Position numbers and translations under genes: made by a program. 64,000 nucleotides of DNA from Deltaproteobacteria bacterium (GTDB lineage: Bacteria > Desulfobacterota > DSM-4660 > Desulfatiglandales > Desulfatiglandaceae), in contig JAIPDI010000021.1 in the NCBI GenBank assembly GCA_021737785.1, positions 1 to 64,000 on the forward strand, written 5' to 3'. This document shows positions 1 through 64,000 of this stretch, in pieces; position 1 is the first letter of the stretch; every line of letters begins with the position of its first letter. The notes below the pieces were generated by a model, which did not search any database, had not been told where the DNA came from, and saw only the letters and a list, made by a program, of their open reading frames with translations.

Positions 1-103
1 CAAGGAGACTGGAAATGCAATGCTCAGAATCCGCTGTGCGATATACAATGGGACCTACCAAAAGGTCTTCGAGAAGTACAAAAATGGCCAGCTTCCACTT
101 TAG
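1..103 (+). CDS. C-terminal fragment of an unknown protein
   Basis: An open frame runs in from the left edge and ends at TAG (101-103), giving about 33 residues that finish ...FEKYKNGQLPL. It looks protein-like (YNGTYQKVFEKYKNG) but is too short to assign. A second frame is also open here, so the reading frame itself is uncertain. Confidence 0.3.
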   Translation, partial: KETGNAMLRIRCAIYNGTYQKVFEKYKNGQLPL

Positions 104-120
104 CCATCAATTTTTGTTAA

Positions 121-360
121 CAAACCGGTAATGCTCCCACGGGTATCGTACCTTATGGGGCAGACATGGGCGGTTGTGTTCCTTACGGGGATTTGCTTTT
201 TGAAAATAACTATCTGCGCGATCATTTGGATTTTTACGATATTTGCACGAACAGTTATTATCCCAACGCCCCCACCAACATGACCTTCATTGATAATGTG
301 AAGGTATCCGCCAGCGATGAGGTGCCGGCATGGATACTGGAATCCGCAGGAAGGCAGTAA
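121..360 (+). other. Orphan open frame, possible gene remnant
   Basis: A frame open from 121 to the TAA at 358-360 encodes about 79 residues ending FIDNVKVSASDEVPAWILESAGRQ. The FIDNVKV stretch resembles the end of secreted beta-sandwich (LamG-like) domains. The first ATG is at 166, and there is no good ribosome binding site. It may be the decayed 3' end of a secreted protein. Between 361 and 582 I see no gene, only a small hairpin (ACACCA-TCGT-TGGTGT, 548-563) just beyond the stop of the minus-strand cytochrome gene, with no T-run. Confidence 0.25.
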
Positions 361-582
361 TTGCAGTTGTTGGCCGGCTACCCCGTTTCTTTCTGCCTGC
401 CGGACGGGCATGGATGCCGCCGGAGCCAAGCCTCTTGTCCAGGGCGCCTTGCTCCTAACGACGTTCCCTGTGGTGGTGGCGGCACTTTACTTCTCCTCAA
501 CCCCTGAAGTTTCTGTCGGCGCCCATATCGGGATCATATACACCATTACACCATCGTTGGTGTTACACACCCTCTCCCAGGT

Positions 583-2214
583 TCATGGGGTCTTAATCGA
601 TCTGGAATCCCTTGCGAGCATGAGATAAGAAACTTGGGCGTTGGAATTATAATAAGAAACAAAACGGTCGATTTCTTCGGCCCGGTGTTCCAGTAGATTT
701 TGAGCCCAGCGGAAGCCGATCGGCTGAAACAGCAATCGGACCTCTAGGTTGAGAGGACCGGAATCATTGGCAACGGGAATCGAGTAAAGAACGAGATCCC
801 TTCCGCCCGTGAAATCCAGATCGCGGATCGCTTTACCCTGAACCGCGATATCCGGACCGGCGATGTGTTTATCGAAGCCTTGGGGCAGAAGACGATTGTC
901 TTTGATAAAGCGGATGGCTTCCAGAAGACCGGTGGTTATCCTGCCATCGGGGGTCGCCATGACAGGTTCATAGATCTGGACCTGATCTTCATCATCGATA
1001 CGGGTGTAGTGCGTTTCGTATTGTCCTTTGTCGGCATCGTTGTCATTACCGGTAATGGACCCATCAACCCGGAGCCCGCCTGATTCGAACATAACCCGTC
1101 CCTTGTGGTCCCGCGCAATAAAGTGGATCCACATCCGTCTTGAAGGGTAGGCCGTCGGCAGTTTATGGCCGGAAAGATTGGTCACCTCCACCAGCACCTG
1201 CATGCGTCCGTTTTCCACGCTCGTTTCTTTGATTAAGATGCGTGCAGCCTGTGCCTGCAGAAATGAAAACGTGTCCATGGCGGTGTCTGAGAGATCCTGG
1301 GGTGAGGCGGTCACCTTCAGGTCTGCGCGATGACGGTTCAACAGATAGAGCATGAAAAAATTGCCGCCCCGGAAGACGTGCCTGGAGAAATCTTTCCTCG
1401 GCTGTCCCAATACCGACGTAATTGCCATGGGGTGGTTGAGTTGGGGCATATGACAGCTCTGGCAGCTTTGGGTGTCCACATAGGCGCCGTGTCGCCACTC
1501 AAGAAAAGGCACCTGTTCAGGGAGTGTGCCGATGACCTCTCCCTCCGGTCCGAGGGTGCGGGTATACAGCGTATGACAGGAAGCGCAGAACGCCGATTCC
1601 CGCAAATGGACGGCCCGGGTGGGAATGAACCGGGCTGCCGAGCGCATGACTTCTGTGCGGCCCACGTCAACATCGTAAGGCCCGAAGATTGCGCGATCAT
1701 CCAAAGGCGTTCGCTGGTCCACGACAAACCCCGCGGTAAAGCCTTCCCGGGTGCCAAGTTTTTCAGCCTGGATTTGATGGCACATGGTGCAGGACACGCC
1801 GTCTGCGGCCAGACGATCCAGCGGCATGGGGGTCGCAAGAACCGGAAGGTGTGCAAACACCCCGCCCTTCACCCCTTGCGCGTTGGATTGATGGCGGGAC
1901 ATCGGCATGTGGCAGGCGGCGCATTCATCCTGGATGTGTTGCGCGGCCTTTGAATGCATGAGGGTTTCGCGCCTGACGGAAGCCTGCCAGTAGGGATCAC
2001 GTGAGGAATGGGCCATGATGGACGCCTGCCAGTCGGACCCGATGGAAACGTCCTTCCCGGATGAAGTGAGCAGCCCGTTGTGGCAGGCAAGACATCGATC
2101 CGCTGTTTCATAAAGCAGCGGAACGGGGTTCCGGGCGGCCCCCCCGGCCGTGAGGGCGGATACGGCGAGAATCAATACAAATAAGGACAATCCTATTCCG
2201 ATGGGTTTCGTCAT
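583..2214 (-). CDS. Pentaheme c-type cytochrome, exported
   Basis: A secreted multiheme cytochrome of about 543 residues. An N-terminal hydrophobic segment (MTKPIGIGLSLFVLILAVSA) looks like a Sec signal. Five CXXCH heme sites follow in the first half: CLACH (residues 41-45), CAACH, CTMCH, CASCH and CQSCH. The second half has no heme motif and probably forms a beta-rich domain. The start at 2214 is preferred over an upstream in-frame ATG because it lies 7 bases after the stop of the cytochrome/beta-barrel gene, so the two are probably cotranscribed. An electron-transfer role in the periplasm or at the outer membrane is inferred. The exact partner is unknown. Confidence 0.85.
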   Translation of the reverse strand: MTKPIGIGLSLFVLILAVSALTAGGAARNPVPLLYETADRCLACHNGLLTSSGKDVSIGSDWQASIMAHSSRDPYWQASVRRETLMHSKAAQHIQDECAACHMPMSRHQSNAQGVKGGVFAHLPVLATPMPLDRLAADGVSCTMCHQIQAEKLGTREGFTAGFVVDQRTPLDDRAIFGPYDVDVGRTEVMRSAARFIPTRAVHLRESAFCASCHTLYTRTLGPEGEVIGTLPEQVPFLEWRHGAYVDTQSCQSCHMPQLNHPMAITSVLGQPRKDFSRHVFRGGNFFMLYLLNRHRADLKVTASPQDLSDTAMDTFSFLQAQAARILIKETSVENGRMQVLVEVTNLSGHKLPTAYPSRRMWIHFIARDHKGRVMFESGGLRVDGSITGNDNDADKGQYETHYTRIDDEDQVQIYEPVMATPDGRITTGLLEAIRFIKDNRLLPQGFDKHIAGPDIAVQGKAIRDLDFTGGRDLVLYSIPVANDSGPLNLEVRLLFQPIGFRWAQNLLEHRAEEIDRFVSYYNSNAQVSYLMLARDSRSIKTP

Positions 2215-2221
2215 ATCCTGT

Positions 2222-3373
2222 CTACCATCCCTCGAAAAAACCGCCGTCGAACCAATCCCAGAGGAGATAGGCACCAAACTGCACTTTACGAACGTCCGTG
2301 TTGTTCATCGGAACGCGGAACCCCAGGTTCAGCCTCACGTGCTGGCGCCGGCTGAGGGTCACCTGGAGCTGAGGCGCCAAATCCCAGTTGATTTCGGAGC
2401 CGGAGGTCAGTTCCTTCGAAGACAGCACCTCGATCATGGGCGACCAGCTCCGGCCGAAACGCCCGGTGAGGAATGTGCGTCCCACCGCCACCTTTAAAAA
2501 GACCTCCTCATTCAGCTTGTCGCGGTCGAACGGGTAGGCGAAACCGGCCTGGGTGTGCAGGAAGAAGTCCTTTGGCAGGATCTGACCGTATGCGAGATAG
2601 GGCTCGACCACGGTGGTATCGTTCCCGAAGTCTTTGTCTTTGTCACCTGTGGGAAAGAAGACCTCCCCGCCCAGGGAAACAATGGAACCGCTTTCCAGGC
2701 TGTGAAACATCACCCGCTTGAAACCGATGCCGATATCCCCCAGACCGGACGTCCATCCGGTGTCTCCGTCACGCGACATCCGTTGTTCGCTCCATCCGAA
2801 AGGGAGGATGAATTCCAACTGATTGCGGGCGCCCAATCGTTTTTCATAAACCAGCTCCCAAGCAATCCTGTCCCGGCCTTCAGTATCCGCAAAGGCGTAG
2901 AGGACCGCTTCATCTTCCGGATACGCCTTGGTGGTGAAGAGCGGGGTGGGCAGGTTCAGCTCCCCCCGGGGCCAGGTTTTGTCTGGACAGAAGGTCCGAA
3001 TGTGGTCGAGGATCTTTTGACTCTGCTCTATGGTCAGGGCGGCGCCGAAGGCGGGCATCATCCGTTCAAAGGCCCGGGCCGGTCCGCCTTTTTCGGTCAC
3101 GGCGATCCAATCCGTATCCGCTTCTCTCGGGGCGAATCTGCAATCCGTGAAATCCGGCAGGGGGGTATCGAAGCCGACACGGCTCGGGGAGGCGCCCGCG
3201 CCATCACTCCCATGGCAGGCCGCGCACGCTTTTTCGTAGAGATCCCGACCGGATTCAGCTTGGCTGAGCTGCTGATGATCACTCCCGGTTGCCGCGGATA
3301 GAACGGACAAAATGACCGCGAAACCAGCGAGAATGAAAAAACAGAGCGGCCGAATGATATGTTGACGGTCCAT
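2222..3373 (-). CDS. Cytochrome c fused to an outer-membrane-type beta-barrel domain
   Basis: About 383 residues. The order is a signal sequence (MDRQHIIRPLCFFILAGFAVI), a small monoheme cytochrome c domain with CAACH and a likely distal Met in RMMPAFG, then roughly 240 residues of alternating amphipathic strands rich in Gly and aromatics, ending in Trp. That pattern is typical of outer-membrane beta-barrels of the transporter/MetA-like type. The start at 3373 is chosen because the signal peptide begins there. An upstream in-frame ATG at 3439 would add 22 charged residues before it. It is the first gene of a pair with the pentaheme cytochrome, which suggests an electron relay at the outer membrane. 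That role is inference. Confidence 0.75.
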   Translation of the reverse strand: MDRQHIIRPLCFFILAGFAVILSVLSAATGSDHQQLSQAESGRDLYEKACAACHGSDGAGASPSRVGFDTPLPDFTDCRFAPREADTDWIAVTEKGGPARAFERMMPAFGAALTIEQSQKILDHIRTFCPDKTWPRGELNLPTPLFTTKAYPEDEAVLYAFADTEGRDRIAWELVYEKRLGARNQLEFILPFGWSEQRMSRDGDTGWTSGLGDIGIGFKRVMFHSLESGSIVSLGGEVFFPTGDKDKDFGNDTTVVEPYLAYGQILPKDFFLHTQAGFAYPFDRDKLNEEVFLKVAVGRTFLTGRFGRSWSPMIEVLSSKELTSGSEINWDLAPQLQVTLSRRQHVRLNLGFRVPMNNTDVRKVQFGAYLLWDWFDGGFFEGW

Positions 3374-3457
3374 GAGTTTTTCCGTTTCAATAATTTCGTG
3401 GATAACTGCCTTTAAAATTCTAGCATAGTCCGATGGCATTTTTCATCAGCAAAACCC

Positions 3458-4459
3458 CTACATCTTGTTCCCCGGACGCGCCATTTCATGGAGAATCCGG
3501 CGGTACAATCTGTAATTGGCAAACGGAATGTTACTGCGCGGCCGGTCATCCAGACAGGGAAGGTAGTGACCGCCTGCAAGCAGTTCCGGCACGGTTTGTT
3601 CCACGGCGTTTTGCACGGCCGTCTCATCCCTGGACAATGCAGTTGCGTCAATCCCGCCGATCAGTGCCACGTCAGATCCAAATTGACGACGAAGTTCGGG
3701 GTATGCCATGCCTGCAGTTGTGATGGTGCTTATCCAGAGGCCGTTGATGCCGGCATGGATGAGAGAAGGCAAGAGCGGGGTCAGATCGCCGCCTGTGGTG
3801 CAAAGAATGCGAAGGGGAATATCATATTTTTTCAGGAGATCAATGATCTTCCGGTAGCCCGGTACGGCGAAACGCTCGAACATGCCGGGAGAAATCACCG
3901 GACCCATGTTATATGCAATGGGTTCATAAAACGAGGCATAATCCACCGACACTTTTGAAAGCACCCTCTCAAGGCAGACGCAGTAAAAATCCGTGGTCCT
4001 GTCAACAAGGTCTTCCACTATCTGCGGCCGTTCAATAAGCGCGACGCAGGCAGCCACCAGAGAATCCCAGTCTCCCACCCCCAACATCTGCAAGAGACCG
4101 CCCCCGGAAGCATCCACATAAACCACCCGGCCCTCCCGGCGGAGGCGTCGGCTTCGTTCCACAAAACCCTTTTCATAACGGGACTGTTGGTCCGGGTTGT
4201 AGTGTTTCTCAAAAGACGAGGGGTCGTCGAGAAGGTCCGGTGCTTTTTGGTAAAATGGATAGCTGCGGAGCATGAGTCCGACTGAATGGTGTGCCTCAAG
4301 ATCAAAATATTCTTCAAAGGACGCAGTTCGGGGGAATCCCTCACGACGCCATCGTTTCAGGGTGTCTTCATCAGGCTCAAGATCGAAAAACGGAAACCTG
4401 TCAGCCCTACGGCCCAACAGGGTTCCCAAGAATCTTTGTCTCTGGCTGATTCCAAGCAT
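3458..4459 (-). CDS. Uroporphyrinogen decarboxylase (URO-D) family protein
   Basis: A 333-residue TIM-barrel-type protein. Family traits include the segments YEPIAYNMGPVISPGMF, ILCTTGGDLTPLLPSLIHAGINGLW and ALIGGIDATALSRDE, which match the MtaA/CmuA-like branch of the URO-D superfamily rather than HemE. Members of that branch transfer methyl groups to or from corrinoid proteins, but many are uncharacterised. No corrinoid protein or methyltransferase partner lies next to it, so a substrate cannot be named. Start ATG at 4459 has a G-rich Shine-Dalgarno (GGGGGGA) just upstream. It is transcribed away from the GDP-sugar genes and towards the cytochrome pair. Confidence 0.75.
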   Translation of the reverse strand: MLGISQRQRFLGTLLGRRADRFPFFDLEPDEDTLKRWRREGFPRTASFEEYFDLEAHHSVGLMLRSYPFYQKAPDLLDDPSSFEKHYNPDQQSRYEKGFVERSRRLRREGRVVYVDASGGGLLQMLGVGDWDSLVAACVALIERPQIVEDLVDRTTDFYCVCLERVLSKVSVDYASFYEPIAYNMGPVISPGMFERFAVPGYRKIIDLLKKYDIPLRILCTTGGDLTPLLPSLIHAGINGLWISTITTAGMAYPELRRQFGSDVALIGGIDATALSRDETAVQNAVEQTVPELLAGGHYLPCLDDRPRSNIPFANYRLYRRILHEMARPGNKM

Positions 4460-4627
4460 TATCCCCCCCGGCGAGTTCTTAAGAGGTGAGTAACCCCTAC
4501 ATATATCGTTTCAAGATGGATGGCGGACAAACACCATTTTTTAATGGGTTAAAAGCAAGATAAGCTATTTTGCATATTTTATCAATCAGGGACCCGATAG
4601 GAGGCCCGGTCAAATAGCAGCATTCAA

Positions 4628-4656
4628 TTGACAAGCGTACCAAAGAAGGGTATTGA
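4628..4656 (+). promoter_or_regulatory. Candidate sigma70 promoter for the GDP-sugar genes
   Basis: TTGACA (4628-4633), a 17-base spacer, then TATTGA (4651-4656), about 57 bases before the ATG at 4714. The -35 is perfect and the -10 is weak. Confidence 0.4.
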
Positions 4657-4713
4657 TCTCCCTATGATTTTTATAGGTATGCCAATATTTACCCGACGGC
4701 AGGCGTGCAGGTG

Positions 4714-5673
4714 ATGAAAAAGACGGCCCTGATATTGGGCATTTCGGGACAGGATGGGTCCTATTTAGCTGAATTGCTTCTGGAAAAGGGCTACCGGGTG
4801 GTGGGCTCTTCCCGGGATGCCCAGATGTCTCAGTTTTCAAATTTGATTCGATTGAACATCAGGGACCGGGTGGAGGTGGAATCGGCCTCTCTAAACGATT
4901 TCCGGAGTGTCCTGCAGATCCTGAAGAAGGTCCGGCCCGATGAGGTCTATAACCTTGCCGGCCAGAGTTCGGTCGGCCTTTCATTTGATCAGCCGGTGGA
5001 ATCCTTTGAGAGCATCAGCATCGGAACCCTCAATCTCCTGGAAGCCATTCGCTTTTTGGAGGTGCCCATCAAGATCTATAATGCGGGGTCCAGCGAATGT
5101 TTCGGCAATACGGACGGTCACCCGGCCGATGAACAGACGCCTTTTCGCCCCAGGAGCCCCTATGCCGTTGCAAAGGCCGCCGCCTTCTGGCAGATGGCCA
5201 ACTACCGGGAGGCCTACGGCCTTTTTGCCTGCTCGGGTCTCTTGTTTAACCATGAATCCCCCCTAAGGCCCCGGCGGTTCGTCACCCGTAAAATCGTCAG
5301 CGCAGCCTGCCGCATTGCAAAAGGGGAGGGTGAAACGGTTGAGCTGGGGAACATCTCTGTGGAGAGGGACTGGGGCTGGGCCCCGGAATATGTGGAAGCC
5401 ATGTGGCGGATGCTTCAGCAGGACACCCCGGACGACTATGTCATTGCCACCGGAGAAACCCACCGGCTGGAGGATTTCATTGAAAGTGTTTTCACGGTCC
5501 TGGGCCTGGACTGGCGGGATCATGTAAAAACAGACGAGGCCCTTTTCAGGCCCACAGATATTCTTACCGTGAGGGCGAATCCGGCCAAGGCGCAGCAAAA
5601 ATTAGGATGGTCGGCCAGGTACCGGATGCGGGATGTGGCAAGGATGATGGTGGCGGCGGAGAGGGCGGAATAG
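4714..5673 (+). CDS. GDP-mannose 4,6-dehydratase-type SDR (short paralogue)
   Basis: A 319-residue extended SDR. The NAD(P) site [19 protein letters not shown] opens the protein, followed by the catalytic S-E pair in GSSECFGN and the Y-K pair in YAVAK. The segments [11 protein letters not shown] and [19 protein letters not shown] are characteristic of GDP-mannose 4,6-dehydratases. It is shorter than true Gmd, lacking the C-terminal extension, and the next gene is a full-length Gmd. It may therefore be a divergent second dehydratase or the 4-ketoreductase that completes a GDP-deoxyhexose. ATG 4714 is preferred; GTG codons at 4705 and 4711 are alternatives. Confidence 0.75.
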
Positions 5674-5687
5674 AGATGGGAGAGATT

Positions 5688-6773
5688 ATGAAACGGGCGC
5701 TGATTACAGGAATTACCGGCCAGGATGGGGCCTATCTGGCCGGGTTGTTATTAAAAAAAGGCTACGAAGTCCACGGTATTAAGCGGCGGGCATCGCTCTT
5801 CAATACAGATCGGATCGAACACCTTTACCAGGACCCTCACGAATCAGACAGAAAATTCGTCCTCCATTACGGAGACCTGACCGATTCCACGAATCTCATC
5901 CGGATCATCCAGCAGGTACAACCCGATGAAATCTATAATCTGGCGGCCCAGAGCCATGTCAAGGTCTCTTTCGAGACGCCGGAGTATACGGCCAATGCCG
6001 ATGCCCTGGGGGCCCTTCGCCTGCTGGAGGCGATCCGTATTCTGGGACTGGAAAAAACCACCCGATTCTATCAGGCATCCACCTCCGAACTCTACGGGCT
6101 GGTGAGGGAGGTCCCCCAGAATGAAAAAACGCCCTTTTATCCCAGGTCGCCCTATGCCGTGGCCAAACTGTATGCCTATTGGATTACTGTGAACTACCGG
6201 GAGGCCTACGGCATTTTCGGATGCAACGGCATCCTGTTCAATCATGAATCTCCTCTTCGCGGGGAGACGTTCGTGACCCGAAAGATTACCCGTGGCCTGG
6301 CGAGAATCAAGCTCGGGTTTCAGAAGTCCATCTATCTGGGGAACCTGGACGCGAAACGGGATTGGGGCCATGCACGGGATTATGTGGAGCTCATGTGGTT
6401 GATGCTCCAGCAGGAGAAGCCGAAGGACTATGTGGTGGCCACAGGAATACAGCGTTCGGTGCGGGACTTTGTCAATGTCGCGGGGAAAGAATTGGGATTT
6501 GATATCCGCTGGGAAGGGGAAGGCCTGGAGGAAAAGGGGTATGATCAGAAGACCGGCCGGTGTATGGTGGCGATTGATCCGAGGTATTTCCGGCCGACTG
6601 AGGTAGAGTCCCTTCTCGGGGATGCCAGCCTGGCAAGAACGGAGCTCGGCTGGGCCCCGAGGATATCATTTACCGAAATGGTCGCTGAGATGGCGGCCCA
6701 GGATCTCAGGGAGGCGGAGCGGGATTCACTCTGCAGCCGGGAGGGGTTCACCGTGCGAAATTTTTTTGAATAG
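5688..6773 (+). CDS. gmd: GDP-mannose 4,6-dehydratase
   Basis: A 361-residue enzyme that converts GDP-mannose to GDP-4-keto-6-deoxy-mannose, the branch point to GDP-fucose and GDP-rhamnose used in surface polysaccharides. The NADP site is [23 protein letters not shown], the catalytic residues lie in STSELYG and YAVAK, and [18 protein letters not shown] plus [15 protein letters not shown] are family signatures. Length matches the family. The start at 5688 has GGGAGAG 3 bases upstream and sits 14 bases after the previous stop, so the two SDR genes form an operon. Confidence 0.92.
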
Positions 6774-6790
6774 CCCGGAAAATTAATATC

Positions 6791-6819
6791 TTGACATTAC
6801 GGAGGTTCGCCGCTATTAT
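6791..6819 (+). promoter_or_regulatory. Strong sigma70 promoter of the rpsF operon
   Basis: TTGACA (6791-6796), exactly 17 bases, then TATTAT (6814-6819). This is a near-consensus housekeeping promoter. It leaves a leader of about 120 bases before rpsF, long enough for S6/S18 autoregulation, though I did not find a clear binding structure. Confidence 0.85.
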
Positions 6820-6945
6820 TAACAGTTTAATTAATTGGCTCCTTGTCCCTGTAATCCGATCTGCAGACCGAAAATTCGCCTGAAACCGGTTTAACGGGAC
6901 CAATACAATCCTAATCAGGAAAAAGGCCGAAGGGAGAGAACACGT

Positions 6946-7353
6946 ATGCGGTATTATGAGACCCTCTACATCATCAATCCCGATCTGACGGACGATGAGT
7001 ATCGAGATGTCGTCGCCAAGATGAATACCCTGGTGGAAAAAGAAAAGGGTGTCATTACCAAGGTTGAGGAATGGGGGAAGAGGACATTAGCTTATGAGGT
7101 GAAGAAGTTTGACAAAGGCTCCTATGTGCTCCTGCAGTATTGCGGGGAATCAGGCATCGTTGAACAAGTAAAACGGGAAATGACCCTGGATGACAGGGTT
7201 CTTAAGTATCAGACAATCAAGCTGAGCGATAATGCCGATCCGGAGGCCTTGAAGTCCGCGGAAGAGGGGGACAAGAAGGGCTCCGGCGAAGAGGAGAAAA
7301 CCACCGAAGACGACAGTCGCACAGCGGACGAGGGAGAAAATGGCATACAATAG
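6946..7353 (+). CDS. rpsF: 30S ribosomal protein S6
   Basis: A 135-residue ribosomal protein. The opening [19 protein letters not shown] and the [22 protein letters not shown] core are diagnostic of S6, which pairs with S18 on the small-subunit platform. The C-terminal 35 residues are a highly acidic tail ([18 protein letters not shown]), longer than in E. coli. The Shine-Dalgarno AGGGAG is about 10 bases before ATG. Its last 14 bases overlap rpsR, so the two are translationally coupled. Confidence 0.97.
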
Positions 7354-7624
7354 AGAGGGGAGCGACGACAGAGCCAGGGGGAAAAACAATAAATTCAGAA
7401 GAACCTATCACAGAAGAAAAGTCTGCAAGTTCTGTGCTGACAGCACCCTTACCATCGACTACAAGGATATCAAGAACATCAGATATTTTACGACGGAACG
7501 GGGCAAAATTACGCCGTGCCGGATTTCCGGCAATTGCGCCAAACACCAGCGGTTGCTGGCCCTGGCCATCAAGCGGGCCAGAAACATTGCCTTGTTGCCG
7601 TATACAACATCCCTTGTGAACTGA
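7340..7624 (+). CDS. rpsR: 30S ribosomal protein S18, zinc-ribbon form
   Basis: A 94-residue protein with [44 protein letters not shown], the S18 core that binds 16S rRNA next to S6. Four cysteines (CKFC and PCRISGNC) form a likely zinc site, so this is the C+ type of S18. The Shine-Dalgarno GAGGGAG lies inside the end of rpsF. Confidence 0.97.
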
Positions 7625-7696
7625 TCTTGAGCCCTCGGAGATATCCTGATCCTGGCTTTTCGAGGGTTTCGGGGCTTTTGTCATTCTTGAAATCCC

Positions 7697-8644
7697 ATGA
7701 AAACGAGTGATGTACTGGGATGTGCCGGCGGAGCAATATCTCTTCTTTTGGCATCCGTGCTGATTCCGTTTGTCGGCCCTTTTTTCAGCCTGCTGACGCC
7801 TCTGCCATTCCTCTACTATTCCACCAGATTGGGCCTTATCGAGGGCATTAAACTCACGGCGGTGGTGGTTACCGCCATCGGCCTGATTGCCTACGCCGCC
7901 GGCTATTCGCAGATTACCCTCCTGGCCTTGGAGTTCAGTGTCTTAGGAATAGGACTGGCCGAGCTTTTCAGGCGGAAACTCAGCCTCGGGAATACCATAT
8001 TTCTGGGAACGCTGTTCATGCTGTTCCTCGGTCTGGGGATGCTGGTCCTAACGGGTCTGTCGAGGAACTTGGGGCCTATTGAAATGATCCTCGGCTATCT
8101 CGGGGGCCATCTCGACACCGCGGTTCAGACCTTCGAGGATGCGAACCCGGATCAGCTGAATACCCTTGAATTAAATACCTATGTCAAGGCCTTCATGGCG
8201 ATCATTTCACAGATTTATCCCTCCCTTATGATCATAGGGACCGGCTTTGCACTTTGGCTGAATGTGGTTATCGCCAGACCGCTTTTCAAAATGGGGAAAC
8301 TCGAGTATCCGGAGTTTATCTCCATGGACCGATGGCAGGCGCCCGACCACTTGGTCTGGGGTCTGATCGGTGCAGGTTTTGCTTTATTTTTGGCATCAGA
8401 AAGCATACAATTTTTAGCGCTCAACGCCCTGATTGTCATATTGGCCATATATTTATTTCATGGGCTCTCTATTATTATATTCTTTTTGAACAAGTATCGC
8501 GTTCCTTCCTGGATCAGGCTCGGCATCTATTTTTTGATCATTGTTCAGCAGCTTTTTCTGGCCGTGCTGACCTTTGCCGGGCTGTTTGACCAATGGATTG
8601 ATTTCAGGAAAATCCACAGGAGGGCGGATAGTCAACCCACGTGA
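7697..8644 (+). CDS. DUF2232 (YybS-like) membrane protein
   Basis: A 315-residue polytopic membrane protein with about eight hydrophobic segments and a short basic tail (RKIHRRADSQPT). Members of DUF2232, related to the S components of ECF transporters, are commonly found between rpsR and rplI, as here. The molecular function is not established. No strong Shine-Dalgarno precedes ATG 7697; translation may depend on readthrough from rpsR, 72 bases upstream. Confidence 0.85.
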   Translation: MKTSDVLGCAGGAISLLLASVLIPFVGPFFSLLTPLPFLYYSTRLGLIEGIKLTAVVVTAIGLIAYAAGYSQITLLALEFSVLGIGLAELFRRKLSLGNTIFLGTLFMLFLGLGMLVLTGLSRNLGPIEMILGYLGGHLDTAVQTFEDANPDQLNTLELNTYVKAFMAIISQIYPSLMIIGTGFALWLNVVIARPLFKMGKLEYPEFISMDRWQAPDHLVWGLIGAGFALFLASESIQFLALNALIVILAIYLFHGLSIIIFFLNKYRVPSWIRLGIYFLIIVQQLFLAVLTFAGLFDQWIDFRKIHRRADSQPT

Positions 8645-8660
8645 TGGAGGAGATATTTAA

Positions 8661-9128
8661 ATGGAAGTGATTCTACGGCAGGATATGGATGAATTGGGCT
8701 TGGAAGGGGATATTGTCAATGTTGCGAATGGGTATGCGCGCAACTATCTGGTCCCCAGAGGATTTGCACTTCAGGCCACCCCTCAAAACATGAACGCCCT
8801 TGAGCTTCAGCGGAAAAAAATCGAAGTGAAGCGGCTGAAAGGGAGAGAGGTCGCCGAAAAGCTAAAAGAAAAGATGGCCGAGGTGGTCATCAATATTTCA
8901 CAGAAGGCGGGCGAAGAGGGAAAACTTTACGGCTCGGTGACCACCATGGATATCGCCGCCTTGCTGGAGTCCCAAGGTATTGAGATAGACAGGCGGAAAA
9001 TCAACCTGGACAAGCCGATCAAGACGGTGGGAGAATACGATATCCCGGTCAAGATCTATCCCAAAGTGACCGGGTCCATAAAAGTGATCGTTAGCCCCGA
9101 GCAAGAGCAGAAAGAGACAACCCGTTGA
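8661..9128 (+). CDS. rplI: 50S ribosomal protein L9
   Basis: A 155-residue protein. The N-terminal domain holds the L9 signature GDIVNVANGYARNYLVPRGFA, followed by the long helix KKIEVKRLKGREVAEKLKEK and a C-terminal domain (GKLYGSVTTMDIAALLESQGIEIDRRKI). It binds 23S rRNA near the L1 stalk base. The Shine-Dalgarno GGAGGAGA is 7 bases before ATG. It belongs to the rpsF operon. Confidence 0.97.
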   Translation: MEVILRQDMDELGLEGDIVNVANGYARNYLVPRGFALQATPQNMNALELQRKKIEVKRLKGREVAEKLKEKMAEVVINISQKAGEEGKLYGSVTTMDIAALLESQGIEIDRRKINLDKPIKTVGEYDIPVKIYPKVTGSIKVIVSPEQEQKETTR

Positions 9129-9198
9129 GAATTGCGCGGTGAGGGATTAAGGGATCAAAGGTATTTTGCCAATTAAATCCCCGGCACTTAAAGGTCCT

Positions 9199-10563
9199 AT
9201 GCCTCAGCCAAAAGAAAAATCCCCTGTTTCCCATCTGAAGGTCCCACCCCACAATGTGGAGGCTGAACAGGCCATATTGGGCGGCATCTTAATTAACAAT
9301 GACGCCATGAACCAGATTGTGGAGATCCTCTCCCTGGACGATTTTTACAGGGAGGCCCACGTTGCCCTTTTCGATGGAATGACCCTGTTGTACCAGCGTG
9401 GCGAGCCGATAGATATCATTACCCTTTCCGAGATCCTTACACAGAAAAAGACCTTGGAAAAGGTGGGGGGTACCGATTATCTGGCCCTCCTGGTCCAGGC
9501 GGTATCCACCTCGGCAGGCATTGTTTACCACGCTGAGATTGTCAGAAACCTGGCGGTTCGGCGGCGACTGATCAGCCAGTGTTCCACCATCTCCGAACTC
9601 TGCTTTCAGAACCAGGAAAGTACCGCGGATCTTCTTGAAAAGGCCGAGCAATCCATATTTGATATTGCCGAGAATCAGATTCGGGAAGGGTTTCAAAGCC
9701 TGAAGCAGGTCATTGACGGGAGTTTCAAGAAGCTTGAAAGCGCGGCCCAATTTGAAGGATATGTGACCGGCGTTCCCACTGGGTTCGAGCAATTGGATCG
9801 TCTGACCGCCGGGCTCCAGCCTTCAGACCTGATCATTGTTGCAGGCCGGCCGAGCATGGGAAAGACGGCCCTGGCCCTGAACATCGGCTACAACGCCACC
9901 AAGAAGACCGGGAATGTGGTCGCTGTGTTTTCGTTAGAGATGTCCCGGCAGCAGTTGGGCATCCGGCTGTTGGGTCTTGATGCAGGGATAAACGCCACAA
10001 AGCTGAGGACCGGCAGCCTGAGGGGTGACGACTGGCCCCGCCTCACCGAATCCGCCGACCGGTTGTCAGAGCTGCAGATATTTATAGATGATACCTCTGC
10101 CATCAGTGTGCTCGAAATGAAGGCCAAATGCAGACGGCTGAAGAAACGCGCCGATCTGGGGCTGGTCATCGTCGACTATATGCAGTTGATCCAGGGGCGC
10201 AGATCGGCGGAGTCCAGGCAATTGGAGATGTCGGAGATATCCAGATCGTTGAAAGGGTTGGCCAAAGATCTTAATGTTCCCGTGATAGCCCTGTCCCAGC
10301 TGAACCGGAAAGTCGAAGACCGGCCCAACAAGAAGCCCCAGCTGGCGGACCTCAGAGACAGCGGGGCCATTGAACAGGATGCGGATGTGATTGCATTTAT
10401 CTACAGGGATGAGATTTACAATCCCAATGCAGAAGAAAACAGGAATATTGCCGAGATCATCATCGGAAAGCAGAGGAACGGCCCTACCGGTTCTTTCAAA
10501 CTGACCTTTCAAAAGGAACTGACGCGTTTCAGAAATTACACCCAAGAGGATGTGCCGATGTAA
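9199..10563 (+). CDS. dnaB: Replicative DNA helicase DnaB
   Basis: About 454 residues. The N-terminal domain begins KVPPHNVEAEQAILGGILI. The RecA-like domain has Walker A GRPSMGKTALALN, Walker B LGLVIVDYMQLIQG, the ALSQLNRKVEDR segment and the GKQRNGPTGSFKLTF end. It unwinds DNA at the fork. Two starts are possible: ATG 9199 with AAAGG 4 bases upstream, or TTG 9166 with AAAGG 4 bases upstream, which would add 11 residues. ATG is preferred. It is the last gene of the ribosomal protein operon. No intein or insertion is seen. Confidence 0.95.
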   Translation: MPQPKEKSPVSHLKVPPHNVEAEQAILGGILINNDAMNQIVEILSLDDFYREAHVALFDGMTLLYQRGEPIDIITLSEILTQKKTLEKVGGTDYLALLVQAVSTSAGIVYHAEIVRNLAVRRRLISQCSTISELCFQNQESTADLLEKAEQSIFDIAENQIREGFQSLKQVIDGSFKKLESAAQFEGYVTGVPTGFEQLDRLTAGLQPSDLIIVAGRPSMGKTALALNIGYNATKKTGNVVAVFSLEMSRQQLGIRLLGLDAGINATKLRTGSLRGDDWPRLTESADRLSELQIFIDDTSAISVLEMKAKCRRLKKRADLGLVIVDYMQLIQGRRSAESRQLEMSEISRSLKGLAKDLNVPVIALSQLNRKVEDRPNKKPQLADLRDSGAIEQDADVIAFIYRDEIYNPNAEENRNIAEIIIGKQRNGPTGSFKLTFQKELTRFRNYTQEDVPM

Positions 10564-10926
10564 GGAGGTCCCGGTAAATCTTCATGGGGTGCATGCCCCG
10601 ATCCCCGATTCCCTAAGGCGGCCTGACGGCCGCAACCAAACAGGTTTCACCTCAGTCCCAGAAGCGTTCCGGACGCCCGTGGGTGTCTCTGCCTCCCGCC
10701 CAGCAGGCGGGACAAAAACCGAATACAGCTCCTGGGGACGGCAGCAGGGCTTAACAATACAGTCTGTTCCAGCCCCAAGTACAGCCTTTCATGGGACGGT
10801 ATGTCCTTGCTGCCTTTACATAAACATTATCCGGAGCCCGGGGGCGGCCGCCGAACCATACGACCTCATTTTAGTACAGCTCTTGGGCAGAGACCCCTAC
10901 GGGCGACAAAGAGTCTAAGGCCGCCG
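10564..10926. other. Gene-free region between convergent dnaB and apbE
   Basis: No convincing gene is present; open frames here lack coding character. It holds a copy of a short palindromic repeat (10616-10641) and a 7-bp hairpin, TCCCGCC-CAGCA-GGCGGGA (10694-10712), followed by a short A-run. That makes it a candidate terminator for apbE on the minus strand only if read differently, so its function is unclear. Confidence 0.5.
10616..10641 (+). repeat. Dispersed palindromic repeat, copy 1
   Basis: GCGGCC-TGAC-GGCCGC followed by AACCAAA. The same layout (GCGGC...GCCGC or GCGG...CCGC, then AACCAAA) recurs at 14674-14697 and 32136-32155. All three are intergenic. Confidence 0.5.
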
Positions 10927-11991
10927 TCAAACCTGTGCGCTCTTCCATCCCGCCGAGGTGATTTTCCGATTTCCCTTTGTCACCACGAGAGATTCGCATC
11001 CCGGACGTGAGTTGATGAAGCGGGTGCCGCGCTCGGGCGTCATGACAAATACCGTAGTGGAGAGGGCGTCCGCCTCCATGGCCGTGTCCGCCACGACCGA
11101 TACGCTGGTGCTTTCTTCAGGCGATCGTCCGGTGTGGGGATCCACGATATGGTGGAACAGCTTCTCTCGGTCAAAATAGATCTCATAGTTTCCGGATGTG
11201 GCAACCGCCCCGCCTGCCAGATGAATGACGTCGGGATATTGGTTTTTCTTGCGGGGATCCTGTACCGCGATGGTCCACGGCTTGCCGTCACGCCTGCAGC
11301 CCGCGGTCCGGATGTCTCCGCCGGCATTGATCAGGTGGTTGGTGATCCCGTTTCGGGAGAGAACCCCCGATGCCCGATCCACGATATATCCCTTTGCAAT
11401 GCCGTCCAGCGTAATGCCCATGCCCGGCCGTTTGAAACGAACCGTACGTCCGGTGATTTCGATGTGGGATGCATTGACCAGCCGGATGGCTTTTTCCAGC
11501 TCTGAGCTGGAGGGGGGCACGGGGTTGCCATCGGAAAATTTCTCTTTAAACAGGTCTACCAGCGGTTTCACAGAGATGTCAAAGGCCCCGTTGCTGATAC
11601 GATAATAGTCCAGCGACCTGGCAACCACCTCAGCCACCTCAGGGGGCATATCTTTCAGAAGCCCTTCCCGGTTGAGCTGGGCAATGGCGGTTGTCTGGTC
11701 AAAACGGCTGATGTCCCGCGACAGCCGATCAATCTCTAGGAAGGCCTCTCCCATGGCCGCTTCGGCCTGGTCCCTCGAGGCGTGCAGGAGGGTCATGGAG
11801 ACGAAGGTTCCCATGGCCAACCGTGTCTTGGATACTTTATAGAGCTTGCGGTTAAACCGTACGGCCTCGGCCCCTGTCGGGATAACAACGGCGGCAGAAG
11901 CAAGGCCGATACCGAGAACTCCCGAAAGCTTCAAAAAAGACCTTCGATCCATGGTTCCCGATGCATGATGCAAGCGCTCATTTCTTTTCAT
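10927..11991 (-). CDS. apbE: FAD:protein FMN transferase ApbE, Tat-exported
   Basis: A 354-residue enzyme that uses FAD to attach FMN covalently to Thr in RnfG and RnfD. The N-terminus carries a twin-arginine signal (DRRSFLKLSGVLGIGLAS), so it acts outside the cytoplasmic membrane where those Thr residues lie. Family motifs include MGTFVSMTLLHA, GAFDISVKPLV, ITLDGIAKGYIVDRAS, NAGGDIRTAG and the metal-binding VVADTAMEADALSTTVF. The start at 11991 is fixed by a perfect GGAGG 8 bases upstream; the much longer in-frame extension would run antisense-free into rnfB and is not used. It closes the rnf operon, 79 bases after rnfB. Confidence 0.93.
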   Translation of the reverse strand: MKRNERLHHASGTMDRRSFLKLSGVLGIGLASAAVVIPTGAEAVRFNRKLYKVSKTRLAMGTFVSMTLLHASRDQAEAAMGEAFLEIDRLSRDISRFDQTTAIAQLNREGLLKDMPPEVAEVVARSLDYYRISNGAFDISVKPLVDLFKEKFSDGNPVPPSSSELEKAIRLVNASHIEITGRTVRFKRPGMGITLDGIAKGYIVDRASGVLSRNGITNHLINAGGDIRTAGCRRDGKPWTIAVQDPRKKNQYPDVIHLAGGAVATSGNYEIYFDREKLFHHIVDPHTGRSPEESTSVSVVADTAMEADALSTTVFVMTPERGTRFINSRPGCESLVVTKGNRKITSAGWKSAQV

Positions 11992-12070
11992 TTTGTATTC
12001 CTCCATAATCCTGATGCCCCTGATTGTGGGAGTATGTCCCCTCTGACCGGGACCCCCAAATCGCCCTGTA

Positions 12071-12937
12071 TCAGGCCGCTGCCATAGTTGTCTGCTGAAC
12101 TCTTCTTTCGTCCTCGGAATAATTTCTGAAGATGCCCCTCGGGCATTTCTCCACACATATCTGGTTACACTCGGGGCCGAATTCCATACATTTCTGATGA
12201 TCGATCTTAACAATGCCGTCTTCCAATGCCACTGCTTTGGCCGGGCATACCTTGACGCACATTTTGCAGGAGATACAGCCCACCTTGCAGACCTCTTTAA
12301 CATCTTTTGCCGGGTCTTTGGTGCTGCACGGAACCCAGACTCTGGCCTTCAGGGGAATCAACTCTATAATCCCTTTCGGGCAGGTGCGCACACATGTCCC
12401 GCAGCCCACACAGAGACCGATATCCACCAGGGGAAAGCCGTCCTTCATGGTGATGGCGTCAAAAGGGCAGCTTTCTGCGCATTCGCCCAGGCCCACGCAT
12501 GCATACCGGCATGCGTACGGTCCGCCAAAGGCCAGGGTGGCGCCGGTACACGACCCATATCCGATGTAGTTCAGCTTTTTCCGGACATCCCCCTCGATCC
12601 TGGAACAGCGGACTGCGGCGACCATGTTTTCGACGGTGGCCATCCTTTTGCCGGATATCTCGGCAACCAGTGCGGCGACTTCCGCCTTTCCGGGGAAGCA
12701 GAGGTTGGGGGGAACATCCGGATCGTTCACGACCGCTTCGGCGTATGCCTCACATCCTGCGAAGCCGCATCCGCCTCACTGGGCCCCTGCCAGGACCTCC
12801 AACACCTCTTCCACCTTGGGGTTGGCCTCCACCGCAAACTTATGGGCCGCCAGCGCCAGACCGATGCCGAAGAAGAGGCCGATACACCCCAATACGGCTA
12901 AACCGATTAACGCCATTTTGATTAGTGCCGGATCCAT
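12071..12937 (-). CDS. rnfB: Rnf complex subunit RnfB, selenocysteine-containing (in-frame UGA)
   Basis: A 288-residue ferredoxin-like subunit that takes electrons from reduced ferredoxin. It begins with a membrane anchor (MDPALIKMALIGLAVLGCIG). Residues 49-62 read LAGAQ-U-GGCGFAGC, where the first ligand of the conserved CxxCxxxxC iron-sulfur motif is TGA (12776-12778, codon 54). The frame continues without a break into EAYAEAVVNDPDVPPNLC and four further CxxC-type clusters (CVGLGECAESCP, CVGCGTCVRTCP, CISCKMCVKVCP, CNQICVEKCP). An AGGGAG ribosome site sits 6 bases before ATG 12937. If the TGA were a stop, the protein would be cut at 53 residues inside its best-conserved motif. Selenocysteine is therefore the simplest reading, supported by fdhA in the same window. 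Confidence 0.88.
12740..12775 (-). promoter_or_regulatory. Candidate SECIS hairpin behind the rnfB UGA
   Basis: Directly after the TGA (minus strand) comes GGCGGATGC, an 18-base loop that begins GG, and GCATACGCC. The arms pair over 9 positions with one G-A mismatch. The 36-base size and the position touching the UGA match bacterial SECIS elements bound by SelB. A second, weaker pairing (GCTTCG with CGAAGC) competes with it. Confidence 0.6.
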
Positions 12938-13064
12938 TCAAACTCCCTTAAAAAATGACTGAATTATCTGAATTTAAGAATGTGCCACAGACAGCATCAC
13001 CGCTGCCAAGAAAATGTCTCGGATTGTCGTGCATCTACAGAAAATGCCTCAATTCCCAAATTTC

Positions 13065-14030
13065 TCAAAATATGGACATCCCTGAAAAGCCTAAAAATGC
13101 CAGGGCGAAAAGCCCGGCCACCACAAAGGCGATGGGAAGCCCCCGGTATGTCGGGGGGACATTGGCCAGTTCCAATCGTTCACGGACAGAGGACATCAAA
13201 AAGAGGGCGATCAAGAACCCCAGCCCCGCACCGAGGGCAAGCATCAGGCTCTCGAAGGCATTGTACGAGTTGTCCGCAAGGATCAGGGGAACGGCAATGA
13301 TGATGCAGTTTGCAATAACCAGCACCAGATAGACCCCGAATGCCTTGAACAGCAGCGGATTGACCTTTCTCAATATGGTATCCACCGCCTGAACCGATAA
13401 AGAGACCAGACCGATGAAGACAACGATCTGGAGGAAGTCCAACCGGTAGGGCTTAAGCACAAACTGATAGAGGAACCAGGCCATCATGGCGCTCACCACA
13501 ATGACGATGGTGAAGGTGATGCCCATGCCTACCGCGGTGGATTTTTTCTGGGATGTCCCGAAAAATACGCACAGCCCCAGGTATTTGGTAAAGACAAAGT
13601 TGTTGATGATCATGGCGCCGATGAGGATGGAGAACAGATATCCCAGGTAGACCTTCTTGACGCTGAGAATGGCTGTCCCCAGGGATTTCCCCTCAGCGGA
13701 GATATTGTCGGCCGTCAGCACATGGGGCTGATTCTGGTTGAGAGGGTCTGCGAATGACAAGATCACTGTTTTCCGGTCGGCACTGAGGGTGATATCCTGA
13801 ATCTTCAATTTGATATCCGGGTCAGGTTCTTCGTAAACCGTGTAATTGGATGGATTGCCGGCCCAGGCCTCATCCACCGGTCCGGCAAATTCGATGACGA
13901 TCTGATTGGCGTCTTTGAAGGCCGTCTTCTTTACAAAGCGATGCTCCTCGGTTGCGCACCCGCCAATCAGGAAGGCCCCGATAATAAGCAAAATAGCTGA
14001 AAACAGATAGTTTCGTCCGGAGATGTTCAT
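13065..14030 (-). CDS. rnfA: Rnf complex subunit RnfA with an N-terminal lipoprotein domain
   Basis: A 321-residue fusion. Residues 1-25 form a signal with a lipobox-like FLIGGC. Residues about 33-125 look like a Big_5/SwmB-type beta-sandwich (VIEFAGPVDEAWAGNPSNYTVYEE; LSADRKTVILSFADPL). From about residue 130 the protein is ordinary RnfA: six membrane helices with IINNFVFTKYLGLCVFFG and SVRERLELANVP. RnfA alone is normally about 190-200 residues, so roughly 125 are extra. The ATGA overlap with the rnfE stop (14027-14030) fixes the start and shows that the fusion is the translated form. Confidence 0.88.
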   Translation of the reverse strand: MNISGRNYLFSAILLIIGAFLIGGCATEEHRFVKKTAFKDANQIVIEFAGPVDEAWAGNPSNYTVYEEPDPDIKLKIQDITLSADRKTVILSFADPLNQNQPHVLTADNISAEGKSLGTAILSVKKVYLGYLFSILIGAMIINNFVFTKYLGLCVFFGTSQKKSTAVGMGITFTIVIVVSAMMAWFLYQFVLKPYRLDFLQIVVFIGLVSLSVQAVDTILRKVNPLLFKAFGVYLVLVIANCIIIAVPLILADNSYNAFESLMLALGAGLGFLIALFLMSSVRERLELANVPPTYRGLPIAFVVAGLFALAFLGFSGMSIF

Positions 14031-14653
14031 ATGCCTTTGGCCCTTCTCTTCCGGTTATAGACAAGCTCCATATAATTAAACATGGCCATCATGATCCCCA
14101 CACAAAAGAACCCGGCTGCCGGGAGGACAAAGAAAAGGAGCGGTCGAACGCCCAGGACGTCATACCCGAGAAGCGTCCCCATCCCCAACAATTCCCTGAC
14201 AAACCCAAGGGCCACCATCCCGAACATGAACCCGAGACCCATGCCGATCCCATCCCAGAAAGAGGCGGAAACGCTGTTTTTACAGGCGAAGATCTCCAGT
14301 CGCATGGTGATGATGGCAAAGGCCACAATCAGTTTAACGAAAATCCCCATCTCTTTGTAGGCCGCAGGCATGTACGCCGCAAGGACCAGATCAATGACCG
14401 TCACCCACGTGGCGATGGTCAGGGTATAGGTGGGGATTCTGATCCTGGGATGGATATAGTTTTTAATGGCCGCTATGGTGCAACTGGAAAAAACCTGCAC
14501 AAAAAGGACGGCAATTCCCAGCATGATGCCGTTCATGACCGTGGTGCTGATTCCCACTGCCGGGCACATGGAAAGGGCCAGACGAAAAATGGGATTTTCG
14601 TTCAGAATGCCGTTGGAAATCAACTGAAAATTTGTTTTTGTAGTGGCGGGCAC
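14027..14653 (-). CDS. rnfE: Rnf complex subunit RnfE
   Basis: A 208-residue membrane subunit paired with RnfA in the Rnf core. Signatures are NGILNENPIFRLALSMCPAVGIS, where Cys helps hold the membrane [2Fe-2S] centre, and KNSVSASFWDGIGMGLGF. About six hydrophobic segments are present. The start is GTG at 14653 with AAGGAG 7 bases upstream; the longer frame would run into the upstream repeat. It overlaps rnfA by four bases. Confidence 0.92.
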   Translation of the reverse strand: MPATTKTNFQLISNGILNENPIFRLALSMCPAVGISTTVMNGIMLGIAVLFVQVFSSCTIAAIKNYIHPRIRIPTYTLTIATWVTVIDLVLAAYMPAAYKEMGIFVKLIVAFAIITMRLEIFACKNSVSASFWDGIGMGLGFMFGMVALGFVRELLGMGTLLGYDVLGVRPLLFFVLPAAGFFCVGIMMAMFNYMELVYNRKRRAKGI

Positions 14654-14673
14654 TGTCTTGCTCCTTGACTGAG

Positions 14674-14723
14674 GCGGCCTAACAGCCGCAACCAAAAAGA
14701 TATTTGGTGCGCTAATGCATAGG
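14674..14723 (+). repeat. Dispersed palindromic repeat, copy 2, between rnfG and rnfE
   Basis: GCGGC-CTAACA-GCCGC, then AACCAAA, a second small hairpin (ACCAAA...TTTGGT) and a third (GGTGC...GCACC). It lies in the 115-base rnfG-rnfE gap of an otherwise tightly packed operon, so it could affect transcript processing or coupling. Confidence 0.45.
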
Positions 14724-14768
14724 GCACCAACTTCTCTTCATAATGCAGAGAAGTTACACCCAAAGATT

Positions 14769-15683
14769 CTAAAAAGCCACCGGAATGTCCTGGCTGGTGA
14801 TCATCGCGTCCAGCCGGTTGATCCGGTAGGCAAACTTGCCAACCATATTCTTGACGCCGTCGGTCACCGCTTTGCTGGAGATGGTCGCCCCGGTCAGGGC
14901 ATAGATGTCCTTGTCCTCATATGTGCTTCGGATGGCGTCCACCTCTCCTTGGGAAATCTGGGACCCCGTCCTTTCCCCGGCCTCCAGATACGCTTTGTAT
15001 TCATCAGGGAGGGGCTCTTTGACCACATGGAGGTCCTTTACCTTTTCAAACGGCTTTCCCTGGAATTGATTCTTGAAATAGTCCTGCGTGATCTCTGCAC
15101 CGAGACCCGGGTCCTCTTCATGCTCCATGATCTCAAGACCCAGGATCTCAAACGACGGATCCAGGGCCAGCATGACATGGATAAATGTCTTAAAGCCGGG
15201 GAACTCCCCGGGCAGCAGATAGGCCAACCGCTTCCCGCCTAACATGGCCACAATGGTGGCGTCTGCATACACAAACGTTTCAGGCGGTTTCAGGACTTTC
15301 TTCAGGGCGGCGGAGCGTTCTGCCGGTTCAGAGGCCTCTTCGGGTATCAAGTCGAGGGCATACTGATTCACAAACCGGCCGTCCAGATCCATCACCACAA
15401 GCTGGTACCCCACGCCGTCCCCTTTCCGTACAGGGAGCACATATCCCAGAGTGCTCGTATCGCCATCCGTGAGGATATACCTGTAGATGGTGTGCAGATT
15501 CAGATCAGAGGGGGCCGGATGGCTTTTGGTGTAGCCCAGCAACCCGAGCATGGTCTGTTGAACATTGACGTGTTCGTTGTGTTTTTTGGCCTTGTCCGTG
15601 ACAATGAAAACCGAGCCCATTACCAGGGCTGCAATCAGGCAAGAAACCGTAAGACCGATGACGATGCGAATAATTTGCTTCAT
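14769..15683 (-). CDS. rnfG: Rnf complex subunit RnfG, covalent flavoprotein
   Basis: A 304-residue subunit with one N-terminal membrane anchor (IVIGLTVSCLIAALVMGSVF) and a periplasmic FMN-binding domain. The flavinylation motif is YALTGATISSKAV, in which the Thr of GAT should carry FMN attached by ApbE. EEDPGLGAEI is a further conserved FMN-domain segment. It starts 2 bases after rnfD ends. At about 300 residues it is longer than the roughly 200 of many RnfG proteins, the surplus lying between the anchor and the FMN domain. Confidence 0.93.
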   Translation of the reverse strand: MKQIIRIVIGLTVSCLIAALVMGSVFIVTDKAKKHNEHVNVQQTMLGLLGYTKSHPAPSDLNLHTIYRYILTDGDTSTLGYVLPVRKGDGVGYQLVVMDLDGRFVNQYALDLIPEEASEPAERSAALKKVLKPPETFVYADATIVAMLGGKRLAYLLPGEFPGFKTFIHVMLALDPSFEILGLEIMEHEEDPGLGAEITQDYFKNQFQGKPFEKVKDLHVVKEPLPDEYKAYLEAGERTGSQISQGEVDAIRSTYEDKDIYALTGATISSKAVTDGVKNMVGKFAYRINRLDAMITSQDIPVAF

Positions 15684-15685
15684 TG

Positions 15686-16735
15686 TCAGGCACCTTTTTG
15701 AGGAGCAAAACGCTTGGGTCTAAACCATCCCTCTAATGCCGGTACGAGCGGATTCATGAGCAGAATCGCATAGCAGACACCCTCCGGATATCCGCCTTTT
15801 AAACGGATTAAGACCGTCAGTGCCCCTATACCCATCCCGAAAATCAGCTTTGCCGGGGCCTGGGACGGGGAGGTGACATAATCGGTGGCCATGAAAAAGG
15901 CCCCCAGAAAAACCCCTCCCGAGAGAATGGCCAGCAGCGGATTTCCTGTAAAGAGACGCTCCCCGCCGAACACCCAGGTAAAGAACCCCACCGACACAAT
16001 GACAGATACAGGGATATGCCAGGTGATATATTTTTTATACATCAGGAACAGACCGCCCATCAAAAGCAGGAGGGCGGATGTTTCCCCGATACATCCCGGT
16101 CTCCATCCCACAAAGAAATCAGCGTATATTGTGGACATGCTCCCGAATTTTTCCATCAGCGCATCCGGGCCATAATGCCGCAGCACATAAAGGGGGGTGG
16201 CCGTGGAAACCGCATCGATTCCCGATCCCATATACTTGAAAACAGCCGCGTCACGGATGGGAGGGAGCCAGGCAGAGGTGGCGGCCACGGGAAAGGTGGC
16301 CACCAGAAAGGCCCGGCCGATAAGGGCCGGGTTGAATATGTTGAACCCGATGCCCCCCAGGAGATGCTTGGCAACATAAATGGCCATTACCGCCCCCAAA
16401 ATGGGGATCCAATAAGGGACCCCGGGAGGGATGACATAGGCCATCAGCAGCCCGGTGATGACAGCGCTTCCATCTTTTATGGTTATGGGCCGGTGGAGCA
16501 GCTTTTGGGAGACCGCCTCTGCCGCCACACAGCTCAAGACGCTGATGGCGGTAATAATGAGCGTCTGAATACCGAATATAAAAACAGATAAGATAAGCGG
16601 CGGCAGGAGGCAGGCCACCACCGTCCACATGATTTTTTCAACGGATTCACCGCTCTTTACGTGAGGCGATACCGAGACCGTCAGCAACGGCGAACCGACC
16701 AAAGGCGATCCACTCTCTTTTTCTACCGTTTCGAT
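15686..16735 (-). CDS. rnfD: Rnf complex subunit RnfD, covalent flavoprotein
   Basis: About 349 residues. It opens with LLTVSVSPHVKSGESVEKIMW, then has nine or ten membrane helices. The motif AVSTATPLY matches the S-T-A-T flavinylation site, and IFNPALIGRAFL and DYVTSPSQAPAKLIFG are typical. The start is unusual: no ATG, GTG or TTG is well placed. The best Shine-Dalgarno, AAGGAG (16743-16748), lies 7 bases before an ATC codon (16735). The next usable start, TTG 16702, has only a weak site and would shorten the protein by 11 residues. An in-frame ATG at 16858 would overlap rnfC by about 85 bases and is unlikely. Confidence 0.88.
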   Translation of the reverse strand: METVEKESGSPLVGSPLLTVSVSPHVKSGESVEKIMWTVVACLLPPLILSVFIFGIQTLIITAISVLSCVAAEAVSQKLLHRPITIKDGSAVITGLLMAYVIPPGVPYWIPILGAVMAIYVAKHLLGGIGFNIFNPALIGRAFLVATFPVAATSAWLPPIRDAAVFKYMGSGIDAVSTATPLYVLRHYGPDALMEKFGSMSTIYADFFVGWRPGCIGETSALLLLMGGLFLMYKKYITWHIPVSVIVSVGFFTWVFGGERLFTGNPLLAILSGGVFLGAFFMATDYVTSPSQAPAKLIFGMGIGALTVLIRLKGGYPEGVCYAILLMNPLVPALEGWFRPKRFAPQKGA

Positions 16736-16773
16736 GGCACGACTCCTTAAATCAGTAAATCGGTTAACAGAAG

Positions 16774-18093
16774 CTACTTTTTTGCTTTCATTTTGGCCAA
16801 ACGGATAAACTGGACCAGGGGGCGTTTGGCCGGACAGGTATAGGCGCAGCACCCGCATTCAAAACATTCAAATACGCCGAATTGCGATGTATCCCCTGCA
16901 CGCCCCGCCTCTACATGGACGCCGATTTCATTGGGGAGAAGTCCCATGGGGCAGGCCTCCAGACACCACCCACAGCGGATGCACTGGCCGTAGGGACGGA
17001 GATCGATTTCCTTCTCGGTTAAAAAAAGGATTCCGGAGGTGGTCTTGGTAACAGGGATATCCAGGGTGGAGACGGCAAAGCCCATCATCGGGCCCCCCAG
17101 CACAATCTTGGCCAGGCCCGGCAGTGTTCCGCCCAGATAGGACACAATATCGCTGATACGGGTCCCGATTTTGACCAGGAGATTTGCCGGTCTTGCGATA
17201 CCGCGACCCGAAATCGTCATAATTTTTTCGTATAAGGGCTTTTGCAGCACCACAGCGTCGTAAATCGCCTTGGCGGTTCCCACATTCTGGACGATGACGC
17301 CTACATCAAAAGGGAGCCCGAAACCGGGGACCTTACGGCCGGTAATACTCTGTATCAACTGTTTTTCCGATCCCTGAGGGTATTTGACCTTCAGGGGCGA
17401 TACCGTTACATTGAAATCGTTGGACGCCTCGGCGCAGGCGGTTTTCATGGTTTCGATGGCGTCAGGTTTGTTGGCTTCAATGGCGATTTGGCATTCTTTA
17501 ATGCCCAGGATGCGCAAAATGATCTTGGCCCCTTCAACCACCTTTTCAGGTTGCTCGAGCATGAGGCGATGATCAGCGGTCAGATAGGGCTCGCATTCAG
17601 CGCCATTGAGGATGAGGGTGTCCACCTTTGCGGCGGGAGGCGGGGAGAGCTTAACATGGGTGGGAAACCCGGCCCCCCCGATTCCCACGATCCCGGCATT
17701 CTTGACCCGATCCAGCAGTTCATCCTTTGAAAGTGCCTGCCAGTCAGATTCCGGCCATTCCCTCGGTGGGGCCTCGGTATCTGTCTGGATAACGACGGCC
17801 GGGGCCTTTACTGCAATGGGATGGGCCGATGCACCGATTGTCTTCACGGTCCCGGTGACGCTGCTGTGGATAGCGGCCCCAAGGCCCTTTTCCACAACTC
17901 CTATGACATCCCCTTCGGCAACCTGGTCTTTCTTCTTGACCAACGGCGTACAGGGGGCGCCGAAGTGCTGATTGAGAAGAATCTCCACGTCTTCGGGTAT
18001 GGGCAGGGTTTCAACTGCCAGATGTTCTGTGAGGTCCTTTCCCTCGGGTGGATGGATCCCCCCTTTCGGAAAGGTAAGCAGTGATTTATTCAT
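16774..18093 (-). CDS. rnfC: Rnf complex subunit RnfC
   Basis: A 439-residue peripheral subunit carrying the NADH/FMN domain (GIVGIGGAGFPTHVKLSPP, ILNGAECEPYLTADHRLMLE) and two C-terminal [4Fe-4S] clusters (CIRCGWCLEACP and CFECGCCAYTCP). It opens with FPKGGIHPPEGK, the usual RnfC entry. It starts 43 bases after ribF. RnfC is the first rnf gene of the operon, in the common order C-D-G-E-A-B. Confidence 0.95.
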   Translation of the reverse strand: MNKSLLTFPKGGIHPPEGKDLTEHLAVETLPIPEDVEILLNQHFGAPCTPLVKKKDQVAEGDVIGVVEKGLGAAIHSSVTGTVKTIGASAHPIAVKAPAVVIQTDTEAPPREWPESDWQALSKDELLDRVKNAGIVGIGGAGFPTHVKLSPPPAAKVDTLILNGAECEPYLTADHRLMLEQPEKVVEGAKIILRILGIKECQIAIEANKPDAIETMKTACAEASNDFNVTVSPLKVKYPQGSEKQLIQSITGRKVPGFGLPFDVGVIVQNVGTAKAIYDAVVLQKPLYEKIMTISGRGIARPANLLVKIGTRISDIVSYLGGTLPGLAKIVLGGPMMGFAVSTLDIPVTKTTSGILFLTEKEIDLRPYGQCIRCGWCLEACPMGLLPNEIGVHVEAGRAGDTSQFGVFECFECGCCAYTCPAKRPLVQFIRLAKMKAKK

Positions 18094-18136
18094 ATTTCCA
18101 CGCGACCTAATCGGAAGGTTGATTCGGATAAGGTAA

Positions 18137-19114
18137 TTAAGAGCTTTTCCTATAGCCAGACGAAAAGGGCTTTGTCAAGTCATTTCCACTGGAACCAAAA
18201 ACTTTTCCGGCCTCGAGAATATCCTCCCTGATCTGAAGAGACAGATCCTTTACCGACCCGAAGGGCCGTTCATCCCGTAATCGTTCGATGAACTGGATGC
18301 CGATCTGCTTTCCAAGCAAATCTCCATCAAAATTAAGAAGATGGGTCTCCACCGAAAACGGACCTTTGCCAAAGGTTGGATTAAAGCCGATGTTGGTCAC
18401 ACCGTTATAGGTTTGATGGTCCACTATTACATGGACGGCATAGACGCCCAGCTTGGGAACCAATTCGTCAATCAGCTCGATATTGGCAGTGGGAAACCCC
18501 AGGAGCCGGCCCCCCCTGTTTTTCCCCCTGACCACGGTCCCGCAGACCTGATAATCTCTCCCTAACAGCTCCCTGGCCTCGGAGAGATTCCCTTCCTGGA
18601 TCAGTTTCCGGATGGAAGTGCTTGAGACGAGCTTATCGCCCACATAGATGGGTTCCACCACATGGACCATAAATCCGAAGTCCTGGCCCTCTTTCTGAAG
18701 AAATTGAATATCCCCTTCCCGATCGTGTCCGAATGTGTAGTCATATCCGACAACAATCTCTTTGACCCCGATCCTCCTTACCAGGATCTCCCGGACAAAA
18801 TCGTGGGCTGAAATGGCTGCAAATTCCATTGTAAAGGGGATGCAGAATACCACATCAATATTCGCCTTCTCAATCAATTTCAGTTTTTGCCGGGTCAGCG
18901 TAATCAGCCGGGGGCCGTTGCCGGGTTTGACGACCTTTATCGGATGGGGATCGAAGGTCATCAGGGCCGACTGGCCGCCTATCTGTCGAGCCCGTTCCTT
19001 GACCAGGTCAAAAAGAGCCAAGTGGCCTTTATGCACACCGTCAAAATTCCCGATGGTCAGGACCGGATTTCGAAGAGGGTGTTTCAGATTTTTCAGATCA
19101 TAAATAACAGACAT
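18137..19114 (-). CDS. ribF: Bifunctional riboflavin kinase / FAD synthetase
   Basis: A 325-residue enzyme making FMN and FAD. The N-terminal adenylyltransferase has GNFDGVHKGHLALF and SSTSIRKLIQEGN. The C-terminal kinase has LLGFPTANIEL, GVTNIGFNPTFG and VETHLLNFDGDLLG. It heads the rnf cluster on the same strand with a 43-base gap. The placement is notable because Rnf and ApbE consume FMN and FAD. The leader holds a hairpin (CCGGCC-CTGCA-GGCCGG, 19152-19168) but nothing that resembles an FMN riboswitch. Confidence 0.95.
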   Translation of the reverse strand: MSVIYDLKNLKHPLRNPVLTIGNFDGVHKGHLALFDLVKERARQIGGQSALMTFDPHPIKVVKPGNGPRLITLTRQKLKLIEKANIDVVFCIPFTMEFAAISAHDFVREILVRRIGVKEIVVGYDYTFGHDREGDIQFLQKEGQDFGFMVHVVEPIYVGDKLVSSTSIRKLIQEGNLSEARELLGRDYQVCGTVVRGKNRGGRLLGFPTANIELIDELVPKLGVYAVHVIVDHQTYNGVTNIGFNPTFGKGPFSVETHLLNFDGDLLGKQIGIQFIERLRDERPFGSVKDLSLQIREDILEAGKVFGSSGNDLTKPFSSGYRKSS

Positions 19115-19283
19115 GACGCAATATCACGAAGATCCGATACCGGGCCCGGCCTGCAGGGCCGGTTCCGTGAGGAAACCCCCGGACCTTTTGTTTTGAATAC
19201 GTTTAGATCAGAACCGGCGGTCGCGGCCCTTGTTACAGGATGACTGAATTAAACACCGGGCCGATTCGCGGCAACAAAATTTA

Positions 19284-19310
19284 TTGACAAACGGAATCTT
19301 TTAATATAAA
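19284..19310 (+). promoter_or_regulatory. Promoter of the tRNA-Leu gene
   Basis: TTGACA (19284-19289) and TATAAA (19305-19310), spaced 15 bases; TAAATT at 17 bases is an alternative -10. It lies about 35 bases before the tRNA. Confidence 0.6.
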
Positions 19311-19343
19311 TTCATTTTTTAAAAAGTTCAACCTCATTTTTGT

Positions 19344-19430
19344 GCCGAAGTGGCGGAACTGGTAGACGCGCTAGGTTCAGGGTCTAGTGGGCGAATGCCT
19401 GTGCGAGTTCGAGTCTCGCCTTCGGCACCA
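19344..19430 (+). tRNA. tRNA-Leu (anticodon CAG)
   Basis: An 87-base tRNA with acceptor arms GCCGAAG and CTTCGGC, a genomically encoded ACCA end, and an anticodon arm CTAGG-TTCAGGG-TCTAG that places CAG at 34-36. The long variable arm and the GGTAGACGCG D-loop are typical of class II tRNA-Leu. Confidence 0.97.
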
Positions 19431-19440
19431 GATAACTACA

Positions 19441-19467
19441 GCGCAACCTCTTGAGGTTGCGCTTTTT
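19441..19467 (+). terminator. Rho-independent terminator after tRNA-Leu
   Basis: A perfect 10-bp stem GCGCAACCTC / GAGGTTGCGC around TT, followed by TTTTT. Confidence 0.92.
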
Positions 19468-19870
19468 CGTTCTGATTCATACCGGGTTATCTGTGGGTGC
19501 GGCTTTCAATCCACAGGAACGTCAGGAAGTCGCTGGACGAGGATCCTTTTCCCGGTTCACCGTCACAATAGGCTTGCTGCCCGGACAGGCGGTAATCGTC
19601 GAACGGGCAGAACCCGGTATGGGTCACGCGTTAACTGAAGTGAAAATATTGCCGGATTGTAATATTTCCGAAAGAGTGATGCAAGGTTCGGCTGTTATGT
19701 GTCATAAGGTCTTCGGTTCGGCGCGTTTCAGAGGATCAAAAGAGATGGACGTATTGTCGAGGACCGGAGACACGCCGGATGAATGCCGGTGTTCCTGGCT
19801 ACGGCAGGGAATCTGGAGAGAAAACGTTTTGCATCGCATCCTTTGAAATACCATCCGGTAAGGAGATATC
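19468..19870. other. No clear gene; possible decayed TRAM-like coding remnant
   Basis: A frame open through 19846 has a middle stretch (VAGRGSFSRFTVTIGLLPGQAVIVERA) that vaguely resembles the TRAM domain of TrmA/RumA rRNA methyltransferases. It begins inside the terminator, lacks a ribosome site and ends without any catalytic domain. Several hairpins are present (for example CTGCCC...GGGCAG), so a structured RNA is also possible. Nothing firm can be said. Confidence 0.2.
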
Positions 19871-20038
19871 ATGCCAGAAAAAAGAGAGATCGCAGAAGAG
19901 GTCTTTGCGGCCATGTTGGATCAGGCCATTGAAGATTTGAAATTAAGTGGACTGGATGCAGGAGAGATCTATTCCATTGTGGAGGAGAACTTCGGCATCG
20001 CCTATGCCCGGAGGTTCTGCACGCGTATCAAAAGGTAA
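19871..20038 (+). CDS. Small hypothetical protein (55 aa)
   Basis: ATG at 19871 follows AAGGAG at an ideal 5-base spacing and opens a 55-residue frame ending in TAA. The protein is highly helical and amphipathic (EVFAAMLDQAIEDLKLSGLDAGEIYSIVEEN) with a basic end (RFCTRIKR). No family is recognised. The good ribosome site and consistent composition argue that it is real. It has no close neighbours on its strand. Confidence 0.6.
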   Translation: MPEKREIAEEVFAAMLDQAIEDLKLSGLDAGEIYSIVEENFGIAYARRFCTRIKR

Positions 20039-20387
20039 GGCGTATCCCCCCTGACGGCCGGCGGTATATTCAGGGGCCTGGGTCTTGAATTTTCAGGCAT
20101 GCTCCCGGTGTGTCCCGAATTTCCTGGCACGGGTCGTGCATAAAAGGTTTAAGTGCAGGAACGGACGTGAAGTCGGGCAGAGTTCGGAAATTCCGTCTCC
20201 CGGGAAACCGAAGATCCGCAACCCCCTGTTGCCTGTCTGTCATGGCCGACTTCAACCGGCATCGATCGAAAAAGAGCCCGGCACTGAATCGGAAGCGCTG
20301 TTCTCCAAACCGGACCATTGCAGAACCCGGTGTTAAGGTTGTATATAATTCAAATCATTTCAGCTACCTTCAACAGAAAGAAAGATC
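20039..20387. other. Intergenic region before the CheD-HDOD gene
   Basis: No gene is seen. A good -10 box, TATAAT (20344-20349), lies about 40 bases before the next ATG, but the matching -35 is poor. It could be the promoter of the CheD-HDOD gene with help from an activator. Confidence 0.4.
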
Positions 20388-21725
20388 ATGCCGTATATCC
20401 CAAGACGCTCGGTCCCTTCCGGGAATTATGTGGTCAGTGAGTGCAGGGAATTGATCCTGGAGGTTTTCTTGGGAACCTGCGTGGGCGTCTCTCTCTGTGA
20501 TCGTGAGGCCGGTGTGGGAGGGTTGATTCATCTCCTCCTGCCGGAGCCCACCAGTTCGGATATATTCGATCGACCCGAGACGTATGCCTCAACCGGCCTT
20601 CCCCTCTTTCTAAAGGCACTGTATGATGCAGGGGCCTCCAGGGATAGATTAGAGGCCCGGATTGCAGGAGGCGCCCTGGTAGGGCCTGTCGCCGAGAGAG
20701 ATCTGATCCTTGACATCGGCGGGCGGACCAGCGAAACCGTGGAAAGAATATTGAACCGAGAGGGGATATGGATCGGCAAGAGCGAGACAGGCGGCTATTT
20801 TTCCTGCCGTCTGAGTCTGGATTTGAGCACTCTGGAAACCCTGATTGAACCTCTGGGCAAGCCGCCCTCTCTCTCGCCGGTCACGGATTTCACAAAGCCC
20901 AGCGCAGAGCAGCTTACGCGGGTGATCCGTTCAATACAACCGATCCCTCAGATAACCCTCAAGGTCATTCGAATGCTGAATGACGACGACTGCTGCATGG
21001 GGGAGATCGCCAAAGAAATCCGTCAGGACCAGGTCCTCACCGCCAAGGTGATCAGGCTATGCAACTCTTCGTTTTTCTGCCTGAAAACAAACGCCGACTC
21101 CATTGACAGGGCCCTCGTCATGCTGGGGGAAAAGCAGTTTCTGCAATTGGTCATCTCGGCATCCATGGAAGGCTTTTTCGAGGAAACCGCACCCGGATAT
21201 TCCCTGTGCAAGGGCGGCCTTCAGAAACATGCCCTCGGAACGGCGATGATTGCCGAGAAGCTGTCTCATTTTACAGGAGGTGTCCCGACCGATAACGCCT
21301 ATACGGCCGGCCTGCTGCACGACATCGGAAAGGTGGTGCTGGATCAGAGCATCGCCGCCTCCTATCCCTATTTTTACCGCAGAACGCAGGAGGATGGGGT
21401 CAATCTGATTGAGCTCGAACAGGAAGTATTCGGGCTCTCTCACGCCGATGCAGGCGGCCGATTGGCCGAGACCTGGCATTTGCCGGAGAACCTTACGGAC
21501 ACCATCAGGCATCATCACTCTCCTGAAAAGGCATCCATTATGCCCGAACTGACCCATCTCGTCTATGTAGCGGATCTCCTCATGTCTCGTTTCCTTGTGG
21601 GGCAGGAACTGGAGCGACTGAACACCGACGGGCTTGCATCGCGGCTGAAGAGGATAGGGCTCCGGCCGGAACAGTTTCCTTTCATCGTGGACAGCATTCC
21701 CCGTCAACTCTTTCAAACCACCTGA
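20388..21725 (+). CDS. CheD-like deamidase domain fused to an HDOD domain
   Basis: A 445-residue two-domain protein. Residues about 1-155 look like the chemoreceptor glutamine deamidase CheD: the catalytic Cys is in FLGTCVGVSLCD and the His in GLIHLLLPEP. Residues about 175-375 are an HDOD domain (SIQPIPQITLKVIRMLND, QDQVLTAKVIRLCNSSFF, SIDRALVMLGEKQF) with an intact HD pair in LLHDIGK near residue 310 and IRHHHSPEKA after it. HDOD proteins act in signalling, often with c-di-GMP or chemotaxis. No che gene is in the window. The Shine-Dalgarno is weak. The fusion suggests that receptor modification and HD-type signalling are linked, which is inference. Confidence 0.8.
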   Translation: MPYIPRRSVPSGNYVVSECRELILEVFLGTCVGVSLCDREAGVGGLIHLLLPEPTSSDIFDRPETYASTGLPLFLKALYDAGASRDRLEARIAGGALVGPVAERDLILDIGGRTSETVERILNREGIWIGKSETGGYFSCRLSLDLSTLETLIEPLGKPPSLSPVTDFTKPSAEQLTRVIRSIQPIPQITLKVIRMLNDDDCCMGEIAKEIRQDQVLTAKVIRLCNSSFFCLKTNADSIDRALVMLGEKQFLQLVISASMEGFFEETAPGYSLCKGGLQKHALGTAMIAEKLSHFTGGVPTDNAYTAGLLHDIGKVVLDQSIAASYPYFYRRTQEDGVNLIELEQEVFGLSHADAGGRLAETWHLPENLTDTIRHHHSPEKASIMPELTHLVYVADLLMSRFLVGQELERLNTDGLASRLKRIGLRPEQFPFIVDSIPRQLFQTT

Positions 21726-21770
21726 GTCGCCCTTTCCCGGATCGCGCATAGCAAGAAAAAGACCGTCACA

Positions 21771-22916
21771 ATGAATCCCATCGCAGAAGAAATAAAATTC
21801 CAGCGGGTCTGGATACGGGAATTGGTCCGGGAGCATGAGGCGATCTGTTGGGGCTACAGGGTCGATCTCGCCAGACCCATGATCGAGATCTCCAAGTCCA
21901 GAAAGGAATGGGGGGCTTGGGATCCCGCTTGCCGCACCATCCGAATATCCGCGGCCCTCATAACGGGGCATTCCTGGGATGCGACCCTCAATGTCTTCAA
22001 GCATGAAATGGCCCACCAGATCGTCACGGATATATTCGGGGCGGCTGAAGGTCATGGACCGCTCTTTGACCGGGCCTGCGCCATGATCGGCGTGCCCGAG
22101 GCATACCGGGGGGCCAGGGGGGATGCCCCCCGAAGGATTGGGGATTTCAGGGATGAGCAGATCGACTCGGAAAACATGCGGATGCTGGATAAGGTCAGGA
22201 AACTCCTATCCCTGGCCCGCTCGGGGAATGAGAACGAGGCCTTTCTGGCCATGCAGAAGGCCAATGAACTGATCGAGAAGTACAACATCGACCGGATCGA
22301 GCAGGACAGGGCCGCCAAATTTGTGTACGCCATCATCCACCACAAGAAGAAGCGTGTGGAGAATTATCAGCGCCGCATATGCCTGATCCTGAAGGACCAT
22401 TTTTTTGTGGATGTGGTCTATTCATCCCTCTATGATGCCACGGCATGCCAGACCTATCGGACCATTGAACTTCTGGGGACGGTGGAAAATGTCCGCATTG
22501 CGGAATACGTCTATTATTTCCTGATGAATCAGATGGAGGTCCTCTGGAAGGTCCATCAACGCAAGCGCTCAGCCCCCGCTTCCAGGAACAAGCGGTCGTA
22601 CCGGCTGGGAGTCGTCAAGGGTTTTCACGAAAGGCTGGACCGGCAGGCGATGGAACGGTCCGGGCAGTATCCTTCTGCTGAGACCGGCGGCCCCAGAACC
22701 CTGAGCGCCCTGATCCTGGCGGAAGACAAGGCATTGAGCGAATTCACAAAAACGCGGTTTCCGCGATTATCCAGGTACCGGTGCGCCGGCGGGAACATCG
22801 ATTTCACCATGTTTCAGGCCGGGCGTAAGGACGGGGAACAACTGAACCTTCACAGGGGGATTCAACACAAGGACGGCTTCAAGGGAAGATTGCTGACAGG
22901 CTCTTCCTCGGATTGA
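21771..22916 (+). CDS. SprT-like zinc protease domain with DUF2786
   Basis: A 381-residue protein. The N-terminal part holds the zinc-protease motif HEMAH (about residue 78) in a SprT/wss-like setting (RTIRISAALITGHSWDATLNVFKHEMAHQ). It is followed by a DUF2786 domain (DKVRKLLSLARSGNENEAFLAMQKANELIEKYN) and a mixed C-terminal region. Such proteins are widespread but uncharacterised. No signal peptide is present, so it acts in the cytoplasm. It lies 45 bases after the CheD-HDOD gene on the same strand and may be cotranscribed. No substrate can be named. Confidence 0.8.
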   Translation: MNPIAEEIKFQRVWIRELVREHEAICWGYRVDLARPMIEISKSRKEWGAWDPACRTIRISAALITGHSWDATLNVFKHEMAHQIVTDIFGAAEGHGPLFDRACAMIGVPEAYRGARGDAPRRIGDFRDEQIDSENMRMLDKVRKLLSLARSGNENEAFLAMQKANELIEKYNIDRIEQDRAAKFVYAIIHHKKKRVENYQRRICLILKDHFFVDVVYSSLYDATACQTYRTIELLGTVENVRIAEYVYYFLMNQMEVLWKVHQRKRSAPASRNKRSYRLGVVKGFHERLDRQAMERSGQYPSAETGGPRTLSALILAEDKALSEFTKTRFPRLSRYRCAGGNIDFTMFQAGRKDGEQLNLHRGIQHKDGFKGRLLTGSSSD

Positions 22917-23121
22917 TGATTGCTGATTGCCGATCGACGATGTAACCACCCGAAACGCATAGGCTTCATTTGATTATGGTTCATTCGATGTTGGACGTTC
23001 ATGCTTTGAACCCCGCCGACAGACTGAACTGCCTCGATCTGATCCCGCTGAAGAACGGGAAGGCGGCGCTCGTCTCGAAAGGCCGTTCCCTGGGGACCCA
23101 AAACGTCCCCTGTTTAACGGC

Positions 23122-23937
23122 TTACATCTCCTGCAACTCAGCCCTCAGTTTTCGCGCCATCATCCGTTCATAAAGGACAGGGAATATCCGGCTGATCCAG
23201 TAACTGATCTTTCCCACAGGGGTCAGCACCAACAGGTGTTTTCGTTTAAGCGCCCCCCTGTAAATAGCCTCAGCCACGTTTTCCGGCGTATCCTGCCCAC
23301 CAACCCGCGACTGGGGATGGGCCGTGACGCCCCCGTTGCAGCCCAAGGCCCGGGCCTGAAGATTCGTCTGCACAAAGCCGGGGCAGACGATCATGACATG
23401 GGTCCCGGTCTCCCTGATTTCGGTCCTGAGAGAGGTAAAGAGACCGTTTAGCGCATGCTTGCTGGCGCTGTATCCGGTCCTTCCCAAGAGCGGGGCCAGG
23501 CCGGCCACGCTTTCGTTGACGATAATGAGTCCCTTCCTTTGAATCAGGCTTCGGATGGCCGCCTTGGTGCAGTAAAGCGACCCGAAGAAATTGACCGCCA
23601 TCACCTTCTCGAAGACCGAGATATCGGTATCCACGAAGGCTCCCCGCTGGGTGATCCCGGCGTTGTTGAAAAGGACGTCGATGCCGCCGTACCCATCCAT
23701 GATCTGCCCGACGGCTGCCTCACAGTCATCTCTTTGGGCAACATCGCATGTGGCTGCGAGACACTCCACCCCCCTGCCGGCCAGCGCCTGTTGGGCCTCA
23801 TGGAGGGCCTGCGAATCCATATCCAGCATGCCGATCTTTGCCCCATCCGCGGAAAACCGTCTGCACACCGCAAGGCCGATCCCGCTGGCAGCACCGGTGA
23901 CCACTACGACTTTGTCTTTAAACGCATTTTTTGGCAT
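23122..23937 (-). CDS. Short-chain dehydrogenase/reductase
   Basis: A 271-residue classical SDR: NAD(P) site TGAASGIG, NNAG, catalytic Ser near NESVAGLAPLLGRTG and YSASK. The aspartate in MLDMDS after strand 2 suggests NAD rather than NADP. The C-terminus (YWISRIFPVLYERMMARKLRAEL) is hydrophobic and basic, as in lipid- or retinol-type SDRs that sit on membranes. An AAAGGA ribosome site is 6 bases before ATG. The substrate is unknown. Confidence 0.85.
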   Translation of the reverse strand: MPKNAFKDKVVVVTGAASGIGLAVCRRFSADGAKIGMLDMDSQALHEAQQALAGRGVECLAATCDVAQRDDCEAAVGQIMDGYGGIDVLFNNAGITQRGAFVDTDISVFEKVMAVNFFGSLYCTKAAIRSLIQRKGLIIVNESVAGLAPLLGRTGYSASKHALNGLFTSLRTEIRETGTHVMIVCPGFVQTNLQARALGCNGGVTAHPQSRVGGQDTPENVAEAIYRGALKRKHLLVLTPVGKISYWISRIFPVLYERMMARKLRAELQEM

Positions 23938-24041
23938 AAAGATCCTTTCTGCCAGACATCACGATCCGCCTTCCTGGCAGGTTGGCATATTGTCTTGCCC
24001 TTATCTGAACTTGAGTGAGGGCATTTTCCGAACAGGGCGGA

Positions 24042-24638
24042 TCAGAAAAGCCCCAGTTCCGTGGCGCGCGATACGGCAGCCGGGAACTTGTTTCTCAGGG
24101 TCTCCAATTCCTGGGCGTCCCGAACCATGCGGATGTCGTCGATGTGCCAGCCCGGCACGACCATAACCCCGTAAAGCCCCCAGTCATATTCTGGGACCTC
24201 CTTTTTGACAAAGCCCATCCATGTGCCTGCGGGAATCACCTTCTGCGGGACCTGGCCCTTGTCCACCTCCGGACCGAGGGCAATTTCCTCCCAGGTCCCG
24301 TCCGGATACAAGAGCATCTGGATCATGGGCGCTCCGGCATGATAAAGGAGGATCTCGTCGGATGTGAGGATATGCCAGGGGTCGATAGTGACCTCCCGGG
24401 TCATGAGATAATAGATGAGGGAGGCGCTGGACCGGTCCGTTTCCATATCGGCCTTGAGGGCCGATTGATAGGTGGGTTTGTAAAACCCCGGACAGGCGTC
24501 GTCAGACATGGGTTCAAGGGCCAGGCCCTGAATGACCTGATGTGCGGACAGGCGTTGTTTCTGTCCCACGGTGGCGCATCCACCGATGGTCATGGCCGTT
24601 ACCCCCGCGACAATTAACCAGGGAATCGATTTTATCAT
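24042..24638 (-). CDS. DUF985 (cupin_5) lipoprotein
   Basis: A 198-residue lipoprotein: signal MIKSIPWLIVAGVTAMTIGGC with a clear lipobox, then a cupin fold of the DUF985 family (SLIYYLMTREVT, LTSDEILLYHAGAPMIQMLLYPDGTWEEIALG, QKVIPAGTWMGFV, VMVVPGWHIDDIRM). DUF985 proteins are usually cytoplasmic, so an exported, lipid-anchored form is uncommon. Ligand and activity are unknown. The start at 24638 is chosen for its GGAGAG 7 bases upstream and for the signal peptide. It follows the SAHH-like gene by 118 bases. Confidence 0.8.
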   Translation of the reverse strand: MIKSIPWLIVAGVTAMTIGGCATVGQKQRLSAHQVIQGLALEPMSDDACPGFYKPTYQSALKADMETDRSSASLIYYLMTREVTIDPWHILTSDEILLYHAGAPMIQMLLYPDGTWEEIALGPEVDKGQVPQKVIPAGTWMGFVKKEVPEYDWGLYGVMVVPGWHIDDIRMVRDAQELETLRNKFPAAVSRATELGLF

Positions 24639-24756
24639 TGTAACACTCTCCATCGTTTTGAGGTTTAGGGGCTGAAGCCAATTTGGGGAAAGGACCCGAA
24701 AGACCAAAGGGCAAAGGAAAAGGTCGAAGGCCTTGTCACCCGCCAGGTCCCGAGGG

Positions 24757-27342
24757 CTAGGAAAGCGCCCCATGTTTGTCCGTGTTGACATCCACGGCAT
24801 AGATACCCGGGCTGTAAGTCTCTCCCTTTTCATGCCGGGAGACGAAGCCGCACAACAGGCTGTACAGCTCTTCAAAGACGCCGTCGATCACCTCGCCGGG
24901 CACCCCGTAATAGAGAAAATTAATGGGCATGGCATCGCCCAATAGATACAGATCCTTGCGCCAACCCCCGAAGCCGGGAGGGGAACCGGATGCCCCTTCA
25001 AAAACGATCCGTACGTGATGGCCTTGCAATACCTGGTTTTGGGGGTCCTTGATGGGCCGTTTCTCCAGGCGCACCGGATACCCGCCGATGGCAGGGTCGG
25101 GGGCATTGGAAAGGGTCTCGATCCAGGCAGTGAGGTCTGCGAATTCAATGGTTTTGGTCGACCCGCTGGCAAAAAACAGGTCTCGCGCCGATCCTTCTAA
25201 CAGGAGCTTCTCAAAGAAATCCCTCTGGAGCACCGACACCCCGGTAACGCCCACAAAGAGATCCAGAGGCTTCCAGACCTCTTCCGGGAGTTGATCGATG
25301 TGGGAGAAGTCCCGGGACCCATTGTTGCCGTCGCTCTTTGCCTTGATGTCCAGACCAAAGGCGGTTCCATAGGACCCCCGGTCAATCATGGCCTTCAGCA
25401 CGAAACGGCCGATGTTGCCGCAGGACCCCAGGATAAGGGCATGACGGTGGAGCATGCTCTTCCCGAGACCGTTGAAGATGGATTCCACTGCGCTGAGGAT
25501 GGAATAGGCGCATGCCTCCGCTTCCACGACGTTCTTATACCGCGATGTGGCAATGGTCAAAACGGGAAACGTGAGCCCGTTGCAATCCTTTTCCACGGCC
25601 TGCAACTGATAATAGCCGTTGGTCGTGTGTTCAAATGTGGCGGGAAGCAGCCCTCGAAGCCATTCTTTGAGAGGGATATTCACATCAAGGTCCGAAGGGG
25701 GCAAAACAGCGAAGAAGTCCAGGGTATGGGCCAGGGACCTGGCGTCATGGCAGAGGCGGTTCAGGACCGGGGCCAGATACCCGCCGTCTTCAATGAGCAA
25801 TAACTTGCGGCCTTCCTCCACTGCCGCAAGGGCTTCCCTGAAAAAGAGGTGCCCGGCCGCGAGGCGCATGGCCTCTATGTAGTTGCCCCGCAGGACCCGC
25901 AGGGCCTTATCCAGATCCTTCAGTCCTTCCAGGGAAGAATACTGGCGGGAAAGGATATAGGCGCCGTCTACAGAATCCCGCAGCTCGATTCGCTGGAGCG
26001 CGTAGAAGAGGAACCGATGCTCAGGCATGCTCAGCATGTCTTCCAAATGAGCGTCCGGCACAATGCCCTGGTAGCGGATGAAGAGGGTTGTCAGGAATCC
26101 ACACCCGGAGGCTTCCAGGGCCTTGACAAAGCCCAGCACTTCCGATGTGGCATGGTGAACCAGAAATATCCGGTAATTTTGGAGAATCCCGGAAGGCGCG
26201 GCAGACTGGGTCTCCAAAAGAGAGGGCATCCGCCTCAGGTGGGCCCCCATATCCGGAGGCTGGCGAGGTTCGCCGATACTGATATTGAGCATGGCCCCTT
26301 TTCGAGACAGGTCCATATAGATGCGGGTCTCGGCGTCCATCATCTCCAGGATGTTGCCCGAGGCCAGTATCCGGATCAGATTATCATCTTCCAGCAAGAG
26401 GAGGATTTTCGACAAGAGAAAGGAAAACTCAGGATCCTGACTTAGAAGCAATCCTTCCGACGTTTCCTGAGTCCACCTGAAGAAGGCCCCGGTCACGTTC
26501 TCAAGTCCTGAGGCCACCAGCAGCTCAAAAAGCGCCGCCTGACGCCCCGGAATTTCAATATATTCATTATGCTGGTTCTGGCATTCCCTGTGAATGCCGG
26601 TAAAAATCTGTTCCGCCATGATGGCGATGTCCTGGCGGTAGTGGCGACGGCCCACCTCATTGACCACCCGGTGGGGGATCCGTTTCAAGAACAGCCGGGA
26701 CTGGACCCCGTCCTCTATGGTGAGGCGGAGGAACCGGCCGTGTCGATCGTATTCGAGCAAAACAAAATAGCTGAATGCCCCTTCGCAGGTGGTGTGAAAG
26801 GGAAAGAGCATGGCCAGGCCTTGGTCTTCGGACGGCCCGCAGGACGCCTTATCTTTCATTTCAAAGGCCGTGGGAAAAAGAAGACCTCCCCATCGGGGCG
26901 TCTGAATCGCGTCAAATACGAGGCGGAGATGACGGCTGAATCCTTCCTGGTCGTCAAGGAGATGGCGGGCCACAGGGCCCCGGGCGTAGACCACCACATG
27001 GGTGACGCCGAGGGCCGCCAGCTCCGGCGTATTTTCGGGGTCCACCATGGTGCGGGTGAGAACATCCACCGGCGAATGACGGCATTGCTCCAGCACCTGC
27101 CTGGCCAATGAACTGACAAAACCGGGGATCCCCGAGAAGACCCGCATGGCCGTCATGTCTATAAGATAGCTGCCGTCGTCTTGTTCCATCAGGGGGATGC
27201 CGAAGGAGGTCAGTTGCGGCCCATGGGGGACCTCCCGGTCCTTTGCGTCCTTTTTGAATCGCGACGAGCGCATGAGGTTGTCCAGGATGGAACCGATCTG
27301 TTTTTTCTTTCCGCTCTCTTCCAATGGCGTTTTTCTCCTCAT
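24757..27342 (-). CDS. Large uncharacterised protein with an SAH-hydrolase-like NAD domain
   Basis: An 861-residue cytoplasmic protein. The N-terminal 480 residues match nothing I recognise. The C-terminal part resembles adenosylhomocysteinase: an S-R-Y-K-N entry (IATSRYKNVVEAEACAYSILSAVESI), a Rossmann GSCGNIG near residue 635, and VGVTGVSVLQRDFFEKLL...DLFFASGSTKTIEFADL, which parallels the TTTG...GHFD region. Some SAHH catalytic residues seem to be missing, so it is probably an NAD-dependent relative rather than a true SAH hydrolase. Its ATG overlaps the stop of the ECF-S/HAMP gene by four bases, and the MinD-like gene comes before that. Confidence 0.75.
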   Translation of the reverse strand: MRRKTPLEESGKKKQIGSILDNLMRSSRFKKDAKDREVPHGPQLTSFGIPLMEQDDGSYLIDMTAMRVFSGIPGFVSSLARQVLEQCRHSPVDVLTRTMVDPENTPELAALGVTHVVVYARGPVARHLLDDQEGFSRHLRLVFDAIQTPRWGGLLFPTAFEMKDKASCGPSEDQGLAMLFPFHTTCEGAFSYFVLLEYDRHGRFLRLTIEDGVQSRLFLKRIPHRVVNEVGRRHYRQDIAIMAEQIFTGIHRECQNQHNEYIEIPGRQAALFELLVASGLENVTGAFFRWTQETSEGLLLSQDPEFSFLLSKILLLLEDDNLIRILASGNILEMMDAETRIYMDLSRKGAMLNISIGEPRQPPDMGAHLRRMPSLLETQSAAPSGILQNYRIFLVHHATSEVLGFVKALEASGCGFLTTLFIRYQGIVPDAHLEDMLSMPEHRFLFYALQRIELRDSVDGAYILSRQYSSLEGLKDLDKALRVLRGNYIEAMRLAAGHLFFREALAAVEEGRKLLLIEDGGYLAPVLNRLCHDARSLAHTLDFFAVLPPSDLDVNIPLKEWLRGLLPATFEHTTNGYYQLQAVEKDCNGLTFPVLTIATSRYKNVVEAEACAYSILSAVESIFNGLGKSMLHRHALILGSCGNIGRFVLKAMIDRGSYGTAFGLDIKAKSDGNNGSRDFSHIDQLPEEVWKPLDLFVGVTGVSVLQRDFFEKLLLEGSARDLFFASGSTKTIEFADLTAWIETLSNAPDPAIGGYPVRLEKRPIKDPQNQVLQGHHVRIVFEGASGSPPGFGGWRKDLYLLGDAMPINFLYYGVPGEVIDGVFEELYSLLCGFVSRHEKGETYSPGIYAVDVNTDKHGALS

Positions 27343-28397
27343 GAATCATCCGCACCGGCCCTGCGGCGCAGGTTCCCGGCCTTCTGCTTCAGGGTTTTGA
27401 AATAGTCTGATTCGGTAATTTTTTCAAGGTCTGCGGTCTGCTTGTCCCGGTCGATTCGGACCCTCAGTATTTTCACTTCCCGCTTGAGTTCCTCCTCGCG
27501 CTTTTCCACGGACTGGACCATGTCCGAGAACACGGCAGCCATGGTTCCCAATTCATCCGGTCGGCTCCGGATGGCCGCCAGATCGCCCACATGGGAATAA
27601 TCGCCGTCAGCCACCTGGCGCGCCACGGTGGTAAGGCTCACCACAGGCGCCGTGATCTTCTTGGCGCTGACCGCGCTAACGGCCAGGCCGATGATCAGGA
27701 CGATCAGCGTCACAACCCCTAATGTGTAAAGCTCCTCCACGTGAAGCTGCTCCCCCATGGTGATCAGGATGCTGCTCAGCCAGGTGGCCATGACCGTGAT
27801 GATGAGGAGGTAGTAGACCGCCTGAATGGTGCGCATCTCGATGCGGGCGATGAGGAGTCCGGCCGCCCGCATCATGGGGGGAATCAGCATAAAGGCCCAC
27901 AGGGTGTCGGTGATGAAGATGGGGAGAAAGAGCCCGAACAGGGCCTGATGAAACGGGATCCGGCCAAGGCCGTACTCCACGGCCGTGGAAAAGGCGAACG
28001 GGACGCTGGATGCCAGAAGGAGGAGGATCAGGAGTTTTACAAAGGACGCAATGGCATCCACGGGCCTTGCGCCCAGATATCGGGCCAGTCCCGGTATGAA
28101 ACCCATGAGTCCGTTGGCGAGGCTCCAGTGAACGGCAAAAAAAGGACCCTTGCCCCCGATGGCGTAGCCCAGCATATCCCCCAGTGCCCCCGATACAAAA
28201 CCGCCCGCAGGACCGTACAGGATCCCCATGAACATGGGGAGGACCACCTGGGGCCGCAGTTCGGCAAAGTTGCATCCGGGGAGATAATATTTGCCCGACA
28301 GAAAATTGGCAAATCCGTAAAAGCACCCCACGGCAATGCAGACCAAGACTGTTATGACGGGTCTTTCTGACCCGATCTGTGGTGGGGGATGTGTCAT
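27339..28397 (-). CDS. ECF-S-like membrane domain with HAMP and coiled coil
   Basis: About 352 residues. The N-terminal half has six or so membrane helices with AELRPQVVLPMFMGILYGPAGGFVSGALGDMLG, a layout like the substrate-binding S subunits of ECF transporters. A further membrane segment leads to a HAMP-like linker (SAKKITAPVVSLTTVARQVADGDY) and a charged coiled coil (VEKREEELKREVKILRVRIDRDKQ). No kinase domain follows, so output must pass to a partner, perhaps the neighbouring MinD-like ATPase or SAHH-like protein. ATG 28397 is 4 bases after the ATPase stop; ATG 28427 is an alternative. Confidence 0.75.
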   Translation of the reverse strand: MTHPPPQIGSERPVITVLVCIAVGCFYGFANFLSGKYYLPGCNFAELRPQVVLPMFMGILYGPAGGFVSGALGDMLGYAIGGKGPFFAVHWSLANGLMGFIPGLARYLGARPVDAIASFVKLLILLLLASSVPFAFSTAVEYGLGRIPFHQALFGLFLPIFITDTLWAFMLIPPMMRAAGLLIARIEMRTIQAVYYLLIITVMATWLSSILITMGEQLHVEELYTLGVVTLIVLIIGLAVSAVSAKKITAPVVSLTTVARQVADGDYSHVGDLAAIRSRPDELGTMAAVFSDMVQSVEKREEELKREVKILRVRIDRDKQTADLEKITESDYFKTLKQKAGNLRRRAGADDS

Positions 28398-28401
28398 GCC
28401 C

Positions 28402-29157
28402 TCAGGAACGTAAGGCCCTTGCCACATGCTTCAGTTCCGATACAATGGGATGATCCGCGTATCGAACCGCGAAGATACCGTGGCTGGCCAGGCCCATCAT
28501 CTCTTCGGAATGGGGGATGACCCCGGCCACGGGGCAGTTGTAGGTGTCTGAGACCGTCCGGCGGATCTGTTCCAGGTCAAAGGTTGACGGGGCCTTGTTG
28601 ATGAGGATCATCATGCAGGGGACGTCCAGTTCCCGGGCCACCTCCACGGTCAGCCCGGTCCCCTGGTAATCCTGGAAATCGGGACGCATCACCACCAGAA
28701 GGGCGTTTGAAATGGCGATGGAGAGGAGGGTCTCCTCATTCAACCCTGGATGGGTGTCGATCACCAGGATATCCAGTTTCAACGCCCGGATCAGGTCGCG
28801 AAAGCCGTCGCTTAAGAGATCGATGTCGTACCCGTCGTGGAGGACCCGGGCGATGTCCGCCGCATTGACGCTGGAGGGGATGAGGTAGATGGCCCCGGTG
28901 CAGGCCCCCCCGAGGGCGCTGCTCACGTCGCAGGCGGTCTGTTCAATGGCACATCGGCCCCAGAGGTAGTCGTTGAGGGAATAGGGCGCTTCATCCTCGT
29001 CCAGACCAAAGATCACGTGGATCCCCGGCGACTGGATGTCCGTGTCGATCACCCCCACCCGGAGTCCGTCCATGGCATACAGCGCCGCCAGGTTGGCCGA
29101 CGTATTGGACTTGCCGGTCCCCCCTCGGAATGAATGAACAGATATGATGTCGGCCAT
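28402..29157 (-). CDS. MinD/ParA-type ATPase
   Basis: A 251-residue deviant Walker ATPase: SFRGGTGKSNTSANLAALYAMDGLRVGVIDTDIQSPG at the start, LVIDTHPGLNEETL for Walker B, and VVMRPDFQDYQGTG. Family members position or load cargo on membranes or nucleoid. A MinD-type membrane-targeting helix is not obvious at the C-terminus. It is the first gene of the operon with the ECF-S/HAMP and SAHH-like genes. Start ATG 29157 is preferred over the TTG at 29172. Confidence 0.85.
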   Translation of the reverse strand: MADIISVHSFRGGTGKSNTSANLAALYAMDGLRVGVIDTDIQSPGIHVIFGLDEDEAPYSLNDYLWGRCAIEQTACDVSSALGGACTGAIYLIPSSVNAADIARVLHDGYDIDLLSDGFRDLIRALKLDILVIDTHPGLNEETLLSIAISNALLVVMRPDFQDYQGTGLTVEVARELDVPCMMILINKAPSTFDLEQIRRTVSDTYNCPVAGVIPHSEEMMGLASHGIFAVRYADHPIVSELKHVARALRS

Positions 29158-29180
29158 TTCTCTTTCTTCCAAAAAACTAA

Positions 29181-29219
29181 GAAATTCAGAAATTCAGGAA
29201 TTGAGGAATTTAGTGCCTT
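29181..29219. repeat. Short degenerate GAAATTCAG-type tandem tract
   Basis: An 8-base unit close to GAAATTCA repeats about four times with drift. Similar AT-rich GAATGAAGAATTA tracts lie at 30237-30265 and 32037-32080, each in a gap of the same gene cluster. Confidence 0.4.
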
Positions 29220-29293
29220 ATCGCCAGATTTTCTGTCACAAAAAACAAGAAGATGATTGTGAGAAGGTGACGTTCCCCAATATTCCCCACCTG

Positions 29294-30214
29294 TCATCCT
29301 TCCTGGCCGGCCGGCAGGGAGATGCGGGTAAAGATAAAGGCGGTGATGAGCCCGGCGATGATGTGCCAGATTCCCCACCAGGCCACCAGGATGGCCATGC
29401 CCCCCAGGCCCCCGAAAAAATTGAAGACCAGGACCAGACCCAGGGCCGAATTCTGAATCCCCACCTCGATGCAGACAGCCCGCGCATCCCTCTCTTCCAA
29501 ACCGAGAAGACGGCCCGACCAGTACCCCAGATTCAGGGCCAGCGCATTGTGGATCAAGACCACGAACATTACCAGGCCGATCACCTGGAGGAAGATCCGC
29601 CAGTTGGCGGCCAGGGCACCCAACACAATGACGATGAAGAAGACCAGCGAAAAGATCTTGAAGGGCTTTCTTACCTTGCCGGCCATGTTGGGGAAGATGC
29701 GGCTCACGGTCATCCCTGCTGCCAGAGGTATCCCCAATATGATGAAAATGGTGGTAAACACATCCATGGGACTGAGGCTGACCTGCCTCAGAATGTCCGC
29801 CGTATGGGGGTTGAGGCTTCCCCACAGGCTCAGGTTGAGCGGCGTCATGACGATGGCCGCTGCCGTGGAAACCGCTGTCATGCTGATGGATACGGCGCAG
29901 TTGCCCTTGGCCAGATAGGTGATGATATTGGAGAGGTTCCCCCCGGGGCAGGCCGCCACCAGGATCATGCCCAGGGCGACGGAGGGTTGCGGCCGCAGGA
30001 TCAGGGTCAGCAGGAAAGTGAAGGCGGGAAGAAGGATGAACTGGGCGCCCAGTCCGATGCCCGGGGCCTTGGGCGAAACAATGATCCGCTTGAAATCCTC
30101 GACCTTGAGATCCAGGGCCACCCCGAACATCATCAACCCGATGGCGGCATTAATAATGAACAATCCCTGGGGATTAAAATTGAGCCTGACCTGATCCACC
30201 ACTGCCGGGTCCAT
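29294..30214 (-). CDS. Bile acid:sodium symporter (BASS) family transporter
   Basis: A 306-residue membrane protein with about nine or ten helices. GLMMFGVALDLKVEDFKRI, ACPGGNLSNIITYLAKGN and EVGIQNSALGLVLVF are the BASS sodium- and substrate-site motifs. Bacterial members import organic anions with Na+. The start at 30214 has GGAGG 7 bases upstream; the longer frame to 30358 reads through the AT-rich tract and is not used. It lies between a TPP enzyme and the MinD-like operon on the same strand. The substrate is not evident. Confidence 0.88.
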   Translation of the reverse strand: MDPAVVDQVRLNFNPQGLFIINAAIGLMMFGVALDLKVEDFKRIIVSPKAPGIGLGAQFILLPAFTFLLTLILRPQPSVALGMILVAACPGGNLSNIITYLAKGNCAVSISMTAVSTAAAIVMTPLNLSLWGSLNPHTADILRQVSLSPMDVFTTIFIILGIPLAAGMTVSRIFPNMAGKVRKPFKIFSLVFFIVIVLGALAANWRIFLQVIGLVMFVVLIHNALALNLGYWSGRLLGLEERDARAVCIEVGIQNSALGLVLVFNFFGGLGGMAILVAWWGIWHIIAGLITAFIFTRISLPAGQEG

Positions 30215-30323
30215 AGGGTTGCCTCCGTGCACGACAATGAGAAATGAAGAATGAAGAATTAAAGGTGACGCATTCGCAATAAGTCGGCCCTTCCAATCCT
30301 CCGAATCATTCGTCCATCCAGCA

Positions 30324-32018
30324 TCAAGCCATATAGGCCCCCACATTGGCCAGGGCAATGCTGGCCGGGCTGATGGGGGCCTGATCGGTCATGACATTGA
30401 TGCAGGTGGTTATCCCTGAAGCAAAGGCCGCTTCCAGGGCGGGCCGGATTTCCGCCGGCTGTTCCACCAGGATTCCCTTTCCTCCCAGGGCCTCCACCAT
30501 CCGGTGATAATCGACCCTCCCTATATGGGTTCCCTCCCTGACCGAGTGGCCCATCCGTATTTCCTGACTGTGCCGGATCATGCCCCATCCCAGATCGTTG
30601 CAGATCACCACAACAATGGGGAGCTTTCTCCTGAGAGCGGTTTCAAATTCCATGAAGTTGAATCCCACAGACCCGTCTCCCGTGATCAGGCAGACCCGCT
30701 TTTCAGGATAGATGAGCTTGGCCGCATTGGCATAGGGGATCCCCACTGCAAGGGAGCCGAAGATTCCGTAGTCGAGATAGTGTCCGGGCTTACGGATGGT
30801 GCGGGTCATCCCCATCCAGGTGGCGGTATCGCCCCCGTCGGTCACCACGATGTCGTCTTCCCTGTTCATGAATTCATTGATTTCTCGGGCGAGGCGCATC
30901 GGGTGAATCGGCACGGCATCGCTCTTCCAGTCGTTGACCGACATGGCCTTACCCTGCTCGTGTGCGGTTTCAAGGGTGGAGATCCACGGGGCAAAACGGG
31001 ACGTGAGCATTTCATTGAGCTTCTTTTCCCGGACAACGGTATTGCATCGTCTGAGCAGGGCCCCCACATCGCTGACCACCGGAAGATCCACCGTGCGGTT
31101 CCTGCCGATCTCTTCAGGCTGGATATCCACCTGGATTACCTTGGCCTGGCGGTTGAAGATATCGCCGAACATGTAATAAAGGCAGATTCGTGTCCCCAGA
31201 AGAACCACCAGATCGGTCTGCATGTAGGCGGAGAATCCGCTCCCCGGCCGGATGGCAAGGGCCCCTTCGAAGCACAAGGGATGGGTATCCGGGATCGTGC
31301 CTCTACCGGAAAGGGAGGTGTATACGGGAATGCCGGTGTTTTCAATAAACTCGATCAGCTCCTTCTCGGCCCCGGACTGCCATACCCCTGTACCGGCAAT
31401 CACAATGGGCTTTTCAGCCTGTTGGATCATGTCGATCATCTGTTCCGCCTTTGCAAGGTCAGCAGGATGGGAAGTTACATCCGTTTTCATCTCCTTGACC
31501 GATGACGGATTGGCCTGTGCATTCAGGACATCCACCGGGAACTCCAGGTATACAGGCCCCGGCCGGCCGCTGGAGGCGGTCCGGAAGGCGATATCCATGA
31601 ATTCCGGGACCCGCTCCACCTTGTGACAGACCAGGGCCTTTTTGACCATCGGCCCGATCACCGGGGCCTGGGGCATGTCCTGGAGGTCGAGCTTTTCCCT
31701 GTGATCCAGACCCACACAGCCGGCAATCAGGACCAGCGGCGTGTTGGAAAAGAATGCGCTGGCAATGCCTGTCAGGGAATTGGTGAATCCCGGGCCGGCC
31801 GTCACCATGGCCACACCCGGTGTCCGGGTCAGCTTGCCCCATGCCTCGGCCATAAAGACCGCGGCTTGTTCATGCCGCGTGTCGAAAAGCGTTACATGGC
31901 TGTTTTCAAGATATTGATAGATCGGCGTGATATGGCCCCCGCTGAGGGTAAACACATATTTCACGCCTCTCTTGGTCAGCCCATCAGCCACCAGTTGTCC
32001 GCCTGTAACGGTTTCCAT
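30324..32018 (-). CDS. Thiamine pyrophosphate enzyme, acetolactate synthase-like
   Basis: A 564-residue TPP enzyme of the POX/AHAS class. The catalytic Glu is in DTRHEQAAVFMAEAWG, the FAD-type middle domain follows, and the TPP motif is ITGDGSVGFNFMEFETALRRKLPIVVVICND. Differences from IlvB, such as no nearby ilvN or ilvC and a SDR and BASS transporter as neighbours, suggest a catabolic decarboxylase or lyase (for example acting on a 2-oxo acid or acyl-CoA) rather than valine synthesis. The exact reaction cannot be read. ATG 32018 has a GGGGG ribosome site upstream. Confidence 0.82.
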   Translation of the reverse strand: METVTGGQLVADGLTKRGVKYVFTLSGGHITPIYQYLENSHVTLFDTRHEQAAVFMAEAWGKLTRTPGVAMVTAGPGFTNSLTGIASAFFSNTPLVLIAGCVGLDHREKLDLQDMPQAPVIGPMVKKALVCHKVERVPEFMDIAFRTASSGRPGPVYLEFPVDVLNAQANPSSVKEMKTDVTSHPADLAKAEQMIDMIQQAEKPIVIAGTGVWQSGAEKELIEFIENTGIPVYTSLSGRGTIPDTHPLCFEGALAIRPGSGFSAYMQTDLVVLLGTRICLYYMFGDIFNRQAKVIQVDIQPEEIGRNRTVDLPVVSDVGALLRRCNTVVREKKLNEMLTSRFAPWISTLETAHEQGKAMSVNDWKSDAVPIHPMRLAREINEFMNREDDIVVTDGGDTATWMGMTRTIRKPGHYLDYGIFGSLAVGIPYANAAKLIYPEKRVCLITGDGSVGFNFMEFETALRRKLPIVVVICNDLGWGMIRHSQEIRMGHSVREGTHIGRVDYHRMVEALGGKGILVEQPAEIRPALEAAFASGITTCINVMTDQAPISPASIALANVGAYMA

Positions 32019-32135
32019 CAATAATACCCCCGTTGGATTGAGAATTATGAATTAAGAAGTAAAAATTAGGAATGAAAACATAAGGAATCGGCCGCCGAAG
32101 CAGGTCATTGTTCAACTTTATTCCATTTGCTCACT

Positions 32136-32175
32136 ACTAACGCGGATGACCGCAACCAAAACGCTCGTGCGCTGT
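32136..32175 (+). repeat. Dispersed palindromic repeat, copy 3
   Basis: GCGG-ATGA-CCGC followed by AACCAAAA and GTGCGCT. Copy 2 also has GTGCGCT after its AACCAAAA, so the shared unit extends past the palindrome. Confidence 0.45.
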
Positions 32176-32178
32176 TCC

Positions 32179-32254
32179 GTCATTCCGGCATGCCGTTAGC
32201 CGGAATCCAGTCCGCCGCTTTTCTGGATTCCGGCCAAAACCGTGCCGGAATGAC
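32179..32254. repeat. REP/MITE-like long inverted repeat
   Basis: A 76-base element with two nested 12-bp arms: GTCATTCCGGCA (32179) pairs with TGCCGGAATGAC (32243-32254), and GCCGGAATCCAG (32199) pairs with CTGGATTCCGGC (32223). GTCATTCCGG...CCGGAATGAC ends are common in dispersed bacterial miniature elements. No coding capacity is present. Confidence 0.65.
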
Positions 32255-32298
32255 CAAAGTTGAGATTTTCTTGTTTTTAATGACAGAAAACCCAGGTA

Positions 32299-33135
32299 CT
32301 AAAGCTCCATCAATTGTCCGCCGGTCACATTGACGGCCTGGCCCGTGCAATAGGAAGAGGCATCCGATGCCAGGAACGCCACCAGACCGGCCACTTCTTC
32401 GGGAGTCCCGATCCGGCCGAGGGGGATGGTTTTACACATCTCTTTTTCTCTTTCCTCCACCGTCGTTCCGAAGACCCTGGCCTCCAGCCCAAACCGCCAT
32501 TTCTCCAGATCGGTCATGATCTGTCCCGGACAAACGGCATTGACCCGTATGCCGGCCCCGGCCAGTTCCTTGGCCATGACCTTGGTCAGCATGATGACCC
32601 CGGCCTTTGCCACGGCATAGGCCCCGTTGAACAGGGGCGGCACCTTGCCGGCACGGGAGGCCGTATTGATGATACTCGCCTTCCTCCCCATCATGAGGGG
32701 CAGCACGGCCCTTGAAACCCTGAAGACGCTGTGCAGGTTGATATCGATGGTCTTCATCCAGGCTGCTTCATCATAGGTGTGGACAGCGTTGGGCACGCCG
32801 AAAGAGGCCCCGGCATTATTGCACAGCACATCAACGTGATCAAACCGTTTCTTCACCTTTTCAACCATCCGGCCGATGGCCTCACTGTCCGTCAAGTCCA
32901 CCTTAACGGCCAGGGCCGAGACCGAAAAGTCTTCCATGATTTCCTGCACAATCTCTTCCATTTCACCCTGAGTGCCGGTCTTCACCTGAGCTTCTTCGGC
33001 GTCATTTCGGCCGAGATCGGCCACCACCACATGAGCGCCGTTGGCCGCCAGTGCCCGCACAATCGCATAACCGATCCCGGTCCGCTTTCCGGCGCCCGTG
33101 ACCAGTGCCGTCTTTCCTTTCAGATCTTCATACAT
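32299..33135 (-). CDS. Short-chain dehydrogenase/reductase
   Basis: A 278-residue classical SDR: VTGAGKRTGIGYAI, the NNAG motif, IINTASRAG and AYAVAKAG as the Ser-Tyr-Lys catalytic set, and a C-terminal SYCTGQAVNVTGGQ typical of FabG-like enzymes. The Asp after strand 2 (VVADLG) points to NAD use. An AGGGAG is 6 bases before ATG 33135; the longer frame to 33195 is not supported. It is upstream of the TPP enzyme on the same strand, across a 280-base gap filled with repeats. A role in the same pathway is possible. Confidence 0.87.
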   Translation of the reverse strand: MYEDLKGKTALVTGAGKRTGIGYAIVRALAANGAHVVVADLGRNDAEEAQVKTGTQGEMEEIVQEIMEDFSVSALAVKVDLTDSEAIGRMVEKVKKRFDHVDVLCNNAGASFGVPNAVHTYDEAAWMKTIDINLHSVFRVSRAVLPLMMGRKASIINTASRAGKVPPLFNGAYAVAKAGVIMLTKVMAKELAGAGIRVNAVCPGQIMTDLEKWRFGLEARVFGTTVEEREKEMCKTIPLGRIGTPEEVAGLVAFLASDASSYCTGQAVNVTGGQLMEL

Positions 33136-33195
33136 ATCTGGCTCCCTGAGTACCCCGCATAGAGGATATTGAATCTGGATATTCCCGGTGAACAA

Positions 33196-33225
33196 TTGTC
33201 ATGTTAAACTTGCTGTTTATATAAT
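33196..33225 (+). promoter_or_regulatory. Candidate rightward promoter far upstream of the dsr operon
   Basis: TTGTCA (33196-33201), 18 bases, then a perfect TATAAT (33220-33225). It points to the dsr genes, about 530 bases away. The sequence from here to 33678 has no convincing gene, so it would make a long leader or a small RNA. Confidence 0.45.
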
Positions 33226-33678
33226 GATGCCCCGGTTGCGCAGCGTAGCCGTTCTGGCGTGAAAAAGGACAATTCCAAAAATCCCTGAATTCCACCTTAA
33301 TTCGCGTTTGCTGATGGATACCCTATTTTTCACGACAGGTCAAAGAGAAATGGAAATCTTTATTTGCCTAAAGGCGGTCTGAGAAATTACATACCAAGAA
33401 ATCACTGATACACCACCCGGGTCCTCATCAAATGCAGCAAGAAATGGCCGAAGGTTCGTTTTTCGCCCGTTCACTCAAAACAGGACATGAGAGTTACATG
33501 ACATGTCCTTGGAATCCGGAGACCGCCATTTACGGATATCCGGTGCAGAAGGGGGGCCATTCTTCCCCTAAACAGAACCGCTTTTGCGCAATTTTTAAAT
33601 TCGTTATGGAATCTATTCAAAGGACGAAGATCCTGTTGAGGGTTTTGCTGCCAAAAACGGTGACCACGCTTTTTTTCC
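33226..33678. other. Gene-free region upstream of the dsr promoter
   Basis: No gene supported. A 109-codon frame (33432-33761) has poor composition and runs over the dsr promoter and the next start. Several short hairpins are present but no recognised RNA. Confidence 0.4.
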
Positions 33679-33707
33679 TTGACAGGAAAACACAATTTTC
33701 CTATAGG
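33679..33707 (+). promoter_or_regulatory. dsr operon promoter with a palindrome in the spacer
   Basis: TTGACA (33679-33684), 17 bases, TATAGG (33702-33707). An inverted repeat, AGGAAAA-CACAA-TTTTCCT (33684-33702), fills exactly the spacer, so a regulator bound there would block RNA polymerase. It lies about 50 bases before the RsbRD-domain gene. Confidence 0.7.
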
Positions 33708-33757
33708 TTTCCCTCAAACCAAATTTTCCATGAAAGGCCCAAATCTGGAGCCATGAA

Positions 33758-34297
33758 ATGAATCTAGAAAATCTCCCGTCAGCTAAAAGATCTAAAATCA
33801 TCAAGAGATGGCAAGATGCCATCATCGCCTCATATCCCAAGGACAGTCAGGGATTTTTTAAAAGAACAAAAAGCCAGTTCGCAAACCCCGTCGGATCCAT
33901 CGTCGCAAAAGAGATTGAAACCCTGTTTGACGAAGTGGTCAAAGGAGACAATGCCGATAGGATAGCTTCCTCCCTCGATACGATTATCAGGGTCAGGGCG
34001 GTACAGGATTTCAGTCCCTCTCAGGCCGTTGCCTTTGTCCTTCAGTTGAAAGATATTATTAAGGAAGAATTGGGAAATGAGCACTCCCCTGACATGCACG
34101 CGCTTGACAGGCAGATAGATGGGATTCTGCTGATGGCCTTTGATGTCTATTCGAAGTGCCGCCAGGAAATCTACGAGATCCGCGTCCATGAGGTGAAAAA
34201 CCAGGTGGGGAAATTGTTGGAGAGAGCAAATCTCATTGTCGAGATCCCGGAGACGGCGCCCGGGCTTCGAGATGACAATGCCGGGACATCTCTTTGA
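33758..34297 (+). CDS. RsbRD N-terminal domain protein, first gene of the dsr operon
   Basis: A 179-residue, all-helical soluble protein (RSKIIKRWQDAIIASYPKDSQGFF; FSPSQAVAFVLQLKDIIKEELG). It fits the RsbRD_N sensor-type domain, which in stressosome proteins is a globin-like fold. Proteins of this kind sit just before dsrM in several sulfate reducers. Here it lacks a STAS domain or membrane segment. The 22-base gap to dsrM and shared promoter suggest a role with DsrMKJOP, perhaps sensing or assembly. That role is inference. Confidence 0.75.
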   Translation: MNLENLPSAKRSKIIKRWQDAIIASYPKDSQGFFKRTKSQFANPVGSIVAKEIETLFDEVVKGDNADRIASSLDTIIRVRAVQDFSPSQAVAFVLQLKDIIKEELGNEHSPDMHALDRQIDGILLMAFDVYSKCRQEIYEIRVHEVKNQVGKLLERANLIVEIPETAPGLRDDNAGTSL

Positions 34298-34319
34298 AAT
34301 TGAAATGAGGTAATAGTCT

Positions 34320-35390
34320 ATGAATTTCTTTCTGAGCATTATTGTTTCTTCCTTGGCGGTGTTGGTGGTTGTTGCAATTCCCTGGATAGGCGTCGGGGCA
34401 TTGGATCTACGTGTCCTTTTCGGCATCGTCATCCCCTATGCGGCCATGGCCACCTTTTTTGTGGGGATTGTGGTCCGGGTCATTGACTGGGGCCGGTCGC
34501 CCGTTCCGTTCAGGATTCCGACCACTGCGGGGCAGGAATGGTCTTTTCCCTGGATCAAGAGAAATCCGGTCGACAACCCGAAGGGCCTGGGCGGGGTGAT
34601 TGTGAGGATGCTCTTCGAGGTGCTGACCTTCCGTTCTCTCTTCCGAAATACCCGGCTCGAATACCGGAGAGTCGATGGTGTTCCCAAGATCGACTATGAA
34701 TGGGAGAAGTGGCTCTGGCTGGCTGCCATCCTGTTTCATTATTCTTTTTTGGTCATTTTCATCAGGCACTTCAGGTTTTTTATGGAACCGGTCCCGGGTT
34801 TCGTGACGCTCCTCCAGAACCTTGATGGGTTTATGCAGATGGGCGCGGCGCCGTTCAACGGCTTTGGACTCCCCGGAGTATATCTGACGGATATGCTCCT
34901 CATGGCTGCGGTGACATGGCTCCTGGTGAGACGGATTCTCTATTCCCAGATGCGCTATATTTCCCTCCCTTCCGACTATTTTCCCCTCTTTCTGATCCTT
35001 TCCCTCGGTTTTAGCGGCATGCTTATGCGCTATCTGTTCAGGGTGGACGTAACCAAGGTAAAGGAACTCGCCATCGGCCTGTTCAAATTCTCCCCGACCG
35101 TCCCTGAAGGGATCGGGGTTATTTTTTTTATACACCTGTTCATCCTGTGTGTGTTAATCGCCTATTTTCCGTTCAGCAAACTGATGCATTTAGCCGGAGT
35201 ATTTCTCAGCCCGACAAGAAATCTTTCCAATAACAGCCGGTTTGTCAGGCATGTGAATCCCTGGAGTTATCCTGTACCGACCCATACCTATGAGGAATAC
35301 GAAGATGAGTTCAGAGAGCATATGATTGAGGCCGGTTTGCCCGTAGAAAAAGGGGCCGACGCAACAGCAGGATCAGAAGAAAAGGAGTAA
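34320..35390 (+). CDS. dsrM: DsrM, membrane cytochrome b subunit
   Basis: A 356-residue NarI-like cytochrome b. Five or six membrane helices are present; the histidines in ILFHYSFLVIFIRHFRFF and in IHLFILCVLIAYFPFSKLMH are the probable heme b ligands. It passes electrons between menaquinol and DsrK across the membrane. GAGGT is 9 bases upstream of the start. DsrM and DsrK are the core found in all sulfate reducers. The soluble C-terminal tail (YEEYEDEFREHMIEAG) faces the DsrK side. Confidence 0.93.
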   Translation: MNFFLSIIVSSLAVLVVVAIPWIGVGALDLRVLFGIVIPYAAMATFFVGIVVRVIDWGRSPVPFRIPTTAGQEWSFPWIKRNPVDNPKGLGGVIVRMLFEVLTFRSLFRNTRLEYRRVDGVPKIDYEWEKWLWLAAILFHYSFLVIFIRHFRFFMEPVPGFVTLLQNLDGFMQMGAAPFNGFGLPGVYLTDMLLMAAVTWLLVRRILYSQMRYISLPSDYFPLFLILSLGFSGMLMRYLFRVDVTKVKELAIGLFKFSPTVPEGIGVIFFIHLFILCVLIAYFPFSKLMHLAGVFLSPTRNLSNNSRFVRHVNPWSYPVPTHTYEEYEDEFREHMIEAGLPVEKGADATAGSEEKE

Positions 35391-35392
35391 CC

Positions 35393-37024
35393 ATGGCAAC
35401 TACCCCAAAACCGGAAGAAACCGCGAAGATAGATCACCGGTCGCCGTTATTTGAAAAGGGCTGGATGGATAAGCCGGCGGAACCGAAACCAGGCATCTTT
35501 TGCTATGGGTCCAAGCCGAAGAACCTCGAATATGTCGGGATGCCTTTTCCCAAGGAGTGGAATCCCGCAGATGAGGACTGGCAGTTGCCTGAAAACTGGA
35601 AGGAGATTATCGAGGAGGGCTTCAAGGATCGCCTGGACCGGTTTAGATCGCTCAAGCTCTTTATGGATATCTGCGTCAGGTGCGGTGCCTGCGCCGACAA
35701 GTGCCATTTTTTTATCGGTTCGGGCGATCCCAAGAATATGCCGGTGTTGAGAGCGGAACTCCTCAGGTCGGTTTACCGGAAAAAGTTCACGACCGGCGGG
35801 AAACTCTTAGGCAAATTCGGCGGCGGCCGGGAGTTGACCGAAGATGTCCTCAAAGAGTGGTGGTACTATCTGTACCAGTGTTCCGAATGCCGGCGCTGCT
35901 CTCTCTTCTGCCCCTATGGGATTGATACTGCCGAGGTGACCATCCTTGGCAGGGAACTGACAAATCTCCTGGGCCTCAACACCGACTGGATCGCCGCGCC
36001 TGTGGCCAACTGCTACCGGACCGGAAACCATCTGGGGATCCAGCCCCATGCCTATAAGGATATGCTGGATTTTTTCACCGATGAAATCGAGGACATCACC
36101 GGGATCCGGATGGAGCAGGACATGAACCGTAAAGGCGCCGAGATCCTCTTTGTGACGCCTTCGGGCGATGTTTTCGCCGACCCGGGGACCTACACCTGCA
36201 TGGGCTACATGATGCTCTTTCATTACCTGAAATCCCTTGGTCTGGATATCACCTGGAGTACCTACGCGTCGGAAGGGGGCAACTTCGGCTATTTCACCTC
36301 CCATGAGATGGCCAAACGGCTCAATGCCAAGATGTACGCCGAGGCCAAGCGCCTGGGGGTCAAATGGATACTGGGCGGTGAATGCGGACATATGTGGCGC
36401 GTCCTGAATCAGTATATGGATACCTTCAACGGTCCTCCCGATTTTCTGGAAGAACCGGTCTCGCCCCTGACCGGCACCAAATTCGAAAATGCAAAAGCCA
36501 CCAAGATGGTCCACCTTGTGGAGTTTACAGCGGATCTCATAAAACACAACAAGCTCAAACTGGACCCGAGCCGGAACGACAATCTGGTGGTGACATTCCA
36601 CGATTCCTGCAACACGGCCAGAGGGATGGGATTTTTCGAAGAACCGAGATACGTGATTAAGAGCGTGTGCAATCATTTCTATGAGATGCCGTCCGAGACC
36701 ATCCGGGAACAGACCTTCTGCTGCGGGAGCGGTTCCGGGCTCAATGCGGGTGAAGACATGGAACTGCGGATGCGCGGGGGCCTTCCCCGGGCCAATGCGG
36801 TGAAATATGTACACGAAAAACATGGGGTGAATATGCTGTCGTGCATATGCGCCATTGACAGGGCGGTATTTCCGGATCTGTTGCGGTACTGGGTGCCCGG
36901 CGTAGAGGTCACCGGGGTGCATGAGATGGTTGCCAATGCCCTGGTATTCGAGGGGGAACAGAAGCGAACCACGGATCTGCGTGGGGAACCTCTCCCAGGA
37001 ATGGAGGATGAAGAGGATGTATGA
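35393..37024 (+). CDS. dsrK: DsrK, HdrD-like iron-sulfur subunit
   Basis: A 543-residue cytoplasmic iron-sulfur protein. It has two [4Fe-4S] clusters, CVRCGACADKCHFF and CSECRRCSLFCPYG, and C-terminal CCG-type motifs (FHDSCNTARG and FCCGSGSG) that bind the noncubane cluster as in HdrD/HdrB. It is the likely site where the DsrC trisulfide is reduced. AAGGAG is 5 bases before ATG, and the start is 2 bases after dsrM. Confidence 0.95.
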   Translation: MATTPKPEETAKIDHRSPLFEKGWMDKPAEPKPGIFCYGSKPKNLEYVGMPFPKEWNPADEDWQLPENWKEIIEEGFKDRLDRFRSLKLFMDICVRCGACADKCHFFIGSGDPKNMPVLRAELLRSVYRKKFTTGGKLLGKFGGGRELTEDVLKEWWYYLYQCSECRRCSLFCPYGIDTAEVTILGRELTNLLGLNTDWIAAPVANCYRTGNHLGIQPHAYKDMLDFFTDEIEDITGIRMEQDMNRKGAEILFVTPSGDVFADPGTYTCMGYMMLFHYLKSLGLDITWSTYASEGGNFGYFTSHEMAKRLNAKMYAEAKRLGVKWILGGECGHMWRVLNQYMDTFNGPPDFLEEPVSPLTGTKFENAKATKMVHLVEFTADLIKHNKLKLDPSRNDNLVVTFHDSCNTARGMGFFEEPRYVIKSVCNHFYEMPSETIREQTFCCGSGSGLNAGEDMELRMRGGLPRANAVKYVHEKHGVNMLSCICAIDRAVFPDLLRYWVPGVEVTGVHEMVANALVFEGEQKRTTDLRGEPLPGMEDEEDV

Positions 37025-37403
37025 TGGCGGTAAGATTATTGTCGGCCTGATCATCGGTCTTGGTCTGTTGCTCTCCCCTTTCTTTTACAATGCAGGGAAG
37101 GCGGCCAAGGCCCCGGTCCCGGAGTTGACACCAAAGGCGAAGGAGGCCAAGGCATGTGTGGCGCCTGTGACCTATATGAGGGAGTCCCACTTTACCCTGC
37201 TGGATGAGTGGCGGCACACGGTGGTCCGCGATGGGGAGCGGTACTACAGGTCGCCTGACGGAAAGCGATATTATAAGAGCCTTCAGACCACCTGCCTGGA
37301 GTGCCATTCAAACTACTCCAAATTTTGTCTGCAGTGCCACAACTATGTGGATGTGGACCCCTATTGCTGGGACTGCCATATTCAGCCGGAGGAGAAAAAG
37401 TAA
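37017..37403 (+). CDS. dsrJ: DsrJ, periplasmic triheme cytochrome c
   Basis: A 128-residue cytochrome with an uncleaved-looking anchor (YDGGKIIVGLIIGLGLLLSPFF) and three CXXCH sites: CLECH, CLQCH and CWDCH. DsrJ is the periplasmic entry or exit point of the complex. It starts inside the dsrK end (8-base overlap) at MYDGGK, with GGAGG 9 bases upstream; longer in-frame versions would extend back into dsrK. Confidence 0.94.
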   Translation: MYDGGKIIVGLIIGLGLLLSPFFYNAGKAAKAPVPELTPKAKEAKACVAPVTYMRESHFTLLDEWRHTVVRDGERYYRSPDGKRYYKSLQTTCLECHSNYSKFCLQCHNYVDVDPYCWDCHIQPEEKK

Positions 37404-38224
37404 TGGGCGTAGACAGAAGAGAATTCCTCAAGATTGCCGGAATGGCCGCCCTGTTCGGCCTTGGAGGTAAGGCGGCTGTTGATATATTCGCCCCCGGGGA
37501 AGTGGAAGCCTCCATGGAGGGCATTCCGCTGACCCAGGGAACCCGGTGGGCCATGGTCATTGACATCCGCAAATGTCTTGAAAAGCAGGCCCAGGAGAAA
37601 GACGGGTGCAAGGCCTGCATGGATGCCTGTCATCGGGTACACAATGTTCCCGACTGGGGAAATCCGAAGCATGCCATCAAATGGATCTGGCAGGAGTCCT
37701 TTGAACATTCGTTTCCGAATCAACCCAATCCGTATATCACGGAAGGGTTGAAGCACCAGCCGGTGATATTGCTATGCAACCACTGTTTCAATCCACCGTG
37801 CGTGAGGGTCTGTCCCACAAAGGCGACCTTCAAGAGAGAAGAGGACGGCATCGTCTGCATGGATATGCACAGGTGCATCGGATGCCGGTTCTGTATGGCG
37901 GCCTGTCCGTTCGGTGCCAGAAGCTTCAACTGGGGAGATCCCAGAAAGGCACCCAAGGAGTTGAATCCCGAGTTTCCGACCAACAGGGACTATCCGGAGA
38001 GGTCCATGGGCGTGGTCGAGAAGTGCGATTTCTGCGTGGAACGGATTGCGAGAGGCGAACTGCCGGCATGTGTGGAGGCCTGCGACAAGATCAAGGCGCA
38101 TGCCATGACGTTCGGAGACCTGGCCGATCCGGAGTCAAACGTGAGAAAGCTGCTCAGGGAACATTATACGATCCGGCGCAAGGCCGAGCTGGGCACCGAA
38201 CCTAATATATTCTATATCGTATGA
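37403..38224 (+). CDS. dsrO: DsrO, periplasmic ferredoxin-like subunit
   Basis: A 273-residue protein with a Tat signal (DRREFLKIAGMAALFGLGGKAA) and several [4Fe-4S] motifs (CNHCFNPPCVRVCPTKA, CIGCRFCMAACPFGA, CDFCVERIARGELPACVEAC, and CKACMDACH). It belongs to the HybA/DmsB family and links DsrJ to DsrP. Its ATG overlaps the dsrJ stop (TAATG). Confidence 0.94.
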   Translation: MGVDRREFLKIAGMAALFGLGGKAAVDIFAPGEVEASMEGIPLTQGTRWAMVIDIRKCLEKQAQEKDGCKACMDACHRVHNVPDWGNPKHAIKWIWQESFEHSFPNQPNPYITEGLKHQPVILLCNHCFNPPCVRVCPTKATFKREEDGIVCMDMHRCIGCRFCMAACPFGARSFNWGDPRKAPKELNPEFPTNRDYPERSMGVVEKCDFCVERIARGELPACVEACDKIKAHAMTFGDLADPESNVRKLLREHYTIRRKAELGTEPNIFYIV

Positions 38225-38231
38225 GGTGATT

Positions 38232-39392
38232 ATGCTTGACAGGGCACTGAAAGGAAGTCAGGGATACTGGGGGTGGCTCGTTTTTCTCCTTGTGTTGATG
38301 GGGATAGGTACGGGATGCTGGTTCTATCAGTTTTTTGAAGGCCTCAAGGTAACCGGGATGAGCAGGGATGTGTCGTGGGGGCTCTACATTGGCCAACTCA
38401 CCTATTTTGTTGGCGTAGCGGCCTCCGGGGTCATGGTCGTCTTGCCATATTACCTCCATGATTACAAGGCGTTCGGCAGGATCACGATCTTGGGTGAATT
38501 CCTGGCAGTGTCGGCCATTATCATGTGCCTGTTGTTCGTGTTTGTGGACCTGGGAAATCCGGTCCGGATCATGAACGTGATCCTCTATCCCACGCCCAAT
38601 TCCATCCTCTTTTGGGATATGATCGTCCTGAACGTCTATATGCTCCTCAACCTTGTCATCGGGTGGAATGTCCTGGCCGCAGAGCGGAAAGGGATCCACT
38701 ACCAGAAATGGATCAAGGTCCTGATCTATATCTCCATTCCCTGGGCCTTCAGCATCCATACGGTGACGGCATTTCTGTATGCCGGTCTTCCGGGGAGACA
38801 TTACTGGCTGACCTCTATCATGGCCGCCCGCTTTCTCTCATCGGCGTTTTGCGCAGGTCCTGCGCTTTTGATCTTGCTGTGCCTTATTGTCAGGAAGGTT
38901 ACAAAATTTGATCCGGGAAAAGAACAGATTCGAACCCTGGCCGGTATTGTAACCTATGCCATGCTGATCAATGTCTTCTTTTTCCTCCTGGAACTCTTTA
39001 CGGCATTTTACAGCCAGATCCCCGGGCATATGCACCCGATTGTCTTTCTCTTCAAGGGACTGGAAGGGGTCGGCAACCTGGCGCCATGGATGTGGGCGGC
39101 AGCCGTATTCGCGGTCATCTCCCTCATCCTGCTGGTGGTCCCTGCGACCCGCAGGAACGAGGGGACGCTCGCCGTGGCCTGCGCCGTGCTGATTGCAGCC
39201 ACCTGGATCGACAAGGGACTGGGCCTCATCGTCGCCGGTTTTACGCCCAACCCTTTCCACACGGTTACGGAATACTGGCCCACAACGCCGGAGGTTCTGA
39301 TTACCATTGGGGTCCTGGCAACGGGCTTTTTTGTGTTGACCATTTTGTACAAGGTCGCGACCTCCGTGAAAACGGAAGTGGCCGCATCATAA
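38232..39392 (+). CDS. dsrP: DsrP, NrfD-type membrane subunit
   Basis: A 386-residue NrfD/HybB family protein with about ten membrane helices (GMSRDVSWGLYIGQLTYFVGVAASGVMVVLPYYLHD is typical). It exchanges electrons with the quinone pool. A strong GAGGTGATT lies before ATG 38232; a GTG two codons earlier is inside that site. It is the last gene of dsrMKJOP, followed by a terminator. Confidence 0.94.
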   Translation: MLDRALKGSQGYWGWLVFLLVLMGIGTGCWFYQFFEGLKVTGMSRDVSWGLYIGQLTYFVGVAASGVMVVLPYYLHDYKAFGRITILGEFLAVSAIIMCLLFVFVDLGNPVRIMNVILYPTPNSILFWDMIVLNVYMLLNLVIGWNVLAAERKGIHYQKWIKVLIYISIPWAFSIHTVTAFLYAGLPGRHYWLTSIMAARFLSSAFCAGPALLILLCLIVRKVTKFDPGKEQIRTLAGIVTYAMLINVFFFLLELFTAFYSQIPGHMHPIVFLFKGLEGVGNLAPWMWAAAVFAVISLILLVVPATRRNEGTLAVACAVLIAATWIDKGLGLIVAGFTPNPFHTVTEYWPTTPEVLITIGVLATGFFVLTILYKVATSVKTEVAAS

Positions 39393-39418
39393 CCGATCAA
39401 GAGGACGTTCTAACCTTG

Positions 39419-39449
39419 GGGCCGATTCGGAGATGTAATCGGCCCTTTT
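39419..39449 (+). terminator. Terminator of the dsr operon
   Basis: A 9-bp stem GGGCCGATT / AATCGGCCC with a 9-base loop, then TTTT. Confidence 0.88.
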
Positions 39450-39527
39450 ATTTGAGAGGTCTTTTCAATAGGATCTGGCAGGGCTTAAAAAAGGCACATA
39501 AAAGGGCCCTATCCAAAGTAAAAAAGC

Positions 39528-39556
39528 TTGACAGTCAAAATTTTGTCTGTTAAGTA
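39528..39556 (+). promoter_or_regulatory. Promoter and operator-like palindrome before the ferredoxin
   Basis: TTGACA (39528-39533) and, 17 bases on, a weak -10 (TAAGTA). The 20-base ACAGTCAAAATTTTGTCTGT (39531-39550) is a palindrome with a single mismatched pair and covers the -35 and spacer. Confidence 0.5.
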
Positions 39557-39659
39557 ACCGCTGGTTCGTGAAGAATGGGTAAGGAGATCCTGTCTTGAGG
39601 CGTCCGCCAACAGGCACTAATTTGAGGATTTTTAATTATCATTCAGGAGGTTAAGACAT

Positions 39660-39848
39660 ATGGGCTACGAAGTTGTGGTGGATCCGGAGAAGTGTGAAGG
39701 ATGTGAGGAATGCGTTGAGGTCTGTCCGGTGGATGTCTATGAAATCATAGATGACAAATCCGTGCCGGTCAATGCGGAAGAGTGTCTGGGATGTGAAAGC
39801 TGTATAGAGGTATGCGAACACGATGCCATTACTGTGACCGAAGTATAG
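39660..39848 (+). CDS. 2[4Fe-4S] ferredoxin
   Basis: A 62-residue ferredoxin with two cluster sets: CEGCEECVEVCP and CLGCESCIEVC. Very acidic (E/D rich), as in clostridial-type low-potential ferredoxins. It can supply Rnf or other enzymes with electrons. It has its own promoter and terminator, and AGGAGG 9 bases before ATG. The second cluster ends in CEHD where Pro usually follows the last Cys. Confidence 0.95.
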   Translation: MGYEVVVDPEKCEGCEECVEVCPVDVYEIIDDKSVPVNAEECLGCESCIEVCEHDAITVTEV

Positions 39849-39871
39849 ACCGTTTTCCGAGGCAGTATTCG

Positions 39872-39917
39872 AGGCGTGGTCTTATCCAATCTACCGGATG
39901 AGGCCACGCCTTTTTTT
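39872..39917 (+). terminator. Ferredoxin terminator
   Basis: Stem AGGCGTGG (39872-39879) / CCACGCCT (39904-39911), then a run of seven Ts. Confidence 0.75.
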
Positions 39918-39934
39918 GTACGTCGGAAGGAAAC

Positions 39935-39968
39935 AAAAAAGCCGCACCCGGTGGGGCGGCTTTTTTTT
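39935..39968. terminator. Bidirectional terminator
   Basis: GCCGC-ACCCGGTGGG-GCGGC core flanked by A6 on the left and T8 on the right, so it can stop the cytochrome c3 transcript (minus) and any ferredoxin readthrough (plus). Confidence 0.85.
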
Positions 39969-39991
39969 AAGGCCATCAAACATCGAGGCAC

Positions 39992-40402
39992 CTATTTTGC
40001 CTTTGCCTCGTGGCAGTCGTTACATTTCTTAAAAGGACCGGTGGGTTTGCCTTCCTCGGCTAATGCCTTATGGCAGTCTTTGCAGTTTGAGTGATAGGCA
40101 AGGTTCAGCTTCTTCACCTTTCCTTCTGTTTTATCAGCATCATGGCACTCGCTGCATTTCTGTACCGGATCCCCTTCCTTCCACACATTCTTGCCGTCTT
40201 TGTACACATGGTGGCAATCTGTGCAGGCAGCTTTGTAATCCTCGCTGTGCTTTTTGTGCGTGAATTTAACAGGACCTTTTATATCCTTTGCGTAGCTCTT
40301 GTCGTCGAGCATCAGCTCATCAGGCACATCACCGGCTACAAGGACGCCCACAGAGAGGAACAGAAAACCTGAAAGTAAAGCGGCTAAAAGCTTCTTATTC
40401 AT
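39992..40402 (-). CDS. Type I cytochrome c3 (tetraheme)
   Basis: A 136-residue periplasmic cytochrome with a signal peptide (MNKKLLAALLSGFLFLSVGVLVAG) and four heme sites: CTDCHH, CSECH, CKDCH and CNDCH, plus early axial histidines (VKFTHKKH). The usual electron acceptor for periplasmic hydrogenase and formate dehydrogenase in sulfate reducers; both enzymes are encoded nearby. The AAGGAGG site is 11 bases before ATG 40402; a GTG at 40414 lies inside it. Confidence 0.95.
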   Translation of the reverse strand: MNKKLLAALLSGFLFLSVGVLVAGDVPDELMLDDKSYAKDIKGPVKFTHKKHSEDYKAACTDCHHVYKDGKNVWKEGDPVQKCSECHDADKTEGKVKKLNLAYHSNCKDCHKALAEEGKPTGPFKKCNDCHEAKAK

Positions 40403-40428
40403 CGACGTTGTCACCTCCTTTTTGTCTA

Positions 40429-40474
40429 TTTATAAAATTTTCCATTGGCCCCCCACAACCTTGATCAAGATCAT
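40429..40474 (-). promoter_or_regulatory. Cytochrome c3 promoter with an FNR/CRP-type box
   Basis: On the minus strand TATAAA (40434-40429) serves as -10. TTGAT-CAAG-ATCAT (40461-40474, as read on plus) matches the FNR/HcpR-class TTGAT-N4-ATCAA in 9 of 10 places. It is centred about 41-45 bases before the predicted start, a typical activator position. Confidence 0.6.
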
Positions 40475-40511
40475 AGTAAAATAGCACCACAGATGTCAAG
40501 AAAATATCTCG

Positions 40512-40745
40512 CTAACCGGGCTCACCATCCATGAAGGATACCAGTTCCCGGAGCACCTTCAAGGATTCGTTGGCCTCCGCCTCATCGATTTTGTGGATGG
40601 CAAAGCCCGCATGGACAATCACGTAATCCCCTACCCGGGCGTCTTCGAGAAGGAGCAGACTCACTTCCCTCCGGGCGCCTTCCATGTCGATGGTCGCCAT
40701 CCGGTCATCTATCCTGGTGATCCTCGCCGGGATGGCTAAGCACAT
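40512..40745 (-). CDS. hypC: Hydrogenase maturation chaperone HypC
   Basis: A 77-residue HypC/HupF protein beginning MCLAIPARI, with the essential Cys2 and VGDYVIVHAGFAIHKIDEAEA. It carries the Fe(CN)2CO unit to the hydrogenase large subunit with HypD. It overlaps the protease gene by 10 bases. HypA, B, D, E and F are not in the window. Confidence 0.96.
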   Translation of the reverse strand: MCLAIPARITRIDDRMATIDMEGARREVSLLLLEDARVGDYVIVHAGFAIHKIDEAEANESLKVLRELVSFMDGEPG

Positions 40746-41260
40746 GACAGTTCGGCCCTTTTTCTAGCGTAGCCGCCTCCGAGACGATCAAGTTCCCGAA
40801 GGGTCATCTCCTTCAGAGATTCAAGCTTTTCCTGCACCGGGGCCGTCAGTTCAAGACCAATTGTCTCGATATCCTGGGGCTCGACGCCGATGATAACGGT
40901 TTCAGGAACCCTGTCAAGGGCCTGGCAGAGAGTCAACGCCTCCAGAAGATCCACCTGATGCAGCGAATTTTTGGCAAGAATTCGGTTAGGGATGGCATCC
41001 CCCTCGATCCGGTAAAGGCTTCCGGGTGATCCCCCGTTTCGGATGGCATCCACTACGATGAGATCGTCGGCCTCGGAAATAATTCCTAAGAGACGGATAC
41101 CCAGAACCCCGCCGTCCTCTATGGATATGTTGCTGGAAAAGGCATATTCCTCAACAAGGGCCTGCACCACATGAATGCCTACGCCCTCATCGGTAAACAA
41201 GAGGTTCCCCACACCCAGTACCATGATATGTCTGTCTGCTGAATTCGTTCTTATCTCCAT
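40736..41260 (-). CDS. [NiFe] hydrogenase maturation protease
   Basis: A 174-residue HyaD/HybD/HycI family endopeptidase: VLGVGNLLFTDEGVGIHVVQAL, DGGVLGIRLLGIISEADDLIVVDA and VEPQDIE. Glu (DEGVG) and Asp (VVDA) bind nickel. It clips the C-terminal tail of HynB after nickel is inserted. ATG 41260 lacks a ribosome site; ATG 41224 (MVLGVGN) is an alternative and is closer to typical length. Confidence 0.92.
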   Translation of the reverse strand: MEIRTNSADRHIMVLGVGNLLFTDEGVGIHVVQALVEEYAFSSNISIEDGGVLGIRLLGIISEADDLIVVDAIRNGGSPGSLYRIEGDAIPNRILAKNSLHQVDLLEALTLCQALDRVPETVIIGVEPQDIETIGLELTAPVQEKLESLKEMTLRELDRLGGGYARKRAELSCA

Positions 41261-41321
41261 AATATTTCAAGCATATCGCAGGACCCTCTATTTTGGCAAG
41301 TTATTTCTGCATGACACCTTC

Positions 41322-44300
41322 TCATGCCTCCTCTCCTTGGTCCGGGTAGGCCTGTTGTGCCTGTCGGAGGGCGTCCCAGGCAGACGCAATCAACGGCGTC
41401 ACCTCCATGTCTGATTCAGGAGAAAGGGAACTGACGCCGAAGGCGGCCCTGATGTGAACGGTTTCGCCCTCAATCTGGAAAGGCATATGGTTTATCAGAG
41501 TGTTCATCCGGCTGCAAAAGGCGCGGGCCGTGTCGCCATCAATATGGATAAGCAACCCGGCAAACTGGCTGCTGTCGTAACGGCAGAGGAGGTCCTCCTC
41601 TCTGAGATGCGCTTTGATAAGTCTTCCGGCCTCTGCAATGAGATGGTCAATTCCACACTGATTGTACCGGGCATTCAGATCTGAAAGATTCTCCAGTGTG
41701 AGGATAAAAAGAGAGATGGGGGTCCTGTGCCTGCGGGATCTGGCGATCTCCCTTTCCAGCATGGTCAGAAAGAAACTGCGAGTGTAGAGACCGGTCGGCC
41801 GGTCGATGATCGTCTCCTTCAAATAGGTGTTGGTCAGATGTTCCAGACGGTCGCACAGGATGGTCATGAGATTGAAAAAGAACCGATGGGCCGTGGGGGG
41901 GTACAACCATTGTAGACGTCTGATCATTCGGTCGTTGATTTGAAGAAGTTCCGTCCTTTCGGTTGCAATGACGGTGGCAGATCGCTTGCAGGAGCGGATC
42001 ATCCCCATCTCTCCGACCACATCTCCGCTTCCAAGGGTGGAAATCACCCGTTTGAACCCCTGAGCCCCATCCCGATCCGCCTCGGAGAGGTCCACCACTT
42101 CCATCGCCCCCGAGATAATGGCATACATGGAGTCGCTGACTTCCCCTTTTCTGAAAATGAGGTCGCCCCTTTCATGCACCTTTAACGCTCCGGCCATCAA
42201 GACATAATGGACCTGTGTGCGGGAAAGACCTTTGAAGAGGGGTATCCCCTGCTGTGGGTCTTTTCCCAATTTAAGCTTGAGCAGATCCCAGAGGGTTACC
42301 AGTTCCACATGGAGCATGAGCGAAGGGAGAAGGAAGAGATCCGCCGCCAGGGCAGAGACCATGGTAATCATCATCAAGAGGCCGAACACGGCAGTGGGCT
42401 TGAAATTGGACAGCATCAACACGGAAAATCCGAGGCTTATCGTGAAGGTGGTGAACAGGATCGGCTTTCCCAGGTGACGAATGGTCTTACTCAGGGCCGT
42501 TTCCTTATTGAGCTCTGCTTTGAATTCCCGGTTATACCCCACCAAGTAGTGGATGGTGTCATCGACGGCCAGGCCGATGGCGATGGTGGCGACCAGACTG
42601 GTCGCCATTGAAAGAGGGATCCCGAACCATCCCATTATACCGAAGGTGACGACGATGGGAAAACAGTTGGGAAGAAGTGCAATGGCCCCGACCTTATAAG
42701 ACATGAACAGCATGAACATGATGGCAAACACGAGAACAAGGGTCAGCCCCAGGCTCTTGACTTGGCCTTCTGAAATCAGCTGACTGCTGTGGGAGATGAC
42801 CATGCCGAACCCTGTCACCTCGAAAGACATTTCGTCTGGAAAGGTCCTGTGGAGATAGTCTCGAATTTTTTTCTCGGTGGTGAGAAAATCGACGGAGCTG
42901 GAGATATGGGTCCTCAGCATAAGATTGGTCTGAGAAAATTCCGGGGAGGCGAATTGCAACAGCATCTCCTGACCTAACATGGATTTGAAGTTGTTCATCA
43001 GCATGCGGACCTCAAAGGGGGCCTCCGGCAGGACATAGAAGGTGGGATTGTATTGGTTGCCCGCGTAATTGACCAGCTTGAGGTAGTCCGCAAGGGAGAT
43101 GGTCTTGTCCACGCCCGGCAGGGAATTGAGAAACTCTTGTATCTTCTCGATCTTCTTCAGGTTCTCTGGATCTTCAAAATACCCGTCTTGGCGGCCGGCA
43201 AGGACCACGTTCAAAGGAAAACTCCCGGCCATATCCTGGTAGATATCGTGAAAATGTCGGGCCACCGGCGTATCCTTTTTAAAAAATTCAACCGGATTGG
43301 TCTCCACCTGTATGCGGGACATGCCGATCAGCCCTACGACGCCGATGACGACGATCAGGGGGAGGGTGATCTTCTGATGCTTCAGATTGAGGTGGATAAT
43401 GGTCGAGAGGAGGCGATCCATGGCCCGGCTCTGGAAAGATGGGGAGACCATAGAACGCTTCGGGAAAGGGAGAAGACCCATTACCGCGGGCACAAATGTG
43501 AGGAGGAGAATGAGCAGCGAAAAGATGCCGAAGCAGGAAAATACGGCAAATTGGCGGATATCGTTGACCTGGCTGACCAGCAGAGAGCCTAACCCTATAA
43601 TGGTGGTGACCACGGCAAGGGAGGTGGGAAATCCCAGCCGGCTGAAACATCGGACGGCCGCCTCCCGGGGGGTGGCCGATTGTTCCACCGAATCAAAGTA
43701 CTCCGGGAATATATACATGGCGTAGGCGGTCCCCACCGCGATCAGAAATACCGGTACGATCATGGTCAGCAGGGACAGGGGAGTCCCGGTCCAGGCCATG
43801 AGACCGAAGGTCCAGATCAGGCTGATGAGCACTGTGCCCGAAGGGATCAGGATCCCGCGCAGGTTTCGGAAAAGAAGGAAGAGAACCGTGGCAATCAGGA
43901 AGAAGGTCGCGATGGGAAGGGTCAAGAAGTCTTGCTGGGTGAATTGGGCCAGGGCCGATGAGACAATCGGCATGCCCACCTGATAGAGGGAAAATGCATT
44001 CTGATACGCGTCAATCAAGCCGTTGACCGCATGGATGACCCGCTCCTTCTGATCAATATCCTCCAATACAAGGGTAATCGCCGTGGTTTTGCCGTCGTCG
44101 GATATCAGGTTTCTCTGAAAGAGGTCAACGGCAGACACGACCTCCTGGAAGTCGGTAAGACGCCATCTGTCTGTGATGTCCATGTCCTTCTTGATGCCGG
44201 GAAGGCTGATGACCCGTTTCACCCCATGGATTTGGGAAAGGGATTGGGCCAGCTGTGCAATCCGGTCGAAGGTTTCAGGATCAAAAACCCCTGTTGTTCT

Positions 44301-44534
44301 TGCCACAACCAGGATGATTTCTTCGCAGCCGAATGTCTCCTTGAACCGGTGGTATGTCAGGGTCTCGGGCAGATCCTCGATGGTGAGGTCATAGATGGAT
44401 GTCTCAAATCTGAGGGAAGGGAGGTGTGAAGCAAAGAGGAGGGTGATAAGTACCGTCAGGAGGATGACCCGGCCGGGATGATATACCATATGCCTGAGCC
44501 ATGATTCGGGGCGCAACCATTCAGGGAGGCGCAT
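41322..44534 (-). CDS. RND/MMPL-type exporter fused to cNMP-binding and degenerate GGDEF domains
   Basis: About 1070 residues in three parts. Residues 1-755 form an RND-superfamily permease with two six-helix blocks, large loops and the intramembrane acids in AVDDTIHYLVGYNREF. Residues about 765-865 are a cyclic-nucleotide-binding domain (VHERGDLIFRKGEVSDSMYAIISGAMEVV; SGDVVGEMGMIRSCKRSATVIA). Residues about 910-1065 are a GGDEF fold (DRPTGLYTRSFFLTMLEREIARSRR), with RYDSSQF in place of GGDEF, so cyclase activity is unlikely. The start at 44534 is preferred (GGGGGA 7 bases upstream). A strong terminator separates it from hynB. The cargo is unknown. Confidence 0.85.
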   Translation of the reverse strand: MRLPEWLRPESWLRHMVYHPGRVILLTVLITLLFASHLPSLRFETSIYDLTIEDLPETLTYHRFKETFGCEEIILVVARTTGVFDPETFDRIAQLAQSLSQIHGVKRVISLPGIKKDMDITDRWRLTDFQEVVSAVDLFQRNLISDDGKTTAITLVLEDIDQKERVIHAVNGLIDAYQNAFSLYQVGMPIVSSALAQFTQQDFLTLPIATFFLIATVLFLLFRNLRGILIPSGTVLISLIWTFGLMAWTGTPLSLLTMIVPVFLIAVGTAYAMYIFPEYFDSVEQSATPREAAVRCFSRLGFPTSLAVVTTIIGLGSLLVSQVNDIRQFAVFSCFGIFSLLILLLTFVPAVMGLLPFPKRSMVSPSFQSRAMDRLLSTIIHLNLKHQKITLPLIVVIGVVGLIGMSRIQVETNPVEFFKKDTPVARHFHDIYQDMAGSFPLNVVLAGRQDGYFEDPENLKKIEKIQEFLNSLPGVDKTISLADYLKLVNYAGNQYNPTFYVLPEAPFEVRMLMNNFKSMLGQEMLLQFASPEFSQTNLMLRTHISSSVDFLTTEKKIRDYLHRTFPDEMSFEVTGFGMVISHSSQLISEGQVKSLGLTLVLVFAIMFMLFMSYKVGAIALLPNCFPIVVTFGIMGWFGIPLSMATSLVATIAIGLAVDDTIHYLVGYNREFKAELNKETALSKTIRHLGKPILFTTFTISLGFSVLMLSNFKPTAVFGLLMMITMVSALAADLFLLPSLMLHVELVTLWDLLKLKLGKDPQQGIPLFKGLSRTQVHYVLMAGALKVHERGDLIFRKGEVSDSMYAIISGAMEVVDLSEADRDGAQGFKRVISTLGSGDVVGEMGMIRSCKRSATVIATERTELLQINDRMIRRLQWLYPPTAHRFFFNLMTILCDRLEHLTNTYLKETIIDRPTGLYTRSFFLTMLEREIARSRRHRTPISLFILTLENLSDLNARYNQCGIDHLIAEAGRLIKAHLREEDLLCRYDSSQFAGLLIHIDGDTARAFCSRMNTLINHMPFQIEGETVHIRAAFGVSSLSPESDMEVTPLIASAWDALRQAQQAYPDQGEEA

Positions 44535-44576
44535 CGGCATATCCCCCATGACCACATGTACCTCTTTATTGCCTGC

Positions 44577-44624
44577 AAAAACAGCCCTCCGGCCCCTGCG
44601 ATCTGCAGGGGCCGGAAGGGCTGT
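44577..44624 (-). terminator. Terminator after hynB
   Basis: A near-perfect long hairpin (44581-44624; arms ACAGCCCT.CCGGCCCCTGC and GCAGGGGCCGGAAGGGCTGT) ending in T5 on the minus strand. The RND-fusion gene downstream therefore probably needs its own promoter or readthrough. Confidence 0.88.
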
Positions 44625-44638
44625 CTATGTGCATGAGG

Positions 44639-46285
44639 TTACAGTACCTTGACCTTATAGACTTCGTTGGAATGAGGGTCGATGACGTGTACGGCGCAGG
44701 CGATGCAGGGATCAAATGAGTGGACGGTACGAATGATCTCCAGCGGGTTCTTGGGGTCTGCTACCGGGGTGCCGACCAGCGCCTCCTCCACAGGACCCAG
44801 TTTGCCGGCCTCGCAGCGCGGCCCCAGGTTCCAGGTGGAAGGCACCACGTACTGGTAGTTCTTGATCTTTCCGTCCTCGATCTCCACCCAGTGACCCAGA
44901 GAGCCCCTGGCCACATCGTTGAGGCCGCAGCCCTTGCCGGTCTTGGGCATGGTCCAGGACGTATAGGTCTTGTTATTTCCGTTTTTGAGGTTCCCCACGA
45001 GTTCCATGATCCATGGTTCCATGGCATCGCCGATGACTACGGTTTCCAGGGCTCGGGCAGCCGTGCGCCCAAGTGTGGAGAAGAGGGCGGATGCAGGGAG
45101 GTTAAGCTTCTGAAGGGTGCCGTTCACCAGCTCTGTTACTTCCTTCTTTCCATACCCATAGGCCACCAGCATCCGTGCCAGCGGTCCGACCTCGCATGGC
45201 TGGCCATCATAGCGGGGGGCCTTCAACCAGGAGTATTTGTCGGCCGTGTCGTACTTGGGATCGCCTTCAATCGGATCGGTCTCCCCATCATAAGGATGTC
45301 TGGCATCCTTTCCATTGTACCATGAACGGGTCACGTGTTCGGTAACCTTTTCAGGGGCGGCCATTTTGACGCCTTTGAGATCCCGGTTCATGATCACGCC
45401 CCTGGGCAAAAAGAGGCTCTCGGGTTCTTTGGCGGATTGGGGGAGTTCCCCCCAGGCAAGAAAATTGGTGGTTCCTCCGATGGCGCCCCAGTCCTTGTAA
45501 AAGGGTGCAACCGCCAGAATATCCGGCACATAAACGTTTTTCACAAACTCCTGGGTCTCTTTCCACAGATAGAGAAACTCGGCAATACGGTCCGGCGTGA
45601 GATCATTGACGCAGGTCACACCGCCCACCGCCAGAGACTGGAGATGGGGGTTCTTGGCCCCGAATATGGCGTGCATCCGGGCGGCCTTGGCCTGAAGGCG
45701 AAGGGCTTCGATATAGTGGGCCGCTGCCATCAGATTGGCCTCCGGAGGGAGCTTGTAGGCAGGATGGCCCCAGTAGGCATTTGCAAAGGGGCCTAACTGG
45801 CCGCTGTCCACAAAGGTTTTGATCCTCTGTTGGACCTCCTTAAAGTAGACAGTGCCCCCTTTGGAATCGTTGCTCACATTGTCTGCGAGGGACGCGGTCT
45901 TCTGGGGGTCTGCCTTCAGGGCGTTGACCACATCGACCCAGTCCAGGGCGGACAGACCGTAAAAATGAACAATGTGATCGTGCTGAAACTGCGCCCCATG
46001 GAGCAGATTTCGAATGATCCTCGCATTGTCCGGGATCTGGACGCCGACCGCGTCCTCCACGGCCCTGACCGATGCAAGATAATGGGTGTAGGTGCAGACG
46101 CCACATGATCGCTGAGTGAACAGCGGTGCATCACGGGGATCCCGTCCTCTCAATATAATTTCAATTCCCCGGAACATCTGACCTGAACTCCAGGCATCCT
46201 TGACCTTGCCGCCCTCCACCTCCACTTCAATGCGCAGGTGACCCTCTATTCGGGTAATCGGATCAATGATAATTCTCTTGCCCAT
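44639..46285 (-). CDS. hynB: Periplasmic [NiFe] hydrogenase large subunit
   Basis: A 548-residue catalytic subunit. The nickel ligands are in RSCGVCTYTH near the start and DPCIACAVH near the end. The 15 residues after that His (VIDPHSNEVYKVKVL) are the tail removed by the maturation protease. Both ligand motifs have Cys, so it is [NiFe], not [NiFeSe]. It starts 58 bases after hynA. It is exported together with HynA by the Tat signal of the small subunit. Confidence 0.96.
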   Translation of the reverse strand: MGKRIIIDPITRIEGHLRIEVEVEGGKVKDAWSSGQMFRGIEIILRGRDPRDAPLFTQRSCGVCTYTHYLASVRAVEDAVGVQIPDNARIIRNLLHGAQFQHDHIVHFYGLSALDWVDVVNALKADPQKTASLADNVSNDSKGGTVYFKEVQQRIKTFVDSGQLGPFANAYWGHPAYKLPPEANLMAAAHYIEALRLQAKAARMHAIFGAKNPHLQSLAVGGVTCVNDLTPDRIAEFLYLWKETQEFVKNVYVPDILAVAPFYKDWGAIGGTTNFLAWGELPQSAKEPESLFLPRGVIMNRDLKGVKMAAPEKVTEHVTRSWYNGKDARHPYDGETDPIEGDPKYDTADKYSWLKAPRYDGQPCEVGPLARMLVAYGYGKKEVTELVNGTLQKLNLPASALFSTLGRTAARALETVVIGDAMEPWIMELVGNLKNGNNKTYTSWTMPKTGKGCGLNDVARGSLGHWVEIEDGKIKNYQYVVPSTWNLGPRCEAGKLGPVEEALVGTPVADPKNPLEIIRTVHSFDPCIACAVHVIDPHSNEVYKVKVL

Positions 46286-46343
46286 GGATATCTCCTCTCT
46301 TTTCTTAAGAGTTGTTTTTCAAGACGCAATTCTCTGCCCGCAC

Positions 46344-47288
46344 CTATGCGCTTTCCTCGAAGAAGGGGGTCATTTTGTCCCAGAACCCCGGTTCACTGCA
46401 TCCGATACAGGGATGTCCTGCCTGAATCGGCCAGCTTGTCCCGTCGTTGAACTTGGCGATCGAGCAGTTGTTGTAGGTGTCCGGTCCTTTGCAGCCCATC
46501 TTGTACAGGCAATAGCCCTTCTCAGCCTCTTTGGAGCCGAACTCCTCCACGAATTCACCATTCTCAAAATGGGATCTTCTGGGGCATTGATCATGAATGG
46601 TTTTACCATAGGCGAAGAGCGGTCTCCCGAGATCATCCAGGGCCGGGAGCTTGCCTAAGAGAAGGTAATTGACGACGGTTCCGACAAAGTTGATGGGATT
46701 GGGCGGGCAACCGGCGATATTGACCGTTTTGATCCCCAACGCATCGCCGACGCCTTTGTATCCGCCGGGATTGGGACTGGCGGCCTGTATCCCTCCGTAG
46801 GTTGCGCAGGCGCCGATACAGATGACGGCAGCGGCCTTGGGGCATACATCTTTGGCGATCTCCAGGAATGTGCGACCGCCGATCTTGCCATAGCCCCCGT
46901 TGTATTTGGTGGCGATGGCCCCTTCCACCACGCAGATGAATTTGCCGTCGTATTTTTTGACGGATGCGTGGAGAAGATCTTCTGCCTGGGTCCCGGACGC
47001 GGCCATAATGGTCTCATGGTAGGCAACATCGAGGATGTCTATGACCAGTTCATCGATCCAGGGGTACATGGACCGGAGCACGGCCTCTGAGCAGCCCGTA
47101 CACTCGGCAAAGTGGAGCCAGATGACCGGCGGCCGCTGTTTGGGCGCCGCGAAAACCTCTGCAACTTTAGGGATAAACGATGAAGACAGCCCCATGGTAG
47201 CGGTAAGCACGCCGCAGAACTTCATGAAATCCCTTCGTGAGATTCCCTTCCTTTCAAGCCTTTCGTAAAACTCCTTTTCCTCTTTCAT
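46344..47288 (-). CDS. hynA: Periplasmic [NiFe] hydrogenase small subunit
   Basis: A 314-residue subunit with a Tat signal (SRRDFMKFCGVLTATMGLSSSF). The proximal cluster region is FAECTGCSEAVLR with VICIGACATYGG and AGCPPNPINFVG; medial and distal clusters lie in the C-terminal part (CPRRSHFENG, CLYKMGCKGPDTYNNC, HPCIGCSEPGFWD). There is no C-terminal membrane helix, so the enzyme is soluble and should use cytochrome c3. AGGAGG is 6 bases before ATG 47288. Confidence 0.96.
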   Translation of the reverse strand: MKEEKEFYERLERKGISRRDFMKFCGVLTATMGLSSSFIPKVAEVFAAPKQRPPVIWLHFAECTGCSEAVLRSMYPWIDELVIDILDVAYHETIMAASGTQAEDLLHASVKKYDGKFICVVEGAIATKYNGGYGKIGGRTFLEIAKDVCPKAAAVICIGACATYGGIQAASPNPGGYKGVGDALGIKTVNIAGCPPNPINFVGTVVNYLLLGKLPALDDLGRPLFAYGKTIHDQCPRRSHFENGEFVEEFGSKEAEKGYCLYKMGCKGPDTYNNCSIAKFNDGTSWPIQAGHPCIGCSEPGFWDKMTPFFEESA

Positions 47289-47504
47289 GCGGCACCTCCT
47301 GATGCTGGTTAACAATATGTATTCAGAAAAAACCACAAATCGCAGCGGGTGGGGAGACGTCCTCTCCCTGCGCCGCTGATCGGCCAACCCAACAGCTTCA
47401 CATGATGGCGCCGCCCGGCCGTCAGACGCAGGCAGGCAGACACTTGGCGTTCAATCCTTAGGGGTTCCCCTTCAAGGTATCAGACCCAGTCCGTATTACC
47501 CAAG

Positions 47505-47532
47505 ATTATATTTTTTATTTGAGATAGGTTAA
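47505..47532 (-). promoter_or_regulatory. Candidate hyn operon promoter
   Basis: On the minus strand TTAACC (47532-47527), 16 bases, then a perfect TATAAT (47510-47505). It leaves a leader of about 210 bases before hynA. The rest of 47289-47676 holds no gene. Confidence 0.5.
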
Positions 47533-47676
47533 TCAGAGCGAATGAACCTGGTATGGCAGGAAAAATATGAAAACCTTCTCCCTGACCATGCGGCCCAATG
47601 CATCGGAAACAGGTGTGTAAAATATAAAGAATAGAGGAGGGTGTCAAGAAAAAAGTCGCCGTTCCGATTTTGCCGT

Positions 47677-48276
47677 CTATCTGGAGAGTTTCTCCAGTTC
47701 TCCTATCAGGATCTCGAGACGGGGTCTCTGGTTTATGTCATGCACATCGATGTATTGGATGACGCCCTCCCTGTCGATGACAAAGAGGGCCCTCTCGGAC
47801 ATGCCGTCGGAACGCAGAACGCCATATCTGTCGGCCACCGCGCCGTGGGGCCAGAAGTCCGAGAGCACCGGGAACCACAGCTTTCCCATCTGGCGGGTCC
47901 ATGCAAAGAGCGAGGGGATATTATCCACTGTGATGCCGATAAGCACCGCGTCGTGCTGCTCAAAGAGGTCCTCCACGATATTGTATCCCGGCCACTGGTC
48001 TGAACAAACCGGCGTCCATGCGGCAGGCACAAAGGAGATCACCACGTTCTTTTTTCCGCGGAATTGGGACAGGGAGACCTGTTCTCCCGAGACTGCGGGG
48101 AGGGAGAACTCCGGGGCCTGTTCTCCCACCCTCACCTTCAGGGCGCTGTCATTCGGTTTCAAAGGTCCCGGGTCATAGATGTTTTCCTTAAACGCATCCG
48201 ATCGTCCATATGTGCCGGTTCCCATGGTTAAGACCACGACACACCCCAGCAGGAGGGCAAAGGTAATCTGTTTCAT
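47677..48276 (-). CDS. Exported peroxiredoxin (AhpC/TSA family)
   Basis: A 199-residue protein with a signal peptide (MKQITFALLLGCVVVLTMGTGTYG) and the peroxidatic Cys in FVPAAWTPVCSDQWPGY. The partner for reduction may be the thioredoxin-like protein just upstream, whose stop is 1 base before this start. It would remove peroxide in the periplasm, where the hydrogenase and formate dehydrogenase work. No second (resolving) Cys is obvious, so it is 1-Cys type. Confidence 0.88.
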   Translation of the reverse strand: MKQITFALLLGCVVVLTMGTGTYGRSDAFKENIYDPGPLKPNDSALKVRVGEQAPEFSLPAVSGEQVSLSQFRGKKNVVISFVPAAWTPVCSDQWPGYNIVEDLFEQHDAVLIGITVDNIPSLFAWTRQMGKLWFPVLSDFWPHGAVADRYGVLRSDGMSERALFVIDREGVIQYIDVHDINQRPRLEILIGELEKLSR

Positions 48277-48277
48277 C

Positions 48278-48856
48278 TCATTGCTCCTGATCGATCCCTG
48301 ATTCTTTGAGCATCAGGCCTAAAAAGTGATCGACGCCTGCCAGTCCCCCCAGCTTGGCATAGATCACCCGGTCTGTTCCGTCGCTGTTTACCCGGACCCC
48401 CACAAAAAAGGGCGTCCGGACTTCCCCGAAGGCCTTGTGTATGACAAAATCAGCATCCGGAAAGAGGGGGAAGGGGATTTGATACCTCTTTTTGAATATA
48501 TCCACCTCAAATCGGGTATTGCCCGCACCGATGCCGATGAGTTTGATCTTATCCTTCAGCGAAGGGGTGTTCTCAATCTTTTCATAGAGGCGATTCACCA
48601 TCGGCGCTTCTCTCTGACAATGGGGGCAGTACATGCTGAAGATCTCGATAATGACCACCTGGGCCTTTATCTGGGGAATATTAAAGCTGTCGCCTTCTGA
48701 AAGACCCAGGTAGCGCTGATGGGCCGGATCCTCAGGCGCCGGGAGGGTGATGGACGGCAGGGGGGTCCCCTTCCGGGGCCCGTCTTCGGCCAGGGCGGCG
48801 GCAATGACGCTGAACCCCATCCAGATGCCTACGATACAGACAAGGAATCTTTTCAT
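48278..48856 (-). CDS. Exported thioredoxin-like protein (TlpA/ResA type)
   Basis: A 192-residue protein with a signal sequence (MKRFLVCIVGIWMGFSVIAAALA) and a thioredoxin fold with CPHC in EIFSMYCPHCQREAPMVNRLYE. The CPHC centre is more typical of oxidases such as DsbA, but the fold is TlpA-like. It is cotranscribed with the peroxiredoxin. The start at 48856 is chosen because the signal begins there. Confidence 0.85.
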   Translation of the reverse strand: MKRFLVCIVGIWMGFSVIAAALAEDGPRKGTPLPSITLPAPEDPAHQRYLGLSEGDSFNIPQIKAQVVIIEIFSMYCPHCQREAPMVNRLYEKIENTPSLKDKIKLIGIGAGNTRFEVDIFKKRYQIPFPLFPDADFVIHKAFGEVRTPFFVGVRVNSDGTDRVIYAKLGGLAGVDHFLGLMLKESGIDQEQ

Positions 48857-48991
48857 GGTGTGTATCCGAACGTAGTTCGCTCCGCTCACAATTGGAATGT
48901 TTAAATGTTATAATATCAGAATAATGAGTTTAGCGGAATGGAAACAATTAGAAAATGATTTGCTGCTTTTCAAGAGCCAATTCCCGGAGAC

Positions 48992-49021
48992 GGAAAAGGG
49001 ACGCCGAAGCGCCCCTTTTCC
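48992..49021. terminator. Hairpin after fdhB, possible terminator
   Basis: GGAAAAGGG / CCCTTTTCC arms with an inner CGC-CGAA-GCG stem (48992-49021). Strong stem but no T-run on the minus strand, so an RNA-stabilising or Rho-linked end is also possible. Confidence 0.45.
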
Positions 49022-49044
49022 TCTCTGAGATCCGGCCGTTCGGG

Positions 49045-49800
49045 CTAACTGGCCAGTTTGTGTATCATGGTCCACTCACTGGAAAGCTCCTTGAGAGATT
49101 TCCCGATCTTCCTGAGGGCCATCTTCCTGTTCATGCCGCCGGGCAGGGCATCCACCTTGGCATAGGTGTAATACTTCTTGGGCTCGTCAGACAACAGATA
49201 AAAGGCCCTGAGATCGTCAATGCCCGTCAGTGTGGCCTTGGGGAATTTCGATTTCACCTCTTCAAAACGCTTTTTGGCCAACTCGACCATCTTGTCCCTG
49301 TCTCCAAAATTCATGGCCCCCGTGGGGCAGGTCTTGACGCAGGCCGGCAACAGTCCGTTATGAACCCTGTCCACACACATGGTGCACTTGGAGAGATACC
49401 CTGTCCCCTCCTGGGCCCTCGGGATATTGAAGGGGCACGAGTCGATCACTGTCTGTGCATCCATTTTCTTGAGTTTATCGGTATAGAGGACCGCCCCGGT
49501 ATGGCTGTCGATGATGATCCCGCCGGGGGCCTCATCGTCCGCCATTTCTTTGCAGGGGGGTTCCACGCAATGCCTGCACTGATCCGGGAAAAAATACCAT
49601 ACGGGTTTCTTGTTGGCCCCCATATGTTCCTCGAACCGGACCACCTTGTAGGTCTCGAAAGAGAGATCCTTGGGGTTCTGCATGCTCCCCCATTGCTGGG
49701 TCTTGGTGGCCGGAAGCTGGTTCCATTGCTTGCAGGCAATCTGACAGCCTCTACATGCCGTACACACTGTAGTGTCAATAAAAAACGCCTTTCCGCTCAT
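49045..49800 (-). CDS. fdhB: Formate dehydrogenase iron-sulfur (beta) subunit
   Basis: A 251-residue ferredoxin-like subunit with four [4Fe-4S] sets: CTACRGCQIACKQW, CRHCVEPPC, CPFNIP and CTMCVDRVHNGLLPACVKTCPTGA. It lacks the C-terminal membrane helix seen in FdnH, so FdhAB is a soluble periplasmic dimer. It has no signal of its own and should be carried out by FdhA. AAGGAGG is about 7 bases before ATG, which follows fdhA by 13 bases. Confidence 0.94.
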   Translation of the reverse strand: MSGKAFFIDTTVCTACRGCQIACKQWNQLPATKTQQWGSMQNPKDLSFETYKVVRFEEHMGANKKPVWYFFPDQCRHCVEPPCKEMADDEAPGGIIIDSHTGAVLYTDKLKKMDAQTVIDSCPFNIPRAQEGTGYLSKCTMCVDRVHNGLLPACVKTCPTGAMNFGDRDKMVELAKKRFEEVKSKFPKATLTGIDDLRAFYLLSDEPKKYYTYAKVDALPGGMNRKMALRKIGKSLKELSSEWTMIHKLAS

Positions 49801-49813
49801 CAGATCACCTCCT

Positions 49814-52800
49814 TTATGCCTTTCTCACATTGACCATGAAGGCCTTGGTTTCAGGGATCCTGGTATTGGGATCGCCGGTGGACGGGGTCAGCAGGTTGGC
49901 GGAATCGCCGCCCTCCTTGGGATGTACCCATCCAAAATGCCACGGGAGACCGACCTGGTGGACCGTGGTCCCCTGGATCGTGAAGGGCCTGAATCGGATG
50001 GTCACCATGGCCACGGCCTCGAGCTTGCCGCGGGCCGATTCAATGATCACCTTTTCGCCGTTCTTGATTCCCCGCATCTTGGCCAGTTCCTGACTCATCT
50101 CCACAAAGAGCTGGGGCTGGGCCTCAAGCAGCCATGGCTGCCAGCGGGTCATGATGCCGGTCTGCCAATGTTCACACACCCGGTAGGTACTGGCCACAAA
50201 AGGATATTTGGGGTCACACGACTTATAGATATCCATTTTGGTCTGATACGTCGGCGCCACCGGGTTGACCAGTTGGCCGGAAATAAGGTTCTTTTCCACC
50301 GGACATTCCATCGGTTCGTAGTGTTCGGGGAAAGGTCCGTCCGCCAACCCCGGGCCGAACACGTGGGCATGCCCTTCCGGCTTCATAATAAAAGGATACT
50401 TGGTTGCGGGATTGGGGGTGCCGTCCGCCTTGAGCATGGGCGGCCATCCGCCGTCCGGCACATCGCCGACCCAGCCGCCTTTTCCGCCGCCGGCATTGGG
50501 ATCCCAGGCAATCACCGGATGTTCCTTGTCCCACGGCTTTCCATATTTGTCTACGGATGCGCGGTTGTAGATAATCCGGCGGTTGACCGGCCAGCACCAG
50601 GACCATCCCAGGTTGAGACCGATGCCGGACTTCTCCCTCTCCCGCCTTGCGGCCATATTCCCCTTGCCGGTATAGGAGTTGCAGTAAAGCCAGTTGGCGC
50701 TGCTGGTGGAGCCGTCATTCTGGAGAAATGCAAAACTCGGAACGAGTTCGCCCTTCTTGTAGAGCGTTCCTTTGATGGTGACATCCTTCAGGAAATAGCC
50801 GTTGATCTCTTTGGCCATGGCATGGGCGTCAAACTCGCCGTGCTTGGTGTAATCCCACTTGAGATTGACGATGGGTTCGGGAAAAATCGCATCCTTGTCC
50901 TGCTTGTAGAGATATTTCAGCTTTTTCCCCAGTTGCATCAGGATATCGCCGTCCGACCAGGCCTGGCCAGGCGGATTCGCCGCCTTGTACCGCCACTGCA
51001 TCCAGCGGCCGCTGTTGGTGATGGACCCTTCCTTTTCCACTGAGACGGAACAGGGGAGCATGAAGACCTCTGTCTTGATCTTTTTGGGGTCCATGCCCGG
51101 GCCCTTCCAGAACGAACCGGTCTCGTTGTCAAAGATATTGACATTGACCATCCAGTCCAGCTTGGCCATGGCCTCGCGGTTCTTGTTGGCGTTGGCCCCT
51201 GAGGCTGCCGGATTCTGACCCCATGCAAAAAATCCTTTGAATTTTCCCTTATACATTTCGTCAAAGAGGTCCAGCCATGAGTAGGTAACGCCGTCATCCA
51301 GCTTGGGAAGCCAGTTGTACCCGAAATCATTCTCCTTAGTGGCCTTGTCCCCGAAAAAGGACTTGAGAAGGCTGACCGAGTATTTCGAATAGTTGCCCCA
51401 CCAGTTGGCGCTCAAGGGATCGTTGGTCTTGGGCGTATACTTTTCATTATAGGCGGCCAGGGTGGGCTGGGATGCCTTCGGAGTCTTGAGATATCCAGGC
51501 CAGATATGAAACAGGATGCAGTGATCCGTTGATCCCTGGACATTGGACTCCCCCCTCAGGGCATTGACGCCGCCTCCGGCGACCCCCATATTCCCCAGCA
51601 ACAGCTGAATCATGGCCATGGTCCGGATATTCTGGACCCCCACCGTATGCTGGGTCCACCCCATGGCGTACATGATGGTTCCGGCCTTCCCTGTCTGACC
51701 GGTGGCCGCGTACATCTCGTAAACGGCCTGGAGATCTTCTTTCGGGGTCCCGGTGATGGCTGAGACGGTTTCCAGGTCATACCGGCTGTAGTGTTTCTTG
51801 AGCAACTGGAGAACACAGTTGGGATCCTGGAGCGACCGATCCTTTTTGGGGATCCCTTTATCGTCCTTTGCAAAGGCCCAGGTGCTCTTGTCGTACTTTT
51901 TCGCCTTGGGATCATAGCCTGAAAAAAGGCCGTCATTAAAATTAAAGGCGTCGGTTACAATAAAGCCCGCATTGGTGTACTCGGCCACATACTCGGTAAA
52001 ATATTTGTTGTTGTCGAGGATATACTTGATCATGCCGCCCAGAAAGGCGATATCCGTCCCTGATCGCAATGCGGTGTAAAAATCCGCCTTGGAAGAGGTC
52101 TGGGTGAAACGGGGGTCTACGCTGATGAGCTTGGCGCCATTCTTCATGGCCTCGGTCACCCATTTAAAGGAGATGGGGTGGTTGGCGGCCGCATTGGACC
52201 CCATAATGAGAATGCAGTCGCTGTTTTTGATATCGATCCAGTGATTGGTCATTGCGCCGCGTCCGAACGACTCTGCCAGAGCCGCAACAGTGGCGCTGTG
52301 TCAGATACGGGCCTGGTGCTCGATGTAAACCAGTCCGAGGGACCGCATGAGGGCCTGGATGAGCCAGCATTCTTCATTATCCAGGGCAGCGCTCCCCACA
52401 TTCGCTATGGCCGTGGTGCGGTTGACCGTCTGGCCCTTGCCGTTCTTTTCCTCAAAGCTCTCGTCCCGGGTCTTTTTGATCCGTTTGGCAATGGTCCAGA
52501 GGGCCCAGTCCCAGGATACCTTCTGCCACTGGGTGCTGTAAGGAGCACGGTAGAGCGGGGTTGTCAGCCGGCTGTCATTGTTGGCCAGTTGACTCAGGGC
52601 CGCTCCCTTGGCGCAGAGGGACCCTTCATTGATCGGATGATCCGGATCTCCCTCGATGTTGATGATTTTTCCTGCCCCTGCCTCCCCGGTGCTGCAGATC
52701 AAGCCGCAGCCCACCGCACAATAGCAGCAGATGCTGGTTGTTTCCTTGGCAAAGCGAAGTTTCAAGGTCTGGGCGTGAGATTTGAATGGCTTCAAATCAA

Positions 52801-52876
52801 GGCCTAATCCCAGGATCGCAACGCCTGCGGCAGAAGCCCCGGTGATCTTAAAGAAATCACGACGCGTAACGTTCAT
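49814..52876 (-). CDS. fdhA: Formate dehydrogenase alpha subunit, selenocysteine-containing
   Basis: A 1020-residue Mo/W-bisPGD enzyme oxidising formate to CO2. A Tat signal (TRRDFFKITGASAAGVA) is followed by the [4Fe-4S] motif CCYCAVGCGLIC...GSLC. Codon 192 is TGA (52301-52303): the reading runs LVYIEHQARI-U-HSATVAALAESFGRGAMTNH, which is the normal place for selenocysteine in formate dehydrogenases, followed by the conserved His. About 18 bases after the UGA is a GGCUCU-type loop like that of E. coli fdhF. A reader that treats TGA as stop sees two separate genes (52301-52876 and 49814-52252), but it is one gene. Confidence 0.95.
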
Positions 52877-53077
52877 GCCTCCTCCTTTCTTCTGTCAGGT
52901 TAAGGTTTTTGGGTTGATTCAAAATGCCCGGGTCCGAAGGCGGGCGTCTGGAACACACCAGCGGATGGACCCGCGGCAATATTGGAAACTGCGGCATGAC
53001 CTTTTCCGTTAACGCAAAATTTATTTTAGAATCGGTATAAATGTTAAAATGGCGAGAAAGTAACTTCTGAATGTGAT

Positions 53078-53105
53078 TAAATACCCAAAAAGATCTTGTT
53101 GTCAA
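53078..53105 (-). promoter_or_regulatory. Candidate fdhAB promoter
   Basis: On the minus strand TTGACA (53105-53100), 16 bases, TATTTA (53083-53078). It leaves a leader of about 195 bases before fdhA. The rest of 52877-53464 holds no gene apart from the palindrome listed next. Confidence 0.5.
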
Positions 53106-53136
53106 CAACTTTTTTGCTTAGAAATCAATAAGTTAT

Positions 53137-53156
53137 TTATGTCAGTCCTGACATAA
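53137..53156. promoter_or_regulatory. Perfect 20-bp palindrome upstream of fdhA
   Basis: TTATGTCAG-TC-CTGACATAA: 9-bp arms, perfect, centred about 75 bases before the predicted fdhA start and about 320 before the radical SAM gene. This is an activator-like distance. The core TGTCA-N4-TGACA does not match a regulator I can name with confidence. Confidence 0.65.
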
Positions 53157-53464
53157 GGCATGTGTTGGAATCTTGCGACATGAAGGCCCGTAGGATGTCG
53201 TATCTTTAAACCGGAGCGTTTCAGACGGGTTGTAGGGAAAGGGGTGTTCATGGTAGTAGATGCTGTGTTCCGTAATCCGGGCTTGCGGGACACCCTGCGG
53301 AAAAGCTGGCGTCTTATGGATTGAGTGCCTCGTTTGTGTGAGGGGTCTTTTTCCGCCTCCGGCGCAAAACATCAAATCAGGGATGGTTTACGCTCGTCGG
53401 CCGCCCCGGGTATTGAATACCTGGCATGGGGGGTCCCAGAGACAGAGGGACAGGGGGGAGTAAC

Positions 53465-55096
53465 GTGAAAAATGCAAACATACTGCTTCTGTACACAGAC
53501 CGGTATTATCTCACCAAGCAGGTCTATCCCTTTGGACTGGATCTGATCGCCGATCATCTTCGTTGGCACGGGCATCGGGTTACCCTCGAATATCCCTTCC
53601 TGCCCGAGCCCGATCCGGAGACAAACCTGGTGAATATCCTGGAAGAGAACCGACCGGACATCATCGGCTTGGGCATACGCAACCTGGACACCTGCCTCTC
53701 CTGCGAACCCCACGGCGATTATGCCGGCAAAGATTTCAGGACCTTTTACTTCCTTCCGGAAATACGGAAAATCGTCGATTTCCTCAAGATGCATTCCCCC
53801 GGGATCCCTGTCATTGCGGGGGGAGGGGGATTTACCATCTCTCCCAAGGCGATTTTGGAATACCTAGATATCGAATACGGGATAACAGGAGAGGGCGAAG
53901 AACCGATCAGGCAGTTTGTGGATGCCTTTCCGGACAGAGAAAGGATCCGGGGGGTCAGCGGGCTCGTCTACAGGGATGAAGGAGGTGTCCGGCACAATCC
54001 CCGGAATGCCTTTGGTTTTGCCGAAGGCACCGGTTCAGGCATCCGGGAAGCGAGATTCCGCTTCGCCTTTGAGACCACCGGTCTTCCGGTGCAGGTGAAG
54101 CGGGGGTGCAATCAGACGTGCAGCTACTGCGTGGAGCCGATCATCGAGACCGGGAAAATCGTATTCAGGGAAATGGATCGGATCATCGCGGAACTAAAGG
54201 CCCTGTCCCAGGGGGATGCCGGGATCAGGGAGATATTTTTTGTGGACACCGAATTCAATCTTCCGGATCTCACCTACTGTACCCGTTTGATTCAACGGAT
54301 TATCCTGGAAGGCCTTCATGAGCGGTTTGGTTTCACCTCGCAGTTTTTGCCCAAGCCCTTTGATTCCGATTTTGCCGCGCTTCTGGCCGAAGCCGGGTTT
54401 TCCATTATTCTGACCTGCGACAGCTTCTCCGATACGGTCCTGAAGCGGAATTATACCTCCTATTGCCGGAGGGATATCCGGAACACCCTGGAGATGTGTG
54501 AACACCACGGCCTCCCCTGCACCCTGTCCATGATCTTCGGCCTTCCCGGCGAAACCTATGAGACCGTGGAGGATTCCATTGAACAGATGAAAAGATACGG
54601 GCCGGGTCCTTTGAGACGGTATGAATATACGGTGGGCGGAAGGATCTATCAGGGGACCCGCTTATGTCGGATGGTTGAGAAGGGTGAAGGATTGGAGCAT
54701 GTCTATGGAATGCGGTCCCAGGGGTATCTGGCCCCTTGCTATTTCTGTTCCCCTGAAAGCCCGTTTACCCTGAAAAAATATATAGAGAAGGGTCTGGGTT
54801 ACGCCATCGCCTACGACAACCCCTATGATGGGGCGGCCGGCCGGTCTCTCGCCATGGCCTATATGGCGGACCAGGAACAGTGGGACCGGGTCGTTTCCAT
54901 ATTCACGGCCAGCAGCATTCCCGCCCGCTTACGGATCTATGATTACCTTTTTCAAAAGATGACCGGAGCGGGCAGAATCCATGAGGCAAAAATCATATCT
55001 GAAAACCTGCTGACCGCCATGGAGGGGGATGCCGGCAACGACTATGGGGAAGAGGTGTCGCTCATCCGGTTCTATCTGGGGTGTCTCATGCAGTGA
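53465..55096 (+). CDS. Radical SAM protein with an N-terminal B12-binding-type domain
   Basis: A 543-residue enzyme. Residues 1-165 have a cobalamin-binding-like Rossmann fold (ANILLLYTDRYYLTKQVYPFGLDLIADHLRWHG; PDIIGLGIRN; PVIAGGGGFTISP) but no DxHxxG, so if B12 is bound it would be base-off without a His ligand. The radical SAM cluster is RGCNQTCSYC. The rest fits a TIM-barrel with GLPGET. GTG 53465 is chosen for GGGGGAG 3 bases upstream; a longer frame starts at 53426. It points from fdhAB to fdhE and ends 8 bases from the end of fdhE, which is convergent. Function unknown. Confidence 0.85.
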   Translation: MKNANILLLYTDRYYLTKQVYPFGLDLIADHLRWHGHRVTLEYPFLPEPDPETNLVNILEENRPDIIGLGIRNLDTCLSCEPHGDYAGKDFRTFYFLPEIRKIVDFLKMHSPGIPVIAGGGGFTISPKAILEYLDIEYGITGEGEEPIRQFVDAFPDRERIRGVSGLVYRDEGGVRHNPRNAFGFAEGTGSGIREARFRFAFETTGLPVQVKRGCNQTCSYCVEPIIETGKIVFREMDRIIAELKALSQGDAGIREIFFVDTEFNLPDLTYCTRLIQRIILEGLHERFGFTSQFLPKPFDSDFAALLAEAGFSIILTCDSFSDTVLKRNYTSYCRRDIRNTLEMCEHHGLPCTLSMIFGLPGETYETVEDSIEQMKRYGPGPLRRYEYTVGGRIYQGTRLCRMVEKGEGLEHVYGMRSQGYLAPCYFCSPESPFTLKKYIEKGLGYAIAYDNPYDGAAGRSLAMAYMADQEQWDRVVSIFTASSIPARLRIYDYLFQKMTGAGRIHEAKIISENLLTAMEGDAGNDYGEEVSLIRFYLGCLMQ

Positions 55097-55104
55097 ACCC
55101 CCAT

Positions 55105-55932
55105 TTATTTAAACCCGTTCTCCTGGGCCAGCAGATCCAAATGAAGCGTGGCCAGATTTTCCAATTCGAGGGGGGCTGCCTCTTCAAAGGTCTTCTTATC
55201 GATGGTCTTGATATACCTGAGGCATTCCCTGCAGAAATAAACCCGAAAGCCCTCTTCCTCTTCGGCCTCGAAGTATCCCAGTCGTTCCTGTTCCGTGGTG
55301 CTGCAGAAAGGGCATTGAATCCGGGGAAAGGGCCATTCCTGGCCGCACAGCTCGCAGTGGAGGTATCGCTTGCCGGTCTTTTCAAACCCGGCCATGTCCG
55401 GCTGAGATCCGCAGACGGGGCAGTAGCCCTTGTCCCATCCGGTGTTGTCCATATCTTTTGCGGCTGTTTCTCGAAATCGCTCAATGGACGGCCGCAGGGC
55501 GGTCTTTCCCAGAAACGCCAGCACATTGGGGTCCAGATCCACCTCTATTGCCATGTCGGTCAAGGTCTTTTCATCCTGACTCAGGATTCCCCGGAACAGT
55601 CTTTCCGCCCAGTCGTCCGCAGATTCGATCTGTTTCAGGGCCTTTTTCAGCCCTTTTACGTCATCCCTCCCCGCTTGGCTCAGGTGCACCAGGAACGCCT
55701 TCAGCAGGTCGGCCGCTGAATCGAAATCAAGGGGGAGATCTTCTCTTGAGAAGAGGGGAAACCCCTCCTGCTGCTGGATTTCCCTGATCCCCTGGTTCAC
55801 CTGAACCGGCTTGACCCCGGGCGATGCCTGGGCCATGAGAAGGGCGAGTTCCCGAAAAGGGGCCAGCGCGGTCCTGGCGGCCGGTCTTTGCTGAATCAAC
55901 CGATCAATATGTGATACTAGGTCCCGGGTCAT
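55105..55932 (-). CDS. fdhE: Formate dehydrogenase accessory protein FdhE
   Basis: A 275-residue protein needed for export-ready, active formate dehydrogenase. Four CxxC pairs bind iron: CPVC, CELC, CPFC and CREC (in YCPVCGSQPDMAGFEKTG and IQCPFCSTTEQERLGYFE). It acts in the cytoplasm on FdhA/FdhB before Tat export. GGGAGA is 6 bases before ATG 55932 and lies at the end of a possible small ORF. Confidence 0.93.
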   Translation of the reverse strand: MTRDLVSHIDRLIQQRPAARTALAPFRELALLMAQASPGVKPVQVNQGIREIQQQEGFPLFSREDLPLDFDSAADLLKAFLVHLSQAGRDDVKGLKKALKQIESADDWAERLFRGILSQDEKTLTDMAIEVDLDPNVLAFLGKTALRPSIERFRETAAKDMDNTGWDKGYCPVCGSQPDMAGFEKTGKRYLHCELCGQEWPFPRIQCPFCSTTEQERLGYFEAEEEEGFRVYFCRECLRYIKTIDKKTFEEAAPLELENLATLHLDLLAQENGFK

Positions 55933-55935
55933 ACA

Positions 55936-56070
55936 TCATCTCCCTTTTTGTGCGGATTTAAAGGTTAACAGGTGCAGGGTCCACAATTCAGTCCTGATCA
56001 AGGCGGGATTGCCGGCCGTCATCTTCTGTTGCACCCATTCCCCTTCGCAGTGCACTTCATGTGAAATCAC
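55936..56070 (-). CDS. Possible small protein upstream of fdhE (44 aa)
   Basis: A GTG-initiated frame of 44 codons ending at TGA (55938-55936). The encoded SHEVHCEGEWVQQKMTAG and ALIRTELWTLHLLTFK segments look protein-like (two Trp, balanced charge). Its end carries the ribosome site of fdhE and stops 4 bases before that start, suggesting translational coupling. It has no clear ribosome site of its own. No family recognised. Confidence 0.4.
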   Translation of the reverse strand: MISHEVHCEGEWVQQKMTAGNPALIRTELWTLHLLTFKSAQKGR

Positions 56071-56364
56071 AAAAGTTTAAAGATATGAGAGGTTCTGTGC
56101 CTGACGCTTCCCCATGTTGTATATCATGGAAGATGCCCAATAGCAAGGACTGGTCCCGGGAATAAAAGGCCGGCGTTGGGATGACGTATATGAACCATGA
56201 TGTGAGCATTAAGTCACTGGAAGACCCACCCGCCGACACAGATAACAACGCCTGAAGGCGCCACCCATTTTTCGCCCTTTGGTTGCATGACCGAAATGAC
56301 AAAATTCCCTTGAAGAGTCAACCAAAGAGCACCCCTGCATCGGTAATGCCTTTCAGCAGATTTT
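56071..56364. other. Gene-free region between fdhE and the glycosyltransferase
   Basis: No gene supported. The 5' side of the small fdhE-linked ORF and a possible promoter should lie here, but no clear -35/-10 pair was found. Confidence 0.4.
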
Positions 56365-57459
56365 CTACCTCTGCGGCTCCCGCAGGATGCGCTCCAGGTG
56401 GGTTTCCACGACGGAGATCACCTCTTCCGCCTTCAGGTCGTCCAGACAGCGGCTCTTTTCGGTCCCCTGACATCCCTTCTGGCGGCAGGGCTGACACCAC
56501 ATCCCCTTGGTGGCCACGCAATGGCGTTCCCCCCTGGGGGCCCAGCTGAGCGGTGACGATGGGCCGAATATCCCTATTGTGGGAACATTGACGGCGCAGG
56601 CCATATGAAGGGCGGCGGTATCCACACCCACGAACAGGCTGCATGTCCGGAGTATCGCAGGGAGTTCTCCGATGGAGGTCTTTCCCGCAAGATTGAAGGC
56701 CCGGCCCCTGAACGCTTTTGTCAGCGCTTCTGCGCGGGCCTGTTCGGCTGAAGATCCTGTGACGATGACGGAGAACCCCCGTGTTCCGGTGAGGTGACGC
56801 ATGAGGGAAATCCATTCCCTCGGCTGCCATTCCTTGTACTGCCACAGGGAAAAGGGATGGATGGCCGCGATGGGCCGCCGGTCCGGTATGCCGGCCTCCC
56901 TGAAAACGACCCGGGCCCTCTTTTTCCGCTTTTCCGGTATATGCAGGGCCGGGAAGGGATCCCCCGTTGATAAACCGAATGGTGCGAGGATATTGAGATT
57001 GTGTTCCGGGGCGTATTGAATGGCCTCGTTTACAGGCCGCACGAGATGGGTAAACAGATTGTTCCGCCACCACGGGCCCTCTTCTGCAAACCGGCCGATC
57101 CGGTACGGGGCCCCCGAAAGGAAGGCCGCGATGGCGCCCCGGGACCCGGTTCTGAGGTCAATGGCCAGAGAAAACCGTGGGTTACGGAGGGTCTTCAGGA
57201 ATCGGGCATGGTAGGCGAGACCCCGGCGTAACCCGCGCCGCTGCTTGTCCACAGAGATGACGCCATCTGTCCATGGACAGTCTTCAGCCAGTTCCCGCGC
57301 ATGTTCTCTGACGCACACCGTCAGCTCGTTGTCCGGGAAATGCCGGCGCAGGGTCCTGATAGCGGGCATGGTGAGGACCACATCGCCGATGTCCCCCAAC
57401 TGGATAAGGAGGACCCCGCCTTTCGGTTCCGGCAGGACTATGCTTCCTTCAACCAACAT
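56365..57459 (-). CDS. Glycosyltransferase family 9 (heptosyltransferase type)
   Basis: A 364-residue GT-B enzyme of the WaaF/WaaC type: GVLLIQLGDIGDVVLTMPAIRTLRRHFP at the N-terminus, AIHPFSLWQYKEWQPREWISLM and GVDTAALHMACAVNVPTIGIFGPSSPLSWAP in the C-terminal half. It adds heptose or a related sugar to lipopolysaccharide core. It follows the family 2 glycosyltransferase by 9 bases on the same strand. Confidence 0.9.
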   Translation of the reverse strand: MLVEGSIVLPEPKGGVLLIQLGDIGDVVLTMPAIRTLRRHFPDNELTVCVREHARELAEDCPWTDGVISVDKQRRGLRRGLAYHARFLKTLRNPRFSLAIDLRTGSRGAIAAFLSGAPYRIGRFAEEGPWWRNNLFTHLVRPVNEAIQYAPEHNLNILAPFGLSTGDPFPALHIPEKRKKRARVVFREAGIPDRRPIAAIHPFSLWQYKEWQPREWISLMRHLTGTRGFSVIVTGSSAEQARAEALTKAFRGRAFNLAGKTSIGELPAILRTCSLFVGVDTAALHMACAVNVPTIGIFGPSSPLSWAPRGERHCVATKGMWCQPCRQKGCQGTEKSRCLDDLKAEEVISVVETHLERILREPQR

Positions 57460-57468
57460 GGCCCCTTC

Positions 57469-58383
57469 TCAGGGACATCCTTTCATGTGCCAGGCAATCA
57501 ACTGAGCGTACATGACGAGCCTCCTGTTGAGATTCCTTTTCAGACCGAGGGTCAGGCCGACGCCTAAGAGCGAAATGGCCGTATTGATGAGCAGACGGGA
57601 AAAGATAATCACGCAGATGAGCGCATAGGACCCCGGTCGCCACTTCTTAAAATAGACGTATCTGGATCGATAAAAGAGGATACGGGCGTCCGCCCTGGCG
57701 GCCGCGCTCTTTCCCTGGGCATGATAGATCCGTGCTGAGGGAACAAAACAGATTTTCCACCCGGCCCGCTTCATCCGATACGCCCAGTCGGTTTCTTCCA
57801 TAAAAAAGAAATATCGTTCGTCCAGGGGCCCCACTCGATCGACGGCCTCTTTTCGAACCATCATACAGGCGCCGATGCAGGAATCGACTTCAATCGGTCC
57901 GGTGTATTCCCGCCTTTTGCTGGGGAACCTCCGGGGAAAAAGGAGTCGAAGGAGGGTCTCATTGGATGCCAGGGAGAGGAGGGAGGGAAAATTGGCGATG
58001 GAATTCTGTCTGGATCCATCGCGGTTCAACAGTTGGCCGCAGGCAATCCCCACCATCGGGTTGGCCTGCATGAAATCATAGAGCCGGTTGACAGCGCCCT
58101 CCGTCAGGGCGGCGTCGGTATTGAGGAGCACGGCGTAGCGTCCTTTCAACCGTTCAAGGGCGAGATTGACGGCGGCTGCAAAGCCCAGGTTGGCTGGGTT
58201 TTCGATCACATGAATGCCTGGAAAGCGCTCTTTGGCCGCGGTAACGCTCCCATCGGAGGATCCGTTGTCCACCAGCCAGATCTCGAAGGGAATCCCCCTG
58301 AGGGTCTTATAAACAGAGTCGAGACATGCGAGGAGGAGGTCTCTGGTATTCCAGTTGACAATGATAAAAGAGATGTCGGTCAT
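57469..58383 (-). CDS. Glycosyltransferase family 2
   Basis: A 304-residue GT-A enzyme: ISFIIVNWNTRDLLLACLDSVYKT, WLVDNGSSDGSV and LNTDAALTEGAVN (the DXD-like donor site), and FFFMEETDWAYRMKRAGWKICFVPSARIYHAQGKS, which is typical of rhamnosyltransferase-type enzymes. A hydrophobic C-terminal segment (YALICVIIFSRLLINTAISLLGVGL) tethers it to the membrane. It likely extends a surface polysaccharide, possibly using the GDP-sugars of 4714-6773. That link is inference. Confidence 0.9.
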   Translation of the reverse strand: MTDISFIIVNWNTRDLLLACLDSVYKTLRGIPFEIWLVDNGSSDGSVTAAKERFPGIHVIENPANLGFAAAVNLALERLKGRYAVLLNTDAALTEGAVNRLYDFMQANPMVGIACGQLLNRDGSRQNSIANFPSLLSLASNETLLRLLFPRRFPSKRREYTGPIEVDSCIGACMMVRKEAVDRVGPLDERYFFFMEETDWAYRMKRAGWKICFVPSARIYHAQGKSAAARADARILFYRSRYVYFKKWRPGSYALICVIIFSRLLINTAISLLGVGLTLGLKRNLNRRLVMYAQLIAWHMKGCP

Positions 58384-58475
58384 CGGTTTAATCGCTGGTC
58401 ATTTCGTGAGGGGGTGAGGAATCAAGCAACAGGGCCTGACGCCCGGCATTGTGGAAGCACCTGAAAAGCCGGATG

Positions 58476-59264
58476 CTAGAGATGAACCTCTTCAAATCCC
58501 CGAGGGGCTTCCTGTTGGAACAGGGAGTCCGGAACCGGGCGGTTAAAGACCATCTTCCTGATCTCGAGGGTCAATCGAATCGTGTCCTTGGCATCGGTTA
58601 ACCCGATTTCCCTTCCATATATTAAATTGCCCGCCTCCTCAAAATCGGAAAACGACATGGCAACTCCTTGTCGCCGCCACCAGACCCTTTGGGGGAGGCT
58701 GCTGTCGGGATAGAGATCAATGACCCGGATGTCAGAGTTCTGTCTATCGGACAAGGTGATCCGGTCGCCTTTTTCGGAGCGGGCCTGGTGAAAAGGGGGC
58801 AGCACCGGATAGGCCCTGGCGAGGGACCAGAGGAGATCGGAATCGAGGGGGAACGGGAGTTGCTTCAACAGGAGGGGGCTTCCGAGACGTCCTCGGTAAT
58901 GGCGCTTTTCAGAAAAAGAGAGGACATCCAGGCGCGGGCCATCCACCAGGATATGGAGGAGGGGGCGGCCCCAGGCATGGGTGATCTCGATCCGGATGCT
59001 GGAGGGGTCCCGACGGGCGACGATCAGAACCTCTGCCTCTGATCGGGTCCCCTGGCGCTCGATGGTGAGGGTTCCGGAAGAAAAGAGGGTGTGGACGGCG
59101 CTTTCCTGTTCCTTATAGGACGATATGATGCCCGCAATCTGGGAGTGGCCGAGGGGGGGCGATGGGGGTCTGGTCATCATCCGGGCGCAGCCGGTTGAGA
59201 GGAGAAGCACCGCTACCCAAAGCAGCCCCAGAAAAAGGGGGGTCTTTTGGTTGAGGAAAGTCAA
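58476..59264 (-). CDS. DUF4292-type outer-membrane lipoprotein
   Basis: A 262-residue lipoprotein: signal FLGLLWVAVLLLSTGC with a clear lipobox, then a LolA/LolB-like fold (LFSSGTLTIERQGTRSEAEVLIVARRDPSSIRIEITHAWGRPLLHILVDGPRLDVLS). DUF4292 proteins resemble LolB and may help lipoproteins or lipids reach the outer membrane. The start is a TTG overlapping the TPR gene's TGA, so translation is coupled. It lacks an independent Shine-Dalgarno. Confidence 0.78.
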   Translation of the reverse strand: MTFLNQKTPLFLGLLWVAVLLLSTGCARMMTRPPSPPLGHSQIAGIISSYKEQESAVHTLFSSGTLTIERQGTRSEAEVLIVARRDPSSIRIEITHAWGRPLLHILVDGPRLDVLSFSEKRHYRGRLGSPLLLKQLPFPLDSDLLWSLARAYPVLPPFHQARSEKGDRITLSDRQNSDIRVIDLYPDSSLPQRVWWRRQGVAMSFSDFEEAGNLIYGREIGLTDAKDTIRLTLEIRKMVFNRPVPDSLFQQEAPRGFEEVHL

Positions 59265-61069
59265 TTTTTTTGCTTCAAAAGCTCCTGCACCTCGGTTATC
59301 TTTTCTTTGACTTGTTTCTCCTGTGCAGGGTTCAAGGAGAGGGCCTTCATATAATAGCGGAGCGCTTTTTCATAATCCTGTTTCTTGAAATAGACGTCAC
59401 CCAGATGCTCATGGATGGTGGGATCATTGGGTGTGAGTTGTACCGCCTTTTCAAGGTGGAGAACGGCCTTGTCATAAATCCCCTTCTTGTAATACACCCA
59501 TCCGAGGCTGTCCATGATGTACCCGCTCTCAGGTCTAATTGCCAATGCCTTTTTAATGAGGGCCATTGCCTCGTCCAGCCTGATCCCCTCTTCGGCATAG
59601 GTATACCCGATGTAGTTGAGTGCGTCCGCATGGTTCGGATCGATTTCAAGGATCTTCCGCATCTGTTCAATGCTTGCTTCCTTGTCCCCTTTCTTATCCA
59701 GAAGCGCGCCCAGCCGGAAGATAAGGTCGATATTGCGGCCGTCTAATTTCAGCCCCTCCCGGATAACGGTGATGGCCTGGTCGTATGCCTCCTTGGCCTC
59801 GTAAACAGATGCAAGCATCAGATAGAGTTCGATCCTGTCCTGCTCCAGTGATATGGCTTTTTCCATGACCTCGATGGCCGCATCGAATTCTTCCTGTGTG
59901 GTCAGAAGATGGGCGATGTGTATCTGGGCATTGACAAAGTATTGGGAAGCGGAAGGGATCTTTCTGAAGTGTTCCAGGGCGCTCTTGATCTCTCCTTTCT
60001 CTTCATAGGCAGTGGCCAGGTAGTACCTCGATTTATCGTCACCCGGCCAGGCATTGACGATCAATTCCAGCTCTGTTATGGAATCTTCAATCTTCCCCTG
60101 CCTCAGATAAATGAGTCCAAGCGCCTGACGCTCGGGCGCCCCCGGGGTTGAGTGTTTCAGGATCTCTTTGGCCTGGTCTTCGGATTCTTCTTGAAGGCCC
60201 ATTTTCAGGTATAAAACCGCCAGTCTTTCCCGGGCCGGGATATTGTCCGGGTAGAGTTCCACCAGTTTCCGATAGGTGCTGACGGCATCTTCCTCTCTGT
60301 CTGTCATCTGATACAGCGTGGCCATGTCAAAAAGGGCGGGTTCCAGGCCTTCATTGAGTCGCAACGCCTCCCCCAATGCCTTTTCCGCCTCGTTGTAGCG
60401 ATTCATTTCCAGATGGATACGGCCGCGGTAGTAATGGGCCACCACCAGTTCAGGATTTTGTTCGATCAGTATGTCCAGGTGATCAAGGGCCTCCTGGAGC
60501 TGCCGCTCTCTCACCAGTATGGTGGTCAACAGGAGCCGGATGCGCTGGTTCCCCGGTTCCATGTGAAGGATCTTCCGATAATGTTCCACTGCCAGGTCAT
60601 CATTGCCGGTGAGCGCGTAGAGATCCCCTGTCAATGTGATGCTCGTGGCGTCCGAAGGATCCAGATCGACCGCCTTTTGAGCATAGGCCAGGGCCTCGGG
60701 GTACTCTCTCAGCTCTTTTAGAAGGAGCGCCATTTTCTGGTGCAGATAAACCGAGTCGGGATCTTGCTGGATTGCGGATTCAAGGTATGTCCGGGCTTCT
60801 TCGAGATTTCCCCGGGTCAAGGAGATGGCCGCCATGGTAAAATCCCGGTAGGCCTGCTGGAGTTGATCTTTTTCCGTGATCCGAACCACCTCTTCGGTCT
60901 GTTCAACCGAGGGGGCTTCTTTCAAAATAGTGGAGGGTGTCGGCGCACACGCGGAGACGGCCCCCAGGAAAGTGAGGAAACCCACCCGGCACGTTATCAA
61001 GAACCTGTTCAGGAACGGCCGTTGAGGGCTGGTGCGATCTCTGGTGGAGGGTACGGCAGACGGTTTCAT
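59261..61069 (-). CDS. TPR-repeat lipoprotein
   Basis: A 602-residue protein with a signal and lipobox (FLTFLGAVSAC) followed by well over ten tetratricopeptide repeats (for example DSVYLHQKMALLLKELREYPEALAYAQKAVDLDPSD and ALNYIGYTYAEEGIRLDEAMALIKKALAIRP) and a short coiled tail. TPR solenoids bind protein partners, often in outer-membrane assembly. The start at 61069 has GAGGA just upstream; the longer frame overlaps rpoH. It is translationally linked to the DUF4292 lipoprotein, which suggests the two work together. Confidence 0.88.
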   Translation of the reverse strand: MKPSAVPSTRDRTSPQRPFLNRFLITCRVGFLTFLGAVSACAPTPSTILKEAPSVEQTEEVVRITEKDQLQQAYRDFTMAAISLTRGNLEEARTYLESAIQQDPDSVYLHQKMALLLKELREYPEALAYAQKAVDLDPSDATSITLTGDLYALTGNDDLAVEHYRKILHMEPGNQRIRLLLTTILVRERQLQEALDHLDILIEQNPELVVAHYYRGRIHLEMNRYNEAEKALGEALRLNEGLEPALFDMATLYQMTDREEDAVSTYRKLVELYPDNIPARERLAVLYLKMGLQEESEDQAKEILKHSTPGAPERQALGLIYLRQGKIEDSITELELIVNAWPGDDKSRYYLATAYEEKGEIKSALEHFRKIPSASQYFVNAQIHIAHLLTTQEEFDAAIEVMEKAISLEQDRIELYLMLASVYEAKEAYDQAITVIREGLKLDGRNIDLIFRLGALLDKKGDKEASIEQMRKILEIDPNHADALNYIGYTYAEEGIRLDEAMALIKKALAIRPESGYIMDSLGWVYYKKGIYDKAVLHLEKAVQLTPNDPTIHEHLGDVYFKKQDYEKALRYYMKALSLNPAQEKQVKEKITEVQELLKQKN

Positions 61070-61161
61070 TCTTCCTCGTGGACATCCACCTCGGGGAGGC
61101 GTCAACCGCCCCTCGGCAAATGGGTATCGTGTTAATGCCGGGGTGGAGAAGCGGATCTCCA

Positions 61162-62133
61162 TTACTTCAGGAAATCCCCGAACTCTTCGTCGAAATTAGG
61201 TATTTTTTCCTTCAGCCATTTCTTTATCTGATTGATGATTTTTTCCTGGAGCTGCCGGATCCTTTCGCGGGAAATATTGTATTTGTCCCCCAGATCCTGA
61301 AGCGTCAACGGCTTTTCCGCCATGATGCGATTGTCAAATATGTCGGCCTCTTTGCCCGAAAGGGTTTTGCGGAATTCGCGCAGGCTCTTGATGAGGAGAT
61401 CGCGATTTTCCATCTCTGAGAGTTGATCGTCTATGGGTGTCCTCGGGTCGGGCAGGAAGGCCCCGAAGGCCTCTCTTGAATCTTCACCCATGGGCGAACT
61501 GAGGGAAACCTCCCATCCACCCAGACGTTGCGTCATTTCAACGACTTCTTCTTCTTTGACGTCGAGCCTTTCGGCCAGCAGCCTGGGTTCAGGGGCAAAG
61601 CCCTGGGCGATCAGTTTGTCCCGTTCCTTTGCGAGGTTGAAAAATAATTTGCGCTGGCTCTGTGTCGTCCCAATTTTGACCAACTTCCAGTTATCCATGA
61701 TAAACTTAAGGATATAGGCCTTGATCCAGAACGAAGCATAGTAGGAAAATTTTATCCCCCGATAGGGATCGAATTTTTTCACTGCCTGGAGGAGGCCCAG
61801 GTTCCCTTCCTGGATCAGGTCCAGCAGATTTTTTGTCCAGTACCGGTGAAAATCCATGGCGATCTTTACAACCAGTCTCAGATTGGCGGTGACGAGCTTG
61901 AAGGCGGCCTCGTCATCCTTCTGTTCCATGACCCGTATGGCCAGTTCTCTCTCTTCCTCTCTCGTAAGGAGGTCATACCGCTTTATCTCGATCAGGTAAA
62001 TCTGGAGCGGGTCAAAGGGGACCAGGGCGGTTTCCGCGAGGTGAACAGACGGGGGCAATACCCTTTCTTTTTTCCTTTTCGCAGGCGAATCTTTCATCTC
62101 TTCGGGTGTGTATGCCTTTTTGGGGTCCTTCAT
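61162..62133 (-). CDS. rpoH: RpoH-type (sigma32) sigma factor
   Basis: A 323-residue sigma70-family factor. Region 2 reads NLRLVVKIAMDFHRYWTKNLLDLIQEGNLGLLQAVKKFDPYRGIKFSYYASFWIKAYILKFIM. The RpoH box QRKLFFNL follows (TTQSQRKLFFNLAKERD), and region 4 is LTLQDLGDKYNISRERIRQLQEKIINQIKKWL. It directs heat-shock promoters. The N-terminal 40 residues are an extra charged extension. It sits between tyrS and the TPR gene in one run of minus-strand genes. Confidence 0.93.
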   Translation of the reverse strand: MKDPKKAYTPEEMKDSPAKRKKERVLPPSVHLAETALVPFDPLQIYLIEIKRYDLLTREEERELAIRVMEQKDDEAAFKLVTANLRLVVKIAMDFHRYWTKNLLDLIQEGNLGLLQAVKKFDPYRGIKFSYYASFWIKAYILKFIMDNWKLVKIGTTQSQRKLFFNLAKERDKLIAQGFAPEPRLLAERLDVKEEEVVEMTQRLGGWEVSLSSPMGEDSREAFGAFLPDPRTPIDDQLSEMENRDLLIKSLREFRKTLSGKEADIFDNRIMAEKPLTLQDLGDKYNISRERIRQLQEKIINQIKKWLKEKIPNFDEEFGDFLK

Positions 62134-62215
62134 AAAAAGACGCTGCCATCCATCCCATCCACGGGGATTCCCGCAGGCGATATAATTTTTGTGGTCATCT
62201 TAAAAAGGTAATCCC

Positions 62216-63445
62216 TCAATCCAGAATCACCTTCATGTACCGTTTCTTCCCCGCCCTCAGGAGGAGGGAATTGTCCTCAAAGTCTTCGATGTTGACCAAC
62301 TGATCAAATGTCTCGATCTTGTATCCGTTCAAATATCCGCCTCCCTGGACGATCAGCCGGCGGGCCTCGCCCCGCGTCTTGCAAAGGCCTGAATCCTCGA
62401 AAAGGATATAGGCAGGGATGCCGCTATCGAGCTGGTTCCGGCTGATTCGGTAAATCGGTACGGATTCAGACGCGGCGGATGCATCAAGACCGAATAACTG
62501 CCTGGAGGCCTTCTGCGCCTGGTCTGCCGCGTCTTTCCCATGACACAGTCGGGTGGCCTCATATGCCAGGACTTCCTTGGCCTTTCGAATATCCGCACCT
62601 TCGAGCCTCCGCAACCGGCGGATTTCGTCCATCGGCAGGAGGGTGAAGAGGGACAGAAACCGTCCCACATCCGGATCATCCTGATTGATCCAATACTGAT
62701 AGTATTCATAAGGCGAGGTCAATTCCGGGTCCAGCCAGACAGCCCCCTTGTGCGTCTTGCCCATCTTGATGCCTGACGATGTGGTCAGTAGAGGGAATGT
62801 AAGACCGTGTATGATCTCCCCTTCCATGCGTCGGGTAAGGTCCGCCCCTGCCAGGATATTGCCCCACTGGTCGTTTCCACCCATCTGAAGGCGGCAGTCG
62901 TACGACTTGAAAAGATGCCAGAAATCATAGGCCTGCAACAGCATGTAGTTGAATTCGATGAAATTGAGGCCTGTCTCCAATCTGGCCCTGTAGCTTTCCG
63001 CACTCAACATCCTGTTGACGCTGAAGTGCCGGCCGATATCTCTTAAGAAATCGATGTAATTGAGACGCGTCAGCCAGTCGGCGTTGTTCACCATGAGGGC
63101 CTTGTCTTCACTGAAATCGATGAACCTGGCCAGCTGTGTTTTCAGATAGGCGGCATTTTCATGAATTTCTTCGCGGGTGATAATGGGACGCATCTCGGTC
63201 TTTCCACTGGGATCTCCAATCAGGGCGGTTCCCCCCCCGATGACCGCAATGGGCCGGTGACCCGCCCGCTGCATGTGCACCAGGGCCATAATAGGAAGGA
63301 GGCTTCCCGCATGGAAGCTCCTGGCAGTGGGATCGAAGCCGATATAGCAGGTGACCCGCCCCTCCAGCAACCGGGAGACAAGGGATTTGTCCGTAATCTG
63401 CTCGACAAAACCCCGTTCTTCAAAGATGTCTAAGACGTTTTCCAT
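62216..63445 (-). CDS. tyrS: Tyrosyl-tRNA synthetase
   Basis: A 409-residue class I synthetase. The HIGH-type motif is HAGSLL in CYIGFDPTARSFHAGSLLP; the KMSKS-type motif is KMGKTHKG; the C-terminal S4 domain is RRLIVQGGGYLNGYKIE. The start at 63445 lies 1 base after the upstream stop, so it is coupled to the RodZ gene; ATG 63472 is an alternative that overlaps it. Confidence 0.95.
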   Translation of the reverse strand: MENVLDIFEERGFVEQITDKSLVSRLLEGRVTCYIGFDPTARSFHAGSLLPIMALVHMQRAGHRPIAVIGGGTALIGDPSGKTEMRPIITREEIHENAAYLKTQLARFIDFSEDKALMVNNADWLTRLNYIDFLRDIGRHFSVNRMLSAESYRARLETGLNFIEFNYMLLQAYDFWHLFKSYDCRLQMGGNDQWGNILAGADLTRRMEGEIIHGLTFPLLTTSSGIKMGKTHKGAVWLDPELTSPYEYYQYWINQDDPDVGRFLSLFTLLPMDEIRRLRRLEGADIRKAKEVLAYEATRLCHGKDAADQAQKASRQLFGLDASAASESVPIYRISRNQLDSGIPAYILFEDSGLCKTRGEARRLIVQGGGYLNGYKIETFDQLVNIEDFEDNSLLLRAGKKRYMKVILD

Positions 63446-63446
63446 A

Positions 63447-64000
63447 CTAGTCTGTTGAGACGCTCCTTTCATCTTCTGAGGGAAGCCTCAGTCGAATGAC
63501 CTGCCCCTGTTTACCCAGATTTTCCATCTTTCTGCCGTTGAATTCAAGATCGATCCCCCCGGCGTTGCCGATCAGCAATTCAAACCCCTCATGGGCCCGC
63601 CATTGGGGATTGCTTTCAGGATCCAGGATATATTCCTTGGGTTTTTCCTGGTCTATGGTCACCCTGACCCAGGTCCGCTCCTTGACATCGGCTTTCAGGA
63701 TCAAAGGCGGCATGTCGTTTTCCGGGACCGGGGCCGTATCCGGGACCGGTGTTTCAGCTGGCGGCAGACTTGCTGTTTCTGAAGGAGCTGCCGGTTCCTC
63801 CGTCTCCTGAGGGGCATCTGCAAGTGTATCGGGGTGATCAATGGATCGTGTGTCTTCAGGGCCGGGGGCCGGGGCCGGAACCTCCTGGGGCGACTCCGTA
63901 TCGGTTTCAAGGGGAGCGGACGGTCCCGGCATCTCATCCGGGGGTGCTTCTTCCTTTTCCAATTGCAACCGGCCGCCCGGATCTATCCGTTCGGCATCCG
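63447..64000 (-). CDS. RodZ-like protein, C-terminal part (cut by the window edge)
   Basis: The frame is open through 64000, so the N-terminus, expected to hold a helix-turn-helix and a membrane segment, lies outside. What is seen is a long Pro/Glu-rich linker (PAPAPGPEDTRSIDHPD; EEPAAPSETASLPPAETP) followed by a compact DUF4115 domain (LILKADVKERTWVRVTIDQEKPKEYIL; FELLIGNAGGIDLEFNGRKMENLGKQGQVIRLRLP). RodZ anchors MreB to shape the cell. Confidence 0.85.
   Translation of the reverse strand, partial: DAERIDPGGRLQLEKEEAPPDEMPGPSAPLETDTESPQEVPAPAPGPEDTRSIDHPDTLADAPQETEEPAAPSETASLPPAETPVPDTAPVPENDMPPLILKADVKERTWVRVTIDQEKPKEYILDPESNPQWRAHEGFELLIGNAGGIDLEFNGRKMENLGKQGQVIRLRLPSEDERSVSTD

Follow-up and report, generated by a model that had tools for sequence, protein, structure and literature searches.

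In the rnfB gene of this deltaproteobacterium and of its relatives within the class, selenocysteine (Sec) probably stands in for the first of the cysteines that bind the [4Fe-4S] cluster of FdI, and rnfB would thus be a selenoprotein gene. The gene lies in the 64,000-nucleotide stretch of DNA analyzed here (the window; Table 1), and Sec insertion at its in-frame UGA, codon 54, is strongly supported by sequence comparison. A hairpin immediately 3' of the codon would direct SelB and tRNA-Sec to insert selenocysteine at this position, where it would take the place of the first of the four Cys ligands of the single FdI cluster. The family has already been catalogued as a predicted selenoprotein under a generic name, and the new part is its meaning for Rnf.

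Identity of RnfB and its gene cluster

Protein models, domains and gene context identify the window protein as RnfB, the Rnf subunit for electron input. Its best model is NF005503 of NCBIfam (437 bits, cut-off 252), for which the current NCBI name is RnfABCDGE subunit B; TIGR01944 (RnfB) is passed as well (95 bits against 69), and the Pfam domains FeS (PF04060) and Fer4 are present. After codon 54 the frame stays open for 234 residues up to a TGA stop at 12071-12073, and the NF005503 score bears out the initial annotation, which had read this continuation as RnfB. The architecture is complete, consisting of an N-terminal transmembrane helix (residues 3-33 in a predicted structural model), the four-ligand FdI motif and tandem ferredoxin domains, with one ligand U instead of C. 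The same arrangement of transmembrane helix, FdI, FdII and FdIII is found in the solved RnfB structures of Clostridium tetanomorphum (7zc6; E 4e-56) and Acetobacterium woodii (9eri; E 2e-55), to which the window protein is 34-40% identical and which it also matches in fold comparison, although both of these carry Cys at the first-ligand position of FdI.

Table 1. Positions of the genes and sequence elements of the window discussed in the text
Feature	Positions	Strand	Basis or remark
apbE (flavin transferase)	10927..12303	minus	Pfam ApbE 164-438
rnfB	12071..12937	minus	288 codons + TGA stop, read through TGA codon 54
FeS (PF04060-type) FdI motif U54-C57-C62-C80	12698..12778	minus	Pfam and alignment
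Predicted SECIS element	12740..12775	minus	Fold and synonymous-site test, Sec versus Cys groups
In-frame TGA codon 54, predicted selenocysteine	12776..12778	minus	First ligand position of FdI [4Fe-4S] motif; aligned TGA in relatives
rnfA with N-terminal extension	13065..14030	minus	Pfam Rnf-Nqr at residues 133-318
rnfE	14027..14695	minus	Pfam Rnf-Nqr
rnfG (FMN-binding)	14769..15683	minus	Pfam
rnfD	15686..16858	minus	Pfam
rnfC	16774..18093	minus	Pfam; no TGA in frame
fdhA (formate dehydrogenase-N alpha)	49814..52876	minus	TIGR01553, 1504 bits; one in-frame TGA, its own Sec codon 192

The gene order of the cluster is intact (rnfC-D-G-E-A-B-apbE), with a riboflavin kinase/FAD synthetase gene upstream. 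The true start of rnfD probably lies about 36 codons inside the open reading frame, as the upstream part contains stops in relatives, and the real start of apbE must be downstream of the end of rnfB, because the open reading frame given in Table 1 overlaps that gene. The extension of RnfA places about 130 residues ahead of the Rnf-Nqr domain, with a signal of lipoprotein type (LIGGC) followed by an unassigned domain, and is kept in relatives L010-L032. A second RnfB, of a long type, is encoded elsewhere in the same genome (G000:C61:13269-14060) in a 720-residue frame without TGA, and Sec and Cys forms of Rnf therefore appear to coexist in one cell. Elsewhere in the window, a single long open reading frame on the minus strand (41322-44555) joins an RND (HAE3-like) transporter to a CRP-like domain and a GGDEF domain.

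Codon 54 among relatives

The TGA occupies the position of the first Cys of the CX2CX4CX17C arrangement, C54-X2-C57-X4-C62-X17-C80. In an alignment of 25 RnfB sequences, C57, C62 and C80 are invariant and U54 is aligned with the ligand Cys of the solved structures; Sec forms strictly retain the whole FeS motif together with these three remaining cluster cysteines. The initial annotation had placed the codon at the first Cys of an LPGANCGxCG-type motif, and the position holds in the alignment, while the motif itself actually reads AGAQUGGCGFAGC.

Among the ten closest public relatives, nine have TGA at the same rnfB codon and the remaining one has TGC. Of the 30 rnfB matches that exceeded the family cut-off in a search of 85 genomes of the class, 27 carry TGA and a few have Cys; the initial annotation had proposed to look for such aligned U and C at this site. 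The TGA falls exactly at codon 54 in all 26 TGA-containing sequences compared, and in one further partial gene, and all other orthologues have TGC or TGT there, including those of wider relatives from Desulfobulbales, other classes, Bacteroidales and Clostridia. Neither TAA nor TAG was seen at the site among the compared rnfB genes. No conserved TGA was found in the other Rnf subunits of the window and the relatives, where internal stops lie in leaders or at ends, or are single TAA or TAG errors. By these counts, Sec-type RnfB is widespread, and a large group of bacteria of the sulfate-reducer type appears to carry it.

These comparisons bear directly on readings in which no Sec is inserted. 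A sequencing or assembly error, with TGC read as TGA, would take a single base change in a draft genome, but the same TGA recurs in some 27 separately assembled genomes from many genera, with different surrounding codons, and this explanation was rejected as having practically no chance of being right. Reassignment of UGA across the whole genome was likewise rejected, since rnfB itself ends in TGA and the effect is specific to the site. It is also highly improbable that the UGA is a true stop, yielding a membrane peptide of 53 residues plus a soluble ferredoxin with a start of its own. A 219-residue open reading frame does begin 3' of the TGA, with a GTG start at 12730, but the resulting product would lose U54, C57 and C62 and break an FdI motif whose residues before and after the TGA are conserved; moreover, the Cys orthologues are single proteins, and UGA alone, never UAA or UAG, occurs at the site. 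Of the outcomes that the initial annotation had held against a selenoprotein, a miscalled TGC is thus contradicted by a TGA common to many independent genomes, and a set of close relatives with only Cys and no conserved hairpin is contradicted by relatives that are mostly of the Sec type, with selection on the downstream hairpin.

Selenocysteine machinery and the candidate SECIS

The initial annotation had also called for a search for selA, selB, selC and selD, and all are present in the organism's own genome, with scores of 617 bits for selA, 397 bits for selB, 373 bits for selD and 74 bits for tRNA-Sec (selC). The selD gene itself has an in-frame TGA and is thus Sec-containing, and the Sec-type fdhA noted earlier in the same window was confirmed, with a single in-frame TGA. 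Among the 27 genomes with Sec-type rnfB, selB was found in 23 and a tRNA-Sec match over the cut-off in 25, a few of these matches being weak; no genome lacks both, assemblies without one having the other. In four genomes (G049:C277, G050:C307, G052:C174 and G053:C262), selB adjoins a divergent tRNA-Sec-like gene (56-59 bits), and in two of the four this is a second selB copy. Such pairs possibly represent a second selenocysteine or allo-tRNA system.

The minimum-energy fold of the sequence following codon 54 is a hairpin with a 4-bp lower stem (12772-12775/12740-12743), which begins directly after the UGA, and an 8-bp upper stem (12758-12765/12747-12754) closed by a GGA apical loop (12755-12757). 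The upper stem and loop span nucleotides 14-32 counting from the U of UGA, and the loop contains a G, as for bacterial SECIS elements. The apical loop lies at roughly the distance from the UGA that it has in E. coli fdhF. The hairpin of SECIS size described in the initial annotation does exist, with 9-bp arms and one mismatch (12760-12768 with 12732-12740), although its loop has 19 bases rather than 18; it was set aside as probably not the functional one, because the tighter stem is the minimum-energy fold.

Taken alone, the window hairpin is not significant (z of -1.5 against dinucleotide shuffles; p of about 0.29 against synonymous shuffles), and no Rfam SECIS family match was found in the window. 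The signal emerges from comparison of groups, where the synonymous-site test gives a mean z of -1.03 for Sec genes (n = 26 distinct) and -0.06 for Cys orthologues (n = 27; Mann-Whitney p = 3.5e-5, an optimistic value, as are the group p-values generally, because the comparisons ignore shared ancestry). Elsewhere in the Sec genes, z ranges between -0.68 and +0.36. The signal comes from third codon positions that are either paired in the stem or part of the loop: Gly codons end in C in 25/26 Sec genes versus 13/27 Cys genes, Phe/Tyr codons end in C in 22/26 versus 11/27, and the apical Gly codon ends in a purine in 24/26 versus 10/27. Downstream of the UGA, synonymous sites favor an apical hairpin with the size and position of a SECIS, and they do so in Sec genes alone. 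Covariation in the stem was looked for, but no compensatory double changes were found; their lack is expected under protein constraint, but makes for weaker evidence than true covariation.

A tree of RnfB built with the Sec column masked requires five changes between Sec and Cys states, compared with a mean of 20 for shuffled states. Sec forms dominate the bacterium's own order, early branches included, several close relatives do well with Cys-type RnfB, and the tree strongly supports the Cys form L017 as sister to the Sec form L068. The L017 gene retains 7/8 stem pairs, perhaps as the remnant of a SECIS.

When this peptide is recoded with random synonymous codons, a mean of 6.5/8 stem pairs is kept. 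The stem is thus largely dictated by the peptide, and the Cys motif therefore looks pre-adapted for conversion to Sec. This ease, together with the small number of state changes and the L017/L068 pair, would suit a history in which Sec, although inserted and bound to the cluster, brings no advantage, having arisen by simple Cys-to-Sec drift from near-SECIS CGGCGFAGC coding in selenoprotein-rich lineages. We consider such neutrality unlikely, as many genera of the class have retained Sec and the hairpin has stayed under selection, despite its insertion costs in selenium and translation speed.

A probable selenium ligand for the FdI cluster

Passages on FdI in the C. tetanomorphum structure paper describe this domain as mobile and its cluster as deduced rather than seen, with a [4Fe-4S] cluster assigned from the four-Cys arrangement and a shuttle role proposed in which FdI swings back and forth from the fixed FdII/III domain to the iron site that RnfA and RnfE enclose (PMC9588780). 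A 2025 review gives, where it treats FdI, the same role and a single [4Fe-4S] cluster in the flexible domain (PMC12174285). Because the published structures do not resolve the FdI cluster, even Cys is a presumed ligand there. From the ligand position of U54 and the retained partner cysteines, we infer that Sec binds this cluster. In the proposed shuttle, FdI carries electrons between the docked ferredoxin clusters and the membrane [2Fe-2S] center at RnfA and RnfE, and, by homology, the Fe-Se bond may tune this electron transfer. We tentatively suggest, as one possibility, that the mobile FdI holds a natural [4Fe-4S] cluster with one Sec ligand and that selenium adjusts the rate or potential of transfer under the small energy spans available to anaerobes.

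It is conceivable, though in our view improbable, that Sec is present mainly in a non-ligand role, with U54 and C57 forming a redox switch, or a selenosulfide that guards FdI from oxidation when the cluster is lost. The spacing of U54 and C57 fits UxxC, which is a classic selenoprotein redox motif in Table 1 of a recent review (PMC13188914), but a bound cluster would occupy both residues, and the other three cluster cysteines and the FeS motif are kept in Sec forms, as expected with a bound cluster.

Ligation of the FdI cluster by Sec would give new content to an existing entry. PRK07118/NF005503 is listed in Table 1 of two surveys as a predicted selenoprotein with motif UxxC (PMC9312934, 2022; PMC13188914, 2026), and its members (ABC78902.1, WP_258165141.1) resemble the window protein at the level of model and motif, sharing NF005503 and the UxxC Sec. 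The finding is thus less novel than initially supposed. The entries name the family only as "Fe-S cluster domain-containing protein", with no mention of RnfB and no cluster assignment or function (PMC9312934; PMC13188914), and the passages found in the main text of the GOS paper, which the 2022 list cites for this family, do not name it (PMC2398784). A search of 5.4 million open-access papers turned up no discussion of selenocysteine or selenoproteins in connection with RnfB, the handful of matching papers appearing unrelated by title and abstract.

Sec occurs in other iron-sulfur electron carriers, as the HdrA, MvhD/FrhD, HgcB and CopZ-like 2Fe-2S selenoproteins tabulated so far illustrate, and several of these occur in bacteria of the same kinds as those considered here (PMC13188914; PMC2702500); they are, however, proteins unrelated to RnfB, and no membrane ion pump includes any of them. 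Selenoproteins listed as "Predicted NADH:ubiquinone oxidoreductase, subunit RnfC" (PMC5029168) are like Rnf in name and, judging by the table in PMC13188914, are probably the RnfC-like PrdC of proline reductase rather than Rnf; the RnfC of the window, unlike them, has no TGA. For nearly all families in which Sec may bind a metal, direct Sec-ligand-metal interactions still need confirmation, according to the 2026 review in its treatment of such families (PMC13188914).

For annotation, the finding carries a warning: when a gene caller takes all UGA codons for stops, the rnfB genes of such genomes will be split or truncated, and Rnf can therefore be scored as incomplete. The natural pairs of Sec and Cys RnfB offer a test of the effect of selenium on a cluster without catalysis. 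If Sec does bind the FdI cluster, this would be a widespread natural case of an electron-transfer iron-sulfur cluster with selenium among its ligands, and it would sit at one defined step in an ion pump that has been studied in detail.

Follow-up and report, generated by a model that had tools for sequence, protein, structure and literature searches.

Three neighbouring genes in the window, by which we mean the whole stretch of 64,000 nucleotides that was analysed, raise the question why an ATPase of MinD type, a membrane protein with a HAMP domain and a large protein resembling adenosylhomocysteinase (SAHH) should share one operon, and what reaction or signal they would serve together. No description of such an operon was found in the literature searched, which consisted of open-licence PMC papers. 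In this study, gene linkage, fold, invariant active-site residues and co-occurrence were computed, and from these we infer catalysis, substrate class, docking and the direction of control.

Operon layout and protein families

The three genes lie on the minus strand and are transcribed in the order ATPase, membrane protein, 861-aa protein. A 4-base gap separates the first two, an ATGA overlap joins the second to the third, and 118 bases further on follows the gene of a DUF985 lipoprotein. A three-gene operon with this gap and overlap had been described in the first-pass annotation, and its layout was confirmed. A promoter and terminator scan gave no outstanding signal. The features are located as follows.

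28402..29157, minus strand: MinD/ParA-type (SIMIBI) ATPase, 251 aa (Pfam AAA_31/CbiA/ParA; PDB profile match to MinD)
29107..29133, minus strand: variant P-loop SFRGGTGKS, ATPase residues 9-17 (alignment)
27339..28397, minus strand: membrane protein, 352 aa, with ECF-S-like bundle, TM pair, HAMP, coiled coil and tail (Pfam, hydropathy)
27828..28397, minus strand: ECF-S (riboflavin-type)-like transmembrane bundle, residues ~1-190 (PF07155, E 4e-8, residues 46-126)
27504..27665, minus strand: HAMP domain of the membrane protein, residues 245-298 (PF00672, E 3.1e-8)
27342..27440, minus strand: conserved C-terminal tail of the membrane protein, proposed docking segment (alignment, 24 members)
24757..27342, minus strand: 861-aa large protein with unrecognised N-terminal domain and complete SAHH-like fold (structure and profile comparison)
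26263..27219, minus strand: N-terminal domain of the large protein, residues 42-360 (confident model; no PDB fold match found)
24760..26262, minus strand: SAHH-like substrate- and NAD-binding domains, residues 361-861 (VIA, Foldseek, hhalign)
24042..24638, minus strand: lipoprotein of DUF985/Cupin_5 type, 198 aa, encoded by an accessory gene in the window's clade (PF06172, E 1.5e-27)

The best solved relative of the ATPase in a PDB profile search is the archaeal MinD 1hyq, which, together with the Pfam matches of MinD/ParA type, supports its earlier designation as a MinD-like ATPase. It shares the SIMIBI fold, by profile, with the MinD, FlhG and ParA-type ATPases but stays below the curated MinD cut-offs (TIGR01968, 45.6 bits against 212.9; TIGR01969, 82.4 bits against 201.75), has other operon partners and carries a variant Walker A motif, FRGGTGKSN, in which arginine (R11) replaces the signature lysine (KGGxGK) in 22/22 relatives. 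A role in anti-phage defence was considered with PADLOC and rejected, as the ATPase resembled just two candidate-defence models, weakly and within its P-loop part.

In the membrane protein, hydropathy and Pfam place an ECF-S-like bundle first, followed by two TM helices with a loop of ~10 residues, a HAMP domain, a coiled coil and a tail. An S-component-like membrane domain with HAMP and coiled coil and no kinase was what the sequence had suggested at the outset, and it recurs throughout the family: all 24 members match both Pfam models (ECF-S and HAMP) at E 1e-3 or better, and HAMP is the sole signalling Pfam match in the protein. Like the riboflavin-type S components of ECF transporters, the window protein scores above the PF07155 (ECF-ribofla_trS) cut-off (33.9 bits against 26.7); unlike them, it is fused to HAMP, coiled coil and tail, and no genes for the T and A components were seen in the operon or in the adjoining genes. 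With the HAMP receptors (histidine kinases, SiaA-type phosphatases) it shares the TM-HAMP arrangement, including a match to the TM-HAMP part of NarQ, but kinase, cyclase and phosphatase domains are lacking, the chain stops after the coiled coil and a short tail, and there is almost no outer loop. Since it is almost devoid of an outer domain, any sensing must occur in the membrane bundle. The tail follows the pattern I-[TV]-x-[ST]-DYF-xx-LK-x-KA-xx-LR, with I327, F333, L336 and R344 invariant in the 24 members from many phyla. Because it is conserved over phyla and joined to no enzyme domain, it may most simply be read as a docking site.

The lipoprotein gene, which had been thought a possible fourth member, matches PF06172 (Cupin_5/DUF985) with 96.7 bits against a cut-off of 25. 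Five further loci of the window's clade have an exported DUF985 gene at the same place, 3' of the large gene, which supports the membership of the lipoprotein; in one of these the two genes are 2 bases apart. The DUF985-bearing loci of the clade include Elusimicrobiota and Kiritimatiellota.

Distribution, core and partners

The large protein was found by profile search in 11 of the 395 genomes of the phylum, the membrane protein in seven and, at E 1e-40, the ATPase subfamily likewise in seven. The latter two occupy an identical set of genomes, all among the 11 with the large protein, and in each of these seven the three genes are adjacent, the ATPase gene of one genome being split over two contig ends. 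Within the phylum sample, no genome has the ATPase subfamily without the other two genes. The naive probability of this co-occurrence is about 1e-12, or 3e-9 by genus, values that do not correct for shared ancestry. Altogether, 24 non-redundant loci, spread over about nine phyla, have the three genes side by side, frequently with 4-base overlaps or tiny gaps between them. Loci of the large protein in the named-genome collection (n=57) come from Desulfobacterota, Spirochaetota, Planctomycetota, Lentisphaerota, Kiritimatiellota, Acidobacteriota, Elusimicrobiota, Bipolaricaulota, Cloacimonadota and others. In the cloacimonadotal locus L050 the genes remain together after a rearrangement that changed their order and left the membrane gene on the other strand. 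That the trio would consist of unrelated genes brought side by side by chance is thus a negligible prospect: it is refuted by the 24 loci in about nine phyla, by the identical genome sets and by a cluster that stays intact after rearrangement.

The independent scattering that might have been expected of unconnected genes was not seen for the ATPase and the membrane protein. Co-occurrence of all three families, for which the first-pass annotation had proposed a search, holds in one direction: in the phylum sample the pair is always accompanied by the large protein, but the large protein also occurs elsewhere without the pair. In a maximum-likelihood tree built from 49 large proteins, each of the 24 loci that have both ATPase and membrane protein falls in one supported group of 26, whose other two members are an acidobacterial locus and one on a contig that is cut off inside the gene. 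The pair is missing in about half of the large-protein family and is therefore dispensable for the enzyme in general. Because other lineages have the large protein without the pair, often beside a zinc alcohol dehydrogenase, the large protein is the core of the system, to which one clade has added the membrane/ATPase pair. The large protein is absent from the two other searched genomes of the window's genus (one only 89% complete); it is therefore accessory and has probably moved between lineages.

A further partner is the zinc MDR dehydrogenase, which is inserted between the membrane protein and the large protein in 11 loci, mainly of the Syntrophales kind, and lies elsewhere in the cluster in three more, L050 among them. 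In the sister clades (Planctomycetota, Leptospiraceae), where ATPase and membrane protein are absent, it mostly stands directly upstream of the large gene. This sister-lineage partner has the ADH_N and zinc-binding domains of the zinc MDR alcohol dehydrogenases (L-threonine 3-dehydrogenase-like) but forms a distinct subfamily, with scores far below the curated NCBIfam cut-offs. In the window's own subclade the operon is without a dehydrogenase. The window genome has one unlinked copy, 57% identical, located between a response regulator-GGDEF gene and the apparent riboflavin genes ribE-ribBA-ribH. Most genomes of the window's clade, close relatives included, yielded no ortholog, and a universal dehydrogenase partner was rejected, several genomes of the clade having no ortholog-level copy. 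Three Syntrophales-type loci, from three related genomes, have amidohydrolases of the MTA/SAH/5'-deoxyadenosine deaminase kind as flanking genes, which is in keeping with, and not proof of, a 5'-modified adenosine as substrate.

The large protein as a branch of the SAHH superfamily

The large protein matches none of the Pfam and NCBIfam models up to E 1, and a sequence search of it in the PDB gave nothing usable. Its AlphaFold model, made with 49 sequences, reached a pLDDT of 87.4 and a pTM of 0.84. VIA aligned residues 347/361-857 with SAHH 3x2f (Z 29.5, rmsd 3.2 over 363 residues), Foldseek matched the SAHH-like part to SAHH structures at E ~1e-13, and hhalign to 20 SAHHs of the order gave E 2.5e-8 over residues 364-861. 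Within the SAHH superfamily the large protein thus forms a branch of its own, with both the substrate and the NAD domain. The structural Z score and the profile E-value bear out the original comparison of the C-terminus with adenosylhomocysteinase; the unmatched N-terminal region postulated alongside it exists but spans only residues ~1-360 instead of 480, the SAHH-like part starting near residue 361. Compared with SAHH (AdoHcyase, PF05221/PF00670), the fold of both domains over ~500 residues and the NAD loop are the same, whereas the large protein has no Pfam match, carries an extra N-terminal domain and lacks the C-terminal tail. SAHH is, to our knowledge, among the most conserved enzymes. 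An ordinary SAHH is separately present in the window organism and in nearly all sampled genomes of its order; the large protein is therefore not the SAHH of the genome, and its function is a different one.

Structure prediction of the protein and its N-terminal half, proposed along with the first-pass annotation, thus recovered the SAHH fold, and it gave a confident N-terminal domain for which no counterpart was found in the PDB: residues 42-366 folded alone had a pLDDT of 89.8 and a pTM of 0.85, and the best PDB matches of the domain were at E 0.01 with probability 0.09 in Foldseek and at Z 3.5 in VIA. Failure of the modelled domain to match a PDB fold is not proof of a new fold. N-terminal extensions of ~360-450 residues in GC-rich relatives were discarded as apparent out-of-frame reading, the real upstream gene being mostly the dehydrogenase.

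The active site can be read against mouse SAHH (PMC4647836), where Thr157 and Lys186 bind the 3'-OH, with Lys186 as the acid in the 3' redox step, Glu156 and Asp190 lie at the 2'-OH, His55, Asp131 and His301 are found at the 5' side, His55 and Asp131 acting at 5'/C4', and Thr57, Glu59 and the main chain of His353 contact the adenine. The C-terminal Lys426 and Tyr430 close the NAD site of the neighbouring subunit (PMC4647836). In the large protein, the residues aligned with seven SAHH positions are kept in 49/49 sequences: H397 (His55), T399 (Thr57), E401 (Glu59), D519 (Asp131), T573 (Thr157), K603 (Lys186) and N808 (Asn346). NAD-loop glycines 639 and 642 and D665 are likewise present in 49/49, and G645 in 48/49. 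Conversely, Glu156 is replaced by histidine (H572) and Asp190 by glutamate (E607), both in 49/49, and the Gly-His-Phe region of SAHH that contains His301 reads SGSTKT-x-EF in nearly all 49, a position matched by eye, with S726, S728, T729 and K730 in 49/49. The tail bearing Lys426/Tyr430 is missing, the chain ending before it in the relatives looked at. Interpreted by the mouse roles, this alignment means that both the 3' redox and the proton-transfer pair persist, as do the adenine contacts, whereas the 2' contacts and the His301 region are changed. Since Glu156 and His301, the latter being the residue of SAHH that activates the 5' side, are replaced and the NAD-clasping tail is missing, neither retention of NAD nor the full SAHH reaction is assured. 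Ordinary SAHHs of the order also vary at the C-terminal tail (L084 differs). Shorter homologues in Firmicutes and Bacteroidota have EDGGY, SGSTKT-EF and MPxNF in common with the large protein and, by these motifs, link its branch to SAHH. The protein of L078 reaches E 8e-4 against an SAHH model.

A proposed membrane-coupled nucleoside enzyme and its alternatives

We propose, with slightly less than even confidence, that the operon encodes a membrane-coupled metabolic module in which an NAD-dependent SAHH-type enzyme acts on an adenosine-type nucleoside and is tethered or switched by the other two proteins. Judged by its residues, the large protein would oxidise the 3'-OH of such a nucleoside with tightly bound NAD, and this oxidation would lead to removal, exchange or alteration of the 5' substituent. 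The substrate would be other than S-adenosylhomocysteine, because the 2'-OH and 5' contacts are changed and an N-terminal domain is added. A sensing or localising role is what we infer for the membrane/ATPase pair, which most likely would act on the enzyme as a membrane tether or as a switch: the ECF-S-like bundle may respond to a small molecule within the membrane, the HAMP domain and coiled coil would relay this response, and the conserved tail would dock the ATPase or the enzyme. In the window's clade, the exported cupin may serve the outside face. A bolder reading, conceivable if on balance doubtful, is a hitherto undescribed kind of system: a kinase-less HAMP receptor, with a converted vitamin-transporter subunit as sensor, that acts via the MinD-type ATPase on an SAHH-type enzyme with a new fold, so that an adenosine-derived metabolite or signal is made or destroyed.

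ParA/MinD-type ATPases are known to place other cargo. Accordingly, the ATPase and the membrane protein might only position the enzyme (and the dehydrogenase) at a pole or in a cluster, no ligand being sensed. The type of the ATPase and its strict co-occurrence with a membrane protein that offers a coiled coil and a conserved tail speak for this; yet the arginine at the signature lysine in 22/22 relatives may alter the usual dimer-driven cycle, and an ECF-S-like bundle conserved in 24/24 members would be superfluous for a plain anchor, which makes this reading rather unlikely. The large protein itself could be a pseudoenzyme, an NAD- and adenosine-binding regulator that reports metabolite levels to the membrane protein, much as animal SAHH-like proteins signal rather than catalyse. 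Replacement of His301 and Glu156, loss of the C-terminal tail and linkage to a signalling-type membrane protein would suit such a regulator, but the redox and proton-transfer positions are invariant across many phyla, and stand-alone members adjoin a dehydrogenase or amidohydrolase-like gene; we regard it as clearly unlikely.

Very unlikely, in our view, is a system for uptake, in which the ECF-S-like part would import a vitamin- or nucleoside-like compound for the enzyme and the MinD-type ATPase would replace the ECF energy module. HAMP domain and coiled coil are signalling elements, the operon has neither EcfT nor an ABC ATPase, and we know of no precedent for a MinD-type ATPase driving an S component, all of which outweighs the PF07155 score above cut-off, the exported cupin in the window's clade and the metabolic enzyme within the same operon.

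In summary, known superfamilies account for the parts of the operon, with the large protein as a new branch, and their combination is absent from the searched open-licence PMC literature. The large protein represents a deep and strictly conserved side branch of SAHH, spread over many phyla; its active site differs from that of SAHH and no fold match was found for its additional domain, which points to an NAD-dependent nucleoside reaction not recognised so far. Within one large clade, the enzyme is linked to a membrane protein and an ATPase, neither of which was seen without the large protein in the phylum sample. Both the nucleoside reaction and the membrane coupling can be tested directly by way of the invariant residues and the gene set, and identifying the substrate would show what the gene set does. 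If true, the tie to the membrane/ATPase pair would represent a new way to couple a membrane signal with metabolism.

Neighbours of the large gene across loci

In the Leptospiraceae-type members, a STAS-domain gene lies immediately 5' of the gene for the large SAHH-like protein:
L035:1098-1430, STAS-domain gene
L048:1267-1596, STAS-domain gene, assigned by eye

At locus L047 a STAS-like gene is found in the vicinity, as are genes for a SpoIIE phosphatase and an anti-sigma-type ATPase. At loci L039, L042 and L073 a pair of paralogous amidohydrolases, similar in type to MTA/SAH/5'-deoxyadenosine deaminases, brackets the operon on both sides, and at L067 the start of the large gene is overlapped by another amidohydrolase-like gene. 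Downstream of the large gene, a conserved protein of ~1000 aa is encoded at L037, L043 and L076; at L037 this is a DUF2339 protein, overlapping the large gene by 4 bases. By eye, L028:4628-4969, directly after the DUF985 gene, resembles the start of a nicotinate phosphoribosyltransferase.

Fragments, surroundings and an unlinked dehydrogenase

Genomes G342 and G017 carry, at other sites, pieces of the genes for the membrane protein and the large protein (L018:14875-15207, L017, L016, L093), apparently decayed extra copies. Next to the window's operon no gene of a mobile element was noted, and the sole tRNA in the window is:
19344-19430, tRNA-Leu (CAG)

The window's genome encodes an unlinked zinc dehydrogenase:
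L117:9027-10085 (G000:C18), 57% identical to the operon type

Its neighbours are a response regulator-GGDEF gene on one side and riboflavin genes on the other, and the ECF-S domain in the membrane protein of the operon is of the riboflavin type; this common riboflavin theme is possibly a coincidence.

A second SAHH-like branch

Proteins of ~680 aa from Firmicutes, Bacteroidota and one deltaproteobacterial MAG form a second SAHH-like branch, in whose scanned members no Pfam match was found:
L078:7608-9677
L079
L081:4696-6753
L071:5133-7160
L077

3' of the ~680 aa gene in L078, L081 and L071 lies a gene of ~165-185 aa with a similar sequence start, which suggests that this branch has its own conserved partner.
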